From contig NZ_CP032762.1 of assembly GCF_003641205.1 (NCBI RefSeq), positions 5,662,001 to 5,726,000 of the forward strand: a stretch of DNA of 64,000 nucleotides, read 5' to 3'. The translations under genes were made by a program, and so were the position numbers. The notes under the pieces were generated by a model. It searched no databases. It was not told the origin of the DNA and saw nothing but the letters and a program-made list of their open reading frames with translations. Within the stretch, counting starts at the first letter, position 1; the number at the start of each line of letters is the position of its first letter. This stretch comes from Rhodococcus sp. P1Y. GTDB taxonomy: Bacteria; Actinomycetota; Actinomycetes; Mycobacteriales; Mycobacteriaceae. Below are positions 1-64,000 of this stretch, in pieces.

Positions 1-647
1 TCGCGATCGGCCTCCGTCCCGAACACGACGAGCTGACCCTGCGGCGGTCTAGGCACGATCGCCGGACCCTTGACCGAGAAGCTTTCTCCCTGGAAGTCGA
101 CGTAGTGCAGCTTGTCCCGATCGAGGAACCGCCCGGACGCGTAGTCGCGGACCACGGCGTCGTCTTCCCACGAGTCCCACAGATCCCGTGCGACGGTAAT
201 CGAATCACGCTGCTCGCGATCGAGATCGGCGGGCTCGCTGATCAACGGGCGTCCCCACGCACGTGCGACAGCGGGGTCGTGCACGCGCGTCGGAATCCAA
301 CCACCTCGTCCGCGCGAACTGTAGTCGAGCGTGGCAATCTGGGACGAGATGTGGAACGGCTCGGCGTACGTCGTTCCGACGACCGGGACCAGCCCGATGG
401 TCGAGGTGGTCGCGGCGACGAACGATGCTCGGTTGATTGCGTCGACACGAGCGGTGATGTCGCTGGTGGCGGGGACGATCGAGTCGTCGAAGGTCGCGAA
501 CGTGAAACCCGCATTCTCGGCTGCAGCGACTTTGTGCTGCAGGACCCTTCCAGTCAACGATTCGCTCGGCGCGTGGTGCGCATGACGCCACGCGGCCGGA
601 TGCCCTCCCTCCCCGTCCAACTCGATACCCAGGGCGAAAATGCTCAT
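1..647 (-). CDS. Luciferase-like FMN-dependent monooxygenase (NtaA/YtnJ type), partial
   Basis: This is the N-terminal part of an LLM-class flavin monooxygenase; the 3' end lies beyond the window. The protein starts MSIFALGIELDGEG and contains a segment typical of the NtaA/SnaA/DszA branch (FATFDDSIVP, then a STIGLVPVVGTTYAEPFH strand). These two-component enzymes use reduced FMN and oxygen to oxidise or cleave C-S or C-N substrates. The ATG overlaps the stop of the upstream LLM gene as ATGA, so the two are translationally coupled. The context of a second LLM, a GNAT and a SAM riboswitch suggests sulfur-compound salvage like Bacillus YtnJ/CmoJ. The substrate is inferred, not seen. Confidence 0.85.
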   Translation of the reverse strand, partial: MSIFALGIELDGEGGHPAAWRHAHHAPSESLTGRVLQHKVAAAENAGFTFATFDDSIVPATSDITARVDAINRASFVAATTSTIGLVPVVGTTYAEPFHISSQIATLDYSSRGRGGWIPTRVHDPAVARAWGRPLISEPADLDREQRDSITVARDLWDSWEDDAVVRDYASGRFLDRDKLHYVDFQGESFSVKGPAIVPRPPQGQLVVFGTEADR

Positions 648-1717
648 ACCAGAACCTCTTTCGGCGAATACTTGTTGGCACTGAGCGGTCTACTGCGAAT
701 CCGCTCGCGCAGAACGGGTGCGACGTCGGACTGAAAGAGTTCCAAGCTGCGTCGCTGCTGGCACGGAGTCACGCCGTCGGCGTCGGCGCTGAGGTGTATG
801 ACTTCGTGGCCGAACTGCTCGTGGTAACGACCAACCTTGTCGATCACTTGCTCTGGACTGCCGATGAGGGCCGAGCTGCGTTCGACGAGGTCTTCGAGGG
901 AATCGAACACCACGGGAAGGCCCGCCTGACGCTGGGCAGCGAGCCTGGATTCGAAGGTGAATCTGTATGCGGCAACAGCTTCCTGCGAAGTCGGAGCCAC
1001 GTGGAATCCTGCTGTGCCGGCTCCGACGAGCGCATCCTCGGGACGACGGCCGTAGTGCGCCCACCGCTCGCGATAATGGCGGATCAGCTCGGCGTACGGC
1101 TGAATCGGATTGGTGACGTTCGCGGAGAAAATCGGGTCCCCGTAGTACGCCGCAAGATCGACGGACTCCTGACTGGTCGCGCTGCCGTGCCAGATCCTGA
1201 TGCGATCCTGCAGCGGCCTCGGGAGGGCTTTCGCATTGGTCAACGACGGGCGAAATTGCCCGTTCCACGTAACGTTCTCGCTGGCCCACAGCGTCCGAAA
1301 GAGCTCGTACGCTTCGCGATTGCGATCCCATTGATCTTCGGCCGTCACATGGAACAACTCGGCCTGCGCAGTACCGTTACCTTTGCCGATAATCAGTTCG
1401 AGCCTTCCGCCGGACAGGTTGTCCAGGGTCGAATAATCCTCGAACGCACGGACCGGGTCCAGCAGACTCAATGTCGTCACTGCCGTGAAGAGGCCGATGG
1501 TGCTGGTGCGAGCTGCGATGTTGCTCAGCACTACCGGCGGTGACGACGAGATGAACGGATCCTCGTGACGCTCACCCACTGCGAAACCGTCGAAACCCAG
1601 TTCTTCGGCGAGCACCGCCGTGTCGACGACGTCACGCAGTCGCTCGGCTGGACTCTTCTTCTCCTGGGAGATCGGGTCGGGGCGATGCGAGATGAGGCTC
1701 ATCAGCAAGAACTTCAT
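644..1717 (-). CDS. Luciferase-like (LLM class) flavin-dependent monooxygenase
   Basis: A 357-aa bacterial-luciferase-fold protein beginning MKFLLMSLISHRPDP. The barrel strands are recognisable: AEELGFDGFAVGERHEDPF near residue 40, the SNIAARTSTIGLFTAVTTLS stretch near 70-85, and LSGGRLELIIGKGNG near 105. This is the usual alkanal-monooxygenase-like arrangement, and the length is normal. It sits between a GNAT gene (4-nt ATGA overlap upstream) and a second LLM gene (ATGA overlap downstream), in a unit headed by a SAM-I riboswitch. It parallels YtmO in the Bacillus ytmI operon, so oxidation of an S-substituted cysteine derivative is a reasonable inference. The flavin reductase partner is not nearby. 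Confidence 0.88.
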   Translation of the reverse strand: MKFLLMSLISHRPDPISQEKKSPAERLRDVVDTAVLAEELGFDGFAVGERHEDPFISSSPPVVLSNIAARTSTIGLFTAVTTLSLLDPVRAFEDYSTLDNLSGGRLELIIGKGNGTAQAELFHVTAEDQWDRNREAYELFRTLWASENVTWNGQFRPSLTNAKALPRPLQDRIRIWHGSATSQESVDLAAYYGDPIFSANVTNPIQPYAELIRHYRERWAHYGRRPEDALVGAGTAGFHVAPTSQEAVAAYRFTFESRLAAQRQAGLPVVFDSLEDLVERSSALIGSPEQVIDKVGRYHEQFGHEVIHLSADADGVTPCQQRRSLELFQSDVAPVLRERIRSRPLSANKYSPKEVLV

Positions 1718-2226
1718 GCAGCGCCCTCACAGACGAGGGACTTTTCGAACGGGTGGACGCCGATCTCCTCGGAGGGGAGGCTCGGATCGAACAGCGCCGT
1801 GTAACCGGCTGCGAGATAGAGCGCGACCGCCTCGGGCTGCCGCCATCCCGTGGTCAAGTAAATCCGCAGGTAGCCGCGCTCGGCTGCGATTCGCTCGAGT
1901 TCAGCAACAACGAGCGTGCCGAAGCCGCGTTTGCGGTGCGTCGCTGCAGTCCAGATGCGCTTGAGTTCGGCAGTGGTGTTGTCGTATTGACGAAACGCGC
2001 CGCCTGCGACGGGAACGCCATCGGCCATCGCGACTATCAGCGCGCCGCCCGGTGGTTCGAATTCGGCGGCCGGGTAGGTGGTCAAGTCACGATATTGCTC
2101 CTCGAGTGCTCTGCCGTATCTACTCGCATACTCCCGTGCCAAGTCCTCCATCAGAGGGGCGGCCAGCGGGTCGTTTTGGTGCACAGCAACGAAATGCAGG
2201 GTTTGACTGTCGAACGACGTGCTCAT
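1714..2226 (-). CDS. GNAT family N-acetyltransferase
   Basis: A 170-aa protein with a complete GNAT fold: beta-strand ALIVAMADGVPVAGGAFRQY, then ELKRIWTAATHRKRGFGTLVVAELE (the R-x-x-G-x-G/A acetyl-CoA loop as RKRGFG), then the C-terminal YLTTGWRQPEAVALYLAAGY. It is the first gene after the SAM-I riboswitch; the Shine-Dalgarno GGAGG lies inside the riboswitch P1 stem, about 10 nt from the ATG. It overlaps the following LLM gene by ATGA. In Bacillus S-(2-succino)cysteine or S-alkylcysteine salvage, a GNAT (SnaA) N-acetylates the substrate before monooxygenation. That role is inferred here from context. Confidence 0.85.
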   Translation of the reverse strand: MSTSFDSQTLHFVAVHQNDPLAAPLMEDLAREYASRYGRALEEQYRDLTTYPAAEFEPPGGALIVAMADGVPVAGGAFRQYDNTTAELKRIWTAATHRKRGFGTLVVAELERIAAERGYLRIYLTTGWRQPEAVALYLAAGYTALFDPSLPSEEIGVHPFEKSLVCEGAA

Positions 2227-2236
2227 ACGTTCTTTA

Positions 2237-2343
2237 CCTCCATCGGTCCTGGCGGGAGCACCCGCACGCGTGCAGCTTTGATGCCCGCGTGATGGTTGCT
2301 GCGACGTCGTCGAGCCAAGGTCTCTCAGTCGCTCTGGATGGTG
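2237..2343 (-). promoter_or_regulatory. SAM-I (S-box) riboswitch upstream of the GNAT-LLM-LLM genes
   Basis: Read on the minus strand, the segment opens with CCATCCAGAGCGAC and continues TGAGAGACC, TTGGCTC and GTCGCAGCAACC. After a variable P3 it carries GGGTGCTCCCGCC and closes with GACCGATGGAGG. These are the S-box landmarks: the P1 strand, the GAGxGAC..GTCGCaGCAACC P2 pairing, the GGTGC element and the closing GATGG of P1. The closing P1 strand contains the GGAGG ribosome binding site of the GNAT gene, so SAM binding should block translation initiation directly. No separate intrinsic terminator is seen before the ATG. Confidence 0.88.
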
Positions 2344-2389
2344 TTTTCAGTTGTAGGAACCGAGCACGATCCCATTCCATTCCCGATCG

Positions 2390-3466
2390 CTAGGAAATAG
2401 TTCGGGACCCCAGCCGAAACAGCGCGGTTTCGGGAATTCTGCCGTCTACGAGGTCGGCGACGAGCTCGCCCACGGCTGGGGCAAACTTGAACCCGTGCCC
2501 GGAAAATCCGCCGGCAATCGTCAGGTTGTCCCGACGGTCGATGATGAAATTCGAGTCCGGCGTCGTGGTGTACAGGCAGGTCAACGGGTTGGCTGAGTCG
2601 GCATCGACGCCGGGGAGCCAGGCACGTGCGTAAGTCTTCAGCCGCTCGATGCCGTCGGACTCGGGAGTGAAGTTGCGGGTGTCGGGGTCGACGACGGGTC
2701 CGGTTCCATGCTCACCGATCTTGACGCCTTCCTCACCCGCAAGGCCGTAGATGCCTTCGCCCCGGAGCTCGGCGCCCGGGTGATGAATGAAGCTCGGCCA
2801 GTCGGCGTCGACCGTCGGAAGGAAGTGCGCGGGCTGTTCCTGCGTCGTGACGAGGACCGGCAGATCGACGTGCGCGGACACGACCTTGTGCGTCCACGCC
2901 CCCGCTGCAACGACGATGTGGTCGGCGGAATACGTGCGTGCGTCCGTCGAGACCTCGGTTGCCGAGATGCTGCGTACCGGACTGCCGTATTCGACCCGCG
3001 CTCCGAGCGCCTGCGCAGCCTCGATGAACGCCGCGACGCTCCTGTCGGCATGGAGGCGGCCGGCGTCGGGGTGATAGAGGACTGTTGTGTCGAATGCCAG
3101 ACCGGCCCAACGCTTCTGTGCGTCGAGTGGTTCGAGTACTTCGCTGGCTAGACCTGCCCTCGTGAGTGCCTTCACCCGGGGCTTCACGATGTCGGGTGAA
3201 CCATGGTCGACGGCACCCGTCAGTGTCAGAAGCTCTGACTGCGTGTCGTTTTCCAGCTCCCGCCACAACGTGTAGGCCCGGGCAGCAAGGCTGACGTAGT
3301 AGTCGTCGGCGTAAGCGTGCCGGAAGATACGAGATGTTCCGTGCGAGGCGCCGTTCTTGTGTCCGGGCGCGAACTGCTCGATCAACGTCACATCGTGGCC
3401 GCGCTTGGTGAGACTCCACGCCGATGCGGCTCCGATGACGCCGCCGCCGACGACTACTACGTTCAT
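2390..3466 (-). CDS. FAD-dependent amino-acid oxidase, sarcosine oxidase/SolA (MSOX) family
   Basis: A 358-aa protein with an N-terminal Rossmann FAD motif (VVVGGGVIGAASAW, residues 3-16) and the MSOX/MTOX features NGASHGTSRIFRHAY near residue 38 and PLTCLYTTTPDSNFIIDR near 305. The Cys of the latter is at the position that carries covalent 8a-S-cysteinyl FAD in monomeric sarcosine oxidase. The C-terminal GGFSGHGFKFAPAVGE is also typical. It oxidises secondary or N-methyl amino acids, releasing hydrogen peroxide. It follows the binding-protein gene after 37 nt and probably belongs to the importer operon, ending just before the second SAM riboswitch. The actual amine substrate is unknown. Confidence 0.87.
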   Translation of the reverse strand: MNVVVVGGGVIGAASAWSLTKRGHDVTLIEQFAPGHKNGASHGTSRIFRHAYADDYYVSLAARAYTLWRELENDTQSELLTLTGAVDHGSPDIVKPRVKALTRAGLASEVLEPLDAQKRWAGLAFDTTVLYHPDAGRLHADRSVAAFIEAAQALGARVEYGSPVRSISATEVSTDARTYSADHIVVAAGAWTHKVVSAHVDLPVLVTTQEQPAHFLPTVDADWPSFIHHPGAELRGEGIYGLAGEEGVKIGEHGTGPVVDPDTRNFTPESDGIERLKTYARAWLPGVDADSANPLTCLYTTTPDSNFIIDRRDNLTIAGGFSGHGFKFAPAVGELVADLVDGRIPETALFRLGSRTIS

Positions 3467-3503
3467 GTCAGTTGTTCTACCTGTTCAGCTGTGTTGCGAG
3501 AAA

Positions 3504-4478
3504 TTACGGTGCCTTGCGTGGCAGGCCGGGAGGATTGATGACCGACTCCGAGACAGCCTCGGACTGCAAGCCCCACTTCTCGAGGACCTTCGCGTAGCTG
3601 CCGTCTTCGATGACGTGGTTGATGGCTTCCTGGATCGGCTCGATCAACCCGTTGTCTTTCTTGGTCAGCACGGCGATCTCGCCTTGGAGTGCGTCGCCTG
3701 CGCCGGAGAAGGTGCCGATGACTTCGCTCTCACCTGTGCTAGAGGAGTGGTAGACGGCCGACGGGTTCGGCCCGAAGTAGGCGTCGATACGTCCCGAGCC
3801 GAGGGCGAGGTAGTAGTCCGAGGTGTTCTGGTAGTAGGCGATCTCGGCCGGAGCGAGGCCTTCGGCTGCGTTCTCCTCGTTCCAGTCGACGAGGAGCTGC
3901 TCCTGGTTGGTACCCGAGCCGACACCGATCTTCTTGCCGACGATGTCCTTGCGTCCTTCGATCGTCCAGCCGCTGTCCTTTTTTGCCTCGAATGCGAGGT
4001 TGTCGAGGCGATAGGTCGCGAAGTCGTACTTGTCCTTACGCTCCTCCGTCACAGTGACATTGGAAATGAACACGTCGTTCTCGCCGGAATCGATCTTGAC
4101 GAAGTTCTGCGCCCAGTCGGCAGTCTGACGCTCGTACTGCAGGCCGAGGGTGTCCGCGATCAACCAGGCGATGTCGATCTCCGAACCAACTGGAGTCTTG
4201 TCGTCGGTGGCGTAGAAACCGAGCGGCGGAGTCGAACCAGTCGAACCGGTACCGATCAACGTTCCGCGATCACGAATTGCTTGCGGAACCTTCGCGGCGA
4301 TCTCGTCGACCTTGTCGACGTGGATGCGGCCGGACTGCTCGGGCGAGAGATCGTAGGTGATTCCGTCGGAAGCGGTGACGGTGTTCTCGGCCTCTGGCTC
4401 ACTGCAGGCGCCCACCGTGAGGGCAACTGCTGCAAGAGCCGAAACTAGCACCGCGACGCGGCGGTTGGATCTGGGCAT
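3504..4478 (-). CDS. Amino-acid ABC transporter substrate-binding lipoprotein (SBP family 3)
   Basis: A 324-aa binding protein with a lipoprotein signal: positively charged start MPRSNRR, hydrophobic run, and lipobox VGAC with Cys at about residue 25. The mature part has family-3 features: PLGFYATDDKTPVGSEIDIAWLIAD for substrate recognition, then VFISNVTVTEERKDKYDFA and GKKIGVGSGTNQEQLL in the second lobe. It captures a polar amino acid or a related zwitterion outside the membrane for the adjacent ATPase and permease. The SAM riboswitch upstream of the operon suggests a sulfur amino acid such as methionine, cystine or an S-alkylcysteine. Confidence 0.9.
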   Translation of the reverse strand: MPRSNRRVAVLVSALAAVALTVGACSEPEAENTVTASDGITYDLSPEQSGRIHVDKVDEIAAKVPQAIRDRGTLIGTGSTGSTPPLGFYATDDKTPVGSEIDIAWLIADTLGLQYERQTADWAQNFVKIDSGENDVFISNVTVTEERKDKYDFATYRLDNLAFEAKKDSGWTIEGRKDIVGKKIGVGSGTNQEQLLVDWNEENAAEGLAPAEIAYYQNTSDYYLALGSGRIDAYFGPNPSAVYHSSSTGESEVIGTFSGAGDALQGEIAVLTKKDNGLIEPIQEAINHVIEDGSYAKVLEKWGLQSEAVSESVINPPGLPRKAP

Positions 4479-4513
4479 GACTGTTCCTTGATGTGTGTGT
4501 AAGTGAAGTAGAT

Positions 4514-5311
4514 CTAGAGGACGTGTGCGAGGAACGACTTGGTGCGTTCCTCTTGTGGATTGTCGAGAAGTTCTGCGGGCGAACCCTGTTCAACCACCTG
4601 ACCCGCGTCCATGAAGACGATGGTGTCGGCGATCTCGCGAGCGAATCCGACCTCGTGGGTGACGATCACCAAGGTTGCGCCCTCACGGGCTAGTCCTCTG
4701 ATCACTTCGAGGACCTCGCCGACCAATTCGGGGTCAAGGGCCGACGTCGGTTCGTCGAAGAGAATAACTTTGGGTCGCAATGCAAGTGCGCGAGCGATGG
4801 CGACCCGCTGCTGCTGACCACCGGACAGGCGTCGGGGATAGTCATGCGCTTTGTCCTTCAACCCGACCCGCTCGAGAAGCGCGAGCGCCTCGGGCTCGAC
4901 GTCGGACTTCCTGCGCTTCTGGGCCGAGATCGGCGCTTCGATCACGTTCTCCAGCACCGTCAGATGTGGGAAGAGATTGAAGTTCTGGAAGACGAAACCG
5001 ATCTGCGAGCGTTGACGAAGGATGTCCTTGTTGCCCAGCTCGTGCAGCTTGTTTCCCTTGCGCCGATATCCGACGAGATCATTGTCGACGCGGACTGTCC
5101 CCTGGTCCACCTTCTCGAGGTGATTGAGGCTACGGAGCAGAGTGGACTTCCCCGATCCGGACGGTCCGATGACGACGGTGACTTCACCCGGCCGAACCAC
5201 GAGGTCGACGCCTTTGAGCACTTCGAGCGTGCCGTAGGACTTGTGAACCCCGCGAACCTCGACCGCATACTTGGTCTTCGACGGTGACGTCGATGCATCG
5301 AGCGTCGTCAT
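4514..5311 (-). CDS. Amino-acid ABC transporter ATP-binding protein (GlnQ/TcyN type)
   Basis: A 265-aa ATPase starting MTTLDASTSPSKTKYAVEVRGVHKSYG. Walker A is IGPSGSGKSTLLRS, the signature is LSGGQQQRVAIARALAL, and Walker B is VILFDEPTSALDPELVGEV, followed by the H-loop IVTHEVGFARE. The LRSLNHLEKVDQG segment and the FPHLTVLENV segment are typical of polar amino-acid importers. The start codon overlaps the permease stop as ATGA and is preceded by a strong purine-rich ribosome binding site. The open frame continues upstream into the permease in another frame, but that extension is not a real protein part. Confidence 0.93.
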   Translation of the reverse strand: MTTLDASTSPSKTKYAVEVRGVHKSYGTLEVLKGVDLVVRPGEVTVVIGPSGSGKSTLLRSLNHLEKVDQGTVRVDNDLVGYRRKGNKLHELGNKDILRQRSQIGFVFQNFNLFPHLTVLENVIEAPISAQKRRKSDVEPEALALLERVGLKDKAHDYPRRLSGGQQQRVAIARALALRPKVILFDEPTSALDPELVGEVLEVIRGLAREGATLVIVTHEVGFAREIADTIVFMDAGQVVEQGSPAELLDNPQEERTKSFLAHVL

Positions 5312-6264
5312 CGTGTTCCTCCTCCGCGCGGCGGGGCGGTGATTTCCGATAGTTTCTTGCGGACCTTCTGAACCGGCGTGAGCGGGATGTTGCGGACTGC
5401 GCCCTTGGCGTAGTGACGTTCGACGTAGAACTGCACGACCGACAGGATCGATGTGAGCACGATGTACCAGACGGTTGCGACCATGAGCAGCGGTACCACG
5501 CGACCGTTGCGTCCATACACGACCTGGACCTGGTAGAACAGCTCGGCGATAGCCATGACCGACACGATCGACGTGCCCTTGAACAGGCTGATCACTTCGT
5601 TCGCCGCGTTGGGCAGGATGCCGCGCATCGCCTGGGGCAGGATGATCTTGAAGAACTCGCGATGCTTCGGTATGCCAAGCGCTGCAGCAGCTTCCAACTG
5701 ACCCTGGTCGACGGAAATGATGCCGGCACGGACGATCTCCGCCGAGTAGGCCGCTTGATGCAGCGCCAACCCGATGATCGCGGCTGTGGAACCACTGATC
5801 ACGCTGTTGACGTCGAACTCGAAGAAGGCCGGTCCGAACGGAATTCCCAGGGTCAGAGTCTGATACAGGTAGGCAATGTTGAACCAGAACAGTAGCTGCA
5901 CGATAAGCGGTATCGACCGGAACGCCCAGATGTAGAACCACGAAATCGTCTGCAACACCGGATTGTTCGATAGTCTGGCGATTGCCAGCGCTATGCCGAT
6001 GACGAATCCGATCAGAGTGCCCCAGAACGTGAGCTGAATGGTCAGCCAGAGAGCAGCGAGGATCGACGGCGCAGCGAAGTATTCTGCGAAGGTCCCCCAG
6101 TCCCAACCTGGGTTCGTGGCAAGACCGTGCACGAACTGTGCGACGAGTGTCAGCACCACGATGCTGGTCACCCAGCGCCACGGGTGCCACTTTCTGGCAA
6201 CGACGAGCTGTTCGTCATCGACGTGTTCGTCTACGGCCGTGGGCCGAGAATCTAGCTGAGTCAC
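5308..6264 (-). CDS. Amino-acid ABC transporter permease
   Basis: A 318-aa membrane protein with about six hydrophobic segments. It has the EAA-type loop AAALGIPKHREFFKIILPQAMRGILPN and the conserved FRSIPLIVQLLFWF segment of the HisM/GlnP family. The N-terminal 35-residue cytosolic extension is somewhat long. A single permease gene is present, so a homodimer is likely. The start is GTG at 6264; a 9-codon ORF (6261-6290, MHTHSRRSR) ends across it as GTGA and may couple translation. The gene is the first long CDS of the unit headed by the 6.5-kb SAM riboswitch and its leader peptide. Confidence 0.92.
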   Translation of the reverse strand: MTQLDSRPTAVDEHVDDEQLVVARKWHPWRWVTSIVVLTLVAQFVHGLATNPGWDWGTFAEYFAAPSILAALWLTIQLTFWGTLIGFVIGIALAIARLSNNPVLQTISWFYIWAFRSIPLIVQLLFWFNIAYLYQTLTLGIPFGPAFFEFDVNSVISGSTAAIIGLALHQAAYSAEIVRAGIISVDQGQLEAAAALGIPKHREFFKIILPQAMRGILPNAANEVISLFKGTSIVSVMAIAELFYQVQVVYGRNGRVVPLLMVATVWYIVLTSILSVVQFYVERHYAKGAVRNIPLTPVQKVRKKLSEITAPPRGGGTR

Positions 6265-6409
6265 CGGGACCGCCGGCTGTGTGTGTGCATGACGAGATCG
6301 AGCCTTCTTCCGAGGGAAATGCGTGATGAGAAACAGGTCCTCCGACCGGCCGACGCTTCGGCCGTCGAGAGCCCCGTTCAGCAGGAATCGATGCGCGGGT
6401 ACCGACTCT

Positions 6410-6493
6410 TCAGAGCAGGAAGTGCCCTGTACAAGTGCGGGTGCCGACCCGAGACAGGTCGACGTACAGACCTCGCCACGTGCGACAGTTCAT
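6410..6493 (-). CDS. Cys-containing leader peptide (27 aa) after the SAM riboswitch
   Basis: A short ORF that starts with ATG four bases after GGAGG. The peptide contains LYVDLSRVGTRTC, which fits the actinobacterial 'putative leader peptide' pattern (VDLxRVxxxxC) found upstream of sulfur-assimilation genes. It carries a second Cys at residue 3. Its ribosome binding site is the closing P1 strand of the SAM-I riboswitch, so SAM should repress its translation. Downstream, before the permease, a GGCCGA/TCGGCC hairpin (6348-6363) could act as an attenuator responding to ribosome position. The family match is from memory of the motif; regulation is inferred. Confidence 0.7.
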   Translation of the reverse strand: MNCRTWRGLYVDLSRVGTRTCTGHFLL

Positions 6494-6497
6494 GTGT

Positions 6498-6594
6498 CCT
6501 CCATCGGTCCTGGCGGTAGCACCCACACCTGCCGTGAGGCAGGGGGTTGCTGCGACGTCGTAGAGCCAAGGTCTCTCGGTCGCTCTGGATGGTG
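6498..6594 (-). promoter_or_regulatory. SAM-I (S-box) riboswitch upstream of the amino-acid ABC importer
   Basis: The minus strand reads CACCATCCAGAGCGACC, GAGAGACC, TTGGCTC, GTCGCAGCAACC, then a GCCTCACGGC hairpin (P3), then GGGTGCTACCGCC and GACCGATGGAGG. All the conserved S-box blocks are in order, and the core is nearly identical to the element at 2237-2343, differing mainly in the P3 hairpin. The closing P1 strand overlaps the ribosome binding site of the 27-aa leader ORF rather than that of the transporter gene itself. Confidence 0.88.
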
Positions 6595-6787
6595 AGGGAA
6601 ATGTAAGCGGCCGATAGTGGATCCGTCAAGTCGCCGCAACTGGTTTACTCAGTGCCGCTTGGCAATCGGTTTGAGATCAGGGTGATTTCAAACCTTGCAA
6701 TCTGCGAACCCTTCAGAGCAGCGCCCTGCATACCGCTGGATTTCAGAAGAGTTGCGTCCGAACACCTGTTCGACTAATGTTCTTTCA

Positions 6788-8960
6788 ATGGGGATGCCGG
6801 GGGGCTTCGAGGATCAGATCCGACGCGATAACGACGCGGTCGCTGCGGAACTTCTCGCTGGGCTCACCGATGATCGCCGGACCGAAAACAAAGCTGCCGC
6901 CGCATTGGTTATGCACCTGTTCGAACTCGGCGAATTCCGGTTTGCTGCGGAAGCAGGTATTCACGATCGCGGAGGTGAAGCGGATGTCACTCGTGCCGAT
7001 CGTGCCGTCGAGACGGAAGCTGCTGTTGCGCTCTCACTTTCGCGAACAGTAGTCCGCGACATGATCACCGTTGGCAAGCAGTTGCACTGGAGAATGCCCG
7101 GGATTTGCACAGCCTTCTCTGGCGGCGACCTCGACTATCCGCGCGTTCGGACTATCGCGCTTGTGCTGTCGAAAGTCAGCGACGACACCGTGCGCGCCAT
7201 CGAAGCGGACATACTTGCCAGCGCTCTCCGCTACAGCACGAAGGTATTGCGAGACAAAATCTGGGCCCACTGGTTCGATCATGACAAAGACGAGGCCACC
7301 GCAGCCAGAATCGCCGCCGAGTCAGAGGAGCGTTGCGCCGAGCTCAAAGCGAGCAACGATGGAATGGCCTCATTGTTCGCAAAAATGACGGCTCTCGAAG
7401 GTGCCGAGTGCGATTCGGTGTTGGAGGAGATCGCCGGAACCGTGTGCTCACGGGACCCTCGTACCAAGAGGCAGTTGCGTGGACATGCCTTGGTCGCGCT
7501 GATCCATCGAGAGGACGCCGTCGCGTGTCTGTGCGGCAAGGAGGACTGCCCGGTGCGTGGCGCAGTAGACCTCACTCCGAAGCGCCGGCCCCACCTCTTG
7601 CAAATACTGATCAGTGCCGAATCGTTGCTCGGGTTGACCAGTGAGCCTGCAACTCTCGGAGATGGAACCGTCCTGGATCCGGAGACCGCCCGATTGATCG
7701 CAGGCGACGCTCGGTGGCAGATCCTGCTTACCGAATTCCTTGACGCCGCGAAAGCGCAGGTCGGCGGGCAGGACGCGAGTCGCCAGCCAGAACCTTCGGC
7801 TGAAACAGCTGCTAGCTGCGATCGCAGCGGTAACGACGAAACCGGTGGCGGTTGCGGTGGTGATTCGGGAACCCCAGGCAACACCGGACCCGAGCCGGGG
7901 CCTTTTGGAGACGACGGGCCACAGCCTCGGCCTCCCGGGGATACGGGTCCGAACTCGGGATCCCCCGGCGGGCCGCGGGCATTCCGGATCATCGCGCGCG
8001 GTCGAACCCGTGCTGCCGCACCGCTTCCTACCCCGGGCGGGCGCCAGAGCACGGATCCGAACGGTGTCTCCCCCTCCGCCGGCGCCACCCCTTCGGCCGG
8101 CGCCTCCCCTCCGCCTCGTCACTGCGAGGTCAGGCCGTGGCGGCAGCATCGCAGGCCGAGAGGTTCAGCTGTCGGCGGCAATTGCGGCTTTCCTGGCCGC
8201 AGCGGCCGAAGATCCGTCGTTGACTCAGGGCATCTACCCCGACGGCCACGGCGGATTCGCCGAACCACCGGCGGGAGCGTTGACGTACAGACCCTCGGCC
8301 GAACTGGTTGCGCTCACCCGTGCGACGCACTGCACCTGCACTTTTCCCAATTGCAGTGTGCCCGCAACGCGGTGCGAGATCGACCACATCGTCCCGTTCG
8401 ACCACGACGATCCTTTGGCCGGCGGATGGACGATCGCGTCGAACTTGCAACCTTTGTGCAATTTTCACCATCAGTCGAAAACCATGAAGCTGTGGGCGGC
8501 TGCGAAATTGGGCGGAGACGGCGTCTTCTGGACGTCGTGTGCCGGCTTGCGCCGAGTCACCCCATCGACCTACGGCACCGTGATGATTGCAGACAGTTTC
8601 GTACACAGCGGAAAGCCCCGACCCAACCCTGGTTCACCCGTGGACCCGGGCTGTGCGTACACCTTCACGGACATGGACGTTGCGACCGACGACTCACCAA
8701 CCGAAGCCGCAGAACCCATCGCCAATGGACCGTCCGACGAACTGTACGAACCAACGTGGTGGGAGACCAACATTGGCGAGCACAGCGAGTGGTACGACCT
8801 GATCAACACCGACCGAGCAGCTTTCGTACCGTCACTCGGCGACATCGCCCGACTGAAGGATCCGCAGGAACGAGAAGATGCAATCTTTCTCCGGGAGCGG
8901 TTTCTCGAGCACCGAGCAGTCGTAACCGCGAGAGAACGCTATCGCCCGCCGCCGTTCTGA
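6788..8960 (+). pseudogene. DUF222 / HNH endonuclease-motif protein, frameshifted
   Basis: The N-terminal DUF222 part (from MGMPGGFEDQIRRDNDAV) runs in one frame to about 8100. The C-terminal HNH part (CTFPNCSVPATRCEIDHIVP ... LQPLCNFHHQS, around 8336-8480) lies in the next frame (+1) and ends at 8960. Together they make the standard architecture of actinobacterial REP13E12-like proteins: DUF222, a Gly/Pro-rich linker, then HNH. The frame change falls in the low-complexity linker at about 8040-8125, which includes a run of five C (tctccccctcc). It may be a real inactivating indel or a sequencing slip in a C-tract. Function in this family is unclear; nuclease activity is predicted from the HNH motif. 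Confidence 0.75.
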
Positions 8961-8977
8961 CTTACGGTCCCGCTGTT

Positions 8978-10207
8978 TCACCGTCCGTTGGTTTCACCGT
9001 CCGTTGGTGTCACCGTGCGCCGGCGTACCTGAACCCAGGCCACCACCGCGCACAGCGCGATTGTCGCAATGCCCGCCACATCGGCGATGACCAGCTCTTC
9101 GTGCGACGGTCCGATCGCGGTCCAGCCGTCGAGATTCCCGTTCGCCGTCCAGCCGACATCGGCTGTGAAGGGCAAGACGAGAAGGAGAGGGGCTAGAAGC
9201 GCAGGCGCAGCAACTGCACCGGTGGTCGGCACGCTGGAGGCGAGCGCGAACGCCGCGACGGCAGGAAACATCAAGGCGGCCAGCGATCCGTCGACAGTTC
9301 CCACTGCAGCCACGCCGGCGAGAAGGCCGATACCGACCACCGGTGCCGGCCACCTCCGACCGACCACTGCGCCGATGACTGCCGTGACCACACCGACAAA
9401 GGTCCACCGTCCGTCGGTGACGAATGTGGGTTGTGCGTCGACGGCAGCCACCGCAAGGGCGGTTACGGCGATCAGGCCTGCAGTCCGAGATCCCCGCGAC
9501 AACCACAGGGAGCCCAGGAGAACGGCCACCGTCACGACCGCCCAAGCGACGGAGGCCGGCCACACTGATCCCGGATCGGACTCGCCGGAGGCTGCACGTA
9601 TGTACAGCCAGTAGACCGCCAGAGCTCCAACGGGCAGACCGAGCCCGAACGTGAGGTCTCTGCGATCGAGGACGTCCGCTCGTATGTCCGAGAAGAACAG
9701 GAAGAGCGTCAGGCATCCCGTACCGGCCAGCAACAGCCAACCGGTCGTAGATCCGAGATCGTCGCCTACTGCCGAGTAATCGGCGTACCGCCGAGGAATC
9801 GTGCTGACCATGTCGATCGACCCGAGCAGGACACCGACTGCGAGCGCACTCTGCAACCACGCGAGTGGCCCTGTGCGGCACAGAACAAGGAGCCCGCCGA
9901 GAACCAGCCCGGCTCCCAGTCCGTTGAAGTACAGACCGAGGATCGCGGGGGCGAGCATCGGAATCGAGATCAGTAGAACCCCGATTACCACCAAGCCGAC
10001 AGCAAGTCCTGCGCGAGCAACGAAACAGGCCGTAAGAACGGCAACGACCCCTGCCAAAGCAACGGCAGTGACGTCGCTGAACAGCAGTGAGTCGAGACGA
10101 TCGCCGCCCGCGACGTAAGCGAAGTTTCCGGATCTCGGTTCGAACAGAGTCAGCCCAACAAGAACGCCACCGATGGGCACAGCCAAGTGACCGAACCTGA
10201 AATTCAT
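8978..10207 (-). CDS. Multi-pass membrane protein of unknown function
   Basis: About 409 aa from MNFRFGHLAVPIGG, with roughly twelve hydrophobic segments separated by short loops and a short charged C-terminal tail. No catalytic or transport motif is recognised. The open frame extends upstream to 10417, but that part would overlap the divergent whiB gene; ATGs at 10264/10267 are alternatives. It is divergent from the WhiB gene and tail-to-tail with the frameshifted DUF222/HNH gene. The direct repeat TTTCACCGTCCGTTGG occurs at its 3' end. Confidence 0.7.
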   Translation of the reverse strand: MNFRFGHLAVPIGGVLVGLTLFEPRSGNFAYVAGGDRLDSLLFSDVTAVALAGVVAVLTACFVARAGLAVGLVVIGVLLISIPMLAPAILGLYFNGLGAGLVLGGLLVLCRTGPLAWLQSALAVGVLLGSIDMVSTIPRRYADYSAVGDDLGSTTGWLLLAGTGCLTLFLFFSDIRADVLDRRDLTFGLGLPVGALAVYWLYIRAASGESDPGSVWPASVAWAVVTVAVLLGSLWLSRGSRTAGLIAVTALAVAAVDAQPTFVTDGRWTFVGVVTAVIGAVVGRRWPAPVVGIGLLAGVAAVGTVDGSLAALMFPAVAAFALASSVPTTGAVAAPALLAPLLLVLPFTADVGWTANGNLDGWTAIGPSHEELVIADVAGIATIALCAVVAWVQVRRRTVTPTDGETNGR

Positions 10208-10273
10208 CTCATCATTAGACGCTCGATGATTCGAAACCTTCTCAGCGGTCTGTTGGACCGTCATCATCGACTC

Positions 10274-10540
10274 ATGGCACCATCGACAGAAGCGTGGCAG
10301 TGGCAGCTCGACGCGGTATGCCGAGGCAAGAGCTCCGACGTGTTCTTCTCTCCGTCGGGCGAAGGCAGGACCGCGCGACGTCAGCGCGAAGACGAAGCAA
10401 AGGTTCTGTGCGAACAATGCCCCGTCATCTCGCAGTGCCGACAGTTTGCGCTCGCGACGAACGAACCGTTCGGAGTGTGGGGCGGCATGACCGCGCGCGA
10501 GCGCTCGCTACGTCGGACTGCGCTGAAGAGAGCAAGTTAG
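10274..10540 (+). CDS. WhiB-family iron-sulfur transcriptional regulator (WhiB3-like)
   Basis: An 88-aa protein from MAPSTEAWQWQLDAVCRG. The four cluster-binding Cys are present: one in AVCRG, then CEQCPVISQC giving C-x2-C-x5-C. The WhiB turn GVWGG follows and the C-terminus is basic (RERSLRRTALKR). The WQWQLDAVCRGKSSDVFF start and the FF-x-P-x-GE segment resemble WhiB3 more than WhiB1, 2, 4 or 7. WhiB proteins bind a 4Fe-4S cluster and usually act through the primary sigma factor in redox and lipid regulation. The frame is open upstream, but the ATG at 10274 gives the family's normal start. Confidence 0.85.
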   Translation: MAPSTEAWQWQLDAVCRGKSSDVFFSPSGEGRTARRQREDEAKVLCEQCPVISQCRQFALATNEPFGVWGGMTARERSLRRTALKRAS

Positions 10541-10586
10541 CGGCACTACGACCGAAAAAGCGCACGACTGAGGGCACAATGGTGAC

Positions 10587-11384
10587 GTGAGCTCACTCGA
10601 CGAACCGCAGCAATGGACCTACCTCATGGATATGGACGGGGTACTCGTCCACGAGGACCACCTCATTCCCGGGGCCGACGCGTTCGTCGCCGAGCTGCAG
10701 TCGAACGAAATTCCTTTCATCGTGCTGACGAACAACTCGATCCGTACGCCGCGCGACCTCCGAGCGAGGCTCGAACGCACCGGGCTCAATATCCCGGAGA
10801 AGTCCATCTGGACATCGGCACTGGCCACAGCAAACTTTCTGGGCAATCAGCGCCCGGGCGGCAGCGCGTACGTGGTCGGCGAATCCGGCCTCACGACGGC
10901 ACTGCACGACATCGGCTACGTCCTCACCGACTCCAGTCCCGACTACGTCGTGCTCGGCGAGACCCGCACCTACTCGTTCGAGGCGATCACCACCGCGATC
11001 CGCCTCGTCGAAAAGGGCGCACGGTTCATCGCAACCAACCCCGACGCCACCGGCCCGTCGAGGGAAGGCTCACTACCTGCCACCGGATCCGTCGCAGCGC
11101 TGATCACCAAGGCGACGGGGAAGGAGCCGTACTACGTCGGAAAGCCGAACGCTCTGATGATGCGCTCCGCGCTACGCGCCATCGGTGGGCATTCCGAGAG
11201 CACGCTGATGATCGGTGACCGGATGGACACCGATGTGTTGTCCGGACTGGAAGCCGGCCTGCAAACCATCCTGGTCCTGACCGGCATCTCGACCACTGCG
11301 TCGGTGGAGAACTATCCGTACCGACCGACGAAGGTGATCAACTCCGTCGCCGACCTCGTCGGTCGCACCCAGTCGCCTTTCTGA
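10587..11384 (+). CDS. HAD-IIA (NagD-like) hydrolase
   Basis: A 265-aa phosphatase-like protein with HAD motif I YLMDMDGVLVHED (nucleophile Asp near residue 14), motif II IVLTNNS, the C2-type cap, and motif III/IV MIGDRMDTDVLSGLEAGL. This is the NagD/pNPPase subfamily, which dephosphorylates small sugar phosphates or nucleotides in the cytosol. It starts with GTG at 10587. The stop overlaps the ATG of the isochorismate synthase gene by one base (TGATG), so they form an operon. The substrate is not determinable. Confidence 0.88.
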   Translation: MSSLDEPQQWTYLMDMDGVLVHEDHLIPGADAFVAELQSNEIPFIVLTNNSIRTPRDLRARLERTGLNIPEKSIWTSALATANFLGNQRPGGSAYVVGESGLTTALHDIGYVLTDSSPDYVVLGETRTYSFEAITTAIRLVEKGARFIATNPDATGPSREGSLPATGSVAALITKATGKEPYYVGKPNALMMRSALRAIGGHSESTLMIGDRMDTDVLSGLEAGLQTILVLTGISTTASVENYPYRPTKVINSVADLVGRTQSPF

Positions 11385-12466
11385 TGGTGGGAGCAGGCTT
11401 CGTACTTTCGCGCGAGGGCTACAACGTCGAAGCAACAGGCGTCGAGCGCGTGTTCTCCACAATCCGAGAGGCCACCGACGCTGCCAGGGACGGGACTCCC
11501 ATCGTCGGTGCGCTGCCGTTCGACGTCGCCGACCCGATCGCGCTCGTCCACCCTCGAACCTTCACCACATCGACTGGTCCGTGGCGGCCCGACGGGCTAG
11601 AGCAGCTTCCCCAGGTTCGTATCGGCGAGCACGTTCCCTCGTCCGACGTGCATGTCGACCGAGTGCGGGCACTCGTCGATTCTCTCCGTCACGGCTCAGC
11701 GCAGAAGGTGGTGCTTGCTCGATCCCTCCGCCTTCATGCCGACGCCCCGATCGATCCGTTCGCAGTTCTGGGTGCACTCGTGCGCCGAGATCCGCTCGGC
11801 TACGGGTATGCCGTCGACCTGTCTGCCGCGGGCGGCGACTTTGCCGGCAAGTTCCTCGTCGGTTCGAGTCCGGAGTTGCTCGTCAGGCGGAAGGGAAGGA
11901 CGGTCTCGTGCCATCCGTTCGCTGGCACTGCCGCCCGAAGCGAAGACCCGGCGACGGACCGTGACATCTCCGAACGCCTCGCCGCGAGCGCCAAGGAGCA
12001 AGCCGAACACCGATTCGTCGTCGACGAAATTCGAACTGCCCTCGAGCCGTTGTGCAGCGACGTGCAGATACCGGACGAACCTCAGCTCAGCAGCACCCCA
12101 CAGCTATGGCACCTGAGCACGCCGATCACCGGGATTCTGCGCGATACCTCCACCACGGCACTGGATCTGGCGGTCGCTCTGCACCCGACACCCGCGGTTG
12201 CAGGTGTGCCACGCAGGGCTGCAATGGACGCGATCGCACGCATCGAAGGGCCCCGCGGCTTCTATGCGGGTGCGGTCGGCTGGTCCGACGACACCGGCGA
12301 CGGCGAATGGATGGTCGCCATCCGCGGCCTCGAACTTGCAGCCGACGGTTTGTCTGCGCTTGCCACGGCCGGTGGCGGCATCGTCGAGGCGTCCAACCCC
12401 GAGGACGAGCTGGCCGAGACCACCGCCAAGTTTCGCACGGTGCTCTCGGCCTTCGATCTGGGTTAG
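11384..12466 (+). CDS. Isochorismate synthase
   Basis: A 360-aa chorismate-binding enzyme of the EntC/DhbC/MenF class. Visible signatures are the QKVVLARSL strand with the catalytic Lys, SPELLVRRKGRTVSCHPFAGTAAR near residue 165-185, KEQAEHRFVVDEIR, and the C-terminal GFYAGAVGW and ATAGGGIVEASNPEDEL segments. It converts chorismate to isochorismate, feeding siderophore (catecholate/salicylate) or menaquinone synthesis. No other siderophore or men genes are in the window, so the pathway is open. It is translationally coupled to the HAD hydrolase and convergent with metZ, overlapping its 3' end by 4 nt. Confidence 0.88.
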   Translation: MVGAGFVLSREGYNVEATGVERVFSTIREATDAARDGTPIVGALPFDVADPIALVHPRTFTTSTGPWRPDGLEQLPQVRIGEHVPSSDVHVDRVRALVDSLRHGSAQKVVLARSLRLHADAPIDPFAVLGALVRRDPLGYGYAVDLSAAGGDFAGKFLVGSSPELLVRRKGRTVSCHPFAGTAARSEDPATDRDISERLAASAKEQAEHRFVVDEIRTALEPLCSDVQIPDEPQLSSTPQLWHLSTPITGILRDTSTTALDLAVALHPTPAVAGVPRRAAMDAIARIEGPRGFYAGAVGWSDDTGDGEWMVAIRGLELAADGLSALATAGGGIVEASNPEDELAETTAKFRTVLSAFDLG

Positions 12467-13704
12467 ACGCCTCCCAGCGCCTGCTTCAGATCGGCAATGA
12501 GATCCTCGGTGTCCTCCAGTCCGACGGAGATGCGCACGACACCGTCGGAAAGGCCTACTGACGCACGGCCTTCCGGGCCCATGGCTCGGTGCGTCGTGGT
12601 GGCAGGATGGGTGATGAGCGACTTGGCGTCACCGAGATTGTTGGAAATGTCGACGATACGTAGAGCGTCGAGAACCTCGAAGGCGCGCTTCTTACCTTCG
12701 CCCTCGGGTGCGTCCAATTCGAAGGTGACGACGGTGCCGCCGCCCTTCATCTGCTTCTGTGCGAGCTCGTACTGAGGGTGCGACTCGAGGTAGGGGTACT
12801 TCACCCACGACACCGCCTGATGCCCTTCGAGGAATCGCGCGATCTCCAATGCCGACTGCGTCGAATGTCGCACGCGCACCGGCATCGTCTCGAGGCCCTT
12901 GAGCAGGGTCCACGCGTTGAACGGGCTCAGCGCGGGTCCGGTGTGACGCATCAGAGTCTGAACCGGTCCGTCGATGTACTCGCGCGAGCCGAGGATCGCG
13001 CCACCGAGCACTCGCCCCTGACCGTCGATGTGCTTGGTACCGGAGTAGACCACCACGTCTGCGCCGAGCTCAAGGCTGTTCTGTAGCAGCGGCGTCGCAA
13101 ACACGTTGTCCAACACCACCGTTGCGCCCGCAGCGTGCGCCAGTTCCGACACTCGCTCGACGTCGACGAGCGACTGCATGGGATTCGACGGCGTCTCGAA
13201 GAACACCGCGGTCGTCGGAACCGACAAGGCCTCTTCCCACTGGGCGTTGTCTTCACCGTCGACGAACACGGTCTCGACACCCCAGCGGGGCAGAATCTCG
13301 TTGCAGACGACGAAGCAGGATCCGAAAAGGCTACGCGCGGCGACCAATCGGTCACCGGCCTTCAACAATGCACCCAGCGCGGTGAACACGGCCGACATGC
13401 CGCTCGACGTACCGAAACACGCCTCGGCACCTTCGATCAGCCGCAAACGCTCCTCGAACATCTTGACCGTCGGGTTGCCGTAACGCGAGTAGACGAAGTG
13501 GTCGATCTCGCCGGTGAACGCCTGCTCGGCCGCACCAGCGCTCTCGTAGACGAACCCGGACGACAGGTAGAGCGCCTCGGCGTTCTCGTCGAACCCCGAT
13601 CGCATCAGCCCGCCTCGCACTCCGAGAGTGCCCTGGCCTACGCCATCTGGGAGCGGTTTGTCGAAGCCTCCGCCTCTCGGCAGCCCTGGAACTCTCTCGC
13701 TCAC
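12463..13704 (-). CDS. metZ: O-succinylhomoserine sulfhydrylase
   Basis: A 413-aa Cys/Met-metabolism PLP enzyme from GTG 13704 (SERVPGLPRGGGFDKPLP), closely resembling mycobacterial MetZ along its length. It has YSRYGNPTVKMFEERL, the PLP-binding TSSGMSAVF, and the Schiff-base Lys in VVYSGTKHIDGQGRVLGG. It makes homocysteine from O-succinylhomoserine and sulfide in the cytosol. The start overlaps the stop of the upstream rhodanese gene as GTGA. The open frame extends further upstream, but that part is the rhodanese gene in another frame. No SAM riboswitch is visible directly upstream of this pair. Confidence 0.93.
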   Translation of the reverse strand: MSERVPGLPRGGGFDKPLPDGVGQGTLGVRGGLMRSGFDENAEALYLSSGFVYESAGAAEQAFTGEIDHFVYSRYGNPTVKMFEERLRLIEGAEACFGTSSGMSAVFTALGALLKAGDRLVAARSLFGSCFVVCNEILPRWGVETVFVDGEDNAQWEEALSVPTTAVFFETPSNPMQSLVDVERVSELAHAAGATVVLDNVFATPLLQNSLELGADVVVYSGTKHIDGQGRVLGGAILGSREYIDGPVQTLMRHTGPALSPFNAWTLLKGLETMPVRVRHSTQSALEIARFLEGHQAVSWVKYPYLESHPQYELAQKQMKGGGTVVTFELDAPEGEGKKRAFEVLDALRIVDISNNLGDAKSLITHPATTTHRAMGPEGRASVGLSDGVVRISVGLEDTEDLIADLKQALGGV

Positions 13705-14114
13705 TGCTGCCTCCACGGCAATCCGACCGCACGCCAACCGACAGTGCCGCGGTGGCCGTCGGCGTCGGTGGCGCCTTCGAAACCGTCGAGCACGTTGTAC
13801 GACGGTCCGATCCCTGCCGCGGTGGCCGCCTCGGCTGCCCCGATGGACCGCTGGCCGGATCGGCAGAGGAAGACCACGGGCCGCTCTCCGTCGACGCCTG
13901 CTTCCTTGAGCTGATCGACGAAGTTCGTGTTGCGCGCGCCGTTCGGGTAGCTGACCCACTCGATGAGGTGCGTCGGGCGGTCGATCGAGGACGTGTCCGG
14001 CACGCCGACGTACTGCCACTCTGCATGTGTGCGAACGTCGACCAGGACGGCCTGCGGATCGTTTTGAAGCAGCTCCCAGGCCGCTTCCGGGGTTATGTCA
14101 CCTGCGTAAGTCAC
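13701..14114 (-). CDS. Rhodanese-like sulfurtransferase
   Basis: A 137-aa single rhodanese domain with LVDVRTHAEWQYVGVPD near residue 24 and the active-site loop FLCRSGQRSIGAA (Cys about residue 83). The family moves sulfane sulfur, typically from thiosulfate or a persulfide carrier. It is immediately upstream of metZ with a 4-nt overlap, an arrangement also seen in mycobacteria, so it may supply or handle sulfide for homocysteine synthesis. That link is inferred from the operon. Confidence 0.9.
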   Translation of the reverse strand: MTYAGDITPEAAWELLQNDPQAVLVDVRTHAEWQYVGVPDTSSIDRPTHLIEWVSYPNGARNTNFVDQLKEAGVDGERPVVFLCRSGQRSIGAAEAATAAGIGPSYNVLDGFEGATDADGHRGTVGWRAVGLPWRQQ

Positions 14115-14127
14115 GTCGATCAGCCTT

Positions 14128-14673
14128 TCACACGTTGCAGACGAGCCACTCGTCGTCGACTCGGACGAACTTCCACTGATCGATCGATGTCGTACCGATC
14201 TTCTCGAGCTTTGTCGGAACTGTCACTATCCCGCGGTCGCCGTTGATCTCGTAGTCGGTCGGGGCACCGTCGACAACCAACTTGCCGTTCTCGGCGACGT
14301 CGGCGGCGCGGGCCTGCTCGTAGGCTTCGTCGGTGCCGGTGATCAACTGACCTACTTGTTGGTCGCACGTCGTCGAACGCAGTTGTTCGGCGTCGCCGTT
14401 GTTCTGGGCTTCGACGAACTCGGTGATGCTGTCGGTGAGCAACTGTGCTTGCGTCACATTGTCCTCGGCGGGGGCAAATCTCGCAGCGAGAAAGATCCCT
14501 GCAAGCAACACGACGACTATCCCGGCGGCGAGAATGAACGGCCACGCGTTCGGTGGTCGGCGCTCACCCGCAGTTGCATCGGAACGGCCGGCGGCAGCCG
14601 CTGCGGACGCGTTGTTCTGCGCTTCCTCACGGCTGTCGACCCATTTTTGCCTACGTTCACTCCACGACGCCAT
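14128..14673 (-). CDS. Single-pass membrane protein with extracytoplasmic DUF4878-like domain
   Basis: A 181-aa protein with a charged cytosolic N-terminus (MASWSERRQKWVDSREEAQ), one transmembrane helix (PFILAAGIVVVLLAGIFLAA, about 45-64) and an external domain of about 115 residues. The external part has the pattern FVEAQNNGDAEQLRSTTC ... VVDGAP ... DEWLVC, which matches the C-terminal domain of the Rv0361-like gene at 36.4-37.6 kb; the two Cys are conserved. Function is unknown. It is 13 nt upstream of the rhodanese gene and may be in the same transcript. Confidence 0.8.
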   Translation of the reverse strand: MASWSERRQKWVDSREEAQNNASAAAAAGRSDATAGERRPPNAWPFILAAGIVVVLLAGIFLAARFAPAEDNVTQAQLLTDSITEFVEAQNNGDAEQLRSTTCDQQVGQLITGTDEAYEQARAADVAENGKLVVDGAPTDYEINGDRGIVTVPTKLEKIGTTSIDQWKFVRVDDEWLVCNV

Positions 14674-14702
14674 GCCTGGAATCTTCCCTGCAGGACATTC
14701 AC

Positions 14703-15569
14703 TTACTTCTGCTGGGGTCCCACCGGGATGTCACCGCGCAGCGTGATGCGGTGCATGACGCGATGCTCGGTGCCGTAGTCGCGGTTGGCGTAGTGCGAGG
14801 TGCTGCGGTTGTCCCACAGCACGAGATCCCCCAGACGCCAGCGATGCCGAACCACATGCTCAGGCTTGGTGAGGTGCGCATACAGGAAATCGAGTATCCC
14901 GCGGCTCTCCGCTTCGGATACGCCGGCGATGTGCGAGGTGAATCCGGGGTTGACGAAGATGCCCTTGCGTCCCGTTTCGGGATGTACCCGAACCACTGGA
15001 TGTTCGACGGGTACCAGCGCGGTCACCTCTTTGCCGTCCCAGACATTGCCCTTGCCCCCGCGCTTTTGCGAGAGGTAGTAGCCGAACTCGCGGTTGCCGT
15101 CGTGCACGGCGGTGAGCTGGTCGATCATCTGACGCACAGGGGCTGCGAGTGATTCGTAGGCCAGCTGACTGTCGGCCCAGTTGGTGTCACCCCCGTGCGG
15201 CGGAAGAACAACAGGGCGCAGAATCGACCCCATCGGCGGACGCTGCATGAACGTGACGTCGGTGTGCCAGACGTCCGCGAACCCGTTGTCCTGACTGTCG
15301 AGGGCATAGACCTCGGCAGCAACATGACCGCTGTCGTGGACGGGATGGCCCGCCGTGAGTTCGCCGAGCCGCCGGCCGAAGTCGATCTGGCCTTCGTCGT
15401 CGAGCGATTGCCCACGCAGCACCAGAACTTTGTGTTCGACGAGAGCGTCTCGGATGGCACGCACCTCGGCATCCGACGCCGATGCGACGTCGAGGCCGAT
15501 GACCTCGGCACCGAACCGCGGGCCGAACTTGTCGAGCGTGAGTGAGACCCTGGTTTCAACGGTAGTCAT
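14703..15569 (-). CDS. TauD/TfdA-family alpha-ketoglutarate-dependent dioxygenase
   Basis: A 288-aa enzyme from ATG 15569, which follows a GAAGGAG ribosome binding site. The iron facial triad is visible as H-x-D in DVWHTDVTFMQRPP (about residue 107) and a distal His in WDNRSTSHYANRDYG, with the downstream Arg for 2-oxoglutarate in HRVMHRITLRGD. TauD-type enzymes oxidise sulfonates or alkyl sulfates to release sulfite or sulfate; some members act on other substrates. The Cys-rich leader ORF just upstream supports a role in sulfur scavenging under cysteine limitation. Confidence 0.88.
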   Translation of the reverse strand: MTTVETRVSLTLDKFGPRFGAEVIGLDVASASDAEVRAIRDALVEHKVLVLRGQSLDDEGQIDFGRRLGELTAGHPVHDSGHVAAEVYALDSQDNGFADVWHTDVTFMQRPPMGSILRPVVLPPHGGDTNWADSQLAYESLAAPVRQMIDQLTAVHDGNREFGYYLSQKRGGKGNVWDGKEVTALVPVEHPVVRVHPETGRKGIFVNPGFTSHIAGVSEAESRGILDFLYAHLTKPEHVVRHRWRLGDLVLWDNRSTSHYANRDYGTEHRVMHRITLRGDIPVGPQQK

Positions 15570-15717
15570 GATTGCTCCTTCGGTGCACTTCACAGACGAC
15601 GCCGATCGCGGATTCAGCGGAGAGGGCGACGCTTGTGCGCACGCGAGAAATGAAGTGGGGAAATGGCCGACAGAATGAGGCGTGAAGAGAGAACTCTTGC
15701 CCTGAGATCGGGAACGG

Positions 15718-15792
15718 TCACCGACAACATGCGTTGGTGCACGTACGACAGAAGTCCAGGGCGATACGCCGGACCAGGAATGTCGTGTGCAT
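15718..15792 (-). CDS. Cys-rich leader peptide (24 aa) upstream of tauD-like gene
   Basis: An ORF of 24 codons with a GGTAGGAA ribosome binding site. The peptide includes RRIALDFCRTCTNACCR and ends right after Cys-Cys-Arg. Four of its last ten residues are Cys, and the hydrophobic-Asp-x-Cys-Arg core matches the actinobacterial sulfur leader-peptide pattern. Cysteine-starved ribosomes would stall on the Cys codons and change the fold of the ~150-nt leader before the dioxygenase gene. An AAGAG/CTCTT inverted repeat lies at about 15685-15698. Regulation is inferred. Confidence 0.75.
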   Translation of the reverse strand: MHTTFLVRRIALDFCRTCTNACCR

Positions 15793-15957
15793 GATGCAAT
15801 TCCTACCTGAAACAGGGAATTAGCTCAAGTCGACACCGTCTGGAGTGTGAGAACGGTGCGAAGTAGCCTGTAAGCACGACCACCAGCCCAGATCAGGTAA
15901 CACTTAATTTATGCTGGGGTGTCCGCTCATGCCCTCGACGAAGGTAGTTCGCTGCAC

Positions 15958-17343
15958 ATGACTGATCAGACTCGTCCTCTCCGCGTTGCCATCGTCGGCG
16001 CGGGACCGGCAGGCATCTACGCCGCCGACGCACTCATGAAGTCCGACCACAATGTCAGCGGCCCGGGTGTCAGCATCGACCTCTTCGAGCGCATGCCAGC
16101 CCCGTTCGGGCTCATCCGCTACGGCGTCGCACCCGACCACCCCCGCATCAAAGGCATCATCACCGCCCTCCACAAAGTCCTCGACAAACCACAAGTACGC
16201 CTACTCGGCAACATCGACTACGGCACCGACATCACCCTCGACGACCTACGCCGCTTCTACGACGCCGTCATCTTCTCCACCGGCGCCAACGCCGACCGCG
16301 CACTCAACATCCCCGGCATCGACCTCGACGGCAGCTACGGCGCCGCAGACTTCGTCTCCTGGTACGACGGCCACCCCGACGTCCCCCGCACCTGGCCCCT
16401 CGACGCCGAAAAAGTCGCCGTCCTCGGCGTCGGCAACGTCGCCCTCGACGTCGCACGCGTCCTCGCCAAAACCGGCGACGAACTACTCCCCACCGAAATC
16501 CCCGCCAACGTCTACGAAGGCCTCAAAGCCAACAAAGCCGTCGAAGTCCACGTCTTCGGACGCCGCGGACCCGCACAAGCCAAATTCACACCACTGGAAT
16601 TGAGGGAACTCGACCACTCCCCCAACATCGAAGTCATCGTCGCCCCCGAAGACATCGACTACGACGAAGGCTCCGAACAAGCACGCCGCAACTCCAAACA
16701 GGTCGACATGGTCGCCAACACCCTCCAGGACTGGGCCATCCGCGACGTCGGCACCCGCCCCCACAAACTGTTCCTGCACTTCTTCGAATCCCCCACCGAA
16801 ATCCTCGGCGACAACGGCAAGGTCACCGGCCTGCGCACCGAGCGCACCGAACTCGACGGCACCGGAAACGTCAAAGGCACCGGCAAATACAACGACTGGG
16901 ACGTCCAAGCCGTCTACCGCGCCGTCGGCTACCTCTCCCAGAACATCAGCCAACTCCCCTTCGACGAACAAGCCGGCACCATCCCCAACGAAGCAGGCAG
17001 AGTCGTCGAATCGCCGTCGTCGACCACCGTCGTCCCCGCCACCTATGTCACCGGCTGGATCAAACGCGGACCCGTCGGCCTCATCGGTCACACCAAAGGC
17101 GACGCCAACGAAACCGTCGCCAACCTGCTCGAGGACGCACCGAACTTCACCGGCGCCACCGAGCCGGGTCTCGACGAGGTGACCTCCTTCCTCGAAGGCA
17201 AGCAGGTCCCTTTCACCACCTGGGACGGCTGGTACCGCCTCGACGCCCACGAACGCTCCCTCGGCGAAGAAGAAGGCCGCGAACGCGTCAAGGTCGTCGA
17301 ACGCGAAGACATGCTCAAGGCCTCCGAGCCCGACAAGGCTTAG
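15958..17343 (+). CDS. fprA: Ferredoxin/adrenodoxin-NADP+ reductase, copy 1
   Basis: A 461-aa FAD flavoenzyme of the adrenodoxin-reductase/FprA type. It has an N-terminal FAD motif VAIVGAGPAGIYAADAL, the MPAPFGLIRYGVAPDHP segment, an NADP(H) motif VAVLGVGNVALDVAR (about 160-174), the FGRRGPAQAKFTPLELREL segment, and TGWIKRGPVGLIGHTKGDA near the C-terminus. It passes electrons from NADPH to a ferredoxin. The ATG at 15958 follows GAAGG. Positions 15976-17313 are duplicated almost exactly at 49464-50801. The middle of the gene uses A- and C-ending codons (AAA, CAA, GAA, CCA) unlike its neighbours. Confidence 0.93.
   Translation: MTDQTRPLRVAIVGAGPAGIYAADALMKSDHNVSGPGVSIDLFERMPAPFGLIRYGVAPDHPRIKGIITALHKVLDKPQVRLLGNIDYGTDITLDDLRRFYDAVIFSTGANADRALNIPGIDLDGSYGAADFVSWYDGHPDVPRTWPLDAEKVAVLGVGNVALDVARVLAKTGDELLPTEIPANVYEGLKANKAVEVHVFGRRGPAQAKFTPLELRELDHSPNIEVIVAPEDIDYDEGSEQARRNSKQVDMVANTLQDWAIRDVGTRPHKLFLHFFESPTEILGDNGKVTGLRTERTELDGTGNVKGTGKYNDWDVQAVYRAVGYLSQNISQLPFDEQAGTIPNEAGRVVESPSSTTVVPATYVTGWIKRGPVGLIGHTKGDANETVANLLEDAPNFTGATEPGLDEVTSFLEGKQVPFTTWDGWYRLDAHERSLGEEEGRERVKVVEREDMLKASEPDKA
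15976..17313 (+). repeat. 1,338-bp duplicated segment, copy 1
   Basis: This segment inside fprA copy 1 matches 49464-50801 with no insertion or deletion (both 1,338 bp) and only scattered substitutions, many of them synonymous. Homology stops sharply before the start codon region and just before the stop codon, so only the coding body is shared. Confidence 0.9.
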
Positions 17344-17352
17344 CCGGCTCGC

Positions 17353-17402
17353 CGCCCGTGAGTGGGTAATTACCGCCCGACGTAACTACCCACTCACGGG
17401 CG
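17353..17402. terminator. Long intergenic hairpin between fprA and the convergent lactonase gene
   Basis: Perfect 16-bp arms (CGCCCGTGAGTGGGTA and its reverse complement at 17387-17402) with an 18-nt loop, placed exactly between two convergent stop codons. It lacks a U-tract, so it is either a bidirectional factor-dependent terminator or a 3' stability element. It belongs to a family with 21981-22019 and 49361-49406. Confidence 0.7.
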
Positions 17403-17410
17403 CGCAGCGC

Positions 17411-18280
17411 CTACACCCGCACAGCCAGCAGTTGCGCCGCCGTTTCGACCTTGCGCTGGTGCTCGTTGAAATCCGGCGCAGCACAGACATACAACGTTCG
17501 GCCGTCGGCACCGCCGAGCCCGCAGGCGAACACGCCGGTATCGAATTCGAGCTGATCGACGATGCCCTTGCCCGGCGCTACGTGCACGATGCGCTGGCCC
17601 AAAGCGTCCGCGACCCACAACGAACCGTCGGTGTCGATCGCGCACCCATCCGAAGCCACGACCAGCTGCCCAAGCGCCGTGGCCATATCGCCCATGTCGG
17701 GCACCTCCGCGAACTTCGCCCAGTCCCGTCGCTCCCCCAGCGAACCGTCGGGGTGCACGGCAAAAACACTGATCCGGTTGCCGACGGTCTCGTCGACCAA
17801 TAGTTCGCCGTCGGGCGTCAACGCCATACCGTTCGGGAAATAGAGATCCTTGGCCACGACCTGCACCGACCCGTCCGGATCGACCCGTAGAAGATCTGCC
17901 GTATCCGGGGTCGCCATGTTCATCAGATCGAAGCCGAAGTTGCCGACGTACGCCCGGCCGTGGGCGTCGACGAGCATGTCGTTGAGGTTGGCGCTCACGT
18001 ACGACGACAAGTCGGCGTGGACCACGAGGGACCCGTCGTCCTCACGCCTCAGAATGGTGTGATCACGCATCGAGACGATCAGCATTCGCCCGTCCGGCAG
18101 CCAACCGAGTCCCGACGGTTGCTGCGGCACCTCGGCCTCGACGCGAACGTCGGATCCGTCCTCCCGGGCCGACAACACCTGCTGACTGTAGAAGTCCGAT
18201 ATGAAGATTCGATCGTCGTGCCAGCGCGGACATTCGAAGAAGGTGTAACCGTCGAGGACAACTGTGGCGTCGGGTTTCAT
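17411..18280 (-). CDS. SMP-30/gluconolactonase/LRE family protein, copy 1
   Basis: A 289-aa six-bladed propeller lactonase: FFECPRWHDDRIFISDFY at the start (metal-binding Glu), PSGLGWLPDGRMLIVSM, NLNDMLVDAHGRAYVGNFGFD (Asn/Asp metal ligands), and YFPNGMALTPDGELLVDETVGNRI. The family hydrolyses sugar or aromatic lactones in a divalent-metal-dependent way. ATG 18280 is chosen over a TTG four codons upstream. It is clearly related to the lactonase at 50876-51760 that also borders an fprA copy. The substrate is unknown. Confidence 0.87.
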   Translation of the reverse strand: MKPDATVVLDGYTFFECPRWHDDRIFISDFYSQQVLSAREDGSDVRVEAEVPQQPSGLGWLPDGRMLIVSMRDHTILRREDDGSLVVHADLSSYVSANLNDMLVDAHGRAYVGNFGFDLMNMATPDTADLLRVDPDGSVQVVAKDLYFPNGMALTPDGELLVDETVGNRISVFAVHPDGSLGERRDWAKFAEVPDMGDMATALGQLVVASDGCAIDTDGSLWVADALGQRIVHVAPGKGIVDQLEFDTGVFACGLGGADGRTLYVCAAPDFNEHQRKVETAAQLLAVRV

Positions 18281-18334
18281 GTTTCGATTCAAACACCGCC
18301 GCGGGTCCTGGGGAGCTCGAACGGTGTAGCTGGC

Positions 18335-19081
18335 ATGCTGTCATCTGTGTTCGACGCCCATCGCTACATACTCGATCCGCGGTTCCCGCTGGTCGAGAAT
18401 CAGGGCTATCCACCGGAGCCGTACACGATCGAGGACTACGAGCGAGACACCGACGGTCTGGGAATCACCGGCGGAGCCGTCATCAGTTCCTCGTTTCACA
18501 CAACGGATCAGGCCTATCTGGTTGCAGCGCTGGAGGCCCTCGGCCCGAGCTGGGTCGGCGTCGCGCAGTTGGATCCCGAGACGACCGACGAAGAGATTCT
18601 CAGGCTCGACGACGCAGGTGTCCGAGCGATCCGTCTCAACCTCAAACGCGGCGCCACTGATGTACAGGGGCTCACCGCTCAGGCCAGACAAGCTCACGAC
18701 CTGGTCGGCTGGCACGCCGAGTTGTACGTCGAAGCAACGATGCTGCTCTCGCTCGAACCGATCCTGTCCAAACTCCCTGCGGTCAGCATCGATCATCTGG
18801 GGATGTCGCATCACGGGCTGCCCTATCTGCTCGATCTCGTCGATCGCGGCGTCCGGGTGAAAGCGTCGGGATTCGGGCGGGTCGACATGGACATCGCGGA
18901 CGCGATCAAACAGATTCATCACGTCAACCCGACCGCGCTGATGTTCGGTACCGACCTGCCGGGTACTCGCGCGCCCCGTCGCTTCCTCGAATCCGATATC
19001 GACCTGGTCGCCGAAGCCGTCGGCGGGGACCTACCCGCCGTCCTCGGCACCAACGCTCGGGCCTGGTATCGGGTCAAGTAG
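18335..19081 (+). CDS. Amidohydrolase family 2 (dicarboxylate lactonase-like) protein
   Basis: A 248-aa TIM-barrel metal hydrolase. It starts FDAHRYILDP (the D-x-H region) after ATG 18335, and ends with the family's strand-8 motif LMFGTDLPGTRAPRRFLESD. AVSIDHLGMSHHGLPYLL carries the central His ligand region. It resembles 2-pyrone-4,6-dicarboxylate lactonase and other COG3618-type enzymes that open lactones or hydrolyse small carboxylates. It is divergent from the SMP-30 lactonase (54 nt apart), so the two may act in one lactone pathway; that is inference. A GTG at 18347 is an alternative start. Confidence 0.8.
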   Translation: MLSSVFDAHRYILDPRFPLVENQGYPPEPYTIEDYERDTDGLGITGGAVISSSFHTTDQAYLVAALEALGPSWVGVAQLDPETTDEEILRLDDAGVRAIRLNLKRGATDVQGLTAQARQAHDLVGWHAELYVEATMLLSLEPILSKLPAVSIDHLGMSHHGLPYLLDLVDRGVRVKASGFGRVDMDIADAIKQIHHVNPTALMFGTDLPGTRAPRRFLESDIDLVAEAVGGDLPAVLGTNARAWYRVK

Positions 19082-19106
19082 GGCTCGGGTCAAAGTAGGG
19101 CTCGGG

Positions 19107-19589
19107 TCAAACGAAGACTGCGGCTCCGAGCCACACACCGGCCGCGAGGAGGGCTCCGAACAGCTCGACGAGGATGGACAGACCCGCCGCTTTGGTGGCA
19201 TGAACGGTGGATGTCCACGCGCCGGCTGCGCTCCTGTGCCGCGGTAGCTCGGCTACGTACGTACCGAGGATGAACCCGATGAAGAGTCCGACGATCGGGA
19301 TGACGAAAAATCCGACGATACCGACCAGCCCGCCGACGACGAGCGACCGCGTCGGGATGCCTGCATCTTTCATACGACGGCCCGGCCAGGTGTATTTCAC
19401 GACCCCGCTCGCGACGAGTAGAAGCGCTGCGATTCCGAACGTCACCCACGCCGCAGTGCCGCCGGTTACGAAGGCCCACACGGCAATTGCCGCGAGGATG
19501 AGGATGGTCCCGGGCAGAATCGGGACGACGATCCCGACGAGTCCGATCGCGATCGCCAGCCCGACGAGTAGTTCGCCCCAGATACTCAC
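19107..19589 (-). CDS. DUF456 family membrane protein
   Basis: A 160-aa protein with about four hydrophobic segments and the DUF456 pattern: [19 protein letters not shown] near residue 17, [19 protein letters not shown] in the middle, and [24 protein letters not shown]. Function is not established for this family. Its ATG overlaps the purT stop (ATGA), so it is co-transcribed with purT. A GGTCAA-GTAGGGCTCG repeat spans its end and the end of the convergent gene. Confidence 0.87.
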
Positions 19590-20800
19590 GCGACTGGACG
19601 GACCTTGCCCGCGGCGTCCGTCGCCCTCGCGCGTGCGGTGACGATGTCTCCTGCGGTGGAGACCGCGACGCCCATGCGCCGTCGAACAAAACTCTCGGGC
19701 TTACCGAACAGCCGGAGATCGGTCTCGGGAACGGCCAACGCGTCGGCGACGCCCTCGAATGCGATTCCTTCTGCATCGACGCCGCCATAGATCACGGCGG
19801 ACGCACCCGGCGAGATCAGGGTCGTGTCGACCGGCAGACCGAGAATCGCGCGAGCATGGAGTTCGAACTCCGAGAAGCGCTGCGTCCGAAGGGTAACCAG
19901 CCCAGTGTCGTGCGGGCGTGGGCTCACCTCCGAGAAGTAGACGTCGTCGCCCTTGACGAACAACTCGACCCCGAACAGACCTCGTCCGCCGAGAGACGTC
20001 GTGATCTTGTCCGCGACGTCCTTCGCTGCGGCAAGCGCGGCCTCCGACATCGGTTGCGGCTGCCAGCTTTCGACGTAGTCACCGGATTTCTGCAGGTGCC
20101 CGATGGGTTCGCAGAAGTCGGTTCCCTGAGCTGACCTGATGGTGAGAAGAGTTATCTCGTAGTCGAAGTCGACGAAACCCTCGACAATGACGCGACCCAA
20201 GTCGACGCGGCCGCCCTTCAAGGCGTACTCCCACGCCTGCGCGACGTCCTCGGGTCCGCGGACCACGGACTGCCCCTTGCCCGACGAGGACATCACCGGC
20301 TTGATCACCGCGGGGAAGCCGATCGAGGCGAGCGCGGTTTGCACGTCTTCGAGCGAATCGGCGAACGCATACGGGGACGTCGGCAGTCGCAGGTCTTCCG
20401 CGGCGAGCCGGCGAATACCCTCGCGGTTCATCGTCAGCTGCGTTGCGCGCGCCGTCGGGATGACGACGGTGCGGCCGCGTTTCTCGACCTCGGCCAGTGC
20501 GTCGGTGGCGATCGCTTCGATCTCGGGCACGACGAAATCGGGCTGTTGAGCGTCGATCAGCGCCAGCAGTTGCTCGGGATCGCTCATGTCGATGGTGAAC
20601 GCATGATGGGCAACCTGGTGCCCAGGTGCGTTCTCGTAGCGGTCCACCGCGATGACCTCGACGCCCAGCCGTTGAAATGCGATGATCACCTCTTTGCCCA
20701 GTTCACCAGCACCGAGCAACATCACCCGCGTAGCTCCCGGCGACAACGGCGTACCGATCCTTGGCTGTTCGTATCCTGAGCTCACCCGCCCATTATCCAT
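19586..20800 (-). CDS. purT: Formate-dependent phosphoribosylglycinamide formyltransferase
   Basis: A 404-aa ATP-grasp enzyme. The N-terminal [21 protein letters not shown] and [20 protein letters not shown] are the PurT nucleotide/GAR-binding signatures. [19 protein letters not shown] is the ATP-grasp loop and [18 protein letters not shown] is the metal-binding end. It formylates GAR using formate and ATP in de novo purine synthesis. A GTG four codons in ([10 protein letters not shown]) is an alternative start. The upstream 88 bp separate it from the divergent CoA-transferase gene. Confidence 0.94.
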
Positions 20801-20888
20801 AGGCCCGGACTGCTTGGACGTCCATGCTTAAGTTAACCTCGATTCACAGTCTTCATTCTCATTGTCGGCCTGATCGGAACGAGGAAAC

Positions 20889-21965
20889 GTGTCGAGTAGT
20901 GGTGGACCGCTTACAGGACTTCGGGTAGTCGAGCTGGCAGGGATCGGCCCCGGGCCCCATGCCGCGCTGTTGCTGGCAGATCTAGGTGCAGATGTCGTCC
21001 GTGTGCAGCGCGCCGGGCAGATCTCCGAGCACGATCAACAGCTGCGCAACCGCACTATCGTCGAAGCCAACCTGAAGGACCCCGCCGACGTCGAGAAGGT
21101 ACTAGGCCTCGTCGAGCGCGCCGATGTCCTCATCGAGGGGTTCCGCCCCGGCGTCACCGAACGCCTCGGCCTCGGCCCCGATGTCGCCCTCGAGCGCAAT
21201 CCTCGACTCGTCTACGGCCGCATGACCGGGTGGGGCCAGGAGGGCCCATGGGCCTCTGCGGCCGGACACGACATCAACTACATCTCCGTCACGGGTGTCC
21301 TACACGCCATCGGCAGACAGGGCGAGAAGCCCGTCCCTCCGCTGAACATGGTCGGCGACTTCGGCGGCGGTTCGATGTTCCTGATCTTCGGAATTCTCGC
21401 GGCACTGTTCGAGCGCCAGACCTCAGGGCAAGGCCAGGTAGTCGACGCAGCCATGGTCGACGGCACCGCGGCTCTGTCCCACATGATCTGGGGTATGCGA
21501 GGCGTCGGTGCGTGGTCCGACGAGCGCGGGGTCAACATGCTCGACACCGGATGGCCCTACTACGACACCTACGAAACCTCCGACGGCAAGCACATGGCCG
21601 TCGGGGCACTCGAACCCCAGTTCTTCGCCGAGTTGCTGAGGCTACTGGAACTCGATCCCGCCACCACCCCAGGACAAGGGGAACGCGATCGCTGGCCCGA
21701 GATGCGCGAACTCTTCACCGCGACGTTCAAGACCAAGACGCGCGACGAGTGGGCCGTCATCTTCGACGGAGCCGACGCGTGCGTATCCCCCATCCTCACC
21801 TTCGCCGAAGCACCCGAGCAAAGGCATCTCAAGGAACGCGAGACACTCATCGAGGTCGGTGGGGTCACCCAGCACCGCCCGGCACCGCGGTTCTCACGCA
21901 CGCCCAACGGCATCCCGACGGCTCCCTCGGCGACCGCAGTCGACGCCGAGTCCGTCTGGCAGTAG
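20889..21965 (+). CDS. CaiB/BaiF CoA-transferase family, alpha-methylacyl-CoA racemase-like
   Basis: A 358-aa family III protein. [31 protein letters not shown] is the family start, [13 protein letters not shown] carries the racemase His, and [13 protein letters not shown] carries the racemase Asp. The active-site pair and the lack of a CoA-transferase catalytic Asp pattern favour 2-methylacyl-CoA racemase over transferase. Racemases of this type let methyl-branched acyl-CoAs (pristanoyl, sterol side chains) enter beta-oxidation. It starts with GTG after GAGGAAAC and is followed by a long hairpin. Confidence 0.87.
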
Positions 21966-21980
21966 GCGGCTTCGCCGCAC

Positions 21981-22019
21981 GTGAATAGAAATACATAGGG
22001 GCTGTGTATTTCTATTCAC
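21981..22019. terminator. Intergenic hairpin after the racemase gene
   Basis: Perfect 15-bp arms (GTGAATAGAAATACA and its complement at 22005-22019), AT-rich, preceded by GGCTTCGCCGCAC. It lies between two convergent genes. No U-tract. Same architecture as the hairpins at 17353 and 49361, with different arm sequence. Confidence 0.7.
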
Positions 22020-22024
22020 ATAGG

Positions 22025-23503
22025 TCAAAAGACCAGGGCCGGTTGCTGGGTGTCGATGTTCGGCGCCAACGCCTGGTACGCGGCCGCGGTCGCCGAGACA
22101 GCGGCCGCCAACTCGGCAGGTTCGCGGGTGTAGGGCATACGGATGAACCGCTCGAACGCGCCTTCCACCCCGAACCGAGGTCCCGCGGCCAGTACCGCAC
22201 CGAACGCCGGGACGGTGGCAGCAAGCGCACTCGACACCGGGGCGGGAATTTGCAGCCACAGCGACATTCCACCCGTCGACCGACGGTAGGTCCAGTCCGG
22301 AAGATGTTCGGCCAGTGCGCTTTCCAGAGCGTTCCGGCGTTCACGAAGCTGGACCCGCCGCGTCTCGAGGATCGCGTCGGCGTCCTGCAGCAAGAATCCA
22401 GCCGCGAGCTGATCCATGATCGATGTGCCGAGATCGTGCGCCGCGCGTGAGCCGGCCAGGCGACTGATCAACGACGGGTTGGCGCGTATCCAGCCGATTC
22501 GCAGACCGCCCCAATACGATTTCGACGCTGACCCGATCGTCACGATGTCCGTTCCCGACACCCGGCCGAACGACGCGACCGGCGGAGGAGGCGGTGCATC
22601 CAGCCACAGGTCGACCATGGTCTCGTCGACAATCAGAGTCATCGAGGTGTCCCTGGCGATCTTGGCCAGTTCTGCTCGGCCGTCGGCGTCGAGGCACCGT
22701 CCGGTGGGGTTGTGGAAGTCGGGAATCATGTAGGCGACCTTCGACGCAGTTTGCCGTGCTGCGCTTCGAATCCCGTCGAGGTCCCACGGTTCGCCCTCCG
22801 GCTGAATCGGAACCGGCACCGGCCTGGCCCCGACTCGCCGAATCGCTTCGAGCGCATTGGGATACGTCGGGTGGTCGATCAGGACTCTGTCCCCCGGCGA
22901 GGTCAACGTCCCGAGCAGCAAGCGGACTGCCTGCTGCGCGCCCGAGGTCACCATGATTTGATCGGGAGTCGTCGGCAATCCGCGCTCGGTGAAGCGACGA
23001 GAAATCGACTCCCGCAGCACGGACAAGCCAATCGGCTCCATTCCATGATTGGACAAGTACGTCGGAAGTGCTTGCAGCGCAGAGCTGTACGCCGACATCA
23101 TCGCTTCCGTCGGTGCGGCCATCGCGGCGTGACTCATGTCTATGACCGGACCAGTGGAGTTTCGCGACTGCACCAGAAGGCCGTTCGGCCGAGCCATATC
23201 CGGCAGCGCAACGGTACTTCTCGCGCCCTGCTTGCTGATCAGATAGCCCTCTTCACGCAGAACCGCGTACGACGAGGTGATCGTGGTGCGGCTGAGATCG
23301 AGTGCCGCCGACAGATCACGCTCGCTGGGGAGCCCGACGCCGAGCGGAATCCTACCGTCGTGGATGAGAAGCCTGACCCCGTCGGCAAGGGCGCGGTAGG
23401 TGGGTCTCGATGTTCGACGCCGCCCGCTTCCGTCCTCCGTGTCGGTCCGCCAACGTCCGAGATCGCGGGCCACGGACGTTGCATTGAGGACTCGGATAGC
23501 CAT
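22025..23503 (-). CDS. MocR-type transcriptional regulator (GntR HTH + aminotransferase domain)
   Basis: A 492-aa protein from ATG 23503. The N-terminal winged helix (GVGLPSERDLSAALDLSRTTITSSYAVLREEGYL, about 52-85) is of GntR type. The large C-terminal part is a fold-type I aminotransferase with MVTSGAQQAVRLLLG, YMIPDFHNPTGRCLD and the PLP Lys in IGSASKSYWGGLRIGWIR. MocR proteins use PLP and often an amino compound as effector and bind direct repeats upstream of neighbouring genes. It is divergent from the ogt-like gene, with AGTGGA direct repeats between. Confidence 0.9.
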   Translation of the reverse strand: MAIRVLNATSVARDLGRWRTDTEDGSGRRRTSRPTYRALADGVRLLIHDGRIPLGVGLPSERDLSAALDLSRTTITSSYAVLREEGYLISKQGARSTVALPDMARPNGLLVQSRNSTGPVIDMSHAAMAAPTEAMMSAYSSALQALPTYLSNHGMEPIGLSVLRESISRRFTERGLPTTPDQIMVTSGAQQAVRLLLGTLTSPGDRVLIDHPTYPNALEAIRRVGARPVPVPIQPEGEPWDLDGIRSAARQTASKVAYMIPDFHNPTGRCLDADGRAELAKIARDTSMTLIVDETMVDLWLDAPPPPPVASFGRVSGTDIVTIGSASKSYWGGLRIGWIRANPSLISRLAGSRAAHDLGTSIMDQLAAGFLLQDADAILETRRVQLRERRNALESALAEHLPDWTYRRSTGGMSLWLQIPAPVSSALAATVPAFGAVLAAGPRFGVEGAFERFIRMPYTREPAELAAAVSATAAAYQALAPNIDTQQPALVF

Positions 23504-23555
23504 GACCGTCAGTATTCGCTCACTGGCCCTTTCGATCAAGTCCAATCATGGACTC

Positions 23556-23577
23556 AGTGGACTGATACTCCAGTGGA
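23556..23577. promoter_or_regulatory. Direct repeats in the mocR-ogt intergenic region
   Basis: Two AGTGGA copies (23556-23561 and 23572-23577, 16 bp apart) sit in the 104-bp gap between divergent genes. MocR-family proteins commonly bind such spaced direct repeats, so this is a candidate autoregulatory site. It is short and not certain. Confidence 0.35.
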
Positions 23578-23607
23578 GGGGTTACGTACCCCCTATGGCA
23601 CCCAACC

Positions 23608-24159
23608 ATGCCACTAGAACGTTGCGGTCATACTGGAGCTGTGCCCTACGCGCTGTTCGACACCGCCCTCGGCCGATGCGGCGTGGCCTGGAACTCCGCC
23701 GGGATCACCGCCGTCGCCCTCCCGGAAGCAGAGGAATCTCTGGTCGCCTACTTGACCGGCTTCTCGGACGCTCCCGGCGTTGTCGACGAGGTGTCCGGTC
23801 CTGCAGTCGACGGCATCACGGCGTTGTTCGACGGTTTGTTGCCGGACCTGTCGGCGTTACCGGTGATTCTCGACGTCTCCGACTTCGACCGAGCCGTGTA
23901 CGACCTCACCCGCTCGATCCCGAGGGGTTCGACGCTTACCTACGGCGCCGTCGCCGCGCGGCTGGGAGTTCCAGGTGCGGCCCAGGCAGTCGGAGGTGCA
24001 CTCGGCCGCAATCCAGTGCCGGTCATCATCCCGTGCCACCGGGTCGTCGGCGCGGGCCGCGAGGTAGGAGGCTTCTCCGCTCCCGGCGGGGCGTCGACGA
24101 AGCAGAGAATTCTGGCCATCGAGGGCGTCGCGGGGTTCGGGGAGCCGACGTTGTTCTGA
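23608..24159 (+). CDS. ogt: Methylated-DNA--protein-cysteine methyltransferase
   Basis: A 183-aa protein with the AdaC/OGT catalytic core: FDRAVYDLTRSIPRGSTLTYGAVAARLGVPGAAQAVGGALGRNP, then the acceptor-Cys motif VIIPCHRVVGAG, then GGFSAPGGASTKQRILAIEG. It repairs O6-alkylguanine by transferring the alkyl group to its Cys. The HTH Arg-finger region (AVGGALGRN) is intact. Start codon choice is uncertain: ATG 23608 is used, with GTG 23641 possible; neither has a strong ribosome binding site. Confidence 0.9.
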   Translation: MPLERCGHTGAVPYALFDTALGRCGVAWNSAGITAVALPEAEESLVAYLTGFSDAPGVVDEVSGPAVDGITALFDGLLPDLSALPVILDVSDFDRAVYDLTRSIPRGSTLTYGAVAARLGVPGAAQAVGGALGRNPVPVIIPCHRVVGAGREVGGFSAPGGASTKQRILAIEGVAGFGEPTLF

Positions 24160-24202
24160 GCGTGCCCGCCCAGCCGTAGGGGCGAACTATCGGGCAGTTA
24201 TC

Positions 24203-25714
24203 TCAACCGCGGGTGGCCGCTAGAACTGGCCTTGCCGTACCTCCCGCCGTCAGCACCGGCGACCACACTCCCCCGGCCGTCGACGCCGCCACCCCTGCAG
24301 GGGTCAACGCGGAACCGATGGCGGCGACGGAGCTGCCGTCGTCACAAGTCAATTCGACGGTTCCGGTGTAATCCGCGCCCGTGGGTGCGGTGCAGACGAC
24401 ATCACCTGCGAACGTCAAGGTCTCGACGTTCCCCTCGGCCGGTCCAGTGAAGACCGTCGCAGGGTCCGGTGGCTCGGTTGTCGTGGGTGGTGGCGTCGTC
24501 GTCGTAGGGGTCGGTGGGGGTTCGGCCGTCTCGACCGGGGGTGGTTCAGCAGCCTCGACGGGCGGGGGTTCGGTCGTTGTCGTCACCTCGGGCGGCGGTG
24601 CTGCAGCCTCTTCTGCCGTAGTTGGTGTAGTACTCGGCGTAGTCGTTTGGGACTCGGTGGCCGTTTCGGATGAGCTAGGTGTCGCAGTGTCGGGCGTGGT
24701 TGTCTCGGATGAGGAGGGGGGGACCGACGATGGCGCAGCTTCCGGGGCAGCTGCGGTTCGGGCGAGTGCGCTGGCGGCGGTCGCCGATGGCGCTGTGCCC
24801 CGCCCACACTGCACTGACACGAGGTCGACGTCGAAGGACAAGGGCAGAAGATTGAGCCCTAGCAGGCTGATACTCCCGGTTAGCTTCAGTTTGGCAAAAC
24901 CGTTGGCGCCGCCTGAGGATTGCGTGCTATCCAAAACGATGTCGCGATATCCAACGCCAGCCTGACTGATCGTCCCGTTCGGGACTATCGTCTTGCTCCC
25001 GGAGGGGGGAATTGCAACGGCTGTGCCGCCAATGGAGATAGTCCCGTTGCCGATGCTCGGGCTTCCAGCCGTGGGCTGCTGCGTGATAGCTGATGTGCCA
25101 AGAATCAAGTCGCATGTGACGACAGCCGACAACGCCTGCGCGCTGCCTGCAATCGAAACTATCGAGGTCGTGATGAGTGGACCGACCAGCTGAAGAACGG
25201 AACCGCCTAGGTGCATCGAACTGACCGATGCCGATGCCGTTGCTATTGCGGCGGTGGCTCCACAGTAGACGGGGGAGATGACCCCCACTGAGTACGAACC
25301 ACAACCGGTTGCTCCAACCGCTCCTGTGAAATCAGAATTGCCGCCCATACGGAGTCTGTTAACGCCGATTCCGCTGATCGAATCGTACGGTCCAGTTCCA
25401 CTACCAATGGTTCGCCCGGGACTCCCGGGTGTAGGCCCGCTTGAGGCGTCACGAGATCCGGACGCACCAACCCAGGGAGGGGGTGAGCCACCGAGAACGC
25501 GAATTCCGCCGGCAGAAACTACTTTCGCACCAATACCAAGCCCATAACCGGCCGTAGTCCACGTCCCCGACGTGATTGAAGCAGATGTATGTTCCGGGTC
25601 GGTCCAGACTGCTTCCGTTTCGGCGAGAAATCCCTGCGACCGTCCGAGCAAGGCTGCCATCAGCACTGCGACGATTCCCAGGGTGAAGACGGAACGTTGC
25701 CTCTTGGTCGCCAT
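24203..25714 (-). CDS. SipW-type exported protein with Pro/Thr-rich stalk
   Basis: A 503-aa exported protein. After a basic start (MATKRQRSVF) and hydrophobic run it has AETEAVWTDPEHTSA, the same W-T-D motif found in the two small exported proteins of this operon. The Gly/Ser-rich middle part (to about residue 305) looks beta-rich with two isolated Cys pairs. Then comes a long Pro/Thr/Glu stalk of TTTEPPP-type repeats (about 330-410) and a small C-terminal domain. Its ATG overlaps the stop of the signal peptidase gene (TGATG). It is likely a surface-displayed or fibre-associated protein; function unknown. Confidence 0.75.
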   Translation of the reverse strand: MATKRQRSVFTLGIVAVLMAALLGRSQGFLAETEAVWTDPEHTSASITSGTWTTAGYGLGIGAKVVSAGGIRVLGGSPPPWVGASGSRDASSGPTPGSPGRTIGSGTGPYDSISGIGVNRLRMGGNSDFTGAVGATGCGSYSVGVISPVYCGATAAIATASASVSSMHLGGSVLQLVGPLITTSIVSIAGSAQALSAVVTCDLILGTSAITQQPTAGSPSIGNGTISIGGTAVAIPPSGSKTIVPNGTISQAGVGYRDIVLDSTQSSGGANGFAKLKLTGSISLLGLNLLPLSFDVDLVSVQCGRGTAPSATAASALARTAAAPEAAPSSVPPSSSETTTPDTATPSSSETATESQTTTPSTTPTTAEEAAAPPPEVTTTTEPPPVEAAEPPPVETAEPPPTPTTTTPPPTTTEPPDPATVFTGPAEGNVETLTFAGDVVCTAPTGADYTGTVELTCDDGSSVAAIGSALTPAGVAASTAGGVWSPVLTAGGTARPVLAATRG

Positions 25715-26298
25715 CAGTGCGGCTCTACCTCGAAGCCTGTATCCGCGTCAGACTCGTCATTCTCGGATCGGTCCGTGCGACGCGGCCAAAATACAGCTAC
25801 CACCAGTCCGGCCATCACAATCGTAATACCGCCCATCACAACGGGATTTGAGAAATAGACGATAACGCGCGCAAGCCCCGGCACCGACCACAGAACTTTT
25901 CGTACCTTCACGACTTCGTACAAACCTGCGTCAGCTTCAGCGTTGGCATCACCTTTGAGCTCGAGGAACGTTGTCGTCGAACCGGGTAGTGGGTCTGTCG
26001 AAACCACGCGATGGGTGACGGGCAGCTGGCCGGGCCGATCTACCGTGACCACATCTCCAACATCGACAGAGTCGGCTGCGACCTCCCTGACCACGGCCAG
26101 CGATCCCGTAGGAATGGCCGGTGACATAGACCCCGTCTTAAACATGATCAGGGTGATGTTGAAAGCGAAGGCCGCAATCACAAGGCCGATGCACACCACG
26201 CCTGCGACGGCCAGAATGTTCAGTACGTAGTCCCCGAGCATCGACCACACCGAACTCTTGCGTCTCGGTGAGCCGTGTCGTGCTTGCGTCATGTCCAT
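25714..26298 (-). CDS. sipW: SipW-type (ER-like) signal peptidase I
   Basis: A 194-aa membrane protease from ATG 26298. One N-terminal helix (LNILAVAGVVCIGLVIAAFAF) is followed by the catalytic Ser motif FKTGSMSPAIPTGSLAVV and by VTHRVVS, where a His replaces the usual bacterial Lys, as in SipW and the eukaryotic/archaeal enzymes. GDVVTVDRPGQLPV and FLELKGDANAEAD are the conserved boxes. A second transmembrane helix lies near the C-terminus (VVMGGITIVMAGLVVAVFW). It should process the adjacent W-T-D-motif proteins. It starts 4 nt after the second small exported gene. Confidence 0.9.
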   Translation of the reverse strand: MDMTQARHGSPRRKSSVWSMLGDYVLNILAVAGVVCIGLVIAAFAFNITLIMFKTGSMSPAIPTGSLAVVREVAADSVDVGDVVTVDRPGQLPVTHRVVSTDPLPGSTTTFLELKGDANAEADAGLYEVVKVRKVLWSVPGLARVIVYFSNPVVMGGITIVMAGLVVAVFWPRRTDRSENDESDADTGFEVEPH

Positions 26299-26302
26299 CT
26301 TT

Positions 26303-26941
26303 CTAGGAAGTGCCTTTGAATGCCCAGTCAGGCCTTGAGGTCTTACCCTGGAGAGCAGAATTGGTCCAATTCGCAATGGATGCGGGCAAACCGATCTCAA
26401 AGCAGACAGCAGTGGCGGGCCCGGCAGTTGTCGTTGAAGCGGCGGGCAGGCTTATCACGTTGCCAGCGGATCCCGTGGTGAGGGGTACGGCGCCATCTGC
26501 ACCCGCCACCCATGCAGGTGACCCGTCGAATGCTGATCTGGCACAGCTCGTCCCGACCGCAGGGAGCCGGACAGCACGATAGACCAGCGCTCCCCCGAGA
26601 TTTGCGTCACCGGTCAACTGGGCACCGGAAAGAGAAACGTTTGCCGCCGATGAACCGACCTCGCTGCGCAGTTGGATCGAGGCGTACGACACCGACCCAG
26701 GCACAACCGCAGTCACCGCTGGCGAAAAGCTCAACACATTCGTGGCACCGGTGGACGGATTCGAAGTCCAAGACGCCCCGTTGTTAACGCTCGACTGGAT
26801 TCCGAACCGACTGCCCGATTGAAAACTAGAGAAGCCCAAGACGCTGTCCGTCCAACTGGCAGCAACGAGAACAGCCCCGAAACCGAGGACTATCCCCCCT
26901 GCCGCCAGTGCACGGTGCTGCCGTGACCTATGTGATGACAC
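26303..26941 (-). CDS. SipW-dependent (TasA/RER_14450-like) exported protein
   Basis: A 212-aa protein: basic start MSSHRSRQHRALAAGG, hydrophobic GIVLGFGAVLVAASWTDSVLGF with the W-T-D motif, then a beta-rich Ser/Ala/Gly domain with two Cys (SCARSAF, TAVCFEI) about 50 residues apart that could form a disulfide. The ending DWAFKGTS resembles that of the upstream paralogue (YWQFAGTS). Proteins of this alternate-signal class are cleaved by SipW-type peptidases and can form surface fibres. It lies 6 nt from its paralogue and 4 nt from sipW. Confidence 0.82.
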   Translation of the reverse strand: MSSHRSRQHRALAAGGIVLGFGAVLVAASWTDSVLGFSSFQSGSRFGIQSSVNNGASWTSNPSTGATNVLSFSPAVTAVVPGSVSYASIQLRSEVGSSAANVSLSGAQLTGDANLGGALVYRAVRLPAVGTSCARSAFDGSPAWVAGADGAVPLTTGSAGNVISLPAASTTTAGPATAVCFEIGLPASIANWTNSALQGKTSRPDWAFKGTS

Positions 26942-26947
26942 TGATAT

Positions 26948-27595
26948 CTAGTCGATGGAGGTGCCTGCGAACTGCCAATACAGGTCGCCGGTCGTAAGAC
27001 CCGCTGCGTCCAAGCCCGCCGTACTCGGCAGGGTCACAGCGAAGCACAACTGAACGGCGGCCCCCGTATCAGGCAAGGTGATCGCGGCTGGTGCTGTTCC
27101 AGCGGTCAATGCAGTCCCTGCTGGAACGATATTGCCGGTGACCGTGGCGCCCGCTGCGCACGAACTCGCGCTGGCGATCGTCGAAACCGAGTACGTCAAA
27201 AGCGGGGTCAAACCGGTTGTCGGGGTAGTTCCCGTCAACGTTCTTGCGCCCAGTAGTTGCACTGCCGCGCCGTACTGATTTGCCTCCTCGACCCTCAACC
27301 CGACAGGGGCGAAGACCGTGTCTCCTGGCGTGAGTTGCAAAGCCGGGAAAGGGAACAACATGTCTCCCGCGTCGGTCTGCTCCGCGTACTCGTCCCAACC
27401 AGACGGGGCACCGTCTGCGGTGAAGTTTCCCTGGAGGTTCCAAGCAGTGTCGCCCGTACTGAACTCGGAAGTACCCCAGACATTGTCGGTCCACGCCGCC
27501 AAGGTGACTGCGGCACCCACGCCGAGCACCAAACCACCGGCAAGCAATGCGCGGACTTTGCGCTTCCTGTTTGACTTCTGAACCTGATCGGTCAT
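26948..27595 (-). CDS. SipW-dependent (TasA/RER_14450-like) exported protein, first gene of operon
   Basis: A 215-aa protein from ATG 27595 (MTDQVQKSNRKRKVRAL); an ATG at 27607 is an alternative. The signal region GGLVLGVGAAVTLAAWTDNVWG contains the W-T-D motif seen in the other two exported proteins. The beta-rich body has Cys at SCAAGA and LCFAVTL, and ends YWQFAGTSID. It heads the four-gene unit with an AT-rich, promoter-like upstream region (27690-27790). Confidence 0.82.
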   Translation of the reverse strand: MTDQVQKSNRKRKVRALLAGGLVLGVGAAVTLAAWTDNVWGTSEFSTGDTAWNLQGNFTADGAPSGWDEYAEQTDAGDMLFPFPALQLTPGDTVFAPVGLRVEEANQYGAAVQLLGARTLTGTTPTTGLTPLLTYSVSTIASASSCAAGATVTGNIVPAGTALTAGTAPAAITLPDTGAAVQLCFAVTLPSTAGLDAAGLTTGDLYWQFAGTSID

Positions 27596-27830
27596 GCCCC
27601 GACTCATTTCTTTTGGTTGGGTGGCAGGCGCTTTGTGCGCTGACTGAACCAACTATCGAATCGTATTCCGAGCGCGTTACCAATCATCGCAAGAATCTAG
27701 AAACGTTATAAAGAAAAGAATTCCGCCGGATATCGAAAGGTCCGAATTACAAGAACTGAAAGCGGATCAGTGCCGCGTTACACTCTTGATGACGGTGTAA
27801 CGGCGCGAAACCAGACCGACCGTCCGATTT

Positions 27831-28268
27831 CTACACCAGAAAAGATTCGCTGCTCGGAGCCTCTACCGCCGACACTGCTTCAGCGTCGGGGCCCGGCGTG
27901 ACATCACGACCTTCCTGCGCGCCGCCGATCGTGAACGCACCTGTACCAGGCAGCCAACCAATGGCGCCTCGTTCGAACAGGTTGTAGCGCCCGAAACCGG
28001 TGGGCGTCGGCTTCTCGTCGCTGATCGGATAGCCCAGCGATCCGTACGGGCCTCCGTGGGCTAGGTACCACGCGAGGATGGGACCGTGAACCTCGTGAGC
28101 GCCACCCTCGGGAAGAGCGAAAACGGTGGCGTGCTGATACTCGAGCATCCCGCCGCCTCCAGGGCCGAGCATGAACTCGCCCACCTGTCGGCCGATCCAC
28201 GAATGTTCGTAAGCAAAGCGATCGAACTGAAATCCGAAAACGTCGAGACCGTTGTATTCAGTGGACAT
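27831..28268 (-). CDS. LGFP-repeat-like protein
   Basis: A 145-aa protein with the LGFP-type unit YGSLGYPISDEKPTPTGFGRYNLFERGAIGW and a preceding related HGPILAWYLAHGG segment. LGFP repeats occur in envelope proteins of mycolic-acid bacteria, often linked to arabinogalactan/mycolate. No signal peptide is seen, so it may be cytosolic or exported by an unrecognised route. It sits 180 bp upstream of purA on the same strand and about 180 bp before the SipW operon. Confidence 0.7.
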   Translation of the reverse strand: MSTEYNGLDVFGFQFDRFAYEHSWIGRQVGEFMLGPGGGGMLEYQHATVFALPEGGAHEVHGPILAWYLAHGGPYGSLGYPISDEKPTPTGFGRYNLFERGAIGWLPGTGAFTIGGAQEGRDVTPGPDAEAVSAVEAPSSESFLV

Positions 28269-28401
28269 CGCACGCCCTCCTCGGGTACTTGGCGTCGAGT
28301 ATCCACCCAGAGCGCGAACTGGTCACGCAAATTACGCGACATTGTTCAAGGAAAGGCAAACACGCGCTCGAATACAAACTTGGAGTTGGAAAAGGCGCAC
28401 C

Positions 28402-28433
28402 AAAAAGCCCCGCACTCCGAAAAGTGCGGGGCT
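28402..28433 (-). terminator. Intrinsic terminator downstream of purA
   Basis: On the minus strand, AAGCCCCGCACT pairs with AGTGCGGGGCTT and is followed by a T-run (TTTTT). It lies 16 bp beyond the purA stop codon: a strong rho-independent terminator. Confidence 0.9.
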
Positions 28434-28448
28434 TGAAGGGAAGAAGAA

Positions 28449-29774
<1,326 letters not shown>

Positions 29775-29926
29775 TCAACGCAGGTTGCTGCCGTGAGAAG
29801 GCAGGCCGGGAGGTCAGTCTAGCCGAGGGGGTGTGGCACCCGTCATGGCGCTACGGTGGTCTGCAACAAGCGCATGTCGTGCGCAAGGGGTGCCGCCCCT
29901 CGCGATCGGCCTATATGGGGAGCACT

Positions 29927-30592
29927 GTGACACCGTTCGTCCTGCACTGCGGAAGCCCGCCGTTGCCCATTTCGCTGACGGACGTGCCCCTCACCCCAGC
30001 CTCTCCCATACCGACGAACGACGAATGCGACACCCTCTTCTCAGTCGTCGGCACGACCCAAGATCCACGTCTCATCGTCTTGGGCGATGACGCCTCCCTC
30101 GCCGCGGTCCTGACCCGGCTCATGCGCACCGAGCGGCTTCACTTCGAAATCGCGTTCGTGCCGGAAGCCGCTACGACGGCCGGGCACATCTACCGTCTCG
30201 CAACCGGTTCTCGCGCAGCGAAGGTCGCGATGACCGGAAGCGCCGGCCCAGTTCCGCTCATCCGCGACGATGCAGGCAAAGCCGTCGTGGGTCGCGCTGT
30301 CTTCAACGGCCCCGCCGGTTCGGACCTCGAGGGCGAGGCCTATGTCGACGACACCCAACTGTTCTCCGGTGCGGTTTCGGGAGTCGAAGTGATCCCGACG
30401 GCCGAGATGCCTGGGCTGAAAGCGCGAGTCACCGGGCGCCGCAAGCTTTTCGGTCGTCGATGGGTCTCCGGACGGGCGATGCAGCTCGGCGCGATCGCCG
30501 CCAACCTCACCCGTGACGGAGTACCGGGCGAGCGAGAGGTCAAGCGGTCGACGTTCTACCGCCACGACCGGGAGTGGTTGTTGGTCAGGTGA
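29927..30592 (+). CDS. Conserved actinobacterial protein (Rv0358-like)
   Basis: A 221-aa protein from GTG 29927, which follows GGGGAG. Its start, TPFVLHCGSPPLPISLTD, and the position between purA and the M50 protease match the mycobacterial Rv0358 gene. The middle has LIVLGDDASLAAVLTRLMRTERLHFEIAFVP, and the end is basic. No catalytic motif is recognised, although the LxxLMR...L region recalls diacylglycerol-kinase-like folds. The stop overlaps the next GTG (GTGA), so it is coupled to the protease gene. Confidence 0.78.
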   Translation: MTPFVLHCGSPPLPISLTDVPLTPASPIPTNDECDTLFSVVGTTQDPRLIVLGDDASLAAVLTRLMRTERLHFEIAFVPEAATTAGHIYRLATGSRAAKVAMTGSAGPVPLIRDDAGKAVVGRAVFNGPAGSDLEGEAYVDDTQLFSGAVSGVEVIPTAEMPGLKARVTGRRKLFGRRWVSGRAMQLGAIAANLTRDGVPGEREVKRSTFYRHDREWLLVR

Positions 30593-31362
30593 GCATCCCG
30601 CTCCGACGCCGCCGCGTCAGGCCGAGCCCGGTTTTCCTGGCCGTCGTCGCAATCACCATCGCCGGTGGCGTACTCGCCTGGACCGCGCAATCCCCAGCGT
30701 CCACTTCCGCTCGCATCGGAGTGTTCGTTCTCGTTCTCGCCGGCTGGATCGTGACGGTGTGTCTGCACGAATTCGGCCATGCCGCCACCGCGTACCGGGC
30801 CGGTGATCGCGAGGTGGAACTGCGCGGCTACCTGACGCTGAATCCGCTGAAATACAGCCACCCTCTGTTGTCGGTGGTGCTGCCGATCTTCTTCATCGCC
30901 ATCGGCGGCATCGGTCTTCCCGGCGGCGCTGTCTATCTGCGGACGGGAATGTTCCCGCCCAAGGTGCAAACGCGAATCTCGCTGGCCGGGCCCGCAGCCA
31001 ATGCCGTCGTCGCGGTGATCCTCTTGATCGTCATTCGGCTCTTCGGCATGGAGGGCGACCACTCTGCATTCTGGTGGGGCCTGAGTTTCCTGGCATTTCT
31101 ACAGGTAATGGCGACGATCCTGAATTTGCTGCCCGTCCCTGGACTCGACGGATATGCCGCGATAGAGCCGTACCTGTCGAACGACACCCGGCGCGCCCTG
31201 GCCAATTTCAAGGGTTACGGAATTCTGATCCTGGTGGCATTCTTGTTCGTTCCGCAGGTCAACGCCGTCTTCTTCGATGCCATCTACTGGGTGTTCGGAC
31301 TGTCCGGCGTTCCCGAGATCTTCGCTCAGTACGGCAACTACCTCATGAGATTTTGGCTCTGA
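30589..31362 (+). CDS. Site-2 protease / M50 family membrane metalloprotease (Rv0359-like)
   Basis: A 257-aa multi-pass protein with the zinc motif VCLHEFGHAATAY (H-E-x-x-H near residue 58) and the second M50 motif NLLPVPGLDGYAAIEP near 180, which provides the Asp ligand. About six hydrophobic segments are seen. It cleaves substrates within the membrane plane. It is translationally coupled to the Rv0358-like gene. Its 3' end overlaps the convergent HxlR gene by 20 bp. Confidence 0.9.
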   Translation: MSIPLRRRRVRPSPVFLAVVAITIAGGVLAWTAQSPASTSARIGVFVLVLAGWIVTVCLHEFGHAATAYRAGDREVELRGYLTLNPLKYSHPLLSVVLPIFFIAIGGIGLPGGAVYLRTGMFPPKVQTRISLAGPAANAVVAVILLIVIRLFGMEGDHSAFWWGLSFLAFLQVMATILNLLPVPGLDGYAAIEPYLSNDTRRALANFKGYGILILVAFLFVPQVNAVFFDAIYWVFGLSGVPEIFAQYGNYLMRFWL

Positions 31363-31810
31363 CGGCAAGTTCGTCAGCTCGTCGGTCGTGTCCGTCGGCG
31401 AGGACGGCCACGTGCGCCGGAGCTCCGTCTTCGCTGAAAATCTGCAGCGGACCGCCACCGTCCTGCAGGTACTTGTCGCCCCACTGCATCAACCCCAGCA
31501 CGACGGGTAAAAGGTCGTTGCCCATCTCGGTGAGCAGGTATTCGTAGCGTGTCCGCTGGCCCGGTTCACGATAGGGCGACTTCTCGAACAGGCCAGCGGC
31601 GGTCAGGTCCTTCAATCTCGCCGACGCCACCGCCTCGGTGATTCCGACCCGCTGCGCAAAGTCGTCGAACCTGGTGGTTCCGTAGAACGCTTCCCTCATG
31701 ATCAACACTGCGGATCGGGTTCCGACGACGCCCATGGCCTTGTCGATCGAGCATTCGTCCGCGGTCCACGCCGACCTGTCCGCCAACCCGCCTTTCAGTG
31801 TCATCGCCAT
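31343..31810 (-). CDS. HxlR-family transcriptional regulator
   Basis: A 155-aa winged-helix protein. ECSIDKAMGVVGTRSAVLIMREAFYGTTRFDDFAQRVGITEAVASARLKDLTAAGLFEKSPY is the HxlR DNA-binding domain, followed by the wing YEYLLTEMGNDLLPVVLGLMQWGDKYL. These regulators respond to aldehydes, quinones or thiol stress in some species; here one Cys near the N-terminus (DECSID) is a possible sensor. The target is unknown. It is convergent with the protease gene. Confidence 0.88.
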   Translation of the reverse strand: MAMTLKGGLADRSAWTADECSIDKAMGVVGTRSAVLIMREAFYGTTRFDDFAQRVGITEAVASARLKDLTAAGLFEKSPYREPGQRTRYEYLLTEMGNDLLPVVLGLMQWGDKYLQDGGGPLQIFSEDGAPAHVAVLADGHDRRADELAVRAKIS

Positions 31811-31844
31811 CCGCCCAGCATACCCTGACTAGCATTTTTCAGAG

Positions 31845-32786
31845 TCAGGTGTGACGCCTGGCGATTTCCAGACCTGCCTCACGCAGTGCTGTCCGTAGCG
31901 AGACCGGAAACAGCACTTCGACGCCGACGCCCAACGACATCAGCTGCCCGAGTGCCACTTCCTCGCTTTCGAGCACGAGGTCGACCGTCGACCATCCGTC
32001 GTCGTCGGGATCGGTCGGATCCGGGGTCGCCTCGCGTCCGACGACGTTCGGGAGTGCTCGTATCGCGCTCGGCGACAATCGAACTCGACAGGGAAACGAC
32101 AGCAGCGCTCGATCGAACGACGCCATCGACTCCGCCCACCACCCAGCAAGGTCGAAATCCGCCGGCCGGGTCGCGAGGTCGCTTGCCGCCGTCGCACTCT
32201 CGATTCTGTCCACGCGGTACGACAGAACCCTGTCTGCTCTCGACGCCACCAGATACCAGACCGACGCCTTTGCGACGAGTCCGAGCGGATCCACTCGCCG
32301 GGTCGATCCTCGGTAGCCCAGTTCCAGCACCCGCCCGGCGAACACTGCCGCACTGACGACCGGGAGGTGGACATTGACGTCGGGCAGCGTGAACCATCCG
32401 GGCGCATCGACGTGCAATCGTTCACGCCACAGTTGCGCGTCGGTCCGCATCGGGGCAGGGAGTGCTCTCAGAAGTTTGTTCTCGGCGGCGGCAATGGCCT
32501 CGCCGAGGCCCAGGTCAGCAGCAATCGAGGGCACGCCGAGGAGCATCAGCGCCGTGGTCTCGACGCCCGTCATGCCGCTCAGTTTCGACTGCCAACCGTC
32601 GAGCAACCGGATTCCTCCGCCGGGACCCGACTCGGTCCAGATGGGTACCCCGGCAGCTGCGAGCGCAGTGATGTCTCGATAGATCGTCCGCACCGACACA
32701 CCGGTCTCCTCGGCCAGCGCCCGAGCCGTCGTCGAACGACCGTGCTGAAGCGTCAGCATCAGCTGCAGGAGCCGCGAGGACCGCAT
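31845..32786 (-). CDS. YafY-type HTH + WYL-domain transcriptional regulator
   Basis: A 313-aa regulator. The N-terminal HTH_11 is RSSRLLQLMLTLQHGRSTTARALAEETGVSVRTIYRDITALAAAGVPIW, and the WYL domain has RVDPLGLVAKASVWYLVASRADRVLSYRVDRIESA. A C-terminal WCX-like extension follows. WYL proteins sense nucleic-acid-like or other small ligands. It is divergent (63 bp) from the PPOX-family gene and very likely controls it. Confidence 0.9.
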   Translation of the reverse strand: MRSSRLLQLMLTLQHGRSTTARALAEETGVSVRTIYRDITALAAAGVPIWTESGPGGGIRLLDGWQSKLSGMTGVETTALMLLGVPSIAADLGLGEAIAAAENKLLRALPAPMRTDAQLWRERLHVDAPGWFTLPDVNVHLPVVSAAVFAGRVLELGYRGSTRRVDPLGLVAKASVWYLVASRADRVLSYRVDRIESATAASDLATRPADFDLAGWWAESMASFDRALLSFPCRVRLSPSAIRALPNVVGREATPDPTDPDDDGWSTVDLVLESEEVALGQLMSLGVGVEVLFPVSLRTALREAGLEIARRHT

Positions 32787-32849
32787 ACCGAAAGACTACG
32801 AGAAATCACTGACATACGGTGTCAGTGATACCGGTGAATACTGCTTTCC

Positions 32850-33317
32850 ATGGCTACCTGGAGTGATTTCGACACTGCGGCACCCGACCTGGCCGCCGCC
32901 GTGAAAGCACGATTCACCGCGCACAAGCACCACGTCATGGCGACCCTTCGCAAGGACGGCTCCCCGCGCGTGAGCGGTACCGAAGTCGAGTTCGCCGATG
33001 GTGGCGTGCTGCGACTCGGCTCGATGCTCAATGCCCTCAAAGCACGCGATCTGCAACGGGATTCGCGGTATGCGATCCACAGCAATCCTGGCCACCACTC
33101 GATGGACGGCGGTGACGCGAAGATCTCGGGTCGAGCCGTCGAACTCACCGACCCCGAAGCGCTTCAGAAGGTCTTCGACGCGTCACCGCCGGAGTTGTCG
33201 CCGTACAACGTCTTCGATCTCGACATCGAGGAGGTCGTCCTGACCTCGCTCGTCGACGATCATATGCAGATCGACCTGTGGCACCCGGGCTCGGCGGTGC
33301 GCACGTTCAGCAGATGA
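32850..33317 (+). CDS. Pyridoxamine 5'-phosphate oxidase-family protein
   Basis: A 155-aa split-barrel flavin/F420-type protein: HHVMATLRKDGSPRVSGTEVEFADGGVLRLGSM, then KARDLQRDSRYAIHSNPGHHSMDGGDAKISGRAVELTD. This is the general stress/PPOX-like group; it may bind FMN, F420 or haem. It is divergent from a WYL regulator, whose usual partners are genes of this type. The role is uncertain. Confidence 0.85.
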   Translation: MATWSDFDTAAPDLAAAVKARFTAHKHHVMATLRKDGSPRVSGTEVEFADGGVLRLGSMLNALKARDLQRDSRYAIHSNPGHHSMDGGDAKISGRAVELTDPEALQKVFDASPPELSPYNVFDLDIEEVVLTSLVDDHMQIDLWHPGSAVRTFSR

Positions 33318-33358
33318 ACTGCCGAGCTACCAGGTGAGGTCGGTGTTAGCGTGCAACC

Positions 33359-33781
33359 ATGGCACTGACGGTGGATAGATTCGACCACATCGTGATCAAT
33401 TGCCGAGACGTCGAGGCGACCGCGACGTGGTACGAGCAGGTCCTCGGAATGGAGATCGAAGTATTCGGTCCGAACCGACGCACTGCTCTGAAGTTCGGCA
33501 ACCAGAAGATCAATCTGCGCCCGATCGACGCGCTTGCACATGATTCCGACTGGACGTCCGGTCAAGTCGAAGCCGCCGGCTCCGAGGACCTCTGCTTTGT
33601 CACCAGCTCGTCACCCGAAGAAGTCGGCGCACACCTTCGCGCGTGCGGCGTCACCATCACCAACGGTCCGGTGGTCAAACATGGCGCTCTCGGAGAGATG
33701 ATTTCGCACTACTGCCGCGATTTGGACGGCAATCTGATCGAAATCTCGAACTACGGCGGCGAGTCGCGATCTACCACGTGA
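33359..33781 (+). CDS. VOC (glyoxalase/bleomycin-resistance) family protein
   Basis: A 140-aa protein of two beta-alpha-beta-beta-beta units. It starts VDRFDHIVINCRDVEATATWYEQVLGMEIEVFG (metal His in DHIV) and ends IEISNY, with a Glu ligand. It resembles the small VOC proteins annotated as virulence or biphenyl-dioxygenase-like. Enzymatic role unknown. Its 3' end overlaps the convergent CDF transporter gene by 11 bp. Confidence 0.87.
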   Translation: MALTVDRFDHIVINCRDVEATATWYEQVLGMEIEVFGPNRRTALKFGNQKINLRPIDALAHDSDWTSGQVEAAGSEDLCFVTSSSPEEVGAHLRACGVTITNGPVVKHGALGEMISHYCRDLDGNLIEISNYGGESRSTT

Positions 33782-34697
33782 GCTCGTCTTTGCACGCAGC
33801 ACCGTGCGAGCTCGGCTCGACCTGGACGGTGGCGTGGTCGAGGCCGTAGGTCGCCAACACCGTCTTCGCGCGCTCGAGTAGAACTGAGCTCGATCCGTCG
33901 CACTCGAGGTGAACCGTCGCGACGTCCATCCCGGTTGTCAAAGTCCAGACATGCAGGTCGTGAACTCCGACGACGCCGGGTAAGGCGGCCAGGTCTGCTT
34001 CCACAGCTTCGACATCGACGTGGCCGGGGCTCGCTTGCGTAAGAATCCGCAGCGCCGAAGCTGCGAGCTTCAGCGCGCGAGGGATGACCCACAGCGAAAT
34101 CGCCACACCGACCACGATGTCCGCCCAGGTCCAGCCGAAGACGAGCATGACGAACCCGGCGACGAGAACCCCGACGCTGCCGACGGCGTCGGCAAGCACT
34201 TCCATGTACGCACCCCGCACGGCGATGCTGTCCTTCGCGTCGCCGCGAATGAGGAGGATGACAACGAGATTCGCAACCAAACCTGCTGCGGCGGTGAGGA
34301 TCAGAGCGAGGCCGGGGATCTCGGGAGCGTCGCCGATGCGGTCGATTGCCTCGTACATGATGAACGCCGCAACACCGAGGAGCAAAACGGCGTTGGCGAT
34401 GGCCGTCAACACTTCCGCTCGGTGCCAACCGAAAGTGCGTGCAGCGACAGCACTGCCCTTGCGCGCCAGCAACAGAGCGACGAGTCCCATCGACATACCC
34501 AGCACGTCGGTCAGCATGTGACCCGCGTCGGCGAGCAGGCCGAGCGAGTTGATGACGAGCGCGACCGTGGCTTCCAGGATCAGGAACACGACGAGTATGC
34601 CCAGCGCGATGACCATGTTGCGGATGCGTTTGGACGACGGCGATGCCGACTCGCCCGCACCCGTCATTCCATGGCTGTGCCCGTGCCCCGCGCCCAT
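33771..34697 (-). CDS. Cation diffusion facilitator (CzcD/ZitB type) metal exporter
   Basis: A 308-aa protein with a His-rich start (GHGHSHGMTG), six transmembrane segments, and the CDF metal site HMLTDVLGMSM with its partner in AYMEVLADAVGSVGVL (H/D-x-x-x-D pairs; the second His is replaced by Glu). The C-terminal cytoplasmic domain has VEAVEADLAALPGVVGVHDLHVWTLT. It exports Zn(II), Co(II) or Cd(II) in exchange for protons. A palindrome upstream (34732-34753) looks like a metal-regulator operator. Confidence 0.92.
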   Translation of the reverse strand: MGAGHGHSHGMTGAGESASPSSKRIRNMVIALGILVVFLILEATVALVINSLGLLADAGHMLTDVLGMSMGLVALLLARKGSAVAARTFGWHRAEVLTAIANAVLLLGVAAFIMYEAIDRIGDAPEIPGLALILTAAAGLVANLVVILLIRGDAKDSIAVRGAYMEVLADAVGSVGVLVAGFVMLVFGWTWADIVVGVAISLWVIPRALKLAASALRILTQASPGHVDVEAVEADLAALPGVVGVHDLHVWTLTTGMDVATVHLECDGSSSVLLERAKTVLATYGLDHATVQVEPSSHGAACKDELTW

Positions 34698-34731
34698 GAC
34701 TCCCCTTCGTTCGGTCGTTCCGAAAGGTCAC

Positions 34732-34753
34732 CATATGCGTACATGCGCATATG
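34732..34753. promoter_or_regulatory. Palindromic candidate metalloregulator operator
   Basis: CATATGCG ... CGCATATG forms an inverted repeat 35-56 bp upstream of the CDF exporter start. The layout matches ArsR/SmtB-family sites, which often carry CATATG half-sites. No ArsR gene is adjacent, so the regulator would act in trans. Confidence 0.5.
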
Positions 34754-34770
34754 TGCAATGGCCACGAGTT

Positions 34771-35847
34771 CTACAACGGGTCCGGCGTCACATCCGGTTT
34801 CTCGACGGTGGGAGGCAGAGTTGCCAGCGCCGAAATCCGCTTCAATCCCGCTACCTGCAAGAAGTCGACGATGATCGACCGGAGCTGAGCAAGCACCACA
34901 GTCGCAGACAGTCCGGCGTTGGAGATCAACTCCGGTTTCGCGCCAGCCGCAACCGAACGAAGAACACGGGCAGCCTCTGCCGCATCAGGTTGCTGGCCTG
35001 GGTCGGCCAGGATCATTCGCCGCAGCACATCGGTGGCGTGGGCAAGTCGCTCCACTTCGTCCACGACGCGCGGGTCGAGAATCTCGTCGTCGCGCACCAG
35101 GGTCAGTGACCGGCGGGCCAGAACTCGGATGTTACGGATCGCGTTGTCGATCGGGTCCGCAGTCTTGGCAAGTCCGGCCAGACGGTTGCGATGCCCCCAG
35201 TACAGAGGCGAAATCCGAGCGATTTCTCGGCCGCCCTTGAGGTCGGTTCGAAGGGTGTCGATGTCCGACTGCGTCGCCCGAGCCTTCTTCAACGCCACCT
35301 CGATGGGCTTCGGGTCGTTGGCGACCAAACCGTCGGCGACCTTCTGGAGCACCTCGGAGGCCGTACCCAGCACCTTCGCGGCATCCTTACGCGCACGCCA
35401 CACCGGATGCGTCGGGATCAGCGCGACGATCGCGATGCCGACGAGACCGCCGGTCAACGCGTCGACCATTCGGTCGATTCCTCCGGAGTCGCCGGGAGGA
35501 ATGAGGGTCGCGACGAGCACCGCCGACGAACCGGCCTGCATCGCGATGATCGGACCGCCGTCGAGAAAGACCGCGGTCGCCATTGCGAGGACCACGACCA
35601 GCGCAATCTGCCACGGACCGCTGCCGATGGCCGAAATGATCAAGTCGCCGACACCGATGCCGACCGTGACGCCGACGACGAGTTCCGCCGAGCGTCGCAT
35701 CCGAGCTCCGAGCGAGACGCCGAGGGATACGACCGCTGCGATCGGGGCGAAGAACGGGTGGGCGTGGCCAACTATGTCGGTCGCGACGAACCAGGCAACA
35801 CCGGCTGCCAGCGCACATTGAACAATAGGCAGCAGCGACAACTGCAA
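34771..35847 (-). CDS. FUSC/aromatic acid exporter-family membrane protein
   Basis: About 358 aa from TTG 35847. The N-terminal half has about six hydrophobic segments (PIVQCALAAGVAWFVATDIV, PFFAPIAAVVSLGVSLG, ELVVGVTVGIGVGDLI and others) as in FUSC proteins. The C-terminal half is a helical cytosolic domain. The open frame continues to ATG 36051, but that would overlap the DUF3151 gene by about 145 bp; an N-terminal basic helix (RRGKARVRAGFTRL) may belong to the protein through a non-standard start. Substrate unknown. Confidence 0.78.
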   Translation of the reverse strand: MQLSLLPIVQCALAAGVAWFVATDIVGHAHPFFAPIAAVVSLGVSLGARMRRSAELVVGVTVGIGVGDLIISAIGSGPWQIALVVVLAMATAVFLDGGPIIAMQAGSSAVLVATLIPPGDSGGIDRMVDALTGGLVGIAIVALIPTHPVWRARKDAAKVLGTASEVLQKVADGLVANDPKPIEVALKKARATQSDIDTLRTDLKGGREIARISPLYWGHRNRLAGLAKTADPIDNAIRNIRVLARRSLTLVRDDEILDPRVVDEVERLAHATDVLRRMILADPGQQPDAAEAARVLRSVAAGAKPELISNAGLSATVVLAQLRSIIVDFLQVAGLKRISALATLPPTVEKPDVTPDPL

Positions 35848-35905
35848 CCGCGTGAATCCGGCGCGAACTCGAGCTTTTCCGCGCCGCGCGGTCGGGCGTA
35901 GTCGG

Positions 35906-36322
35906 TTAGCCGAGCCCGAGAGCTTCCGCTGCCTTCGGGTCGCAGTCTTCGAGGAGGTCGAGGCACCGGGCGTATTCGTCGTTCTCCCCGATATCGCGCG
36001 CAGCTTTCGCGAGAACGGCGACGCAGCGGAGGAATCCTCGGTTGGGCTCATGGCTGTACGGGACCGGCCCGAATCCCTTCCATCCGTTGCGGCGAAGCTG
36101 GTCGAGCCCGCGGTGATAACCGGTACGAGCGTAGGCGTACGCGGTGATTGTCTGGCCGCCCTCGAAAGCGGCTTCGGCCAGATAAGCCCAGGCGATGGAT
36201 GCCGTCGGGTTCGCCGCAGCCACCGCTGCGGGGTCCTCGTGATTCAGCAGGGCGGACTCTGCTTCGTCGTCACCGGGAAGCAGCGTCGGCTGTGGTCCGA
36301 GCAGGTCACCGAAAGAAGTCAT
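35906..36322 (-). CDS. DUF3151 domain protein (Rv0360c-like)
   Basis: A 138-aa protein from ATG 36322 (MTSFGDLLGPQPTLLPGD), with ATG 36331 as an alternative. It is a TPR-like helical protein: NPTASIAWAYLAEAAFEGGQTITAYAYARTGYHRGLDQLRRNGWKGFGPVPY, then NRGFLRCVAVLAKAARDIGE. It matches the mycobacterial Rv0360c family and the same neighbourhood upstream of fba. Function unknown; cytosolic. Confidence 0.87.
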   Translation of the reverse strand: MTSFGDLLGPQPTLLPGDDEAESALLNHEDPAAVAAANPTASIAWAYLAEAAFEGGQTITAYAYARTGYHRGLDQLRRNGWKGFGPVPYSHEPNRGFLRCVAVLAKAARDIGENDEYARCLDLLEDCDPKAAEALGLG

Positions 36323-36429
36323 GACGACCATTGTGCCCCGACACCCCCGTCGGTTGCGTCCGGCCACCCACCCTCGCCCATTAGGCTCGTTGTTTCGGTC
36401 GAGTTCTGTGGTCAGTTGGGAGTTACACG

Positions 36430-37646
36430 GTGTCGGAGAAGGACGAACGGGCGAAGAAGGCCGAGGCAGGGCCGCGGGCGGACGAGCCCGCAACCGAGGC
36501 CATCCCGATACCCCCCAAGGGCGAGCCGATCAGCACAGGCGACGCCGAGCCGAAGCCGCCGACACGTCCTGACACGGTCACGTCCGAGCCGGACGCCACT
36601 CCGCCTGCCAAGACGCCACCAGCCAAAACACCCCTGCCAAGACTCCGCCAGCCAAGGCACCGCTGGTTCGGACCAAGTCTCCCCGCCCGCCTGCGAAACC
36701 CCTGCCCAAGCCCACCGCCCCGGTCCCCGAGGCGGAATCGGAGGAGCCCGGTGAGCCGACTGAGCCCAAGCGCGACGCCGCCGAGTCCGCCGTTTCCAAG
36801 TCAGACGCAACCGACCCAGCCACCACCGAGCTCGACGTCTCCAAGCCTGACGCCACAAAGTCCGACGTCTCCAAGTCCGAGGAGCCCCCGGTCGCCGGGA
36901 CGGCGGATGCGGCGGAGACTGGGGCGAACTCCGAAGCGGAAACGACCGCGATACCGCGGGTCGCGGCTCCCGCGCCGAGGATCACCGAGCCCACGACCAC
37001 CGAGCCCACAGCAGGCAGGCCCACTACGAGCCAACCCGCAGCAAGCGGGCCGCCGACTGCAGTTGCCAAGCCCACCGTCGGACCTCGGCGCATTCCGCCC
37101 CGAGCCGAGGATCCTGCAGCGAGGGGCACCCTTCCTCAGCCGCGTCGAATTGCGCCCGCTGCCAAACCTGAGCGCATCGGACCGCCACCGGAGAAGGTGA
37201 AGACACGTCGACGAGTAGGCGGACGCTGGATCGCTGCGTTGGCCGCGGCGGTGCTGCTGATCGTCGCCGTAGGAGTAGCTGGTTTTCTGTACCTGTCGGG
37301 CGAACGCGAGGACAACTCGCCCGAAACTCAGATTCGAGCGCGGGTCAGCTCGTTCACCGAGGCGTTGACGTCGGGAGATCTCGAGACTCTTCGGTCGACC
37401 TCATGTGGAGAGATGGCCGCCTACTACCGCGACATCCCCGACGCCGCTTTCGCGGACGTGCATCGCACGGCGGTCGAGCAAGGGAACATCCCCGTCGTCG
37501 AGGGCGTCGATGCAGTTCAGATCACCGGCGACACCGCCATTGCGCAGGTCATCGCGTACACCGCAGCAAACCCGAACGAGCGGTCACCTCGGACCTTCGA
37601 CCTCCGCCTCGAGGGTGACGAATGGAAGGTCTGCGATCCCGAGTAA
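36430..37646 (+). pseudogene. Rv0361-like membrane protein with Pro/Lys-rich N-terminus, frameshifted
   Basis: The N-terminal part (MSEKDERAKKAEAGPRADEP) runs to about 36630 in one frame. It stops making sense within a repeated P-A-K-T-P stretch at an ACACCCCTGCC run. Reading one base back gives a continuous Pro/Lys/Glu-rich tail, then a transmembrane helix (WIAALAAAVLLIVAVGVAGFLYL) and an external DUF4878-like domain ending VCDPE at 37646. One missing C in the C-run would restore a protein of about 405 aa. It could be a sequencing slip, phase variation or a real mutation. A shorter product could start at GTG 37197. Position next to fba matches Rv0361. Confidence 0.72.
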
Positions 37647-37770
37647 GTGGGGTGACCGAATGAGTCGTTCGCTCGCATCGGGGCCGCCCCGCGCGGGTTG
37701 CAGCGAGAGCACCGGTTGCAACACGCGCACCGGCTGAAACCCGCGCGTCCAAAGTCCGCCGCAGGCCAGG

Positions 37771-37795
37771 GTGACCGAATGGGTCATTCGGTCAC
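37771..37795. repeat. Perfect 11+3+11 palindrome after fba
   Basis: GTGACCGAATG and its exact complement flank GGT. A degraded copy with the same first ten bases (GTGACCGAAT) starts at 37652. Both lie in the 229-bp gap between convergent genes. No U-tract. It may be a dispersed repeat or terminator-like element. Confidence 0.6.
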
Positions 37796-37816
37796 AGCCG
37801 GGCCAGCCACGCACCA

Positions 37817-37868
37817 CCGCAGTGGTGTGAACGAGTGCCTCCGAGGGCACCGAACCACACCACTGCGG
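37817..37868. repeat. Long hairpin beyond the fba stop codon
   Basis: 13-bp perfect arms CCGCAGTGGTGTG / complement at 37856-37868, with an inner GTGCC/GGCAC pairing. It resembles the hairpin at 58032-58077 in both arms and loop (AGTGGyGTG ... GAGTGCCTC), so the two are copies of one element. Confidence 0.65.
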
Positions 37869-37875
37869 GGACGCG

Positions 37876-38916
37876 CTATCCGGCGCTTACGCTCCGACCA
37901 GCGGACTTGAGGTCGTTGCATGCCTCGATGACGCGGGCGGTCATGCCGGCTTCGGCCTTCTTGAGGTAGCTGCGCGGGTCGTAGGCCTTCTTGTTGCCGA
38001 CCTCGCCGTCGACCTTCAGCACACCGTCGTAGTTGCTGAAGAAATGACCGGCGATGGGGCGGCTGAACGCGTACTGGGTGTCGGTGTCGACGTTCATCTT
38101 GACGACGCCGTAATCGAGAGCCTCTTCGATCTCGCTCTTCGCCGAACCCGATCCGCCGTGGAACACGAAGTCGAACGGCTTCGAGCCTGCGGCCAGACCC
38201 AGCTTCTCCGACGCCACACGCTGGCCGTCGGCGAGCACGGACGGCTTGAGCTTGACGTTGCCCGGCTTGTATACGCCGTGCACGTTGCCGAACGTTGCTG
38301 CGAGTAGGTAGCGCGATCCTGCGTCACCCGCACCGAGAGCCTCGACGGTCTTGAGGAAGTCCTCGTTGGAGGTGTAGAGCTTGTCGTTGATCTCTGCTTC
38401 GACGCCGTCTTCTTCACCGCCGACGACACCGATCTCGATTTCCAGGATGATGCGAGCCGCTGCAGCCTTGGCGAGCAGATCCTTGGCAATTTCCAGGTTC
38501 TCGTCGATCGGCACGGCAGATCCATCCCACATGTGCGACTGGAACAGCGGATTGCGACCCGCGTCGACGCGCTCCTGCGAGATGGCGAGCAGCGGGCGGA
38601 CGTAGGTGTCGAGCTTGTCCTTCGGGCAGTGGTCGGTATGCAGCGCGATGGTGACGTCGTACCTCGCGGCGATCACGTGAGCGAACTCCGCGAGCGCCAC
38701 AGCGCCGGTGACCATGTCCTTGACACCGAGACCGGACGCGAACTCGGCACCGCCGGTCGAGAACTGAATGATGCCGTCACTTCCCGCGTCGGCGAAGCCT
38801 TTGATTGCGGCGTTGACGGACTCGGAACCCACGCAGTTGATTGCCGGAAATGCGAATTGGTGTTCCTTGGCCCGGCCAAGCATCTCGGCGTAGACCTCGG
38901 GAGTTGCGATCGGCAC
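37876..38916 (-). CDS. fba: Class II fructose-bisphosphate aldolase
   Basis: A 346-aa zinc aldolase with AFPAINCVGSESVNAAIKGF, the zinc/active-site ALHTDHCPKDKLDTYVRP (Asp/His), EIEIGVVGGEEDGVEAE, FGNVHGVYKPGNVKLKPSVL and FVFHGGSGSAKSEI. It cleaves fructose 1,6-bisphosphate to DHAP and glyceraldehyde 3-phosphate in glycolysis. It is intact and in the mycobacterial fba context (Rv0363c). Confidence 0.97.
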   Translation of the reverse strand: MPIATPEVYAEMLGRAKEHQFAFPAINCVGSESVNAAIKGFADAGSDGIIQFSTGGAEFASGLGVKDMVTGAVALAEFAHVIAARYDVTIALHTDHCPKDKLDTYVRPLLAISQERVDAGRNPLFQSHMWDGSAVPIDENLEIAKDLLAKAAAARIILEIEIGVVGGEEDGVEAEINDKLYTSNEDFLKTVEALGAGDAGSRYLLAATFGNVHGVYKPGNVKLKPSVLADGQRVASEKLGLAAGSKPFDFVFHGGSGSAKSEIEEALDYGVVKMNVDTDTQYAFSRPIAGHFFSNYDGVLKVDGEVGNKKAYDPRSYLKKAEAGMTARVIEACNDLKSAGRSVSAG

Positions 38917-39110
38917 GGCGTCATTCCTCCATGTGAAGAGATTGATTGTCTGTTGCAGTATGGCAAGCCCGACCGCTGTGTGTCGCGGTACCCACCCACA
39001 TCACATGCAGCACCCCTGCCACCGAAGGTGACAAATCGGACATCGTGTCGACGGCATTTCACCAGTTGTTGTTTACGGTTGTCCCAGGTTCGGCCGGTAG
39101 GGTGGGCGCC

Positions 39111-39839
39111 GTGAGTCTTCTTGCTGCCTCGGAATCCGTGACGACCAACCTGGCGCTCCTGCCCGGGTTTCTCGATCCGGTGAATCTGCTCAACTCGTTC
39201 GGCACCTGGGTGCTGGTCGGGTTGCTGCTCGTCGTCTTCATCGAATCCGGACTCCTGTTCCCGCTGCTGCCAGGTGATTCACTGCTCTTCACGGCCGGTT
39301 TGATCGCGGCATCGAAGTCCGCGGACATCCCACCGTTCGCTCCCATCGGGGTGCTGCTCGTACTCATCCCTATCGCTGCGATTCTCGGTGACCAGGTCGG
39401 ATTCTTCATCGGGACCAAGGGTGGCGCGGCGCTCTTCAAGTCGAACGACTCCAAGTTCTTCAAGAAGAAGTACATCGACGAGTCACATGCGTTCTTCGAG
39501 AAGCACGGCCCGATCACCATCATCCTGGCGCGATTCGTACCCATCGTGCGCACATTCGCGCCCGTCGTCGCCGGTGCGTCGAAAATGAAGTACTCCATCT
39601 TCCTCACCTACAACGTGGTCGGCGGCATCGTCTGGGGAGCGGGCGTCACAATGCTCGGCTACCTCCTCGGACAAATTCAGTTCATCCGAGACAACGTCGA
39701 CATCATCTTCATCCTCATCGTCCTGGTGTCCGTCCTGCCGATCGCCATCGAGGTCGGTAAGCGACTGATCAAGGCCCGTAAGACTCCGCTGTCCGAGGCG
39801 AGCGACGCCATCGACGCGCAGCAGGACCCCACCTCCTAG
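39111..39839 (+). CDS. DedA-family membrane protein (Rv0364-like)
   Basis: A 242-aa protein from GTG 39111 (SLLAASESVTTNLALLPGF). It has the DedA signatures FIESGLLFPLLPGDSLLFTAGLIA (E and PGD motif near 45), GDQVGFFIGTKGG, and ARFVPIVRTFAPVVAGASKM with the conserved Arg in a re-entrant loop. DedA proteins are phospholipid (undecaprenyl-phosphate-like) flippases or half-transporters. It is divergent from fba. The open frame continues upstream, but without support. Confidence 0.9.
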   Translation: MSLLAASESVTTNLALLPGFLDPVNLLNSFGTWVLVGLLLVVFIESGLLFPLLPGDSLLFTAGLIAASKSADIPPFAPIGVLLVLIPIAAILGDQVGFFIGTKGGAALFKSNDSKFFKKKYIDESHAFFEKHGPITIILARFVPIVRTFAPVVAGASKMKYSIFLTYNVVGGIVWGAGVTMLGYLLGQIQFIRDNVDIIFILIVLVSVLPIAIEVGKRLIKARKTPLSEASDAIDAQQDPTS

Positions 39840-39859
39840 ATCGCGGAAACGCAGCAATC

Positions 39860-40522
39860 GTGATTGAGTCGATGGGCCAATTCGGCCCCCTCTCCACCGC
39901 AGGCCCTCTGGTCGTGTGGATCATCGTCATGACCTTCGTGTTCATCGAGTGCGCCGTGATCATCGGCCTGTTCCTGCCCGGTGATTCCATGCTCATCACT
40001 GCCGGAATCGTCATGGCTACGCACGCATCCGGAACCGCACATGTGTGGGCACTGTCGGCCGGAGCCATGGTCGCAGCAATCGCAGGCAACCAGGTGGGCT
40101 ACGTCATCGGGCATCGCACCGGATCGACTCTCGTCGCTCGCAAGAACGGCAAATACCTCAACACCAAGAACCTGCACAAGGTGAACTTGCTACTGGAAAA
40201 GCACGGGTTCTGGGCGGTCCTCGTTGCTCGATGGATTCCGTGGGTTCGCACCCTGTGCCCGATGGTCGCAGGCGCTGCAAAAATGAATCACCGCCGCTAC
40301 ACGATCGCAAGCACGCTGGGCGCGATCATCTGGGCGCCGGTACTCCTGCTGGTCGGCTTCTACTTCGGCAGCTTCCTCGACAAGGTGCCGTGGCTGCTCC
40401 CAGCCGTGCTGATCGGCATGATCGTGCTTCTGGTCGTGGGGACCGGACTCGGAATCTGGCAATACCGCAAGGAGATGGCTCGGCCCGCGGAGACCATCGA
40501 GGTCGAAGAAGTTCTCGAGTAG
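39860..40522 (+). CDS. DedA-family membrane protein, second copy
   Basis: A 220-aa paralogue of the preceding gene, 20 nt downstream. It has FIECAVIIGLFLPGDSMLITAG, GNQVGYVIGHRTG and ARWIPWVRTLCPMVAGAAKMN, the complete DedA pattern. The tandem pair may form a heteromer. Its start is GTG 39860; an ATG five codons in is possible. Confidence 0.9.
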   Translation: MIESMGQFGPLSTAGPLVVWIIVMTFVFIECAVIIGLFLPGDSMLITAGIVMATHASGTAHVWALSAGAMVAAIAGNQVGYVIGHRTGSTLVARKNGKYLNTKNLHKVNLLLEKHGFWAVLVARWIPWVRTLCPMVAGAAKMNHRRYTIASTLGAIIWAPVLLLVGFYFGSFLDKVPWLLPAVLIGMIVLLVVGTGLGIWQYRKEMARPAETIEVEEVLE

Positions 40523-40523
40523 A

Positions 40524-41315
40524 TCAGTCTTTCCGACCGACGACGAAGACCCTGCGGAACGGAAAGACGGTCCCTGCGGTCGTCGAGGGATATGCCTCAC
40601 GGAGGAGCGCCGCGTACTGCTCCTCGAACCGAAGTCGCTGATCTTCGGTCAGTACATCCAGCACGGGCCGCAACCCGGTCCCCCGCACCCACTTCAAGAC
40701 GGGGTCTTCACCCTGCAGGACGTGCATGTACGTCGTTTCCCACGCGTCGACGGACCATGACGTGTCGACGGACCATGACGTGTCGAGCAACGCCGACGCA
40801 TACTGCTGTGCCGAGTCGGTACTGTCACCGCCGCGCAGGACACCGGTCAACAGTGGCGCCCATTCCGGCGACGATGCCAGTTCTCGCATAAGCACATGCG
40901 ACGGGGCGTCGAAATTTCCCGGCACTTGCCACGCCAGAGTGCCACCCGAATTCAACTGCGACGCCCAGACCGGAATCAGATCCCGATGCTGCGGCACCCA
41001 TTGAAGCGCGGCGTTCGACACGAGTACATCGACCCCGGTTGCGTCGAAATCCAAAATATTGCCTTCGACGACGGAGACGTTCGGCGGTAGATCCGGCGGC
41101 TGCTTCGCAACCATGTCCTGCGACGAGTCGACGCCCGTGATGACCGCGTCGGGCCAGCGCTCGGCCAGGGTCGCCGTTTGAACGCCGGTCCCGCAGCCGA
41201 GGTCCACCACCCGCGCCGGAGAATCGTGCCGAATTCGTGCCACCATCTCGACGAACGGCCGCGAACGCTCGTCGGCGTAATTCAGGTACACATCCGGATT
41301 CCACGAGGTCCCCAT
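40524..41315 (-). CDS. tam: Trans-aconitate 2-methyltransferase-like SAM methyltransferase
   Basis: A 263-aa class I methyltransferase from ATG 41315 (MGTSWNPDVYLNYADERSRPF). The SAM loop is VVDLGCGTGVQTATLAERWP, followed by ITGVDSSQDMV and VVEGNILDFD. LVSNAALQWVPQHRDLIP and WQVPGNFDAPSHVLMRELA are characteristic of Tam. It methylates trans-aconitate to relieve aconitase inhibition. An 18-bp tandem duplication (40746-40781) repeats DTSWSV in frame. Confidence 0.88.
   Translation of the reverse strand: MGTSWNPDVYLNYADERSRPFVEMVARIRHDSPARVVDLGCGTGVQTATLAERWPDAVITGVDSSQDMVAKQPPDLPPNVSVVEGNILDFDATGVDVLVSNAALQWVPQHRDLIPVWASQLNSGGTLAWQVPGNFDAPSHVLMRELASSPEWAPLLTGVLRGGDSTDSAQQYASALLDTSWSVDTSWSVDAWETTYMHVLQGEDPVLKWVRGTGLRPVLDVLTEDQRLRFEEQYAALLREAYPSTTAGTVFPFRRVFVVGRKD
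40746..40781. repeat. 18-bp tandem repeat inside tam
   Basis: Two exact copies of gtcgacggaccatgacgt side by side, which duplicate six residues in frame. It looks like a recent slippage event. Confidence 0.85.
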
Positions 41316-41329
41316 GACCGATACCTTAG

Positions 41330-42442
41330 CTAACGAAAGCCGGCTGCGGACACCGTGTACGCCGCCTCCATCAACATCCACCCGCCGAGCTGAACGGACA
41401 GGTCTCGTTCGGGTACGACCGAGGAACGAACGGTTCCCCCACGAGAAGTCGCGACGGAGTGGCTCGGCCCCGGGAGCCTTGCCTCGGACTCCCACGCAGC
41501 GCCGAACAAGGGATAGTCCTCGACCTCCAGCCGGTTCTCCCATGCTGATTCGGCCGAGGCGAGCACGATCGCCGCAGCCAAAGTACGAGCAGCCTGATCT
41601 TCGTCGGAATCCCCCGGCAGACTCGTCGCGACGAACGCCAGGTAGCGAGCGAGAATGCCGTCGAACAGCCCTCCATCTCCGCCGCCTCCCCCGACGATGA
41701 CCAGGTCCCGACACAACCGGGCCTCAACCGCAGCGACCAGGTCGTGCACGCGCTCACGGTGTCTCGATTCGTCGAGCCGAATTGCAAGCTCGGTCTCCAC
41801 TCCCAGAACAACGCCCTGGCAATAGCTGAAGATCGCCCGATCGAGCACGCTGCCAGTACGGATTCCGTCGAAGATCAGACCACTCTTCGGATCCTTGAGC
41901 GCACTGTCCATCCAATCTGCCATCGCCTGCGCGCGCCACGACCGGCCTGTTCGTGCAAGAAGAATCGACGCAGGGCCATTGGCCGGAGCGTTGAAGAAAT
42001 CATCCCCTCGGCGCCACGGGATGCCACCCCCGGCGTCCGGGGACCACGCGTCGAACAGCTCCATCTCGATCGTTTGAATAGCGGTTCGGTGTCCTACCGA
42101 GTGCAAGCGCTGCGTTCGTTCCAATGCCAGCCCGAGCCAGGCCATGTCGTCGTAGTAGTTGTTCGTCCAGCCTGTGATGTTCCGAATACGATGCGCGCGG
42201 GCGATCTTTGCGAGCCGCCGACGGCGCTTGGAGGTCGGTTCACGGCTCGCGGCATCCACCGCGCAGTCGAGCAGGTGCGCCTGCCACCAGTAGTGCCACT
42301 TCAGAAACGCCCGCTCGCGACGAACCGGCGGCCACGCTACGACGGCAAGCGCTGTCCCCGGCAGACCCCACAACCGACGTACGTGCCGCGAGAGCACCGC
42401 CCCCTCCGCAGCGTCGGCCCGCTGCGCCCATAGCTCCTGCAT
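41330..42442 (-). CDS. Glycoside hydrolase family 76-like protein (Rv0365c-like)
   Basis: A 370-aa protein from ATG 42442 (an ATG at 42466 is possible). The GH76 catalytic Asp pair is in GWTNNYYDDMAWLGLALERT. GGGIPWRRGDDFFNAPANGPASILLAR and SGLIFDGIRTGSVLDRAIFSYCQGVVLG follow, as in bacterial endo-alpha-1,6-mannanases. No signal peptide is seen, so a cytosolic role, perhaps on mannoside intermediates, is likely. The mycobacterial neighbour of fba/DedA, Rv0365c, is of this family. Confidence 0.85.
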   Translation of the reverse strand: MQELWAQRADAAEGAVLSRHVRRLWGLPGTALAVVAWPPVRRERAFLKWHYWWQAHLLDCAVDAASREPTSKRRRRLAKIARAHRIRNITGWTNNYYDDMAWLGLALERTQRLHSVGHRTAIQTIEMELFDAWSPDAGGGIPWRRGDDFFNAPANGPASILLARTGRSWRAQAMADWMDSALKDPKSGLIFDGIRTGSVLDRAIFSYCQGVVLGVETELAIRLDESRHRERVHDLVAAVEARLCRDLVIVGGGGGDGGLFDGILARYLAFVATSLPGDSDEDQAARTLAAAIVLASAESAWENRLEVEDYPLFGAAWESEARLPGPSHSVATSRGGTVRSSVVPERDLSVQLGGWMLMEAAYTVSAAGFR

Positions 42443-42485
42443 AACCGATGATCCTGCCATCCGCACTCGGAACCCTCACAGACAG

Positions 42486-43178
42486 TCAGGACCAGGCCTG
42501 TGACAGATCAGCATGACGCCTGATCCAGGCGTGCATCGCAATCCCGGCTGCAACACCTGCGTTGATGCTTCGAGTCGACCCGAACTGCGCGATGGACACG
42601 GTCATCGACGCGCCGTCACGGGCGTCTGCGGTGACTCCAGGACCCTCTTGACCGAACAGGAGCAGACAGTCGCGAGGCAGGTCAGCCGTCTCGATGGGTA
42701 CCGATCCCGGCGTGTTGTCGACGGCAACAACCGTCAGATCGTGCTCGCGCGCAAAAACGAGCAGGTCAGCCACTGTGTCGTGATGATGGATGTGCTGATA
42801 GCGGTCGGTCACCATCGCACCACGCCTGTTCCAACGACGGCGCCCGACGATGTGAACCGACTGTGCGGCAAAAGCATTGGCTGTCCTGACGACCGTGCCG
42901 ATGTTCGCATCGTTGGCGAAGTTCTCGATGGCGACGTGCAGCGAGTGGCGCCGAGTGTCGATGTCCGCAACGATCGCTTCCCTGCTCCAATACCGATAGG
43001 CGTCGACGACATTGCGACGGTCGCCCCCGTCGAGCAACGCGGTGTCGAACTGCGCCCCGGTGGGACGAGGATCGTCGTGCTCCTGCTCCCACGGCCCGAC
43101 GCCGTTCGGGTGCTCTCCCCATTCGGTCGGGCCGGGCTCGTCGCCGGTAGGGATGTCGCCGGTAGGGATGTCGCTCAA
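42486..43178 (-). CDS. TrmH/SpoU-family RNA 2'-O-methyltransferase
   Basis: A 230-aa SPOUT enzyme with motif 1 ENFANDANIGTVVRTANAF, motif 2 DCLLLFGQEGPGVT and motif 3 STRSINAGVAAGIAMHAW, which form the knotted SAM site. It methylates a tRNA or rRNA ribose. A 15-bp direct repeat near the 5' end gives IPTGD twice. Its ATG overlaps the stop of the upstream lipoprotein gene (ATGA). Confidence 0.9.
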   Translation of the reverse strand: MSDIPTGDIPTGDEPGPTEWGEHPNGVGPWEQEHDDPRPTGAQFDTALLDGGDRRNVVDAYRYWSREAIVADIDTRRHSLHVAIENFANDANIGTVVRTANAFAAQSVHIVGRRRWNRRGAMVTDRYQHIHHHDTVADLLVFAREHDLTVVAVDNTPGSVPIETADLPRDCLLLFGQEGPGVTADARDGASMTVSIAQFGSTRSINAGVAAGIAMHAWIRRHADLSQAWS

Positions 43179-43789
43179 AAGATTTCGTTACTGTCCGGGG
43201 CGATACGGAAGCCGTGCCCGGTCTCGTCGTTGGTACACGAGATGCCTTCCGAAGCCGACAGGCAGGAGTACCCGTCGGCATGGATGGACTGACCGAGTGC
43301 GAGTGGCGGGTCGATGGTCTCCCCACCCGAGGTGTACACCGCACCTCCCGAGCACATGAACGAGGCCTCACCCTCGTTGGTCACTCGGATTCCGTTGCCC
43401 CAGCTGATCATGCAGTCCTCGGGCCTCGGCGGGACCGGTGCGGTGGTGCCTTGGCACCCGGCTTCGGTTCGACTGGCCAGTGTGACGATGCCGCACTGGA
43501 ACTGCCCGTCGGGCGAGGAGAAGTAGTAGGCGCCGTCCAGCGCCGCATACGTGGTCTGCGGCGCCGGAACGGGTTCCACCTCGGTGGGCGGAGGCGGTGG
43601 CAATTCTGTCGTCGGCGCGGGCGCAGGCAATTGCGTGGTCGTGGGCGGGACCGTCGTCGTTGTCGTTGTGGTGACCGGTGGTGCAGCAGCGACGTCCGCG
43701 CCGGACTCACTGCCGCACCCCGAAATCAACGCTACGACAGCTACCGACGCTGCCACTGCCAGACGCTTGCTCGCGCGCTGTTGTGCCAT
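43175..43789 (-). CDS. Secreted lipoprotein with Thr/Pro-rich linker
   Basis: A 204-aa lipoprotein from ATG 43789 (MAQQRASKRLAVAAS). The lipobox is ISGC, with Cys about residue 25. After it comes a poly-Thr/Pro linker (VTTTTTTTVPPTTTQLP), then a compact domain with six Cys (QCGIVT, GCQGTT, DCMISW, MCSGG, SCLSA, SCTND) and GHGF near the end, probably disulfide-bonded. Similar domains are found across mycobacteria and rhodococci without known function. It is coupled to the RNA methyltransferase gene. Confidence 0.8.
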   Translation of the reverse strand: MAQQRASKRLAVAASVAVVALISGCGSESGADVAAAPPVTTTTTTTVPPTTTQLPAPAPTTELPPPPPTEVEPVPAPQTTYAALDGAYYFSSPDGQFQCGIVTLASRTEAGCQGTTAPVPPRPEDCMISWGNGIRVTNEGEASFMCSGGAVYTSGGETIDPPLALGQSIHADGYSCLSASEGISCTNDETGHGFRIAPDSNEIF

Positions 43790-43872
43790 GAAAGAACCCG
43801 ACCCCACTTTCGCTCATCCGTACTGGAGAGCGACCCTACCGGCGAACCGACCCAGCCGCCGTCGTGCGATGC

Positions 43873-44661
43873 CTACTTGTGTGCGAGGCGCCTGTTGACC
43901 TCGCGGGTGAGCCATGCGGGAGAGAAACGCGAACCCAGCGACAGCGCTTTGGACTGGATTCCCACCGGGAAGTGCACCTTGTGCAGCAGTCGCTTGGACG
44001 GTCGTGTGGCGTCGAAGATGGCCTGGGACACATCGTCGGCGGTGAGCTTGATTCCGAGCGAATTGGTGGTGCCGGTCGACACGCCCTGGGTCATCGCCGT
44101 CTGCACGAACAGCGGCCACATGGCCTTGACCGATATGTCGTACTCGGCCCACTCGAGATCCAGCGCCTCGGTGACACCGCGTACTGCGAACTTCGTCGCG
44201 CCGTAGGTGACCAACTCGGGTTGCCCGTAGATCGCCGACGCCGAGCACAGGTTCACGACCTGCGCGCCCTTCGTCGCTTTCAGATACGGGAATGCAGCGA
44301 GCGTGCCGTAGACGACGCCGTTGAAATTGATGTCGATCTGACGCTTGTGCACTTCGATCGGCATCTCCTCGAAACGCCCGGCGACCAGAATGCCCGCGTT
44401 GTTGATCAACACGTCGAGGCGACCGTCGGCCTCCGCGTCGAACTCCTTCAGACGATCCTCCCACTGCTGCGGGTCGGTGACGTCGAGGGTTCCGGTGACC
44501 ACACGGCCCCCGCTGGAGGTGATGGCCTTGCCCAGAGACGCCAACCCCGTCTCGTCGATGTCGTAGGCACCGACGAGGTAACCGGCTCGTGCAAATTTCA
44601 AGGCAGTGGATCGTCCGATCCCGGCAGCGGCGCCGGTGATGAACACAGTAGGTGTAGACAC
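43873..44661 (-). CDS. Short-chain dehydrogenase/reductase
   Basis: A 262-aa SDR from GTG 44661 (STPTVFITGAAAGIGRSTALKFARAGY). The cofactor motif is TGAAAGIG, NNAGILVAGRFEEMP follows, and the catalytic residues are Ser in NLCSASAIYG and Tyr/Lys in VTYGATKFAVRGV. An Asp after the second strand (AYDIDE) favours NAD(H). The substrate cannot be inferred; it stands alone between a lipoprotein gene and a DUF3592-like gene. Confidence 0.9.
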   Translation of the reverse strand: MSTPTVFITGAAAGIGRSTALKFARAGYLVGAYDIDETGLASLGKAITSSGGRVVTGTLDVTDPQQWEDRLKEFDAEADGRLDVLINNAGILVAGRFEEMPIEVHKRQIDINFNGVVYGTLAAFPYLKATKGAQVVNLCSASAIYGQPELVTYGATKFAVRGVTEALDLEWAEYDISVKAMWPLFVQTAMTQGVSTGTTNSLGIKLTADDVSQAIFDATRPSKRLLHKVHFPVGIQSKALSLGSRFSPAWLTREVNRRLAHK

Positions 44662-44749
44662 CCCGTCAGGATAGGCGTAACTGTGCGTATCGGTAAGACC
44701 CTTGTTCACATTTGAGGTCTAGCCTGAGAATGTCTCGAGGAGATTTTGG

Positions 44750-45202
44750 ATGAATCACGAACGAACCGTGCGCGCAGTGGCGATCGTCACAGCCGTGTAC
44801 ATCGTCGTGCTTGCGGTCTGGGCTGGATGGTTTCGTCCGTCCGCACCAGCGGGAACACTCCCCTACCAACTGGCTGCGTTGATCGCAGGATTCGCGTCGG
44901 CGCTGGGTCTGGCGATGATGATCGCCCGTCGCCGCACTGCCGATGAGCGCAAGCTAGCGCGCAACGGCGTCGAAGGATGGGCGAGAATTTCACGGGTTCA
45001 TCCGATCGACGACACCTCGAGCGAGTTGGATCTGGAGTTCACCGTTCCAGGATCGGTCTCGTTCGCGGGTCGCATCGTGTATTCCATCCCGCCAGGTGAA
45101 TCGGCTCGCTTCCACGTAGGCGCCGTAGTCCCGATCATGGTCGACCCCGCCGATCACCACCGTGTGCTGCTACTGCCGAGACAGACCCTCGACGAGGAGT
45201 AG
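44750..45202 (+). CDS. Small membrane protein, DUF3592-like
   Basis: A 150-aa protein with two N-terminal hydrophobic segments (AIVTAVYIVVLAVWAGWF and LAALIAGFASALGLAMMIA) and a beta-rich domain (ARISRVHPIDDTSSELDLEFTVPG ... GAVVPIMVDPADHHRVLLLP), which is the usual DUF3592 arrangement. Function unknown. The 3' end overlaps the convergent YhhN gene by 33 bp. Confidence 0.75.
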   Translation: MNHERTVRAVAIVTAVYIVVLAVWAGWFRPSAPAGTLPYQLAALIAGFASALGLAMMIARRRTADERKLARNGVEGWARISRVHPIDDTSSELDLEFTVPGSVSFAGRIVYSIPPGESARFHVGAVVPIMVDPADHHRVLLLPRQTLDEE

Positions 45203-45838
45203 CTGGGCTAGTGCGTAGGTCGCGAGAATCGTCCCTTCCGCTGCCCTGCGATGCGATTCGGACACGAGAAACAATCGTCTGAAGACAATCAGAGCGTCGG
45301 ACACGGTGAACAGCACCCCGCCCAGCGCGAGCCGCGACCTAGGGTCGACGCCCGGCACGACGAGTCCGCAGAAGCGTCGTGCGCCCGGTGCGAGCGACGG
45401 GTCGGCTGCGAGCGTCGACATCGTCGCGAGTGTCAGACCGTATCCGGACAGTCCGGGCGCCACATCCCGAGACCGCCGGCCGAGCGTTACCGCTGCTACA
45501 GCCCAGCCGGCGAACCGCGGAACGAGGTTCACCGCTCGTGGCCGCGCACCACGCGAAGACAACAGACCGATGTAGCAGCCCTGCATGACCGCGAACGCCG
45601 CCGCACCGCGAAGAATGCGGGTGTCGTCGTCCGGGTCGATGAGCAGAACGTCTCCCAGCGTCGCCGCGGCCAGTGCAGTCGCAATCGGCAGAGCAGGCCT
45701 CGATACGCCCGCGGCCAGCGCCGGAACCATCAGCGGCTTTGCAATCTGCTGGGTCCTCGGTGATCCGACAACAGCCCCGGCCACCGTCACGACGGAAGCC
45801 GCGGCGAAGGCTGCGCGCGACAAAGTCGATCGGTTCAT
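45170..45838 (-). CDS. Lysoplasmalogenase-like (YhhN/TMEM86) membrane protein
   Basis: A 222-aa protein with about seven hydrophobic segments and the YhhN pattern KPLMVPALAAG near residue 35, ATLGDVLLIDPD, GAAAFAVMQGCYIGLL, and GGVLFTVSDALIVF near 175. The conserved Asp residues in these helices are the presumed active site for lysoplasmalogen cleavage. It stands alone. Confidence 0.85.
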   Translation of the reverse strand: MNRSTLSRAAFAAASVVTVAGAVVGSPRTQQIAKPLMVPALAAGVSRPALPIATALAAATLGDVLLIDPDDDTRILRGAAAFAVMQGCYIGLLSSRGARPRAVNLVPRFAGWAVAAVTLGRRSRDVAPGLSGYGLTLATMSTLAADPSLAPGARRFCGLVVPGVDPRSRLALGGVLFTVSDALIVFRRLFLVSESHRRAAEGTILATYALAQLLLVEGLSRQ

Positions 45839-45961
45839 CTCGAACCTCCCTGCTTAGCTGGGGTAACCAATTGTGTGATGCTGGCCCCTTCTCCTTGATT
45901 CACGGTCCACCACCTTGTCATCGTTGGAGGGTAAACACTGCACACGAGACCGAGGACTGCT

Positions 45962-46561
45962 ATGCGGCGGAAACACACGAACAACACCGGGCCGTCCCAT
46001 GTCGACGTGCAGTTCGATCGAAACCCCCTCGTTCGACCGTCGGACCGCCTCCAGGCCCGCGTCAAGCGAATCGCCACCGTGCTCATGATTCTGATGGTTC
46101 CGGCGGCGGCGTGGTTCGGTATGGCCACACTGTCCGAGCAGCAAAGCCGGGTCGCAGAGCAGCAGTACACCCGCCATTCCGTCACGGCTACCACGACGTC
46201 GACGACCGAACCGACGCCTTTCGCGCAGTCCGACTACTCCACCCAGAGCAGCGCGACCGTCGACGCGTCGTGGACCTTCCAGAACGTCGAGCACCAAGGT
46301 CAAGTTGCCGTCAGCACCGGCGCGCCCATCGGTACGAAAGCCGACATCTGGGTCGACGACAAGGGCGCTCGCTCCACTCCACCTCTCTCGGACGGCGACG
46401 CCGTCTTTGCGGCTCTGTTCACCGGATTCGGGAGCCTGTTCGCGGCCTGCCTGATCTTCTACGGCGTCTACGCGGCAATCCGGTTCCACCTGGATTGCCG
46501 ACGCGATGCGGAATGGGATCTGGCGATCAAGAACTTCATGGACGACAACAGCCTGAACTGA
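45962..46561 (+). CDS. Rv1733c-like membrane protein
   Basis: A 199-aa protein with two transmembrane helices: VLMILMVPAAAWFGMATL (about 42-59) and AALFTGFGSLFAACLIFYGVYAAI near 150. Between them is an external loop with a TTTSTTEPTP linker and a domain VDASWTFQNVEHQGQVAVSTGAPIGTKADIWVDDKG. This matches the mycobacterial Rv1733c family (a dormancy-associated membrane protein in M. tuberculosis). Function unknown. It ends at a strong intrinsic terminator. Confidence 0.75.
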   Translation: MRRKHTNNTGPSHVDVQFDRNPLVRPSDRLQARVKRIATVLMILMVPAAAWFGMATLSEQQSRVAEQQYTRHSVTATTTSTTEPTPFAQSDYSTQSSATVDASWTFQNVEHQGQVAVSTGAPIGTKADIWVDDKGARSTPPLSDGDAVFAALFTGFGSLFAACLIFYGVYAAIRFHLDCRRDAEWDLAIKNFMDDNSLN

Positions 46562-46583
46562 CGCCCGTTCGCTCGCACGAACG

Positions 46584-46618
46584 AAGCCCCACCCGCACAC
46601 ATCCGGGTGGGGCTTTTT
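46584..46618 (+). terminator. Intrinsic terminator after the Rv1733c-like gene
   Basis: AAGCCCCACCCG pairs with CGGGTGGGGCTT and is followed by TTT, 23 nt past the stop codon. Confidence 0.92.
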
Positions 46619-46640
46619 CGATTCCCGTTCGTCGATCTCG

Positions 46641-46685
46641 ACCGCACACGTTGCGACCGCCCGCGCTGGTTGCACCGTGTGCGGT
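46641..46685. repeat. Long imperfect hairpin downstream of the terminator
   Basis: 18-bp arms beginning ACCGCACACG with two mismatches and a 9-nt loop, just beyond the intrinsic terminator. No U-tract. It is probably a dispersed intergenic hairpin. Confidence 0.55.
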
Positions 46686-46924
46686 TGTCCAGAAAGTGTG
46701 CGAATGACGTTCAGAACCCGCTGTCGTCGTCTCCCGTCGTCACTCTTGTCACAGAAGCACCATCAGTAACAAGTTCATAACCAAAGCCTGGGTAAACCCT
46801 GAGAGACCTATTGGTCCGTTACGGTCCTGGAAGCACAAGTACGTGTGCCTCACTAAAAGCATTTCCGGATCGGGCCGGACGTGTTGGCAGCTTCGGCTGC
46901 CACGACCGAAGGGTTAGAAGATCC
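46686..46924 (+). promoter_or_regulatory. Upstream region of the Ala-rich surface-protein gene
   Basis: 239 bp without a gene, the larger part of a 363-bp gap. It holds an AT-richer stretch (about 46745-46800), a likely promoter area, and a TGGCAGC-TTCG-GCTGCCA hairpin (46885-46902) with a stable TTCG loop 22 nt before the ATG, which could affect mRNA stability or translation. No riboswitch was recognised. Confidence 0.5.
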
Positions 46925-48775
46925 ATGTCGCAGAAGTCGATCGCTCGTTCGCGGAAAACCCGCCTGGCTGCCGCCGGCGCTGCGGTAGCACTGTCGTTCG
47001 CCATCGCTGCACCGGGCGTAGCCGCAGCTCAGGACGAACAGCCTTCGGAGAGCTCCAGCGTGGAATCTCCCGCCGAAGGGGGCAGCGAAGAGTCTCCTGA
47101 GTCGGTCGCACCTGATGCAAGCGTCGAGGTCGTCACTCCTGAAGGGACCGCGCCCGTCGCAGGCGAGGCGCCTGTACTACCTCCCGCGCAGGTTCTCTCC
47201 AGCGGAACCGGGGACGCTGCGGCCGCGGCTGTCCCCGTCCCAGAAGCTCCCTCGGCCACGCGGCCTCTTCCGCTCGTCACCGGTGGCGTCGTATTCAACG
47301 AAGACGGAACTGCGACGGTCAACGTCGACGTCATTCCGCAGTTATCCGACGCGGAGAAAAAGGCCCTGGCCGACGCCGAAGCCGCCAGCAAGCTCGCCGT
47401 GGAAGCCTCGGCTGCAGCGCAGGTCAAGCTTGAGGCTGCCAAGACCGCCGACGCCGCCGCAAGCACTGCAGCGACCAAGGCTCAGGTTGCAGCCGCAGAG
47501 GCCGTAACCAAGTCCAAGGCTGCCGACGAAATCGCAGCAACGGCCAAGCTGGACGCCATCGCGGCCAGCGCTGCCGTGACAAAGGCCAAGGGCGACACCG
47601 TTGCCCTACAAGCCGCCGCGGATGCAGCACAGAAGGCCAAGACCGACGCGGACAAGGTCGCTGCGGACGCTGCGACCGAGGCCACTCGCCTGGAAGCAGA
47701 AGCAACGGCCGCCGGCAGCACCGACGCCGACGCCAAGGCTGCCGAGGCGCGAATCGAAGCCGAAGCGAAGGCCGAACTGGCCGCCACCGCGACAGCAGAC
47801 GCCGAGGCTTCGGCGAAAGCATTGCAGGACTCCCTCGTCGCAGTCCAGGAGTCGTTCAAGACTCTCAACATCGCCAAGGTGACCGCAGCGGTACGCGCGG
47901 CAGCGGCCAAGGCAGCCGCGTCGCTTTCCGCTGCCGTCGAGGCACGCACGGCCGTCGAGGTCGCGGCAGCAGCCGAGGCCAGGGCCAAGGAACTCGAAGC
48001 GGCAGCCGCAACGTCGACCGAGGAGGCAACCGCAGCGGCACAAAAGGCCGCCGACGCGCGAGCAGCCGAAACCGCAGCCAAGACAGACCTCGCGGCGAAG
48101 ACCGATGCACTCGCGAAGGCGCAAGCAGATCTCGCCGATGCACCGTCTGCTGCTGACATCACCGCGCTCGAAAAGCTCGCCGCCGACGCACAGACGGACC
48201 TCGAGGCCGCCAATGAACTCGCAGCGGACGCAGCCCTCGCGGTGACCACAACCGCTCAGGCCGAGACCGACACCAAGGTCGTCGCCGACGCCAAAGCTGC
48301 CGAGTTGAAGGCGGCACAGACCGTCGCGACGGACACCAAAGCGGCTGCTGACGCGGCAACCAAGGCCGAGGCCGACCTGAAGGCGAAAGCCGCCGAGCTC
48401 GCCGCCAGTGGACCGAAGTTCAACTGGACCATCAACTTGGGCAACACCGTCAAGGAAGATGTTCCGGTGACTCAGGTCGACGACACGACGGTCGTCGTCG
48501 ACGAAACAGGCGTCGAACTGATCGGCGTCTCCAACGAAGACGGATCGTTCACGGTCGCCGACTACTTCACCACCAACGAGGACGGCGTCACCGTGGTCGC
48601 CGGTGAACTACCCGCTGTCGATCTGGCACTGGGAGATTCGGCGGACAGCGCATCGGGCAGTTCCGACAGCTCGTCCTCGACACCTGCCATCCTGGCGGGA
48701 GTCGGCGTAGTAGCCGTCGCCGCCGTCGGTGGCGGTCTGTACCTGCGTCGCCGCAACTCGACAGATGCGACGTAG
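46925..48775 (+). CDS. Ala-rich coiled-coil surface protein with C-terminal membrane anchor
   Basis: A 616-aa exported protein. It has a Sec signal peptide (SRKTRLAAAGAAVALSFAIAAPGVAAAQ, cleavage about residue 35), then an acidic Ser/Glu/Pro segment to residue 120. A very long Ala/Lys/Asp/Glu helical region (about 135-500) of repeated AxxAKxxAD type reads as coiled coil. A small beta domain (FNWTINLGNTVKEDVPVTQVDDTT) follows, then a Ser-rich linker, a hydrophobic helix (ILAGVGVVAVAAVGGGLYL) and a RRRNS tail. This end looks like a sortase sorting signal without a recognisable LPxTG/LAxTG box. It overlaps the sortase gene by 11 bp. Confidence 0.8.
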   Translation: MSQKSIARSRKTRLAAAGAAVALSFAIAAPGVAAAQDEQPSESSSVESPAEGGSEESPESVAPDASVEVVTPEGTAPVAGEAPVLPPAQVLSSGTGDAAAAAVPVPEAPSATRPLPLVTGGVVFNEDGTATVNVDVIPQLSDAEKKALADAEAASKLAVEASAAAQVKLEAAKTADAAASTAATKAQVAAAEAVTKSKAADEIAATAKLDAIAASAAVTKAKGDTVALQAAADAAQKAKTDADKVAADAATEATRLEAEATAAGSTDADAKAAEARIEAEAKAELAATATADAEASAKALQDSLVAVQESFKTLNIAKVTAAVRAAAAKAAASLSAAVEARTAVEVAAAAEARAKELEAAAATSTEEATAAAQKAADARAAETAAKTDLAAKTDALAKAQADLADAPSAADITALEKLAADAQTDLEAANELAADAALAVTTTAQAETDTKVVADAKAAELKAAQTVATDTKAAADAATKAEADLKAKAAELAASGPKFNWTINLGNTVKEDVPVTQVDDTTVVVDETGVELIGVSNEDGSFTVADYFTTNEDGVTVVAGELPAVDLALGDSADSASGSSDSSSSTPAILAGVGVVAVAAVGGGLYLRRRNSTDAT

Positions 48776-49349
48776 TAATTTCGCGATTGCTCTAGGGCTG
48801 ACCCTGCTCGTAGCAGGTTGTGCAACTTCGGAACCTGCACCGGCCGCGCCGGACAGGTCGTCGGTGGAGTCACGGATCTCCGTGGCTCCACCCTCCCCGG
48901 TGGAGCCTGCGCAACCCAGCTGGATCGAACTGCGATCTGCTGACGGAGCAACATATCTGAGCAGTCCAGTGAATCCCGAAGGGCTGTTCCGCGACGAAAA
49001 TCAAGTGTTGAACCCGGTGGACGAACTACCCGCCTGGTGGGCCGAGAGCGGACTACCGGGGACGGACACCCAGCAGACTGTTGTCATTGCCGGACACAAC
49101 TATTCGAAGCGTGACGCACCGTTCAAGTCGTTGAGTGTCGTCCAGCCAGGCGACGATGTGGTGCTGCAGACACCCGGCGGGGTCCTCGAGTATTCGGTCG
49201 ACACCGTCGGACCGTTGCCCAAGGGCTCGTTGTTGTCCGACAACGATTTACGCACTCAGGTCCCGGGTCGGTTGATCCTGGCCAACTGCGATGTTCGCGG
49301 CGGTGAACCTACGAACGACAATTTCATCGTGGTGGCGCAGCTCGAGTAG
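48765..49349 (+). CDS. Class E/F-like sortase, predicted lipoprotein
   Basis: A 194-aa protein from ATG 48765 (MRRSNFAIALGLTLLVAGC). The N-terminus has a lipobox VAGC at residue 19, so the enzyme would be lipid-anchored rather than held by a transmembrane helix, which is unusual. The sortase core has TQQTVVIAGHNYSKRDAPFKSL (catalytic His) and LILANCDVRGGEPTNDNFIVVAQL (catalytic Cys; the usual TLxTC reads LxLANC and the usual Arg before the D-N is Thr). It overlaps the surface-protein gene, its probable substrate. Confidence 0.8.
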   Translation: MRRSNFAIALGLTLLVAGCATSEPAPAAPDRSSVESRISVAPPSPVEPAQPSWIELRSADGATYLSSPVNPEGLFRDENQVLNPVDELPAWWAESGLPGTDTQQTVVIAGHNYSKRDAPFKSLSVVQPGDDVVLQTPGGVLEYSVDTVGPLPKGSLLSDNDLRTQVPGRLILANCDVRGGEPTNDNFIVVAQLE

Positions 49350-49360
49350 GCGCTTCGCTG

Positions 49361-49406
49361 CATGTGAGCGTTTTTACATAGTGGGCTATGTAAAAACGTT
49401 CACATG
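49361..49406. terminator. Long hairpin after the sortase gene
   Basis: 21-bp arms (49361-49381 and 49386-49406) with one G-T wobble and a 4-nt loop, preceded by CGCTTCGCTG. Arms contain TTTTTACATAG / CTATGTAAAAA. Family member with 17353-17402 and 21981-22019. Confidence 0.75.
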
Positions 49407-49448
49407 CGGGGGTCTTGCATTCATGCGCATGATAACTACGATTAGGGT

Positions 49449-50822
49449 ATGGACACATCCAGACCTCTTCGCGTTGCCATCGTCGGCGCGGGACCGGCAG
49501 GCATCTACGCCGCCGACGCACTCATGAAGTCCGACCACAATGTCAGCGGCCCGGGTGTCAGCATCGACCTCTTCGAGCGCATGCCAGCCCCGTTCGGGCT
49601 CATCCGCTACGGCGTCGCACCCGACCACCCCCGCATCAAAGGCATCATCACCGCCCTGCACAAAGTCCTCGACAAACCACAGGTCCGCCTACTCGGCAAC
49701 ATCGACTACGGCACCGACATCACCTTGGGCGACCTACGCCGCTTCTACGACGCCGTCATCTTCTCCACCGGCGCCAACGCCGACCGCGCACTCAACATCC
49801 CCGGCATCGACTTGGACGGCAGCTACGGCGCCGCAGACTTCGTCTCCTGGTACGACGGCCACCCCGACGTCCCCCGCACCTGGCCCCTCGACGCCGAAAA
49901 AGTCGCCGTCCTCGGCGTCGGCAACGTCGCCCTCGACGTCGCACGCGTCCTCGCCAAAACCGGCGACGAACTCCTCCCCACCGAAATCCCCGCCAACGTG
50001 TACGAAGGCCTCAAAGCGAACAAGGCCGTCGAAGTCCACGTCTTCGGACGCCGCGGACCCGCTCAGGCCAAATTCACACCACTGGAATTGAGGGAACTCG
50101 ACCACTCCCCCAACATCGAAGTCATCGTCGCCCCCGAAGACATCGACTACGACGAAGGCTCCGAACAAGCACGCCGCAACTCCAAACAGGTCGACATGGT
50201 CGCCAACACCCTCCAGGACTGGGCCATCCGCGACGTCGGTACCCGCCCCCACAAACTGTTCCTGCACTTCTTCGAATCCCCCACCGAAATCCTCGGCGAA
50301 AACGGCACAGTCACCGGCCTACGCACCGAACGCACCGAACTCGACGGCACCGGAAACGTCAAAGGCACCGGCAAATACAACGACTGGGACGTCCAAGCCG
50401 TCTACCGCGCCGTCGGCTACCTCTCCCAAAACATCAGCCAACTACCCTTCGACGAACAAGCCGGCACCATCCCCAACGAAGCAGGCAGAGTCGTCGAATC
50501 GCCGTCGTCTACCACTACGGTCCCCGCCACCTACGTCACCGGCTGGATCAAACGCGGACCCGTCGGCCTCATCGGCCACACCAAAGGCGACGCCAACGAA
50601 ACCGTCGCCAACCTGCTCGAGGACGCACCCAACTTCACCGGAGCCACCGAGCCGGGCCTCGACGAGGTGACCACCTTCCTCGAAGGCAAGCAAGTCCCCT
50701 TCACCACCTGGGACGGCTGGTACCGCCTCGACGCCTTTGAGCGCTCCCTCGGCGAAGAAGAAGGCCGCGAACGCGTCAAGGTCGTCGAACGCGAAGACAT
50801 GGTCGCCGCGTCTCAGGAGTGA
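49449..50822 (+). CDS. fprA: Ferredoxin/adrenodoxin-NADP+ reductase, copy 2
   Basis: A 457-aa FAD/NADPH flavoenzyme almost identical to copy 1 at 15958. All FAD and NADP motifs are kept (VAIVGAGPAGIYAADAL, VAVLGVGNVALDVAR). Only a few residues differ: D-to-G in ITLGDL, ENGT for DNGK, TT for VV, F for H near the end. The N-terminal few residues and the C-terminus (VAASQE) are unrelated to copy 1. It lies at the head of a catabolic cluster that contains a P450 and a ferredoxin, so it may supply electrons there. TCATGCGCATGA lies upstream at about 49423. Confidence 0.93.
   Translation: MDTSRPLRVAIVGAGPAGIYAADALMKSDHNVSGPGVSIDLFERMPAPFGLIRYGVAPDHPRIKGIITALHKVLDKPQVRLLGNIDYGTDITLGDLRRFYDAVIFSTGANADRALNIPGIDLDGSYGAADFVSWYDGHPDVPRTWPLDAEKVAVLGVGNVALDVARVLAKTGDELLPTEIPANVYEGLKANKAVEVHVFGRRGPAQAKFTPLELRELDHSPNIEVIVAPEDIDYDEGSEQARRNSKQVDMVANTLQDWAIRDVGTRPHKLFLHFFESPTEILGENGTVTGLRTERTELDGTGNVKGTGKYNDWDVQAVYRAVGYLSQNISQLPFDEQAGTIPNEAGRVVESPSSTTTVPATYVTGWIKRGPVGLIGHTKGDANETVANLLEDAPNFTGATEPGLDEVTTFLEGKQVPFTTWDGWYRLDAFERSLGEEEGRERVKVVEREDMVAASQE
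49464..50801 (+). repeat. 1,338-bp duplicated segment, copy 2
   Basis: Matches 15976-17313 in the same orientation with no indel and few substitutions. The boundaries coincide with the coding body of fprA. Confidence 0.9.
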
Positions 50823-50875
50823 TGCGATCCGCCTGGCCTCACACGATAGAAGTCGACATGCAAAGGAACACAGTT

Positions 50876-51760
50876 ATGACCGGCACCACCGACATCAGCA
50901 CCGTCATCACCGACAGGGCGTTCCTCGAGTGCCCACGTTGGCACGATGGACGGATCTGGGTCTCGGATCTGTATGCGCACGAGGTTCTTTCGATCGGTGA
51001 CGACGGCGACGTTCGCATCGAGGCGACGCTGACCGATCGTCCGTCCGGGCTCGGCTGGCTGCCCGACGGTCGACTGCTGATCGTATCGATGGTCGACGGG
51101 CTCGTACTACGCCGCGAGAACGACGGCACACTCGTCACGCATGCCGACGTGTCCCACCTTGCAACGGGCAAGTTGAACGACATGGTCGTCGACGAGCGCG
51201 GACATGCGTACATCAGTACCTTCGGTTTCGAGTTTCGTAGCCGGTCGTACGTCGAATCCGCTGTGCTCATCCATGTCGCTCCCAACGGCGACGCCGACAT
51301 CGCCGCCGGAGATTTGCTGTTTCCCAACGGGTCCGTTATCACCGAAGACCGCACACTGGTCGTCGCCGAGTCGATGGGTAACCGGTTGACCGCATTCGAC
51401 GTCGCCGACGATGGCGGGTTGTCCAACCGTCGAATCTGGGCGGCGTTCGGGCCCGAGGTCCCCCGCACCACCGTCAAGGACGCTATGAGCGCAGCCTCCG
51501 TAGCCCCTGACGGCATCGGTCTAGATTCCGAAGGTGCGATCTGGGTCGCCGACGCGCTGCACCAGAGGCTGATTCGCGTCGTCGAGGGCGGCAAGATTAT
51601 CGACGAAAAGGTATTCCCGACAGGGGTTTTCGCATGCATGCTCGGCGGGCTGGACGGTAAGACGCTGTTCGCGTGTGCGGCGCCGTCATCCTCCGAGCAC
51701 GCGCGCCAAGATACTCGTGACGCGAGCCTGCTCTCCGTCGAAGTCGACGTACCTGCATGA
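50876..51760 (+). CDS. SMP-30/gluconolactonase/LRE family protein, copy 2
   Basis: A 294-aa propeller lactonase related to the one at 17411-18280: FLECPRWHDGRIWVSDLY, PSGLGWLPDGRLLIVSM, KLNDMVVDERGHAYISTFGFE, LFPNGSVITEDRTLVVAESMGNRL, and GVFACMLGGLDGKTLFACAAP. Metal ligands of the family are conserved. ATG 50876 follows AAAGGAACA; the frame is open 19 codons further. Directly downstream of fprA copy 2. It may hydrolyse a lactone made by the nearby flavin monooxygenase; this is inference. Confidence 0.87.
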   Translation: MTGTTDISTVITDRAFLECPRWHDGRIWVSDLYAHEVLSIGDDGDVRIEATLTDRPSGLGWLPDGRLLIVSMVDGLVLRRENDGTLVTHADVSHLATGKLNDMVVDERGHAYISTFGFEFRSRSYVESAVLIHVAPNGDADIAAGDLLFPNGSVITEDRTLVVAESMGNRLTAFDVADDGGLSNRRIWAAFGPEVPRTTVKDAMSAASVAPDGIGLDSEGAIWVADALHQRLIRVVEGGKIIDEKVFPTGVFACMLGGLDGKTLFACAAPSSSEHARQDTRDASLLSVEVDVPA

Positions 51761-51868
51761 GCACACAGAGAAGACTTTTGGGCAGTCTTTCAAATTGCCG
51801 CCAAAACGAGGCCCGAACTGTGACACTGATTACAATCAAGGTAATGAGTATCATAGATTGGAATTCTC

Positions 51869-53662
51869 ATGACAGCACCGCTGAATGATGTCGATCCAAA
51901 AGCGATCGCCGAGGAGTGGATTCGAGGATTCACCACGGCTGTCGCCGGCCGTGATTCAGCGGCGGCAGCGGTGTTGTTCCAGGCCGATGGGTGGTGGCGG
52001 GACTTACTAATTTTCGGCTGGGACTTGCGCAGCGTGCATGGTATCGAGAACATCGGTATGCACCTCGCAGAGGGCCCCGACCATGGCCAAGTACGGTTTT
52101 TCATGCCTGACGAAGCGAACCTGGTCGAGGTTGGTGACGATCGTTGGATACAGGCGGTCATCACCATCGACTCCGAATTGGCCCGCGGCCGAGGGGTCCT
52201 CCGTCTGACCCAGACCGGAGACGATACGTCGTGGAAGGCCTGGACTTTGCTCACTGCGATGGAGGAACTCGTCGGTTACGAGGAGTCCGCCGGCGCCCGC
52301 CGCCCCCGCGGCGGTGCCCAGGGCGCGGACCGCATGGCCCGAAACTGGCAGGACGCCCGTCTCGCGCAGCAGGAATTCAACGATTCCGAACCACAGGTCC
52401 TCGTCATCGGCGCTGGCCACGGCGGCCTCGGTCTCGCGGCCCGCCTAGGACAGGTCGACGTGAGCACGCTTGTCATTGACCGAGGCGAACGCATCGGTGA
52501 CAACTGGCGCAACCGTTACCGATCCCTCGTGCTGCATGACCCCGTGTGGTACGACCACCTCCCTTACCTCCCGTTCCCGCCGACCTGGCCGATATATACA
52601 CCGAAGGACAAGATCGGCGACTGGCTCGAGTTCTACGCCTCGACATTGGAACTCAATGTCTGGACCGGCTCCGAACTAGTGTCCAGCAATTACGACGACG
52701 ACGACGCTGTGTGGACCGTAACGATTCGGCGGGCAGACGGCAGCGAGCGCACCGTGCACCCCCGACATCTGGTGCTCGCAACTGGCGCCAGCGGCACCGA
52801 ACCGAACATGCCCACTGTCCCCGACGCGGAGAAATTCACGGGAACATTCTGTCATTCAAGCGGATTCACCGGTGGTACTGATCTTCGCGGCAAGAAAGCG
52901 ACCGTCGTTGGCAGCTGCAATAGCGGCCACGACATTGCTCAAGAACTGCATGAACAGGGCGCCGACGTCACGATGATCCAACGGTCCCCCTCCTACGTGG
53001 TCAGCGTCGACGCCTCCGCAATCGCCATGGTCGGCATGTACGACGAAACCGGGCCACCGACAGATACGGCCGACCTGCTCGGTGCCTCATTCCCGTTCAA
53101 GGCTGTACCCCACATCCACCAGGCCACCACCTCTGCCATGGCCGAGGCCGACAAAGACCTCCTCGATGGCCTCCGCCGATCCGGTTTCTTGCTCAGCACC
53201 GGGATCGACGGCACGGGCGCGCTCATGCTGTTCCTCCAGAAAGGCGGTGGTTACTACATCAATGTCGGTTGCTCAGAACTCATCGCCGCGGGTGACATTG
53301 ACATCCGAGCAGGTGTCGAGATCCAACGATTCACCCCGCACGGCGTCCGACTGACCGACGGTACCGCCCTCGACGCCGATATCGTTGTGTTCGCCACCGG
53401 ATTCAAGGGAATGCTCGAAACCGCCCGCCATCTCCTCGGCGACCACGTCGCGGACCGCTGTGGTCCAGTGTGGGGCCTCGACGACGAAGGCGAACTACAG
53501 GGCATTTGGCGAAAATCTGGGCACCCAGGTCTGTGGTTCATGGGCGGCAACCTCGCGATGGCTCGCTACTACGGCAAATTCCTTGCACTTCAGATCAAGG
53601 CAATAGAGGAAGGCATTCACCCCTCAGCCGCTGCAACTCAACAAATTACGTCCGCGCTGTGA
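51869..53662 (+). CDS. NTF2-like domain fused to flavin-containing monooxygenase
   Basis: A 597-aa protein. Residues 1-140 form an NTF2/SnoaL-like domain (EEWIRGFTTAVAGRDSAAAAVLFQADGWWRDLL). From about 172 it is a class B flavin monooxygenase: FAD motif VLVIGAGHGGLGLAARL, LHDPVWYDHLPYLPFP, the fingerprint-like KFTGTFCHSSGFTGG, NADPH motif ATVVGSCNSGHDIAQEL, and ATGFKGMLETARHLLG. It inserts oxygen using NADPH, as hydroxylation or Baeyer-Villiger-type oxidation. It has its own upstream region with ATTAC/GTAAT arms and ends at a strong bidirectional terminator. Confidence 0.88.
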   Translation: MTAPLNDVDPKAIAEEWIRGFTTAVAGRDSAAAAVLFQADGWWRDLLIFGWDLRSVHGIENIGMHLAEGPDHGQVRFFMPDEANLVEVGDDRWIQAVITIDSELARGRGVLRLTQTGDDTSWKAWTLLTAMEELVGYEESAGARRPRGGAQGADRMARNWQDARLAQQEFNDSEPQVLVIGAGHGGLGLAARLGQVDVSTLVIDRGERIGDNWRNRYRSLVLHDPVWYDHLPYLPFPPTWPIYTPKDKIGDWLEFYASTLELNVWTGSELVSSNYDDDDAVWTVTIRRADGSERTVHPRHLVLATGASGTEPNMPTVPDAEKFTGTFCHSSGFTGGTDLRGKKATVVGSCNSGHDIAQELHEQGADVTMIQRSPSYVVSVDASAIAMVGMYDETGPPTDTADLLGASFPFKAVPHIHQATTSAMAEADKDLLDGLRRSGFLLSTGIDGTGALMLFLQKGGGYYINVGCSELIAAGDIDIRAGVEIQRFTPHGVRLTDGTALDADIVVFATGFKGMLETARHLLGDHVADRCGPVWGLDDEGELQGIWRKSGHPGLWFMGGNLAMARYYGKFLALQIKAIEEGIHPSAAATQQITSAL

Positions 53663-53674
53663 ACCTTCGATAAT

Positions 53675-53706
53675 GATGAAGGGCCCCTCACGAGGGGCCC
53701 TTCATC
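53675..53706. terminator. Bidirectional terminator-like hairpin
   Basis: GATGAAGGGCCCCTC pairs with its complement ending in TTCATC around a minimal loop, between convergent stop codons (53662 and 53715). Very GC-rich stem followed by TTGC on the plus strand. Confidence 0.85.
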
Positions 53707-53714
53707 TTGCAAAA

Positions 53715-55178
53715 CTAGTTCGCGAACTGAATCAGCTTGGTCTCGAGGAACGAACTCAGGCCTTCGACGTTGCCTTCACGGCCGAGGCCGGACTGCTTGT
53801 ATCCACCGAAGGGCTGCGTGACGCACATGTCCCAGCCGTTGATCGAGATCTGACCGGTGCGGACGCGTCGGGCAATGCTCTCCGCGAGCGCAGCGTCCTC
53901 GGCGTAGACGGCTCCGGAGAGACCGTAATCGGAATCGTTGGCGATGGCGATGGCCTCGTCGACGTCGTCGAACGGGATCACCACGACGACAGGACCGAAG
54001 ATTTCCTCCTGTGCAATGCGCATGTCGTTGGTGACGTCGGCGAACAGCGTCGGCTCGACATACCAGCCCTTGTCCAGTCCGGCCGGACGGCCGCCACCGG
54101 TGACGAGCCTCGCACCCTCGGCCTTGCCGACCTCGATGTAGTCGAGCACGCGGGTGCGCTGACGCTCGGCGGCGAGCGGTCCGATGACGGTGTCGTCCTT
54201 ACGCGGATCGCCGACGGACACCGATTCGAAGATCGTCTTGATGGTCTCGACCACCTCGTCCTGACGGTGACGCGGGACGACGATGCGGGTGATGGCCGCG
54301 CAGACCTGACCGCTGTGGCCGATCCCTGCAAACGCAAGGCCGGGAAACACCTTGTCGAGGGCGATGTCGTCGGCGATGATACCTGCAGACTTACCGCCCA
54401 ATTCCAGCGTGACGCGTGCGATGCGCTCACCGCAGATGCTCATGATCTTGCGTCCGGCAATGGTCGACCCAGTAAACGAGATTTTGTCGACGTCCTTGTG
54501 CCGCACCAGATATTCACCGGTTTCGCGGCCACCCGGCAGCAGGGAAATGACGCCCTCGGGCAGACCTGCCGCTTCGAGTGCCTCGGCGAGCAGCATGGTA
54601 CTGACCGGGCCTTCGGGCGCAGGCTTGAGCACGACCGTACAACCGGCAGCGAGAGCAGGTGCGATCTTCAGTGAGGCTGTAGCGACCGGGCCGTTCCACG
54701 GAATGATCGTGGCAACAACGCCGATGGGCTCGCGGACGAGCTTGCCGTGACCTTCGGGCCAACTACGCTCTTCTTCGAATTCGAAACGCTCGTGCAGGGT
54801 GGACGCGTCGCCCCACATCTTGAGTGCGTTGTTGTGGAATGCGACGCTCGCGCCCGCCGGTGCACCGATCTCTGCGGTGAACGCGGTTGCCATGTCATCG
54901 AATCGCTTCTCGACTTCTTCTTGGATACGGATGAGATACTTCGCCCGTTCGGCGGCAGTGAGACGTGGCCAGGGGCCTTCGTCGAACGCTTTTCGTGCGG
55001 CAGCGACGGCTTTGTCGATGTCGGCGGGCTGCGCTTCGGGAACCGTCGCGAGCAGTTCCTCGGTGATCGGGGAGACGACTTCGATCACCTTGTCGCTGGA
55101 CGGCTCGACCCACTTTCCGCCGATGAACAGTTTGTCGTAGCTCTTCAGGGTCGTTGCGGTGGGGACTGTAGCGGTCAT
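53715..55178 (-). CDS. Aldehyde dehydrogenase family protein
   Basis: A 487-aa ALDH from ATG 55178 (MTATVPTATTLKSYDKLFIGGKW). It has the NAD motif ISFTGSTIAGRKI, catalytic Glu in VTLELGGKSAGII, and catalytic Cys in GHSGQVCAAITRI, then EIFGPVVVVIPFDDVDEAI. It oxidises an aldehyde to the acid, most plausibly the product of P450 and alcohol dehydrogenase steps in this cluster. Third gene of the operon with the P450 and ferredoxin reductase (32-nt gap). The open frame extends upstream without support. Confidence 0.93.
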   Translation of the reverse strand: MTATVPTATTLKSYDKLFIGGKWVEPSSDKVIEVVSPITEELLATVPEAQPADIDKAVAAARKAFDEGPWPRLTAAERAKYLIRIQEEVEKRFDDMATAFTAEIGAPAGASVAFHNNALKMWGDASTLHERFEFEEERSWPEGHGKLVREPIGVVATIIPWNGPVATASLKIAPALAAGCTVVLKPAPEGPVSTMLLAEALEAAGLPEGVISLLPGGRETGEYLVRHKDVDKISFTGSTIAGRKIMSICGERIARVTLELGGKSAGIIADDIALDKVFPGLAFAGIGHSGQVCAAITRIVVPRHRQDEVVETIKTIFESVSVGDPRKDDTVIGPLAAERQRTRVLDYIEVGKAEGARLVTGGGRPAGLDKGWYVEPTLFADVTNDMRIAQEEIFGPVVVVIPFDDVDEAIAIANDSDYGLSGAVYAEDAALAESIARRVRTGQISINGWDMCVTQPFGGYKQSGLGREGNVEGLSSFLETKLIQFAN

Positions 55179-55210
55179 CGGTACATCACTCCTGTTGTTG
55201 CCGAACGGAT

Positions 55211-56365
55211 TTAGCTGAGCGGTTGGGCGATATCGCGTAGCGCGAGAGCGTCGGGCCGCGCGCCGGCTGAAACAGCAGCGCGTGCGCCGATCATGAGCTT
55301 GGGCGTGTCGATACTGAGATGCGCTGTGAGCAGCCCTGAGTCGTCGACCCATGCCGCAGCCCATTTGCCGTCCACGCCGTCTCGAACGACAGCGGTGTCC
55401 GTGGACGAGTGGTGGCCGACATATTGGAGCTTGTGACCGAATTGATCACTCCAGAAGTACGGAACAGGATCATGGGCGACGGATTCGCCGCCCGTCAGGG
55501 TCCGGGCGATGGCGTCGGGACCGGTTCTAGCGTCGTCCCAATGTTCGACGAGCAGACGTTCCTGGGCCCGCGGTGACCAGCGCACTGCGACATCACCGAC
55601 GGCGAATACGTGAGGATCCGAAGTCCGCAAGTTCTCGTCGACGACGATCCCTCGATCGATCTCGAGCCCTGATCCGCCCAGCCACGCCACATCCGGCCTG
55701 ACGCCGACTCCGGCGACGACGACGTCGGCCGAGATTTCCTCGCCGGTGGTGAGCGTGACGCCGGTGTCGGTGACCTCGCGGACGCCGATGCCGAGACGAA
55801 GATCCACCTCCGACCACCAGTCGACGAATCGTTTGCCGATCTCCTCGCCCAGAGCATTTCCGAGTGGCGCGGGACCGGATTCGATGCAGGTGACCTCGGC
55901 GCCGGCAGCGAGAGCGGCTGTCGCGACCTCCGCGCCGATCCAACTCGCGCCGACGAGAACGACTTTCGCCCCTGGAACCAGCTTCTCCCGCAGCGAGCGG
56001 GAATCGTCCACGGTGCGTACGGCCAACTGACGTTCGCTGCCCGGCAACCGGATCGGTGCGGCGCCCGTCGCGATGATCAGGGCGTCGTACTCGACCGGGC
56101 CGCCTGCCGTGTGGACTTGCTTGGCGCTCGTGTCGAGTCCTGTTGCGGCGGTGCCGGTGCGAACATCGATCTTCAAGGCGTCGTAGTCGGTGCGCAACTG
56201 CGTGTTCAACTCACCCTTCAGCGCAGCCTTCGTCAGCGGAGGCCGGTCGTAGGGGAGGTGTTCCTCGGCGGCAAGAAGCACGATCTCTCCTTCGAAACCG
56301 TTCGCCCGCAACGTTTCACAGCAACGCGCGCCGGCGAGACCGCCGCCTACGATGACGACTTTCAT
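55211..56365 (-). CDS. Ferredoxin reductase (rhodocoxin/putidaredoxin reductase type)
   Basis: A 384-aa flavoprotein. FAD motif VVIVGGGLAGARCCETLRANG, then PYDRPPLTKAAL, NAD motif KVVLVGASWIGAEVATAALAAG, and HVFAVGDVAVRW near 250. It transfers electrons from NADH to a small ferredoxin that feeds the P450. Its ATG overlaps the P450 stop by one base (TGATG). It is a different family from the FprA proteins of this window. Confidence 0.92.
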   Translation of the reverse strand: MKVVIVGGGLAGARCCETLRANGFEGEIVLLAAEEHLPYDRPPLTKAALKGELNTQLRTDYDALKIDVRTGTAATGLDTSAKQVHTAGGPVEYDALIIATGAAPIRLPGSERQLAVRTVDDSRSLREKLVPGAKVVLVGASWIGAEVATAALAAGAEVTCIESGPAPLGNALGEEIGKRFVDWWSEVDLRLGIGVREVTDTGVTLTTGEEISADVVVAGVGVRPDVAWLGGSGLEIDRGIVVDENLRTSDPHVFAVGDVAVRWSPRAQERLLVEHWDDARTGPDAIARTLTGGESVAHDPVPYFWSDQFGHKLQYVGHHSSTDTAVVRDGVDGKWAAAWVDDSGLLTAHLSIDTPKLMIGARAAVSAGARPDALALRDIAQPLS

Positions 56366-57642
56366 CAGTACATCGGGGCAGCGGGTGCGGTGGACGCGGC
56401 AAGCGCCTCGCCGTCTGCCAGGAGCCGCTTGCCCGGGGTGAAGTGCGCTGGGATTCGCTGCCAGCCCATATTGGTGCCCTGATGTGGGTAGCGCTCGAGC
56501 TTGTCGCGTTCGATCGTGTAGTCGGGCATACGGTTGAGGATCTGCGTCAACAACGTCTTTGCCATCAAACGACCGAGGTGCGAACCTGAGCAGCGGTGCA
56601 CACCGATACCGAATGCTGTGTGCCTGTTCGGCCAGCGGTCGATGTCGATCTCGTCGGGATTCTCGAACAGCTCTTCGTCACGGTTCGCTGACGCCCACGA
56701 CAGGAGAACGCGGTCGCCCTTCTTCATCGGGCACCCCTTGAATTCGACGTCGTCGGTCACGGTCCGCGCGAGCGCTTGCGTCGGCGAAAAGAACCGGAGG
56801 AATTCCTCGACAGCATGATCCATCAGCGACGGGTCGTCGATGAGGCGCTGGCGGACGTCCGTGTGATCGGCGAGCCACACGAGCGTCTGACTGACCAGTG
56901 ACGCCGTCGTTCCCGTGCCACCTGCGACCAGGAGCTCGACCATCGCGAACACCTCGAAGTCGTCGAGGACGCGGCCGTCGACCTCCTGCTGCACGAGGTA
57001 GCTGATGACGTCGCCGGTCGGGTTCTCGCGTCGATCGGCAATGACCGAACGCATCTTCTCGGACAGGTACGGGAAGTCGACCTTCATTGCGTGCTCGTAG
57101 TGCGGAGATCCCGGCACCCCGGCGAGGGCCTCATGATGCGCTGCGGCATAGGTCTTCCAGTCCTCGATGCCGAGGCCTAGCCAGTCGACGGTGACGATGG
57201 CCGGCACCCCGATGACCGAGGTGAAATCGCATTCGCCCGCCTCGATGACGCTGTCGATGAAGGCGGTGGTGTGGTGCTCGACCAGATCCTTCATCTTCTC
57301 GACGGCGGCCGGAGAGGTGATGGGGTTGACGATCTTCCGGTACTTGCGGAACTCAGGGGGATCCAGCTCGATCGGGATGTGAAAGTGCATGGGCGTCTTG
57401 GGGATAACCACCGACAGGCCTTCGCCGCCGTACTCGTTTCGCGCCGAGGAGAACGTGTCGTCGTCGCGGGAAGCGTCGAACACGGCGTCGTAGTCGGACA
57501 ACACCCAGTAACCGCCGTGCGCTTCGGACCAACCGCGCTTCTCGGCGTTCCTGAGCTTGCGGTAGGAGCCAACAGGATCCGCGGAGTGTTCCTGCGAGTT
57601 GTGGTCGAAGTGGATGACCGGGCAACGGCCGCTTTCAGTCAT
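56365..57642 (-). CDS. Cytochrome P450
   Basis: A 425-aa soluble P450 from ATG 57642 (MTESGRCPVIHFDHNSQ). I-helix oxygen motif is LLVAGGTGTTASLV, the E-x-x-R is in AVEEFLRFFSP, and the haem loop is HTAFGIGVHRCSGSHLGRLMAK with the Cys ligand. It hydroxylates an unknown hydrophobic substrate. First gene of an operon with ferredoxin reductase and aldehyde dehydrogenase, divergent from its ferredoxin gene 162 bp away. Confidence 0.95.
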   Translation of the reverse strand: MTESGRCPVIHFDHNSQEHSADPVGSYRKLRNAEKRGWSEAHGGYWVLSDYDAVFDASRDDDTFSSARNEYGGEGLSVVIPKTPMHFHIPIELDPPEFRKYRKIVNPITSPAAVEKMKDLVEHHTTAFIDSVIEAGECDFTSVIGVPAIVTVDWLGLGIEDWKTYAAAHHEALAGVPGSPHYEHAMKVDFPYLSEKMRSVIADRRENPTGDVISYLVQQEVDGRVLDDFEVFAMVELLVAGGTGTTASLVSQTLVWLADHTDVRQRLIDDPSLMDHAVEEFLRFFSPTQALARTVTDDVEFKGCPMKKGDRVLLSWASANRDEELFENPDEIDIDRWPNRHTAFGIGVHRCSGSHLGRLMAKTLLTQILNRMPDYTIERDKLERYPHQGTNMGWQRIPAHFTPGKRLLADGEALAASTAPAAPMY

Positions 57643-57718
57643 GTCTGTGTTTCCTCCTGCGAGCGAAATCTGGCGCAACCATTCGGGCCTTGTCCTGATA
57701 ATGGTTATACTAGATTAC

Positions 57719-57733
57719 GATGTTGTCAACATC
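57719..57733. promoter_or_regulatory. Perfect palindrome in the P450-ferredoxin intergenic region
   Basis: GATGTTG-T-CAACATC, a 7+1+7 palindrome 77 bp upstream of the P450 start codon. Size fits a dimeric TetR/GntR/LacI-type operator; the FadR-type regulator at 58124 is a candidate binder. Confidence 0.55.
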
Positions 57734-57759
57734 ACAGCATTGACCAGCTTATAGTTCAG

Positions 57760-57780
57760 GTCACTGGAGTGACTGTAAAC
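57760..57780. promoter_or_regulatory. Shared palindromic element plus TGTAAAC (ferredoxin promoter)
   Basis: GTCACT-GG-AGTGAC followed directly by TGTAAAC, 25 bp before the ferredoxin start. The same design (GTGACT-GG-AGTCAC, then ATGTAAAC) is at 63321-63342 in the promoter of the alcohol dehydrogenase. Candidate activator or repressor site. Confidence 0.6.
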
Positions 57781-57804
57781 AAAGAGTGCTTCGAAGGAGG
57801 AGTC

Positions 57805-57996
57805 GTGAACGTATCGGTCGACGAGTTCCAGTGCCAGGGTCACGGCCTGTGCCAAATGACATCGCCGCAGGTCTTCGCTCTGCGCGACGAGGATGGACAT
57901 GCCTACGTGCTGCCCGAGGGGCAGGAGCCCGACCATGCCGGGGAGGCCAGGGCAGGAGCGGACAGCTGCCCGGAACGCGCCATCAGCGTCAGTTAG
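57805..57996 (+). CDS. 3Fe-4S-type P450 ferredoxin
   Basis: A 63-aa ferredoxin from GTG 57805, after a GAAGGAGG ribosome binding site. Cluster Cys lie in FQCQGHGLC (C-x-x-H-x-x-C, where the fourth ligand position is His) and DSCPERAIS. This arrangement is typical of small actinobacterial ferredoxins that serve P450s. It is divergent from the P450 operon and likely partners with its reductase, or with FprA copy 2. Confidence 0.9.
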   Translation: MNVSVDEFQCQGHGLCQMTSPQVFALRDEDGHAYVLPEGQEPDHAGEARAGADSCPERAISVS

Positions 57997-58031
57997 GCGC
58001 CTACGGCGCACGCGAACTAGCGGCCGTGCCT

Positions 58032-58077
58032 CAGTGGCGTGGTTGAGTGCCTCAGAGGGGCCCTAACCACGCCACTG
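58032..58077. repeat. Hairpin after the ferredoxin gene
   Basis: 13-bp perfect arms CAGTGGCGTGGTT / complement at 58065-58077. Sequence and loop (GAGTGCCTC) resemble the hairpin at 37817-37868. Located between convergent genes; no U-tract. Confidence 0.65.
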
Positions 58078-58123
58078 GCGCGGAGCGCCCAACCAAAAGC
58101 GCCGCGGAGCGCGTACCAAAAAG

Positions 58124-58861
58124 CTAGAGAGCCCGATCCCACTGAATGACCGAGCCCATGACATCCGGGAACTTCCGCTCGGCGTAGCGAACGTATTCGT
58201 TGATGTGCTGCGCCATCCGGTCCTGTGAGAGGCCTGGGTCGTGCGCAAGGAGAGAGTCGTAGATCGATTGATGAGCTGTCAGAATCGCGGCGCGACGAGG
58301 CGCCGGGTAGTCGATACCGATGATCGTGCCGTCCATGATTCCGAGCAGCGAGTCGACAAGATAGCCGAACAGCGGGTTACCCGACGACCAGGCGATGATG
58401 TCGTGGAACTGCTTGTTGGCCTCGAGGAAGATGTACTGGTCGTCGAGGGAATCACGCATTGCTTCGATGGTGCCGTTGAGTTGGACGAGGGAGTCGTCGG
58501 AGATCCGTTCGGCGGCCAATTTGCTGATCATCGGTTCCATTGCCACGCGTGCTTCAGCGATAGCCTTGAACGGCGCGTTCTTGAGTTGCATGAGCAGGAT
58601 GACCGTGCTGGCCAGATGCGAGGCGTCGGGGTCGAGCAGAACCGGGCCGCCTTTGGGCCCCGGCTTGAGCGCGATGACTCCCTGAAACTCGAGCAGACGA
58701 AGCGCCTCACGCAGCGTTCCACGACCGATCTGATACTTCTCGAGCATCGCCTTCTCGGGCGGAAGAAGATTGCCGACAACGAGGCCCTGACGCAGCGTGT
58801 CGCGAATGATCTGTTGCGCGATCACCATCGCCGCCTTCGGAGCGCGATTGGTCACGGTCAT
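58124..58861 (-). CDS. FadR/GntR-family transcriptional regulator (FCD domain)
   Basis: A 245-aa regulator from ATG 58861. The winged helix is LRQGLVVGNLLPPEKAMLEKYQIGRGTLREALRLLEFQGVIALKPGPKGG. The FCD effector domain follows, with metal-type ligands in NKQFHDIIAWSSGN and ILTAHQSIYDSLL. FadR-type proteins bind acyl-CoA or organic acids. Adjacent divergent gene is an enoyl-CoA hydratase; a TTATAA-containing AT-rich site (58930-58945) lies between them. It likely controls this catabolic cluster. Confidence 0.9.
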   Translation of the reverse strand: MTVTNRAPKAAMVIAQQIIRDTLRQGLVVGNLLPPEKAMLEKYQIGRGTLREALRLLEFQGVIALKPGPKGGPVLLDPDASHLASTVILLMQLKNAPFKAIAEARVAMEPMISKLAAERISDDSLVQLNGTIEAMRDSLDDQYIFLEANKQFHDIIAWSSGNPLFGYLVDSLLGIMDGTIIGIDYPAPRRAAILTAHQSIYDSLLAHDPGLSQDRMAQHINEYVRYAERKFPDVMGSVIQWDRAL

Positions 58862-59026
58862 GAGTGTGTCCTCCCAGCTTCGCGCGGACCGAACGCTGTC
58901 CGCGGACGCCCCGTAAATCAAGGCGATTGATTATAACAATAAAGCCCGAGCTGGCCGTGGACCACGAAACCGCAGTTCCCCGCTGTACAAATCCTTCAAC
59001 CCCCCACGCCGAAGAACAGGAACGCC

Positions 59027-59791
59027 ATGCCTGACGTAATCATCGAAAGTACACCGGCCACCCTCTGGATTCGCCTCAACAGGCCTGAGCGTCGTAATGC
59101 GTTCGATCCTGAGATGTCGGCCGCGATCGCCGACGCCCTCGACGACGCGTCGGGCTATCGCTCGGTCGTCATCACAGGATCAGGCGGCAGCTTTTGCGCG
59201 GGCGGGTCGTTGGCCAAGCTCAGCGAGCCGACACCCAAGGAGATGCGCAAGTTGTATCGAGGTTCGCTGCGCCTGTTCGACTCCATCCGCAATTGCCCGC
59301 GGCCGGTGATCGCAGCCGTCAACGGCGCCGCCGCCGGCGGCGGGAACGAGCTGATCGTCGCGTGCGATCTGGCTGTCGCCGCCCGCTCTGCGACGTTCGG
59401 ACAAACCGGTCCTCGCGTCGGAAGCTCCCCGGTCACCGGAGCCACCAACGTCATGGGTGTGCAGATCGGCGAAAAGCGCGCCAAGGAGATGGCGATGCTG
59501 TGCCGACGGTATTCCGCGCAGCAGGCGTTGGATCTCGGCCTGATCAACGAGGTCGTGGACGACGACAAGCTGGAGGAGACGGTGCAGGGGTGGTGCGACG
59601 AGATCTCCGCTCTGAGTCCTCGGTACCTCGAGATCACGAAGGTCAGCTCCAACGTGTGGTGGAACGCGGCACGCGACTCTTTCTCCACGGGGCTCGGCAT
59701 GCTCAACCAGGCAGTGGGGAGCCCCGACATGATCGAGGGTGCGACGGCCTTCCTCCAGAAGAGGAAGGCCGTCTTTCCGGACCCGCAGTAG
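59027..59791 (+). CDS. Enoyl-CoA hydratase/isomerase family protein
   Basis: A 254-aa crotonase. LWIRLNRPERRNAFDPEMSAAIADAL near the start, the oxyanion hole VVITGSGGSFCAGGSLAKL, and CDLAVAARSATFGQTGPRVGSSPVTGATN. The catalytic-Glu positions of classical hydratase are not clear, so an isomerase or hydrolase activity is possible. Ends at a stop codon 4 nt from the convergent binding-protein gene. Confidence 0.9.
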   Translation: MPDVIIESTPATLWIRLNRPERRNAFDPEMSAAIADALDDASGYRSVVITGSGGSFCAGGSLAKLSEPTPKEMRKLYRGSLRLFDSIRNCPRPVIAAVNGAAAGGGNELIVACDLAVAARSATFGQTGPRVGSSPVTGATNVMGVQIGEKRAKEMAMLCRRYSAQQALDLGLINEVVDDDKLEETVQGWCDEISALSPRYLEITKVSSNVWWNAARDSFSTGLGMLNQAVGSPDMIEGATAFLQKRKAVFPDPQ

Positions 59792-59795
59792 GCGG

Positions 59796-60950
59796 CTACT
59801 TTTCGGACAGAAGGACTTCCTCGGTGCCGTTCCACTGCACGACTGCACCCTTGACTCGCATGTCGTTGCCCTCGAAGGTGACGTCGCCTTCGGCGCCGGT
59901 GAAGCCTTCTGCCACGACCTGCTGCAGACCGTTCTGGATGTCCTCGCGCGACGCACCTCCGGACTTCTCGATGGCGTGGGCGATCATCCACGCAGCGTCA
60001 TAACCCTCGGCGGCGTAGTTGTTCGGGTTCTCGCCGTCGTACTTGGCGCGGTATGCCGCGACGAACTCCTGCGTTCCGGGATTCGTCCCGTGGTAGGTGA
60101 AGTCGGTGGGCCAGGTCATGCCTGCACCCGCCGGGCCCGCGGGCGTGAGATTGCCTGCACCGGAACCAGTGTGGGTGACGAGAGTTCCGTCGTAGCCTGC
60201 TTGACGCAGCTGCGATACGGCAGTGGCGTTCTGGGCTCCGTTCATCATGATCGCGATCCCGTCCGGGTTGTCGGCGAGGATCTTGGCGATCGGCGCGGTG
60301 AAGTCCTGGGTCGTGTTCTGCACCGAAGATGTCGATGCCACGGTGTACCCGAACTGCTCGGCCATCTCCGGAATCGTCTCCTCCGACAGCTGCGTCAAGG
60401 TCGGGTTGGCGCTGTTGTACAGAATGCCGAGGGTCTTCACGCCCTCCTGCTGGAGATACTCACCCGCCTGGTCGTAGTAGGTAGCCATGGGAGCCGTTGC
60501 ACGGTAGGTGTATTCACCGACGAGCGTGCCTTCACTGCCGGATTGGGTGAACACGATGGGAACCTTGGCCGCCTGCGCAAGTGGCGCGATGGCGATCGAC
60601 TGCGCGCTGGTGACTGTGCCGAGAATCGCGGCGACGTCGGGATTGACGGTCGCCTCCGTGACCTGACTTGCGGCGGTCTGCGCCTCGCCCGCGGTATCGC
60701 GGCTCTCCAGCTTCACCGTCGACTCGCCCAAATACTTCTGATCGTTGATCTCGCCGATCGCCAGCTCGATTCCCTTGAGCTGGTTGGATCCCGCGTAGGA
60801 CAACGTCCCTGTCTTGTCGGTGACGGAGAAGAGCGTGATTTCCGACGGCATTTCACCCGAAGCGGTGCTGCCTCCCCCACTTCCGCCGCTACATCCGGCG
60901 ACGCCGAGTATCGCGACCGCGGCCAACGCGGGGACAGCAAACCTGTTCAT
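59796..60950 (-). CDS. Branched-chain amino-acid-type ABC transporter substrate-binding lipoprotein
   Basis: A 384-aa type I periplasmic binding protein from ATG 60950. Signal with lipobox VAGC (Cys about 20). ITLFSVTDKTGTLSYAGSNQLKGIELAIGEIN is the family start, IAPLAQAAKVPIVFTQSGSEGTL the Leu/Ile/Val-binding segment. Members of this family in catabolic clusters bind aromatic or other carboxylic acids. No permease or ATPase gene is nearby. TCATGCGCATAT in its promoter resembles that upstream of fprA copy 2. Confidence 0.9.
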   Translation of the reverse strand: MNRFAVPALAAVAILGVAGCSGGSGGGSTASGEMPSEITLFSVTDKTGTLSYAGSNQLKGIELAIGEINDQKYLGESTVKLESRDTAGEAQTAASQVTEATVNPDVAAILGTVTSAQSIAIAPLAQAAKVPIVFTQSGSEGTLVGEYTYRATAPMATYYDQAGEYLQQEGVKTLGILYNSANPTLTQLSEETIPEMAEQFGYTVASTSSVQNTTQDFTAPIAKILADNPDGIAIMMNGAQNATAVSQLRQAGYDGTLVTHTGSGAGNLTPAGPAGAGMTWPTDFTYHGTNPGTQEFVAAYRAKYDGENPNNYAAEGYDAAWMIAHAIEKSGGASREDIQNGLQQVVAEGFTGAEGDVTFEGNDMRVKGAVVQWNGTEEVLLSEK

Positions 60951-61059
60951 CGTTTCACCCATTTCCTGGTAATCATGCGCATATACTGATTCAGTTCATG
61001 ATGGGCTGTCCCGTCGCGTCCTGTCCAGGAAATACCGGAATCGGAAGAAGATCCCCGAG

Positions 61060-61620
61060 ATGCTCACCTCCGACGTCGAAGCACGCCTCGATCGAATCGA
61101 ATCACGCACGGCCATTGGTGAACTCCCGATTCTCTACTGCCTGGTCATGGACGAGCGCAACACCACCGGAATCAGAGCTCTGTTCACCGCCGACGCGACC
61201 ATGCGGTCCGCAGACGGGGTGTTCTCGGCGTCGGGCATCGACACCATCGTCGACGTCTTCCAGGCCAGATTCGACGCGCTCGGACCGACGAACCACGTCA
61301 CGCACGGGCACGTGATCCGATTCGACGACGGCGATGCCGACCTCGCCATCGGGATTGCCGTCGGACATGCCGAGTTGGTGCGCAACGGCGTCCCGATGGT
61401 AACGGCACTGCGATACCGCGATGTCTACCGTCGCGTCGACGCCACCTGGAGAATTCAGGATCGACTGATGTCCTACATGTACTACCTGCCTACGAGTGAG
61501 TACTCGAACGGACTCGGTGACCCGAACAGCATGCGCGCCTATGGAGATCGACGTCCTGCGGACTGGCCGGAGTCACTGCACTCGGGTGACGCCGCCTGGC
61601 TGGAGCAGTTCTGGACCTAG
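61060..61620 (+). CDS. SnoaL-like / NTF2-fold protein
   Basis: A 186-aa SnoaL_4-type protein: RIESRTAIGELPILYCLVMDERNTTGIRALFTADATMR, then NHVTHGHVIRFDDGDAD and YRRVDATWRIQDRLMSYMYYLP. Family members are dehydratases, cyclases or small subunits of enzymes acting on steroids and aromatic compounds. Preceded by ccgaga; divergent from the binding-protein gene. 3' end overlaps the convergent MFS gene by 48 bp. Confidence 0.85.
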   Translation: MLTSDVEARLDRIESRTAIGELPILYCLVMDERNTTGIRALFTADATMRSADGVFSASGIDTIVDVFQARFDALGPTNHVTHGHVIRFDDGDADLAIGIAVGHAELVRNGVPMVTALRYRDVYRRVDATWRIQDRLMSYMYYLPTSEYSNGLGDPNSMRAYGDRRPADWPESLHSGDAAWLEQFWT

Positions 61621-62841
61621 CGGCTCGACGGCGGCCTCCCAGCGACCGTGACCGAGTAGTGCGACCGCAGAGCACAGCACCACGAAAACCACTCCTGCCG
61701 TTGCCATCCCCGTCGCACTTCCCCACGCAGTAGACACCGCGCCGGTGACAAGAGCGAGCACTGCAGTCAGTCCGTAACAGAACGAGGCGAATCGTGACGC
61801 GACGCGCCCCTGCTCGACGGCAGTGGCTCCGCGCGTCAATATCCGGAGCCCGCACGCGTAGGCGAACCCCTGCCCGAGTCCCCAGCACACGCAGCCGGCC
61901 AGAACGAGCACCAGGTTCGACGCCACCACCCCTGCCGAACACAGAACGGCCCCGGAAGCGATGAGAACCAGCGACTGAATCGGCCGCAGCGCCGTCCGTA
62001 GAGATGCAAAGACAAACGGCGAAATCCACGCGATCGACAGCAACACCACCGGGGCGAGGGCGCCGACGATCAGCGACGAGCTACCGGTCTGCTCGCGCAC
62101 AGCAGTCGGCAGAATCCCGACGGCGATGCCGCCGATCGCCCAGCCCGCGAGCCCGATACCGTAGCCCGCGGCGCGAGCGCGGGCGTCGCGGTCGGTGTTG
62201 CTCGCCTCAGCATCGACGGATTCCGGTTCGACGAGAGCAGCGCGCAGAATCCCCCGCGCACGATAGAGAGCGATCACGAGAACTGCCAGGACCGTCACGA
62301 GCAGGCCCATATGAATCAGGTAGACAGTCGTGGTCGGTCCCGGAAGATATTCGGCCACAGCAGCTCCGAGGATCAGACCGACGAACGATCCGAAGATCGC
62401 TCCCGACGCCGCGATGGTCCGCCCCTTCTCACCACGGGCCGCCACGGCGATGGTCGCAGCCGCACCCGTGGCCACCCCGACGCACGTGCCGGTCAGATAC
62501 CTGCCGACGAAGAGTGCGACGACGGAATCGCCGCCCATCATCAGCGCGATATCGGCGACGACGCCGCCCACCACGGAGACCGGCAACAACAACCACGCAT
62601 AGCGAGTGAGATGCGTACGTGCCATCACGGTGAACGTCACCACCAATGCCACGAGATACGTTGCGAACAGAGCAGACACAGTGAACGTCGAGAGTGCCAT
62701 TCGGTCCGCGTACATCGGGAGCAACGGACCAGGCACGTTCGATCCGACGACGAGTGCGGCAAACGTAGCTGCTGTTGCGGCGCCCAACATCCGGCGCCGG
62801 CGGGCGAGAACCTGAATATCGATCTCGGTGTGCGCCGTCAC
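61573..62841 (-). CDS. MFS transporter
   Basis: A 422-aa protein from GTG 62841 (TAHTEIDIQVLARRRRMLGAATAATF), with 12 hydrophobic segments and a charged central loop. FVGRYLTGTCVGVATGAAATIAV is like motif B/C, and ASGAIFGSFVGLILGA follows. The family moves drugs or carboxylates with protons. Its start overlaps the thioesterase stop (GTGA), so they are coupled. The open frame extends upstream through the thioesterase in another frame without support. Confidence 0.88.
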   Translation of the reverse strand: MTAHTEIDIQVLARRRRMLGAATAATFAALVVGSNVPGPLLPMYADRMALSTFTVSALFATYLVALVVTFTVMARTHLTRYAWLLLPVSVVGGVVADIALMMGGDSVVALFVGRYLTGTCVGVATGAAATIAVAARGEKGRTIAASGAIFGSFVGLILGAAVAEYLPGPTTTVYLIHMGLLVTVLAVLVIALYRARGILRAALVEPESVDAEASNTDRDARARAAGYGIGLAGWAIGGIAVGILPTAVREQTGSSSLIVGALAPVVLLSIAWISPFVFASLRTALRPIQSLVLIASGAVLCSAGVVASNLVLVLAGCVCWGLGQGFAYACGLRILTRGATAVEQGRVASRFASFCYGLTAVLALVTGAVSTAWGSATGMATAGVVFVVLCSAVALLGHGRWEAAVEPLGPELLQPGGVTRVQ

Positions 62842-63251
62842 GGACGGTCGAGAGAGGACAGCGCGTCGCGCAGAGGGTCGGGAATCGGAGCTTTGAGTCC
62901 GTCGGGGCCTCGTACGGCGTACTTGATCTTGCCGTACGCGACGCGATCGTCCCCGCGCGTGAACGGAAATCCGACGATGTAGGAGGTGGTTCCGAGGTGA
63001 TCGAGTTCCATCCCGCAGGTGATCTCGTCGAATACGCGGCACGACGTGAGATAAGAGCATTCGGAACCGAATCCGACGGTGCCGACCCCGATGGCATCCA
63101 ACATCGTGTGACTGTCCAGTCCGTGGGAATGCAGCCACACGCTGTAAGTGCGTTCCATCCAGGGGTAGTTCATCGCGAAGTACGAGATGCCGATGGCATC
63201 GCAGTCTCCGTAGGCAAGTGTGAAGGTCTGGCTAGTCGGATGGTCGACCAT
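62838..63251 (-). CDS. Acyl-CoA thioesterase, 4HBT hot-dog family
   Basis: A 137-aa protein with the 4-hydroxybenzoyl-CoA thioesterase signature FTLAYGDCDAIGISYFAMNYPWMERTYSVWL (Asp near residue 16, Y-F for the usual Y-x-N). FDEITCGMELDHLGTTSYIVGFPF follows, and KIKYAVRGPDG near the end. It hydrolyses an acyl-CoA product. First gene of a unit with the MFS transporter and divergent from the alcohol dehydrogenase; 151 bp between contain the shared palindrome. Confidence 0.87.
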   Translation of the reverse strand: MVDHPTSQTFTLAYGDCDAIGISYFAMNYPWMERTYSVWLHSHGLDSHTMLDAIGVGTVGFGSECSYLTSCRVFDEITCGMELDHLGTTSYIVGFPFTRGDDRVAYGKIKYAVRGPDGLKAPIPDPLRDALSSLDRP

Positions 63252-63320
63252 CTACGGCACCTCTTTCTGTACTCACTTTCTAACATCCCGACCTTTACAC
63301 TAATCATTATCATGGTTATG

Positions 63321-63342
63321 GTGACTGGAGTCACATGTAAAC
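63321..63342. promoter_or_regulatory. Shared palindromic element plus TGTAAAC (alcohol dehydrogenase promoter)
   Basis: GTGACT-GG-AGTCAC, then ATGTAAAC, between the thioesterase and alcohol dehydrogenase genes. Design matches the element at 57760-57780, with arm bases swapped so that the palindrome is kept. Confidence 0.6.
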
Positions 63343-63402
63343 GTGCGCATCAATTCAACATCGCACGTGGACAGCATGTTCGGTCTCATCGAAGGAGCAG
63401 CA

Positions 63403-64000
63403 GTGAAAACCATCGGAGCCTTGATCTGGGAGCCCGGCACGCGCTCGGGCTGGAGTGTGGAAGAGATCGAGATCGATCCGCCCAAGAGCCGTGAAGTGCG
63501 CATCAAGCTCGCGGCGTCGGGAATCTGCCACAGCGACGACCACGTCGACACCGGCGACATCCCGCTCGATTGGGCACCCATCATCGGTGGTCACGAGGGT
63601 GCAGGGGTCATCGAGGAGCTCGGTCCCGACGTCACTGGTTTCGAGGTCGGTGACCACGTCGTGCTGTCGTTCCTTCCGTCGTGTGGGCATTGTCAGATGT
63701 GCACTGTCGGGCGCTCGAACATGTGCGAGATGGGCGCAGGTGTGCTCGCCGGCTTCGCACCCGACGGCACCCATCGCGTCCACGCTCGTGGCCAGGGCGT
63801 CGGCCCCTTCTCGTTCCTCGGTACGTTCTCGCCGTACGTCGTCGCCAATATCGACTCGTGCGTCAAGATCGGCAAGGACATCCCGCTCGACAAGGCAGCC
63901 CTCATCGGCTGCGGCGTACCCACCGGCTGGGGATCCTCCGTCTACGCGGCCGAGGTTGCTCTCGGTGAGACCGTCGTCGTCATCGGCACCGGCGGCGTCG
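63403..64000 (+). CDS. NDMA-dependent (Rxyl_3153-type) zinc alcohol dehydrogenase, partial
   Basis: The first 199 residues of a zinc MDR alcohol dehydrogenase; the 3' part is outside the window. GTG 63403 follows GAAGGAG. MKTIGALIWEPGTRSGWSVEEIEID is typical of the NDMA-dependent group. Catalytic zinc ligands are Cys in ASGICHSDDHV and His in IIGGHEGAG. The structural zinc Cys are in SFLPSCGHCQMCTVGRSNMC, and the Rossmann start VVVIGTGGV is at the cut. The group keeps its nicotinamide cofactor bound and is linked to mycofactocin as electron acceptor. It should oxidise an alcohol produced in this cluster. Confidence 0.88.
   Translation, partial: MKTIGALIWEPGTRSGWSVEEIEIDPPKSREVRIKLAASGICHSDDHVDTGDIPLDWAPIIGGHEGAGVIEELGPDVTGFEVGDHVVLSFLPSCGHCQMCTVGRSNMCEMGAGVLAGFAPDGTHRVHARGQGVGPFSFLGTFSPYVVANIDSCVKIGKDIPLDKAALIGCGVPTGWGSSVYAAEVALGETVVVIGTGGV

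Follow-up and report, generated by a model that had tools for sequence, protein, structure and literature searches.

A SAM-I riboswitch whose closing helix holds the ribosome-binding site of a cysteine leader peptide: probable in-series control of a sulfur-nutrient importer in Rhodococcus sp. P1Y

An ABC importer operon of Rhodococcus sp. P1Y is preceded by an S-box aptamer and by a short open reading frame with cysteine codons, an arrangement that raises the question of whether a single RNA may respond to SAM and cysteine in series: would SAM decide whether the leader is translated, and would translation of the leader in turn decide whether the importer is expressed? We considered this question in the window, the whole analysed stretch of 64,000 nucleotides that lies near the end of the single contig forming the 5.87 Mb genome, and in related genomes, the closest named relatives by importer permease being Rhodococcoides/Rhodococcus strains. 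The features of the locus are the following.

6600..6629, minus strand: sigma-70-like promoter, TTGACG - 18 nt - TACATT (1 found, 0.1 expected in shuffles)
6498..6595, minus strand: S-box aptamer, SAM-I (RF00162), 53.1 bits; a whole-genome search recovers the same site
6498..6505, minus strand: 3' strand of P1, GATGGAGG, from the sequence and the covariance-model alignment
6498-6502, minus strand: Shine-Dalgarno sequence of the leader, GGAGG, within the P1 3' strand, from the sequence
6410..6493, minus strand: leader ORF MNCRTWRGLYVDLSRVGTRTCTGHFLL, 27 aa, Cys codons 3 and 21, from the sequence, its translation and ortholog leaders
6347..6364, minus strand: hairpin of 7 bp, from folding (-13.5 kcal/mol); the output element proposed in the initial annotation
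6261..6290, minus strand: mini-ORF MHTHSRRSR with its stop overlapping the permease start (GTGA); Shine-Dalgarno sequence GAAGG at 6303-6307
5308..6264, minus strand: ABC permease, the first structural gene, GTG start (PF00528; best NCBIfam model cystine permease PRK15100.1, below cut-off)
4514..5266, minus strand: ABC ATPase, start approximate (PF00005; best NCBIfam model TcyN, below cut-off)
3504..4478, minus strand: solute-binding protein, family 3 (PF00497; best NCBIfam model cystine SBP, below cut-off)

The aptamer matches RF00162 over its full length (positions 1-108) with 53.1 bits against a gathering score of 44.4 (E 2.2e-9), which places it in the SAM-I class, and the covariance-model alignment of P1 contains one non-standard pair. 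The initial annotation had located the ribosome-binding site of a Cys leader within P1, and this description was recovered exactly on the minus strand: GATGGAGG at 6505-6498 contains GGAGG, which is separated by the four bases ACAC from the ATG (6493-6491) of a 27-aa frame carrying the VDLxRVxxxxC signature. The expression platform is thus linked to P1 through a Shine-Dalgarno sequence inside its 3' strand, the only one within reach of the leader start, and S-box sites lying directly before protein genes likewise hold the Shine-Dalgarno sequence in the P1 3' strand. By sequence and comparison, the layout is that of riboswitch-controlled uORFs of the ppe2/Mbox type, with the Shine-Dalgarno sequence of the uORF predicted to be under aptamer control. 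A leaderless start of the Ms5788A type does not apply here, as the leader begins downstream of the aptamer, roughly 100 nt from the promoter.

The -10 element of the promoter ends 4 nt upstream of the aptamer, and the transcript probably starts at P1 or just before it. In S-box-leader loci, a TANNNT hexamer ends 2-12 nt upstream of the aptamer in 75 of the 77 distinct cases; the background is 1.3%. In a ligand-free fold of this region by itself (z -1.41), leader codons displace the 5' strand of P1 as the preferred partner of its 3' strand; this single-sequence prediction would agree with a leader left open when SAM is low, but is weak evidence. It is likely that SAM gates initiation on the leader: by the presumed effect of the ligand, P1 would form with SAM bound and bury the leader Shine-Dalgarno sequence, leaving the leader untranslated and the importer off, while at low SAM P1 would open and ribosomes would enter the leader.

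The same genome offers further S-boxes for comparison. The notion that the three others all act on protein genes had to be abandoned, since one of them, C1:5657505-5657609 (L002), instead forms a second S-box and Cys-leader module besides that of the window. At the two remaining S-boxes, the P1 Shine-Dalgarno sequence serves a protein gene with no leader in between, a GNAT gene in one case and an oxidoreductase-like gene in the other, and SAM is hence expected to gate whichever ORF comes first. The L002 module is situated some 4.5 kb outside the window, where the leader GRIHLDLCRLTGSICRG is followed by a lipoprotein binding-protein gene. The second and weaker S-box of the window (2237-2344, minus strand; 43.6 bits, just under the gathering score) has a P1 Shine-Dalgarno sequence that directly precedes a GNAT acetyltransferase gene (2226-1714, minus strand). 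Together with the LLM monooxygenase (644-1717), the importer and an FAD oxidoreductase, this looks like a putative cluster for the uptake and breakdown of S-alkyl-cysteine.

Is the arrangement held in relatives? Among 80 permease loci fetched by protein similarity, an S-box lies upstream in 19 according to pattern and reading, the remaining 61 having been judged by the pattern screen alone, and at 18 of these 19 a short ORF with Cys codons comes next after the P1 strand. An Rfam scan passed all 14 of the 19 loci submitted to it, and gave no match in two S-box-free permease loci (L021 and L025). Leader ORF, start and Cys motif recur after S-boxes in relatives, the conservation on which the initial annotation had staked its claim. 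The main ortholog leader type reads MxxxTWRRLHVDLCRVGTCTC; other forms comprise the 9-codon MNICTCTHA, a one-Cys MNTCIRTPA at two loci of one contig (L016 and L017), the poly-Cys type EWCRECCCACTRR, and IDLCAATAGSC in the leader of Nocardia panacis.

A genus survey returned S-boxes in 22 of 37 genomes, at 51 places, and a family survey in 114 of 401 genomes. All 51 genus places were fetched along with 111 more family places from among the better matches listed, and the resulting 162 loci, less two unparsed (L160 and L161) and four duplicates, left 156 distinct sites for classification. Leaders were counted if they begin 9-20 nt downstream of the first G in GATGG. A Cys leader is within reach of P1 at 88 of the 156, a protein gene follows directly at 40, and at the remaining 28 the first ORF falls outside both classes (counted leader, long gene); judged from these counts, Cys leader placement after the S-box exceeds chance at the family sites. 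A looser count had given 91, from which L213, L253 and L257 were dropped, and L221 within the 88 is doubtful, while the importer ortholog L134 (MNTCIRTPA, one Cys) stays in the 'other' class under the counting rule. The 88 leader sites are spread over 60 genomes and nine genus labels, comprise 65 distinct peptides, and occur twice or more in 28 genomes, and the downstream genes examined in leader loci are mostly transport genes. At 82 of the sites the P1 strand reads GATGGAGG (64) or GATGGAAGG (18), the other six differing, and at five of these six (g87 and g95) it is without a clear Shine-Dalgarno sequence. The D-x-x-R motif, [HYC][VIL]D[LFQ]x[RK], is found at 80 of the 88, the other eight having been counted on close-set Cys alone. 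The number of Cys per leader is 1 at two sites, 2 at 36, 3 at 39, 4 at seven, 5 at two and 6 at two, with C+9 absent from two g87 leaders of one Cys each.

The arrangement extends to a second family. When 397 genomes of the order were searched by pattern, 34 contained the same P1/SD core, and 24 of the 30 loci returned belong to family f14. All 24 fetched f14 loci, a set outside of which lie five further listed f14 places, present a leader such as MRILTTRRVIDQCRRTVTACRRTRVSG and then an ABC ATPase ORF; three of these ORFs were scanned, with MetN as the best NCBIfam model at 175-205 bits, short of its cut-off of 499.7, hence 'MetN-like'. Rfam supports the S-box in all ten loci tested, nine being f14. 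By sequence, the device recurs in two families or more, and the importers it precedes are of several types. Elsewhere in the order, parsing succeeded for 27 of the 30 best-scoring S-boxes, and in 25 of these an ORF of 418-425 aa follows immediately (the exceptions being L101, with 202 aa, and L086, with none under the start rule used); the two of these ORFs that were scanned exceed the cut-off of TIGR00260, a threonine synthase model. As a separate observation, the f14 leaders (L314-L337) follow a LTxRRVxDxxRRxVxACRR pattern before the MetN-like genes; the four peptides scanned reached no NCBIfam cut-off, and the f14 leaders perhaps constitute an unrecorded leader family.

The repeated co-occurrence of S-box and leader in two families speaks against a sceptical alternative, namely that the S-box alone acts, on transcription or decay, and that the leader is a passenger from a leaderless ancestor. 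The S-box of R. trifolii (L020), where the P1 Shine-Dalgarno sequence acts directly on the permease without any leader, is in favour of such a passenger, and so is the drifted copy of the window. Selection on the peptide runs counter to it: pN/pS across the 14-codon leader core amounts to 0.29, 0.13, 0.12, 0.15, 0.14 and 0.01 in six groups, a pattern of protein-level purifying selection on these cores. Also considering the absence of a general output structure in the tests described below, which suits the passenger, we regard this alternative as very improbable.

The window copy itself is atypical within its kind, as judged from the alignments. It keeps D0, R+3 and C+9, and has exchanged C+2 for Ser, C+7 for Arg, R-4 for Gly and H-2 for Tyr, with a pN/pS of 0.43 versus relatives, compared with 0.25 for the relatives among themselves. 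Because two of the usual Cys codons are lost, the Cys response of this copy may be weaker than in relatives. The short-ORF VDLxR...C motif upstream of sulfur/transport genes is present in it, and an NCBIfam scan of the window leader matched no model, NF042934 (cut-off 27 bits) included. Of five relatives scanned against NF042934, three have leaders that pass (34.5-41.8 bits); the two below the cut-off are the R. yunnanensis ortholog, at 26.9 bits, and the Umezawaea leader, which has no S-box, at 22.5.

Leaders of the same type without a riboswitch allow a direct comparison. From a longer list of matches, 34 NF042934-type loci of the genus were fetched and examined (L278 being left out), 9 with an S-box upstream and 25 without. 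In 23 of the 25, TANNNT is located 5-9 nt before an in-frame start, any in-frame start candidate being allowed, at a background of 0.5% per position, and the S-box-free leaders of the genus thus mostly look leaderless. Since the hexamer precedes the aptamer in S-box loci and the start codon in S-box-free loci, the riboswitch, positioned between promoter and leader, by this comparison replaces an apparently ungated start by a P1-dependent, presumably SAM-gated one. The own genome also holds four Cys-leader candidates without an S-box (L274-L277), all below the NF042934 cut-off, three of them with a -10-like hexamer 6-7 nt upstream of the start codon.

What, then, is read in the leader? In 68 distinct peptides from the looser count, 9.51% of the codons are Cys when the leader frame is read; the two other forward frames have 5.51 and 2.20%, the reverse frames 1.65-5.8%. 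In distinct leaders aligned on D, Cys at D+9, a position free of anchoring, is present in 57 of 59 first-family leaders, 20 of 20 second-family leaders and 12 of 12 leaderless-like ones, the latter being the distinct peptides among the 23 above with L275 and L293 left out. Similarly free of anchoring, R at -4 is as strict (56/59, 20/20 and 11/12), and is held in S-box-gated, leaderless-like and second-family leaders alike. The strictness of R-4 hints at an arrest peptide, an alternative that overlaps our preferred explanation, in which the D0/R+3/C+9 nascent chain would stall on a sulfur metabolite instead of Cys-tRNA being counted. Congruent with arrest, 12 of 20 f14 leaders are without C+2 and 17 of 20 without C+7, and many have little beyond C+9. 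The conservation of D, R/K+3, -2, -1 and +1 is however partly by construction, the S-box-set alignment having been anchored on D0, R/K+3, -2 and -1 (plus +1 in the first set) and the leaderless set on D0, -2, -1 and +1. Moreover, poly-Cys leaders (CRECCCAC, LCRLGGCCC) fit codon counting, the motif is absent in 5 of 64 distinct first-family leaders (9-codon forms such as MNICTCTHA and poly-Cys forms), and by eye the S-box-free L293, outside the alignment table, has no Cys at +9, which is present in L275. On balance, stalling on a metabolite in place of Cys-tRNA counting appears rather unlikely.

We then turn to the output of the leader, which ends (6410) 145 nt upstream of the permease GTG. The 6348-6363 hairpin, proposed initially as the decision point, does exist, but it is devoid of a U-tract and of a consistent ortholog counterpart, and this portion of the claim is not retained. 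No terminator-like site was found at 6200-6800, and a classical transcription attenuator was rejected for want of an intrinsic terminator with a U-run in this range, the region 6264-6409 folding no better than shuffles (z +1.26). The long spacer of the window copy contains a strong local hairpin and shows no C bias (C/(C+G) 0.52). Of ten orthologous spacers, eight measure 30-54 nt and are weakly folded (-2.0 to -5.2 kcal/mol), and the two long ones (L133 and L135) have hairpins of their own, unrelated in sequence to that of the window.

A general release of the downstream Shine-Dalgarno sequence by a ribosome on the last Cys codon was likewise rejected, as masking of this codon yields no mean gain: predicted accessibility was on average 0.472 free and 0.459 masked in importer-type loci (n=35), and 0.315 free and 0.326 masked in SBP-type loci (n=39). 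With the most favourable Cys codon masked in every leader, the values are 0.563 (importer-type) and 0.364 (SBP-type), both inflated by selection of the maximum. Single loci respond in either direction, with gains in L131 (0.24 to 0.73) and L197 (0.45 to 0.78, first Cys) and a loss in L203 (0.49 to 0.09), and release by a stalled ribosome may, according to these predictions, hold in some groups. Alignment folding of six groups, importer-type A and As of the window's genus lying outside them, uncovered 0-3 two-sided-change pairs of 27-78 and no covarying leader-to-SD structure. A flat verdict of 'no structure' is nevertheless opposed by the 17 of 70 spacers that fold better than shuffles at z < -2 (mean z -0.85 for importer-type, n=31, and -1.56 for SBP-type, n=39). 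By eye, AGATC beside the SBP Shine-Dalgarno sequence is complementary to GATCT in leader codons of the g10 and g1 groups, a pairing for which no covariation was seen in L197-L216 and the g1 binding-protein operons, and CCACCTCC may pair with GGTGAGGGAG at the permease Shine-Dalgarno sequence in the same groups.

Another route from leader to importer is plain coupling or shielding, where SAM would gate the leader so that Rho is kept off or ribosomes are fed onward, and where the Cys codons are without regulatory meaning. An SD-led mini-ORF with an NTGA overlap at the permease start is found at 34 of 35 distinct importer-type leader loci (the overlap of L245 being trivial and L144 having none; L125, L126, L235 and L237 are left out of the set, with no recognisable permease frame). 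The available parts of the work on M. tuberculosis riboswitch-controlled uORFs discuss NTGA overlaps together with Rho-dependent termination (PMC11260477, PMC12810186), the overlap at ppe2 coupling translation (PMC11260477). Furthermore, the spacers are C-rich: the mean C/(C+G) is 0.637 in 73 spacers, 72 of which have more C than G, compared with 0.516 in 25 regions taken from this window, although the 73 are related to one another. These features support coupling, and the C-richness is consistent, if weakened by relatedness, with the proposal of Rho for terminator-free actinobacterial Cys leaders (2005; PMC1262725, in the part available). On the other hand, the available part of a 2026 paper has Cys genes of M. 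smegmatis regulated by translation attenuation, which points away from Rho. Both the D+9 Cys, kept by 57 of 59 first-family and 20 of 20 second-family leaders, and the enrichment of Cys in frame are at odds with codons lacking regulatory meaning, and the leader stop lies 24-158 nt upstream of the next Shine-Dalgarno sequence (74 loci), making direct reinitiation unlikely for most. Coupling with the Cys codons as bystanders is thus, in our assessment, unlikely. As to the mini-ORF itself (6290-6261 in the window), the overlap is conserved between genera among the importer-type loci, and the peptide is not.

In-series SAM-and-Cys control is accordingly the best reading of the sequence comparisons, and we consider it fairly probable that a SAM-I riboswitch controls translation initiation on the Cys leader and that the leader in turn controls a sulfur-nutrient importer. 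Its first step is the likely gating by SAM described above; the second, control of the importer by the leader, is probable. Once P1 is open, ribosomes would finish the leader and release when cysteinyl-tRNA is plentiful, and would sit on the D-x-x-R-(5)-C segment when it is scarce or when the nascent peptide arrests. To judge from mycobacterial Cys leaders, a ribosome stalled on the leader would turn importer expression on, perhaps by blocking Rho loading on the spacer or by freeing a ribosome-binding site, and in importer-type operons the second mini-ORF with its NTGA overlap probably delivers ribosomes to the permease. The outcome would be an AND gate, with import only at low SAM plus low cysteine.

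More tentatively, and as a possibility we hold to be somewhat doubtful in its full extent, initiation on a peptide sensor of the arrest type may be gated by the SAM riboswitch. Low SAM and low Cys would then be registered one after the other on one RNA, the fixed D0/R+3/C+9 register would be read by Cys-tRNA or in the ribosome exit tunnel, and a leaderless attenuator would have been converted into a metabolite-gated device that stands ahead of several unrelated importers in two families or more. If the in-series control holds, a riboswitch directly targeting an amino-acid leader would represent two RNA sensors in series, achieving AND logic without proteins. The leaderless-like and riboswitch-gated forms of one leader within the same genomes then provide a natural comparison pair, rendering testable both the second output step of terminator-free actinobacterial Cys attenuators and the reason for peptide conservation beyond their Cys codons.

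Combined RNA sensors have precedents. Salmonella mgtA pairs a Mg2+-responsive leader with mgtL, a peptide with Pro codons, and gates built from tandem riboswitches are also known. In the clostridial ubiG operon, a T-box and an antisense S-box reportedly integrate SAM and Cys by RNA; SAM and Cys converge on one operon in both cases, here presumably through one RNA with the riboswitch first and the leader peptide after it. The open-access literature searched yielded no account of a Cys leader gated by a SAM riboswitch, and no paper with both 'SAM riboswitch' and 'Rhodococcus'. As far as the available portions of the respective papers go, SAM-I riboswitches, leaderless Cys attenuators and riboswitch-gated uORFs have each been described (PMC9031893, PMC13236596, PMC9094748, PMC8632094, PMC9373788, PMC1262725, PMC11260477, PMC12810186).

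Set against these systems, the M. tuberculosis B12/ppe2 (PMC11260477) and Mbox/pe20 (PMC12810186) loci are alike in that a riboswitch gates a uORF ahead of the target gene, and differ in ligand, aptamer and peptide; in the available text they are not described as amino-acid attenuators, the words 'cysteine' and 'attenuat' being absent from that of PMC12810186. The actinobacterial cys-operon leaders of Seliverstov et al. 2005 (PMC1262725) share the runs of Cys codons and the absence of a conserved terminator hairpin, whereas the Cysteine section of that paper describes no riboswitch in series. With the SAM-I/S-box class (RF00162) the locus has in common an aptamer over the gathering score, the P1 closing helix and sulfur-related genes downstream, but here the P1 strand is the Shine-Dalgarno sequence of a leader peptide and not of a metabolic gene, S-boxes directly before threonine synthase genes occurring elsewhere in the order. 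Closest in kind to the leader are the poly-Cys sORF attenuators of mycobacteria and the NF042934/NF042933 models, likewise short ORFs with conserved Cys codons before sulfur genes. The mycobacterial sORFs are leaderless, as stated in the accessible parts of PMC9031893, PMC13236596 and PMC9094748 on the basis of Canestrari et al. 2020, and the S-box-free leaders of the genus display the same hexamer layout, while at the present locus initiation would need a Shine-Dalgarno sequence inside a SAM riboswitch.
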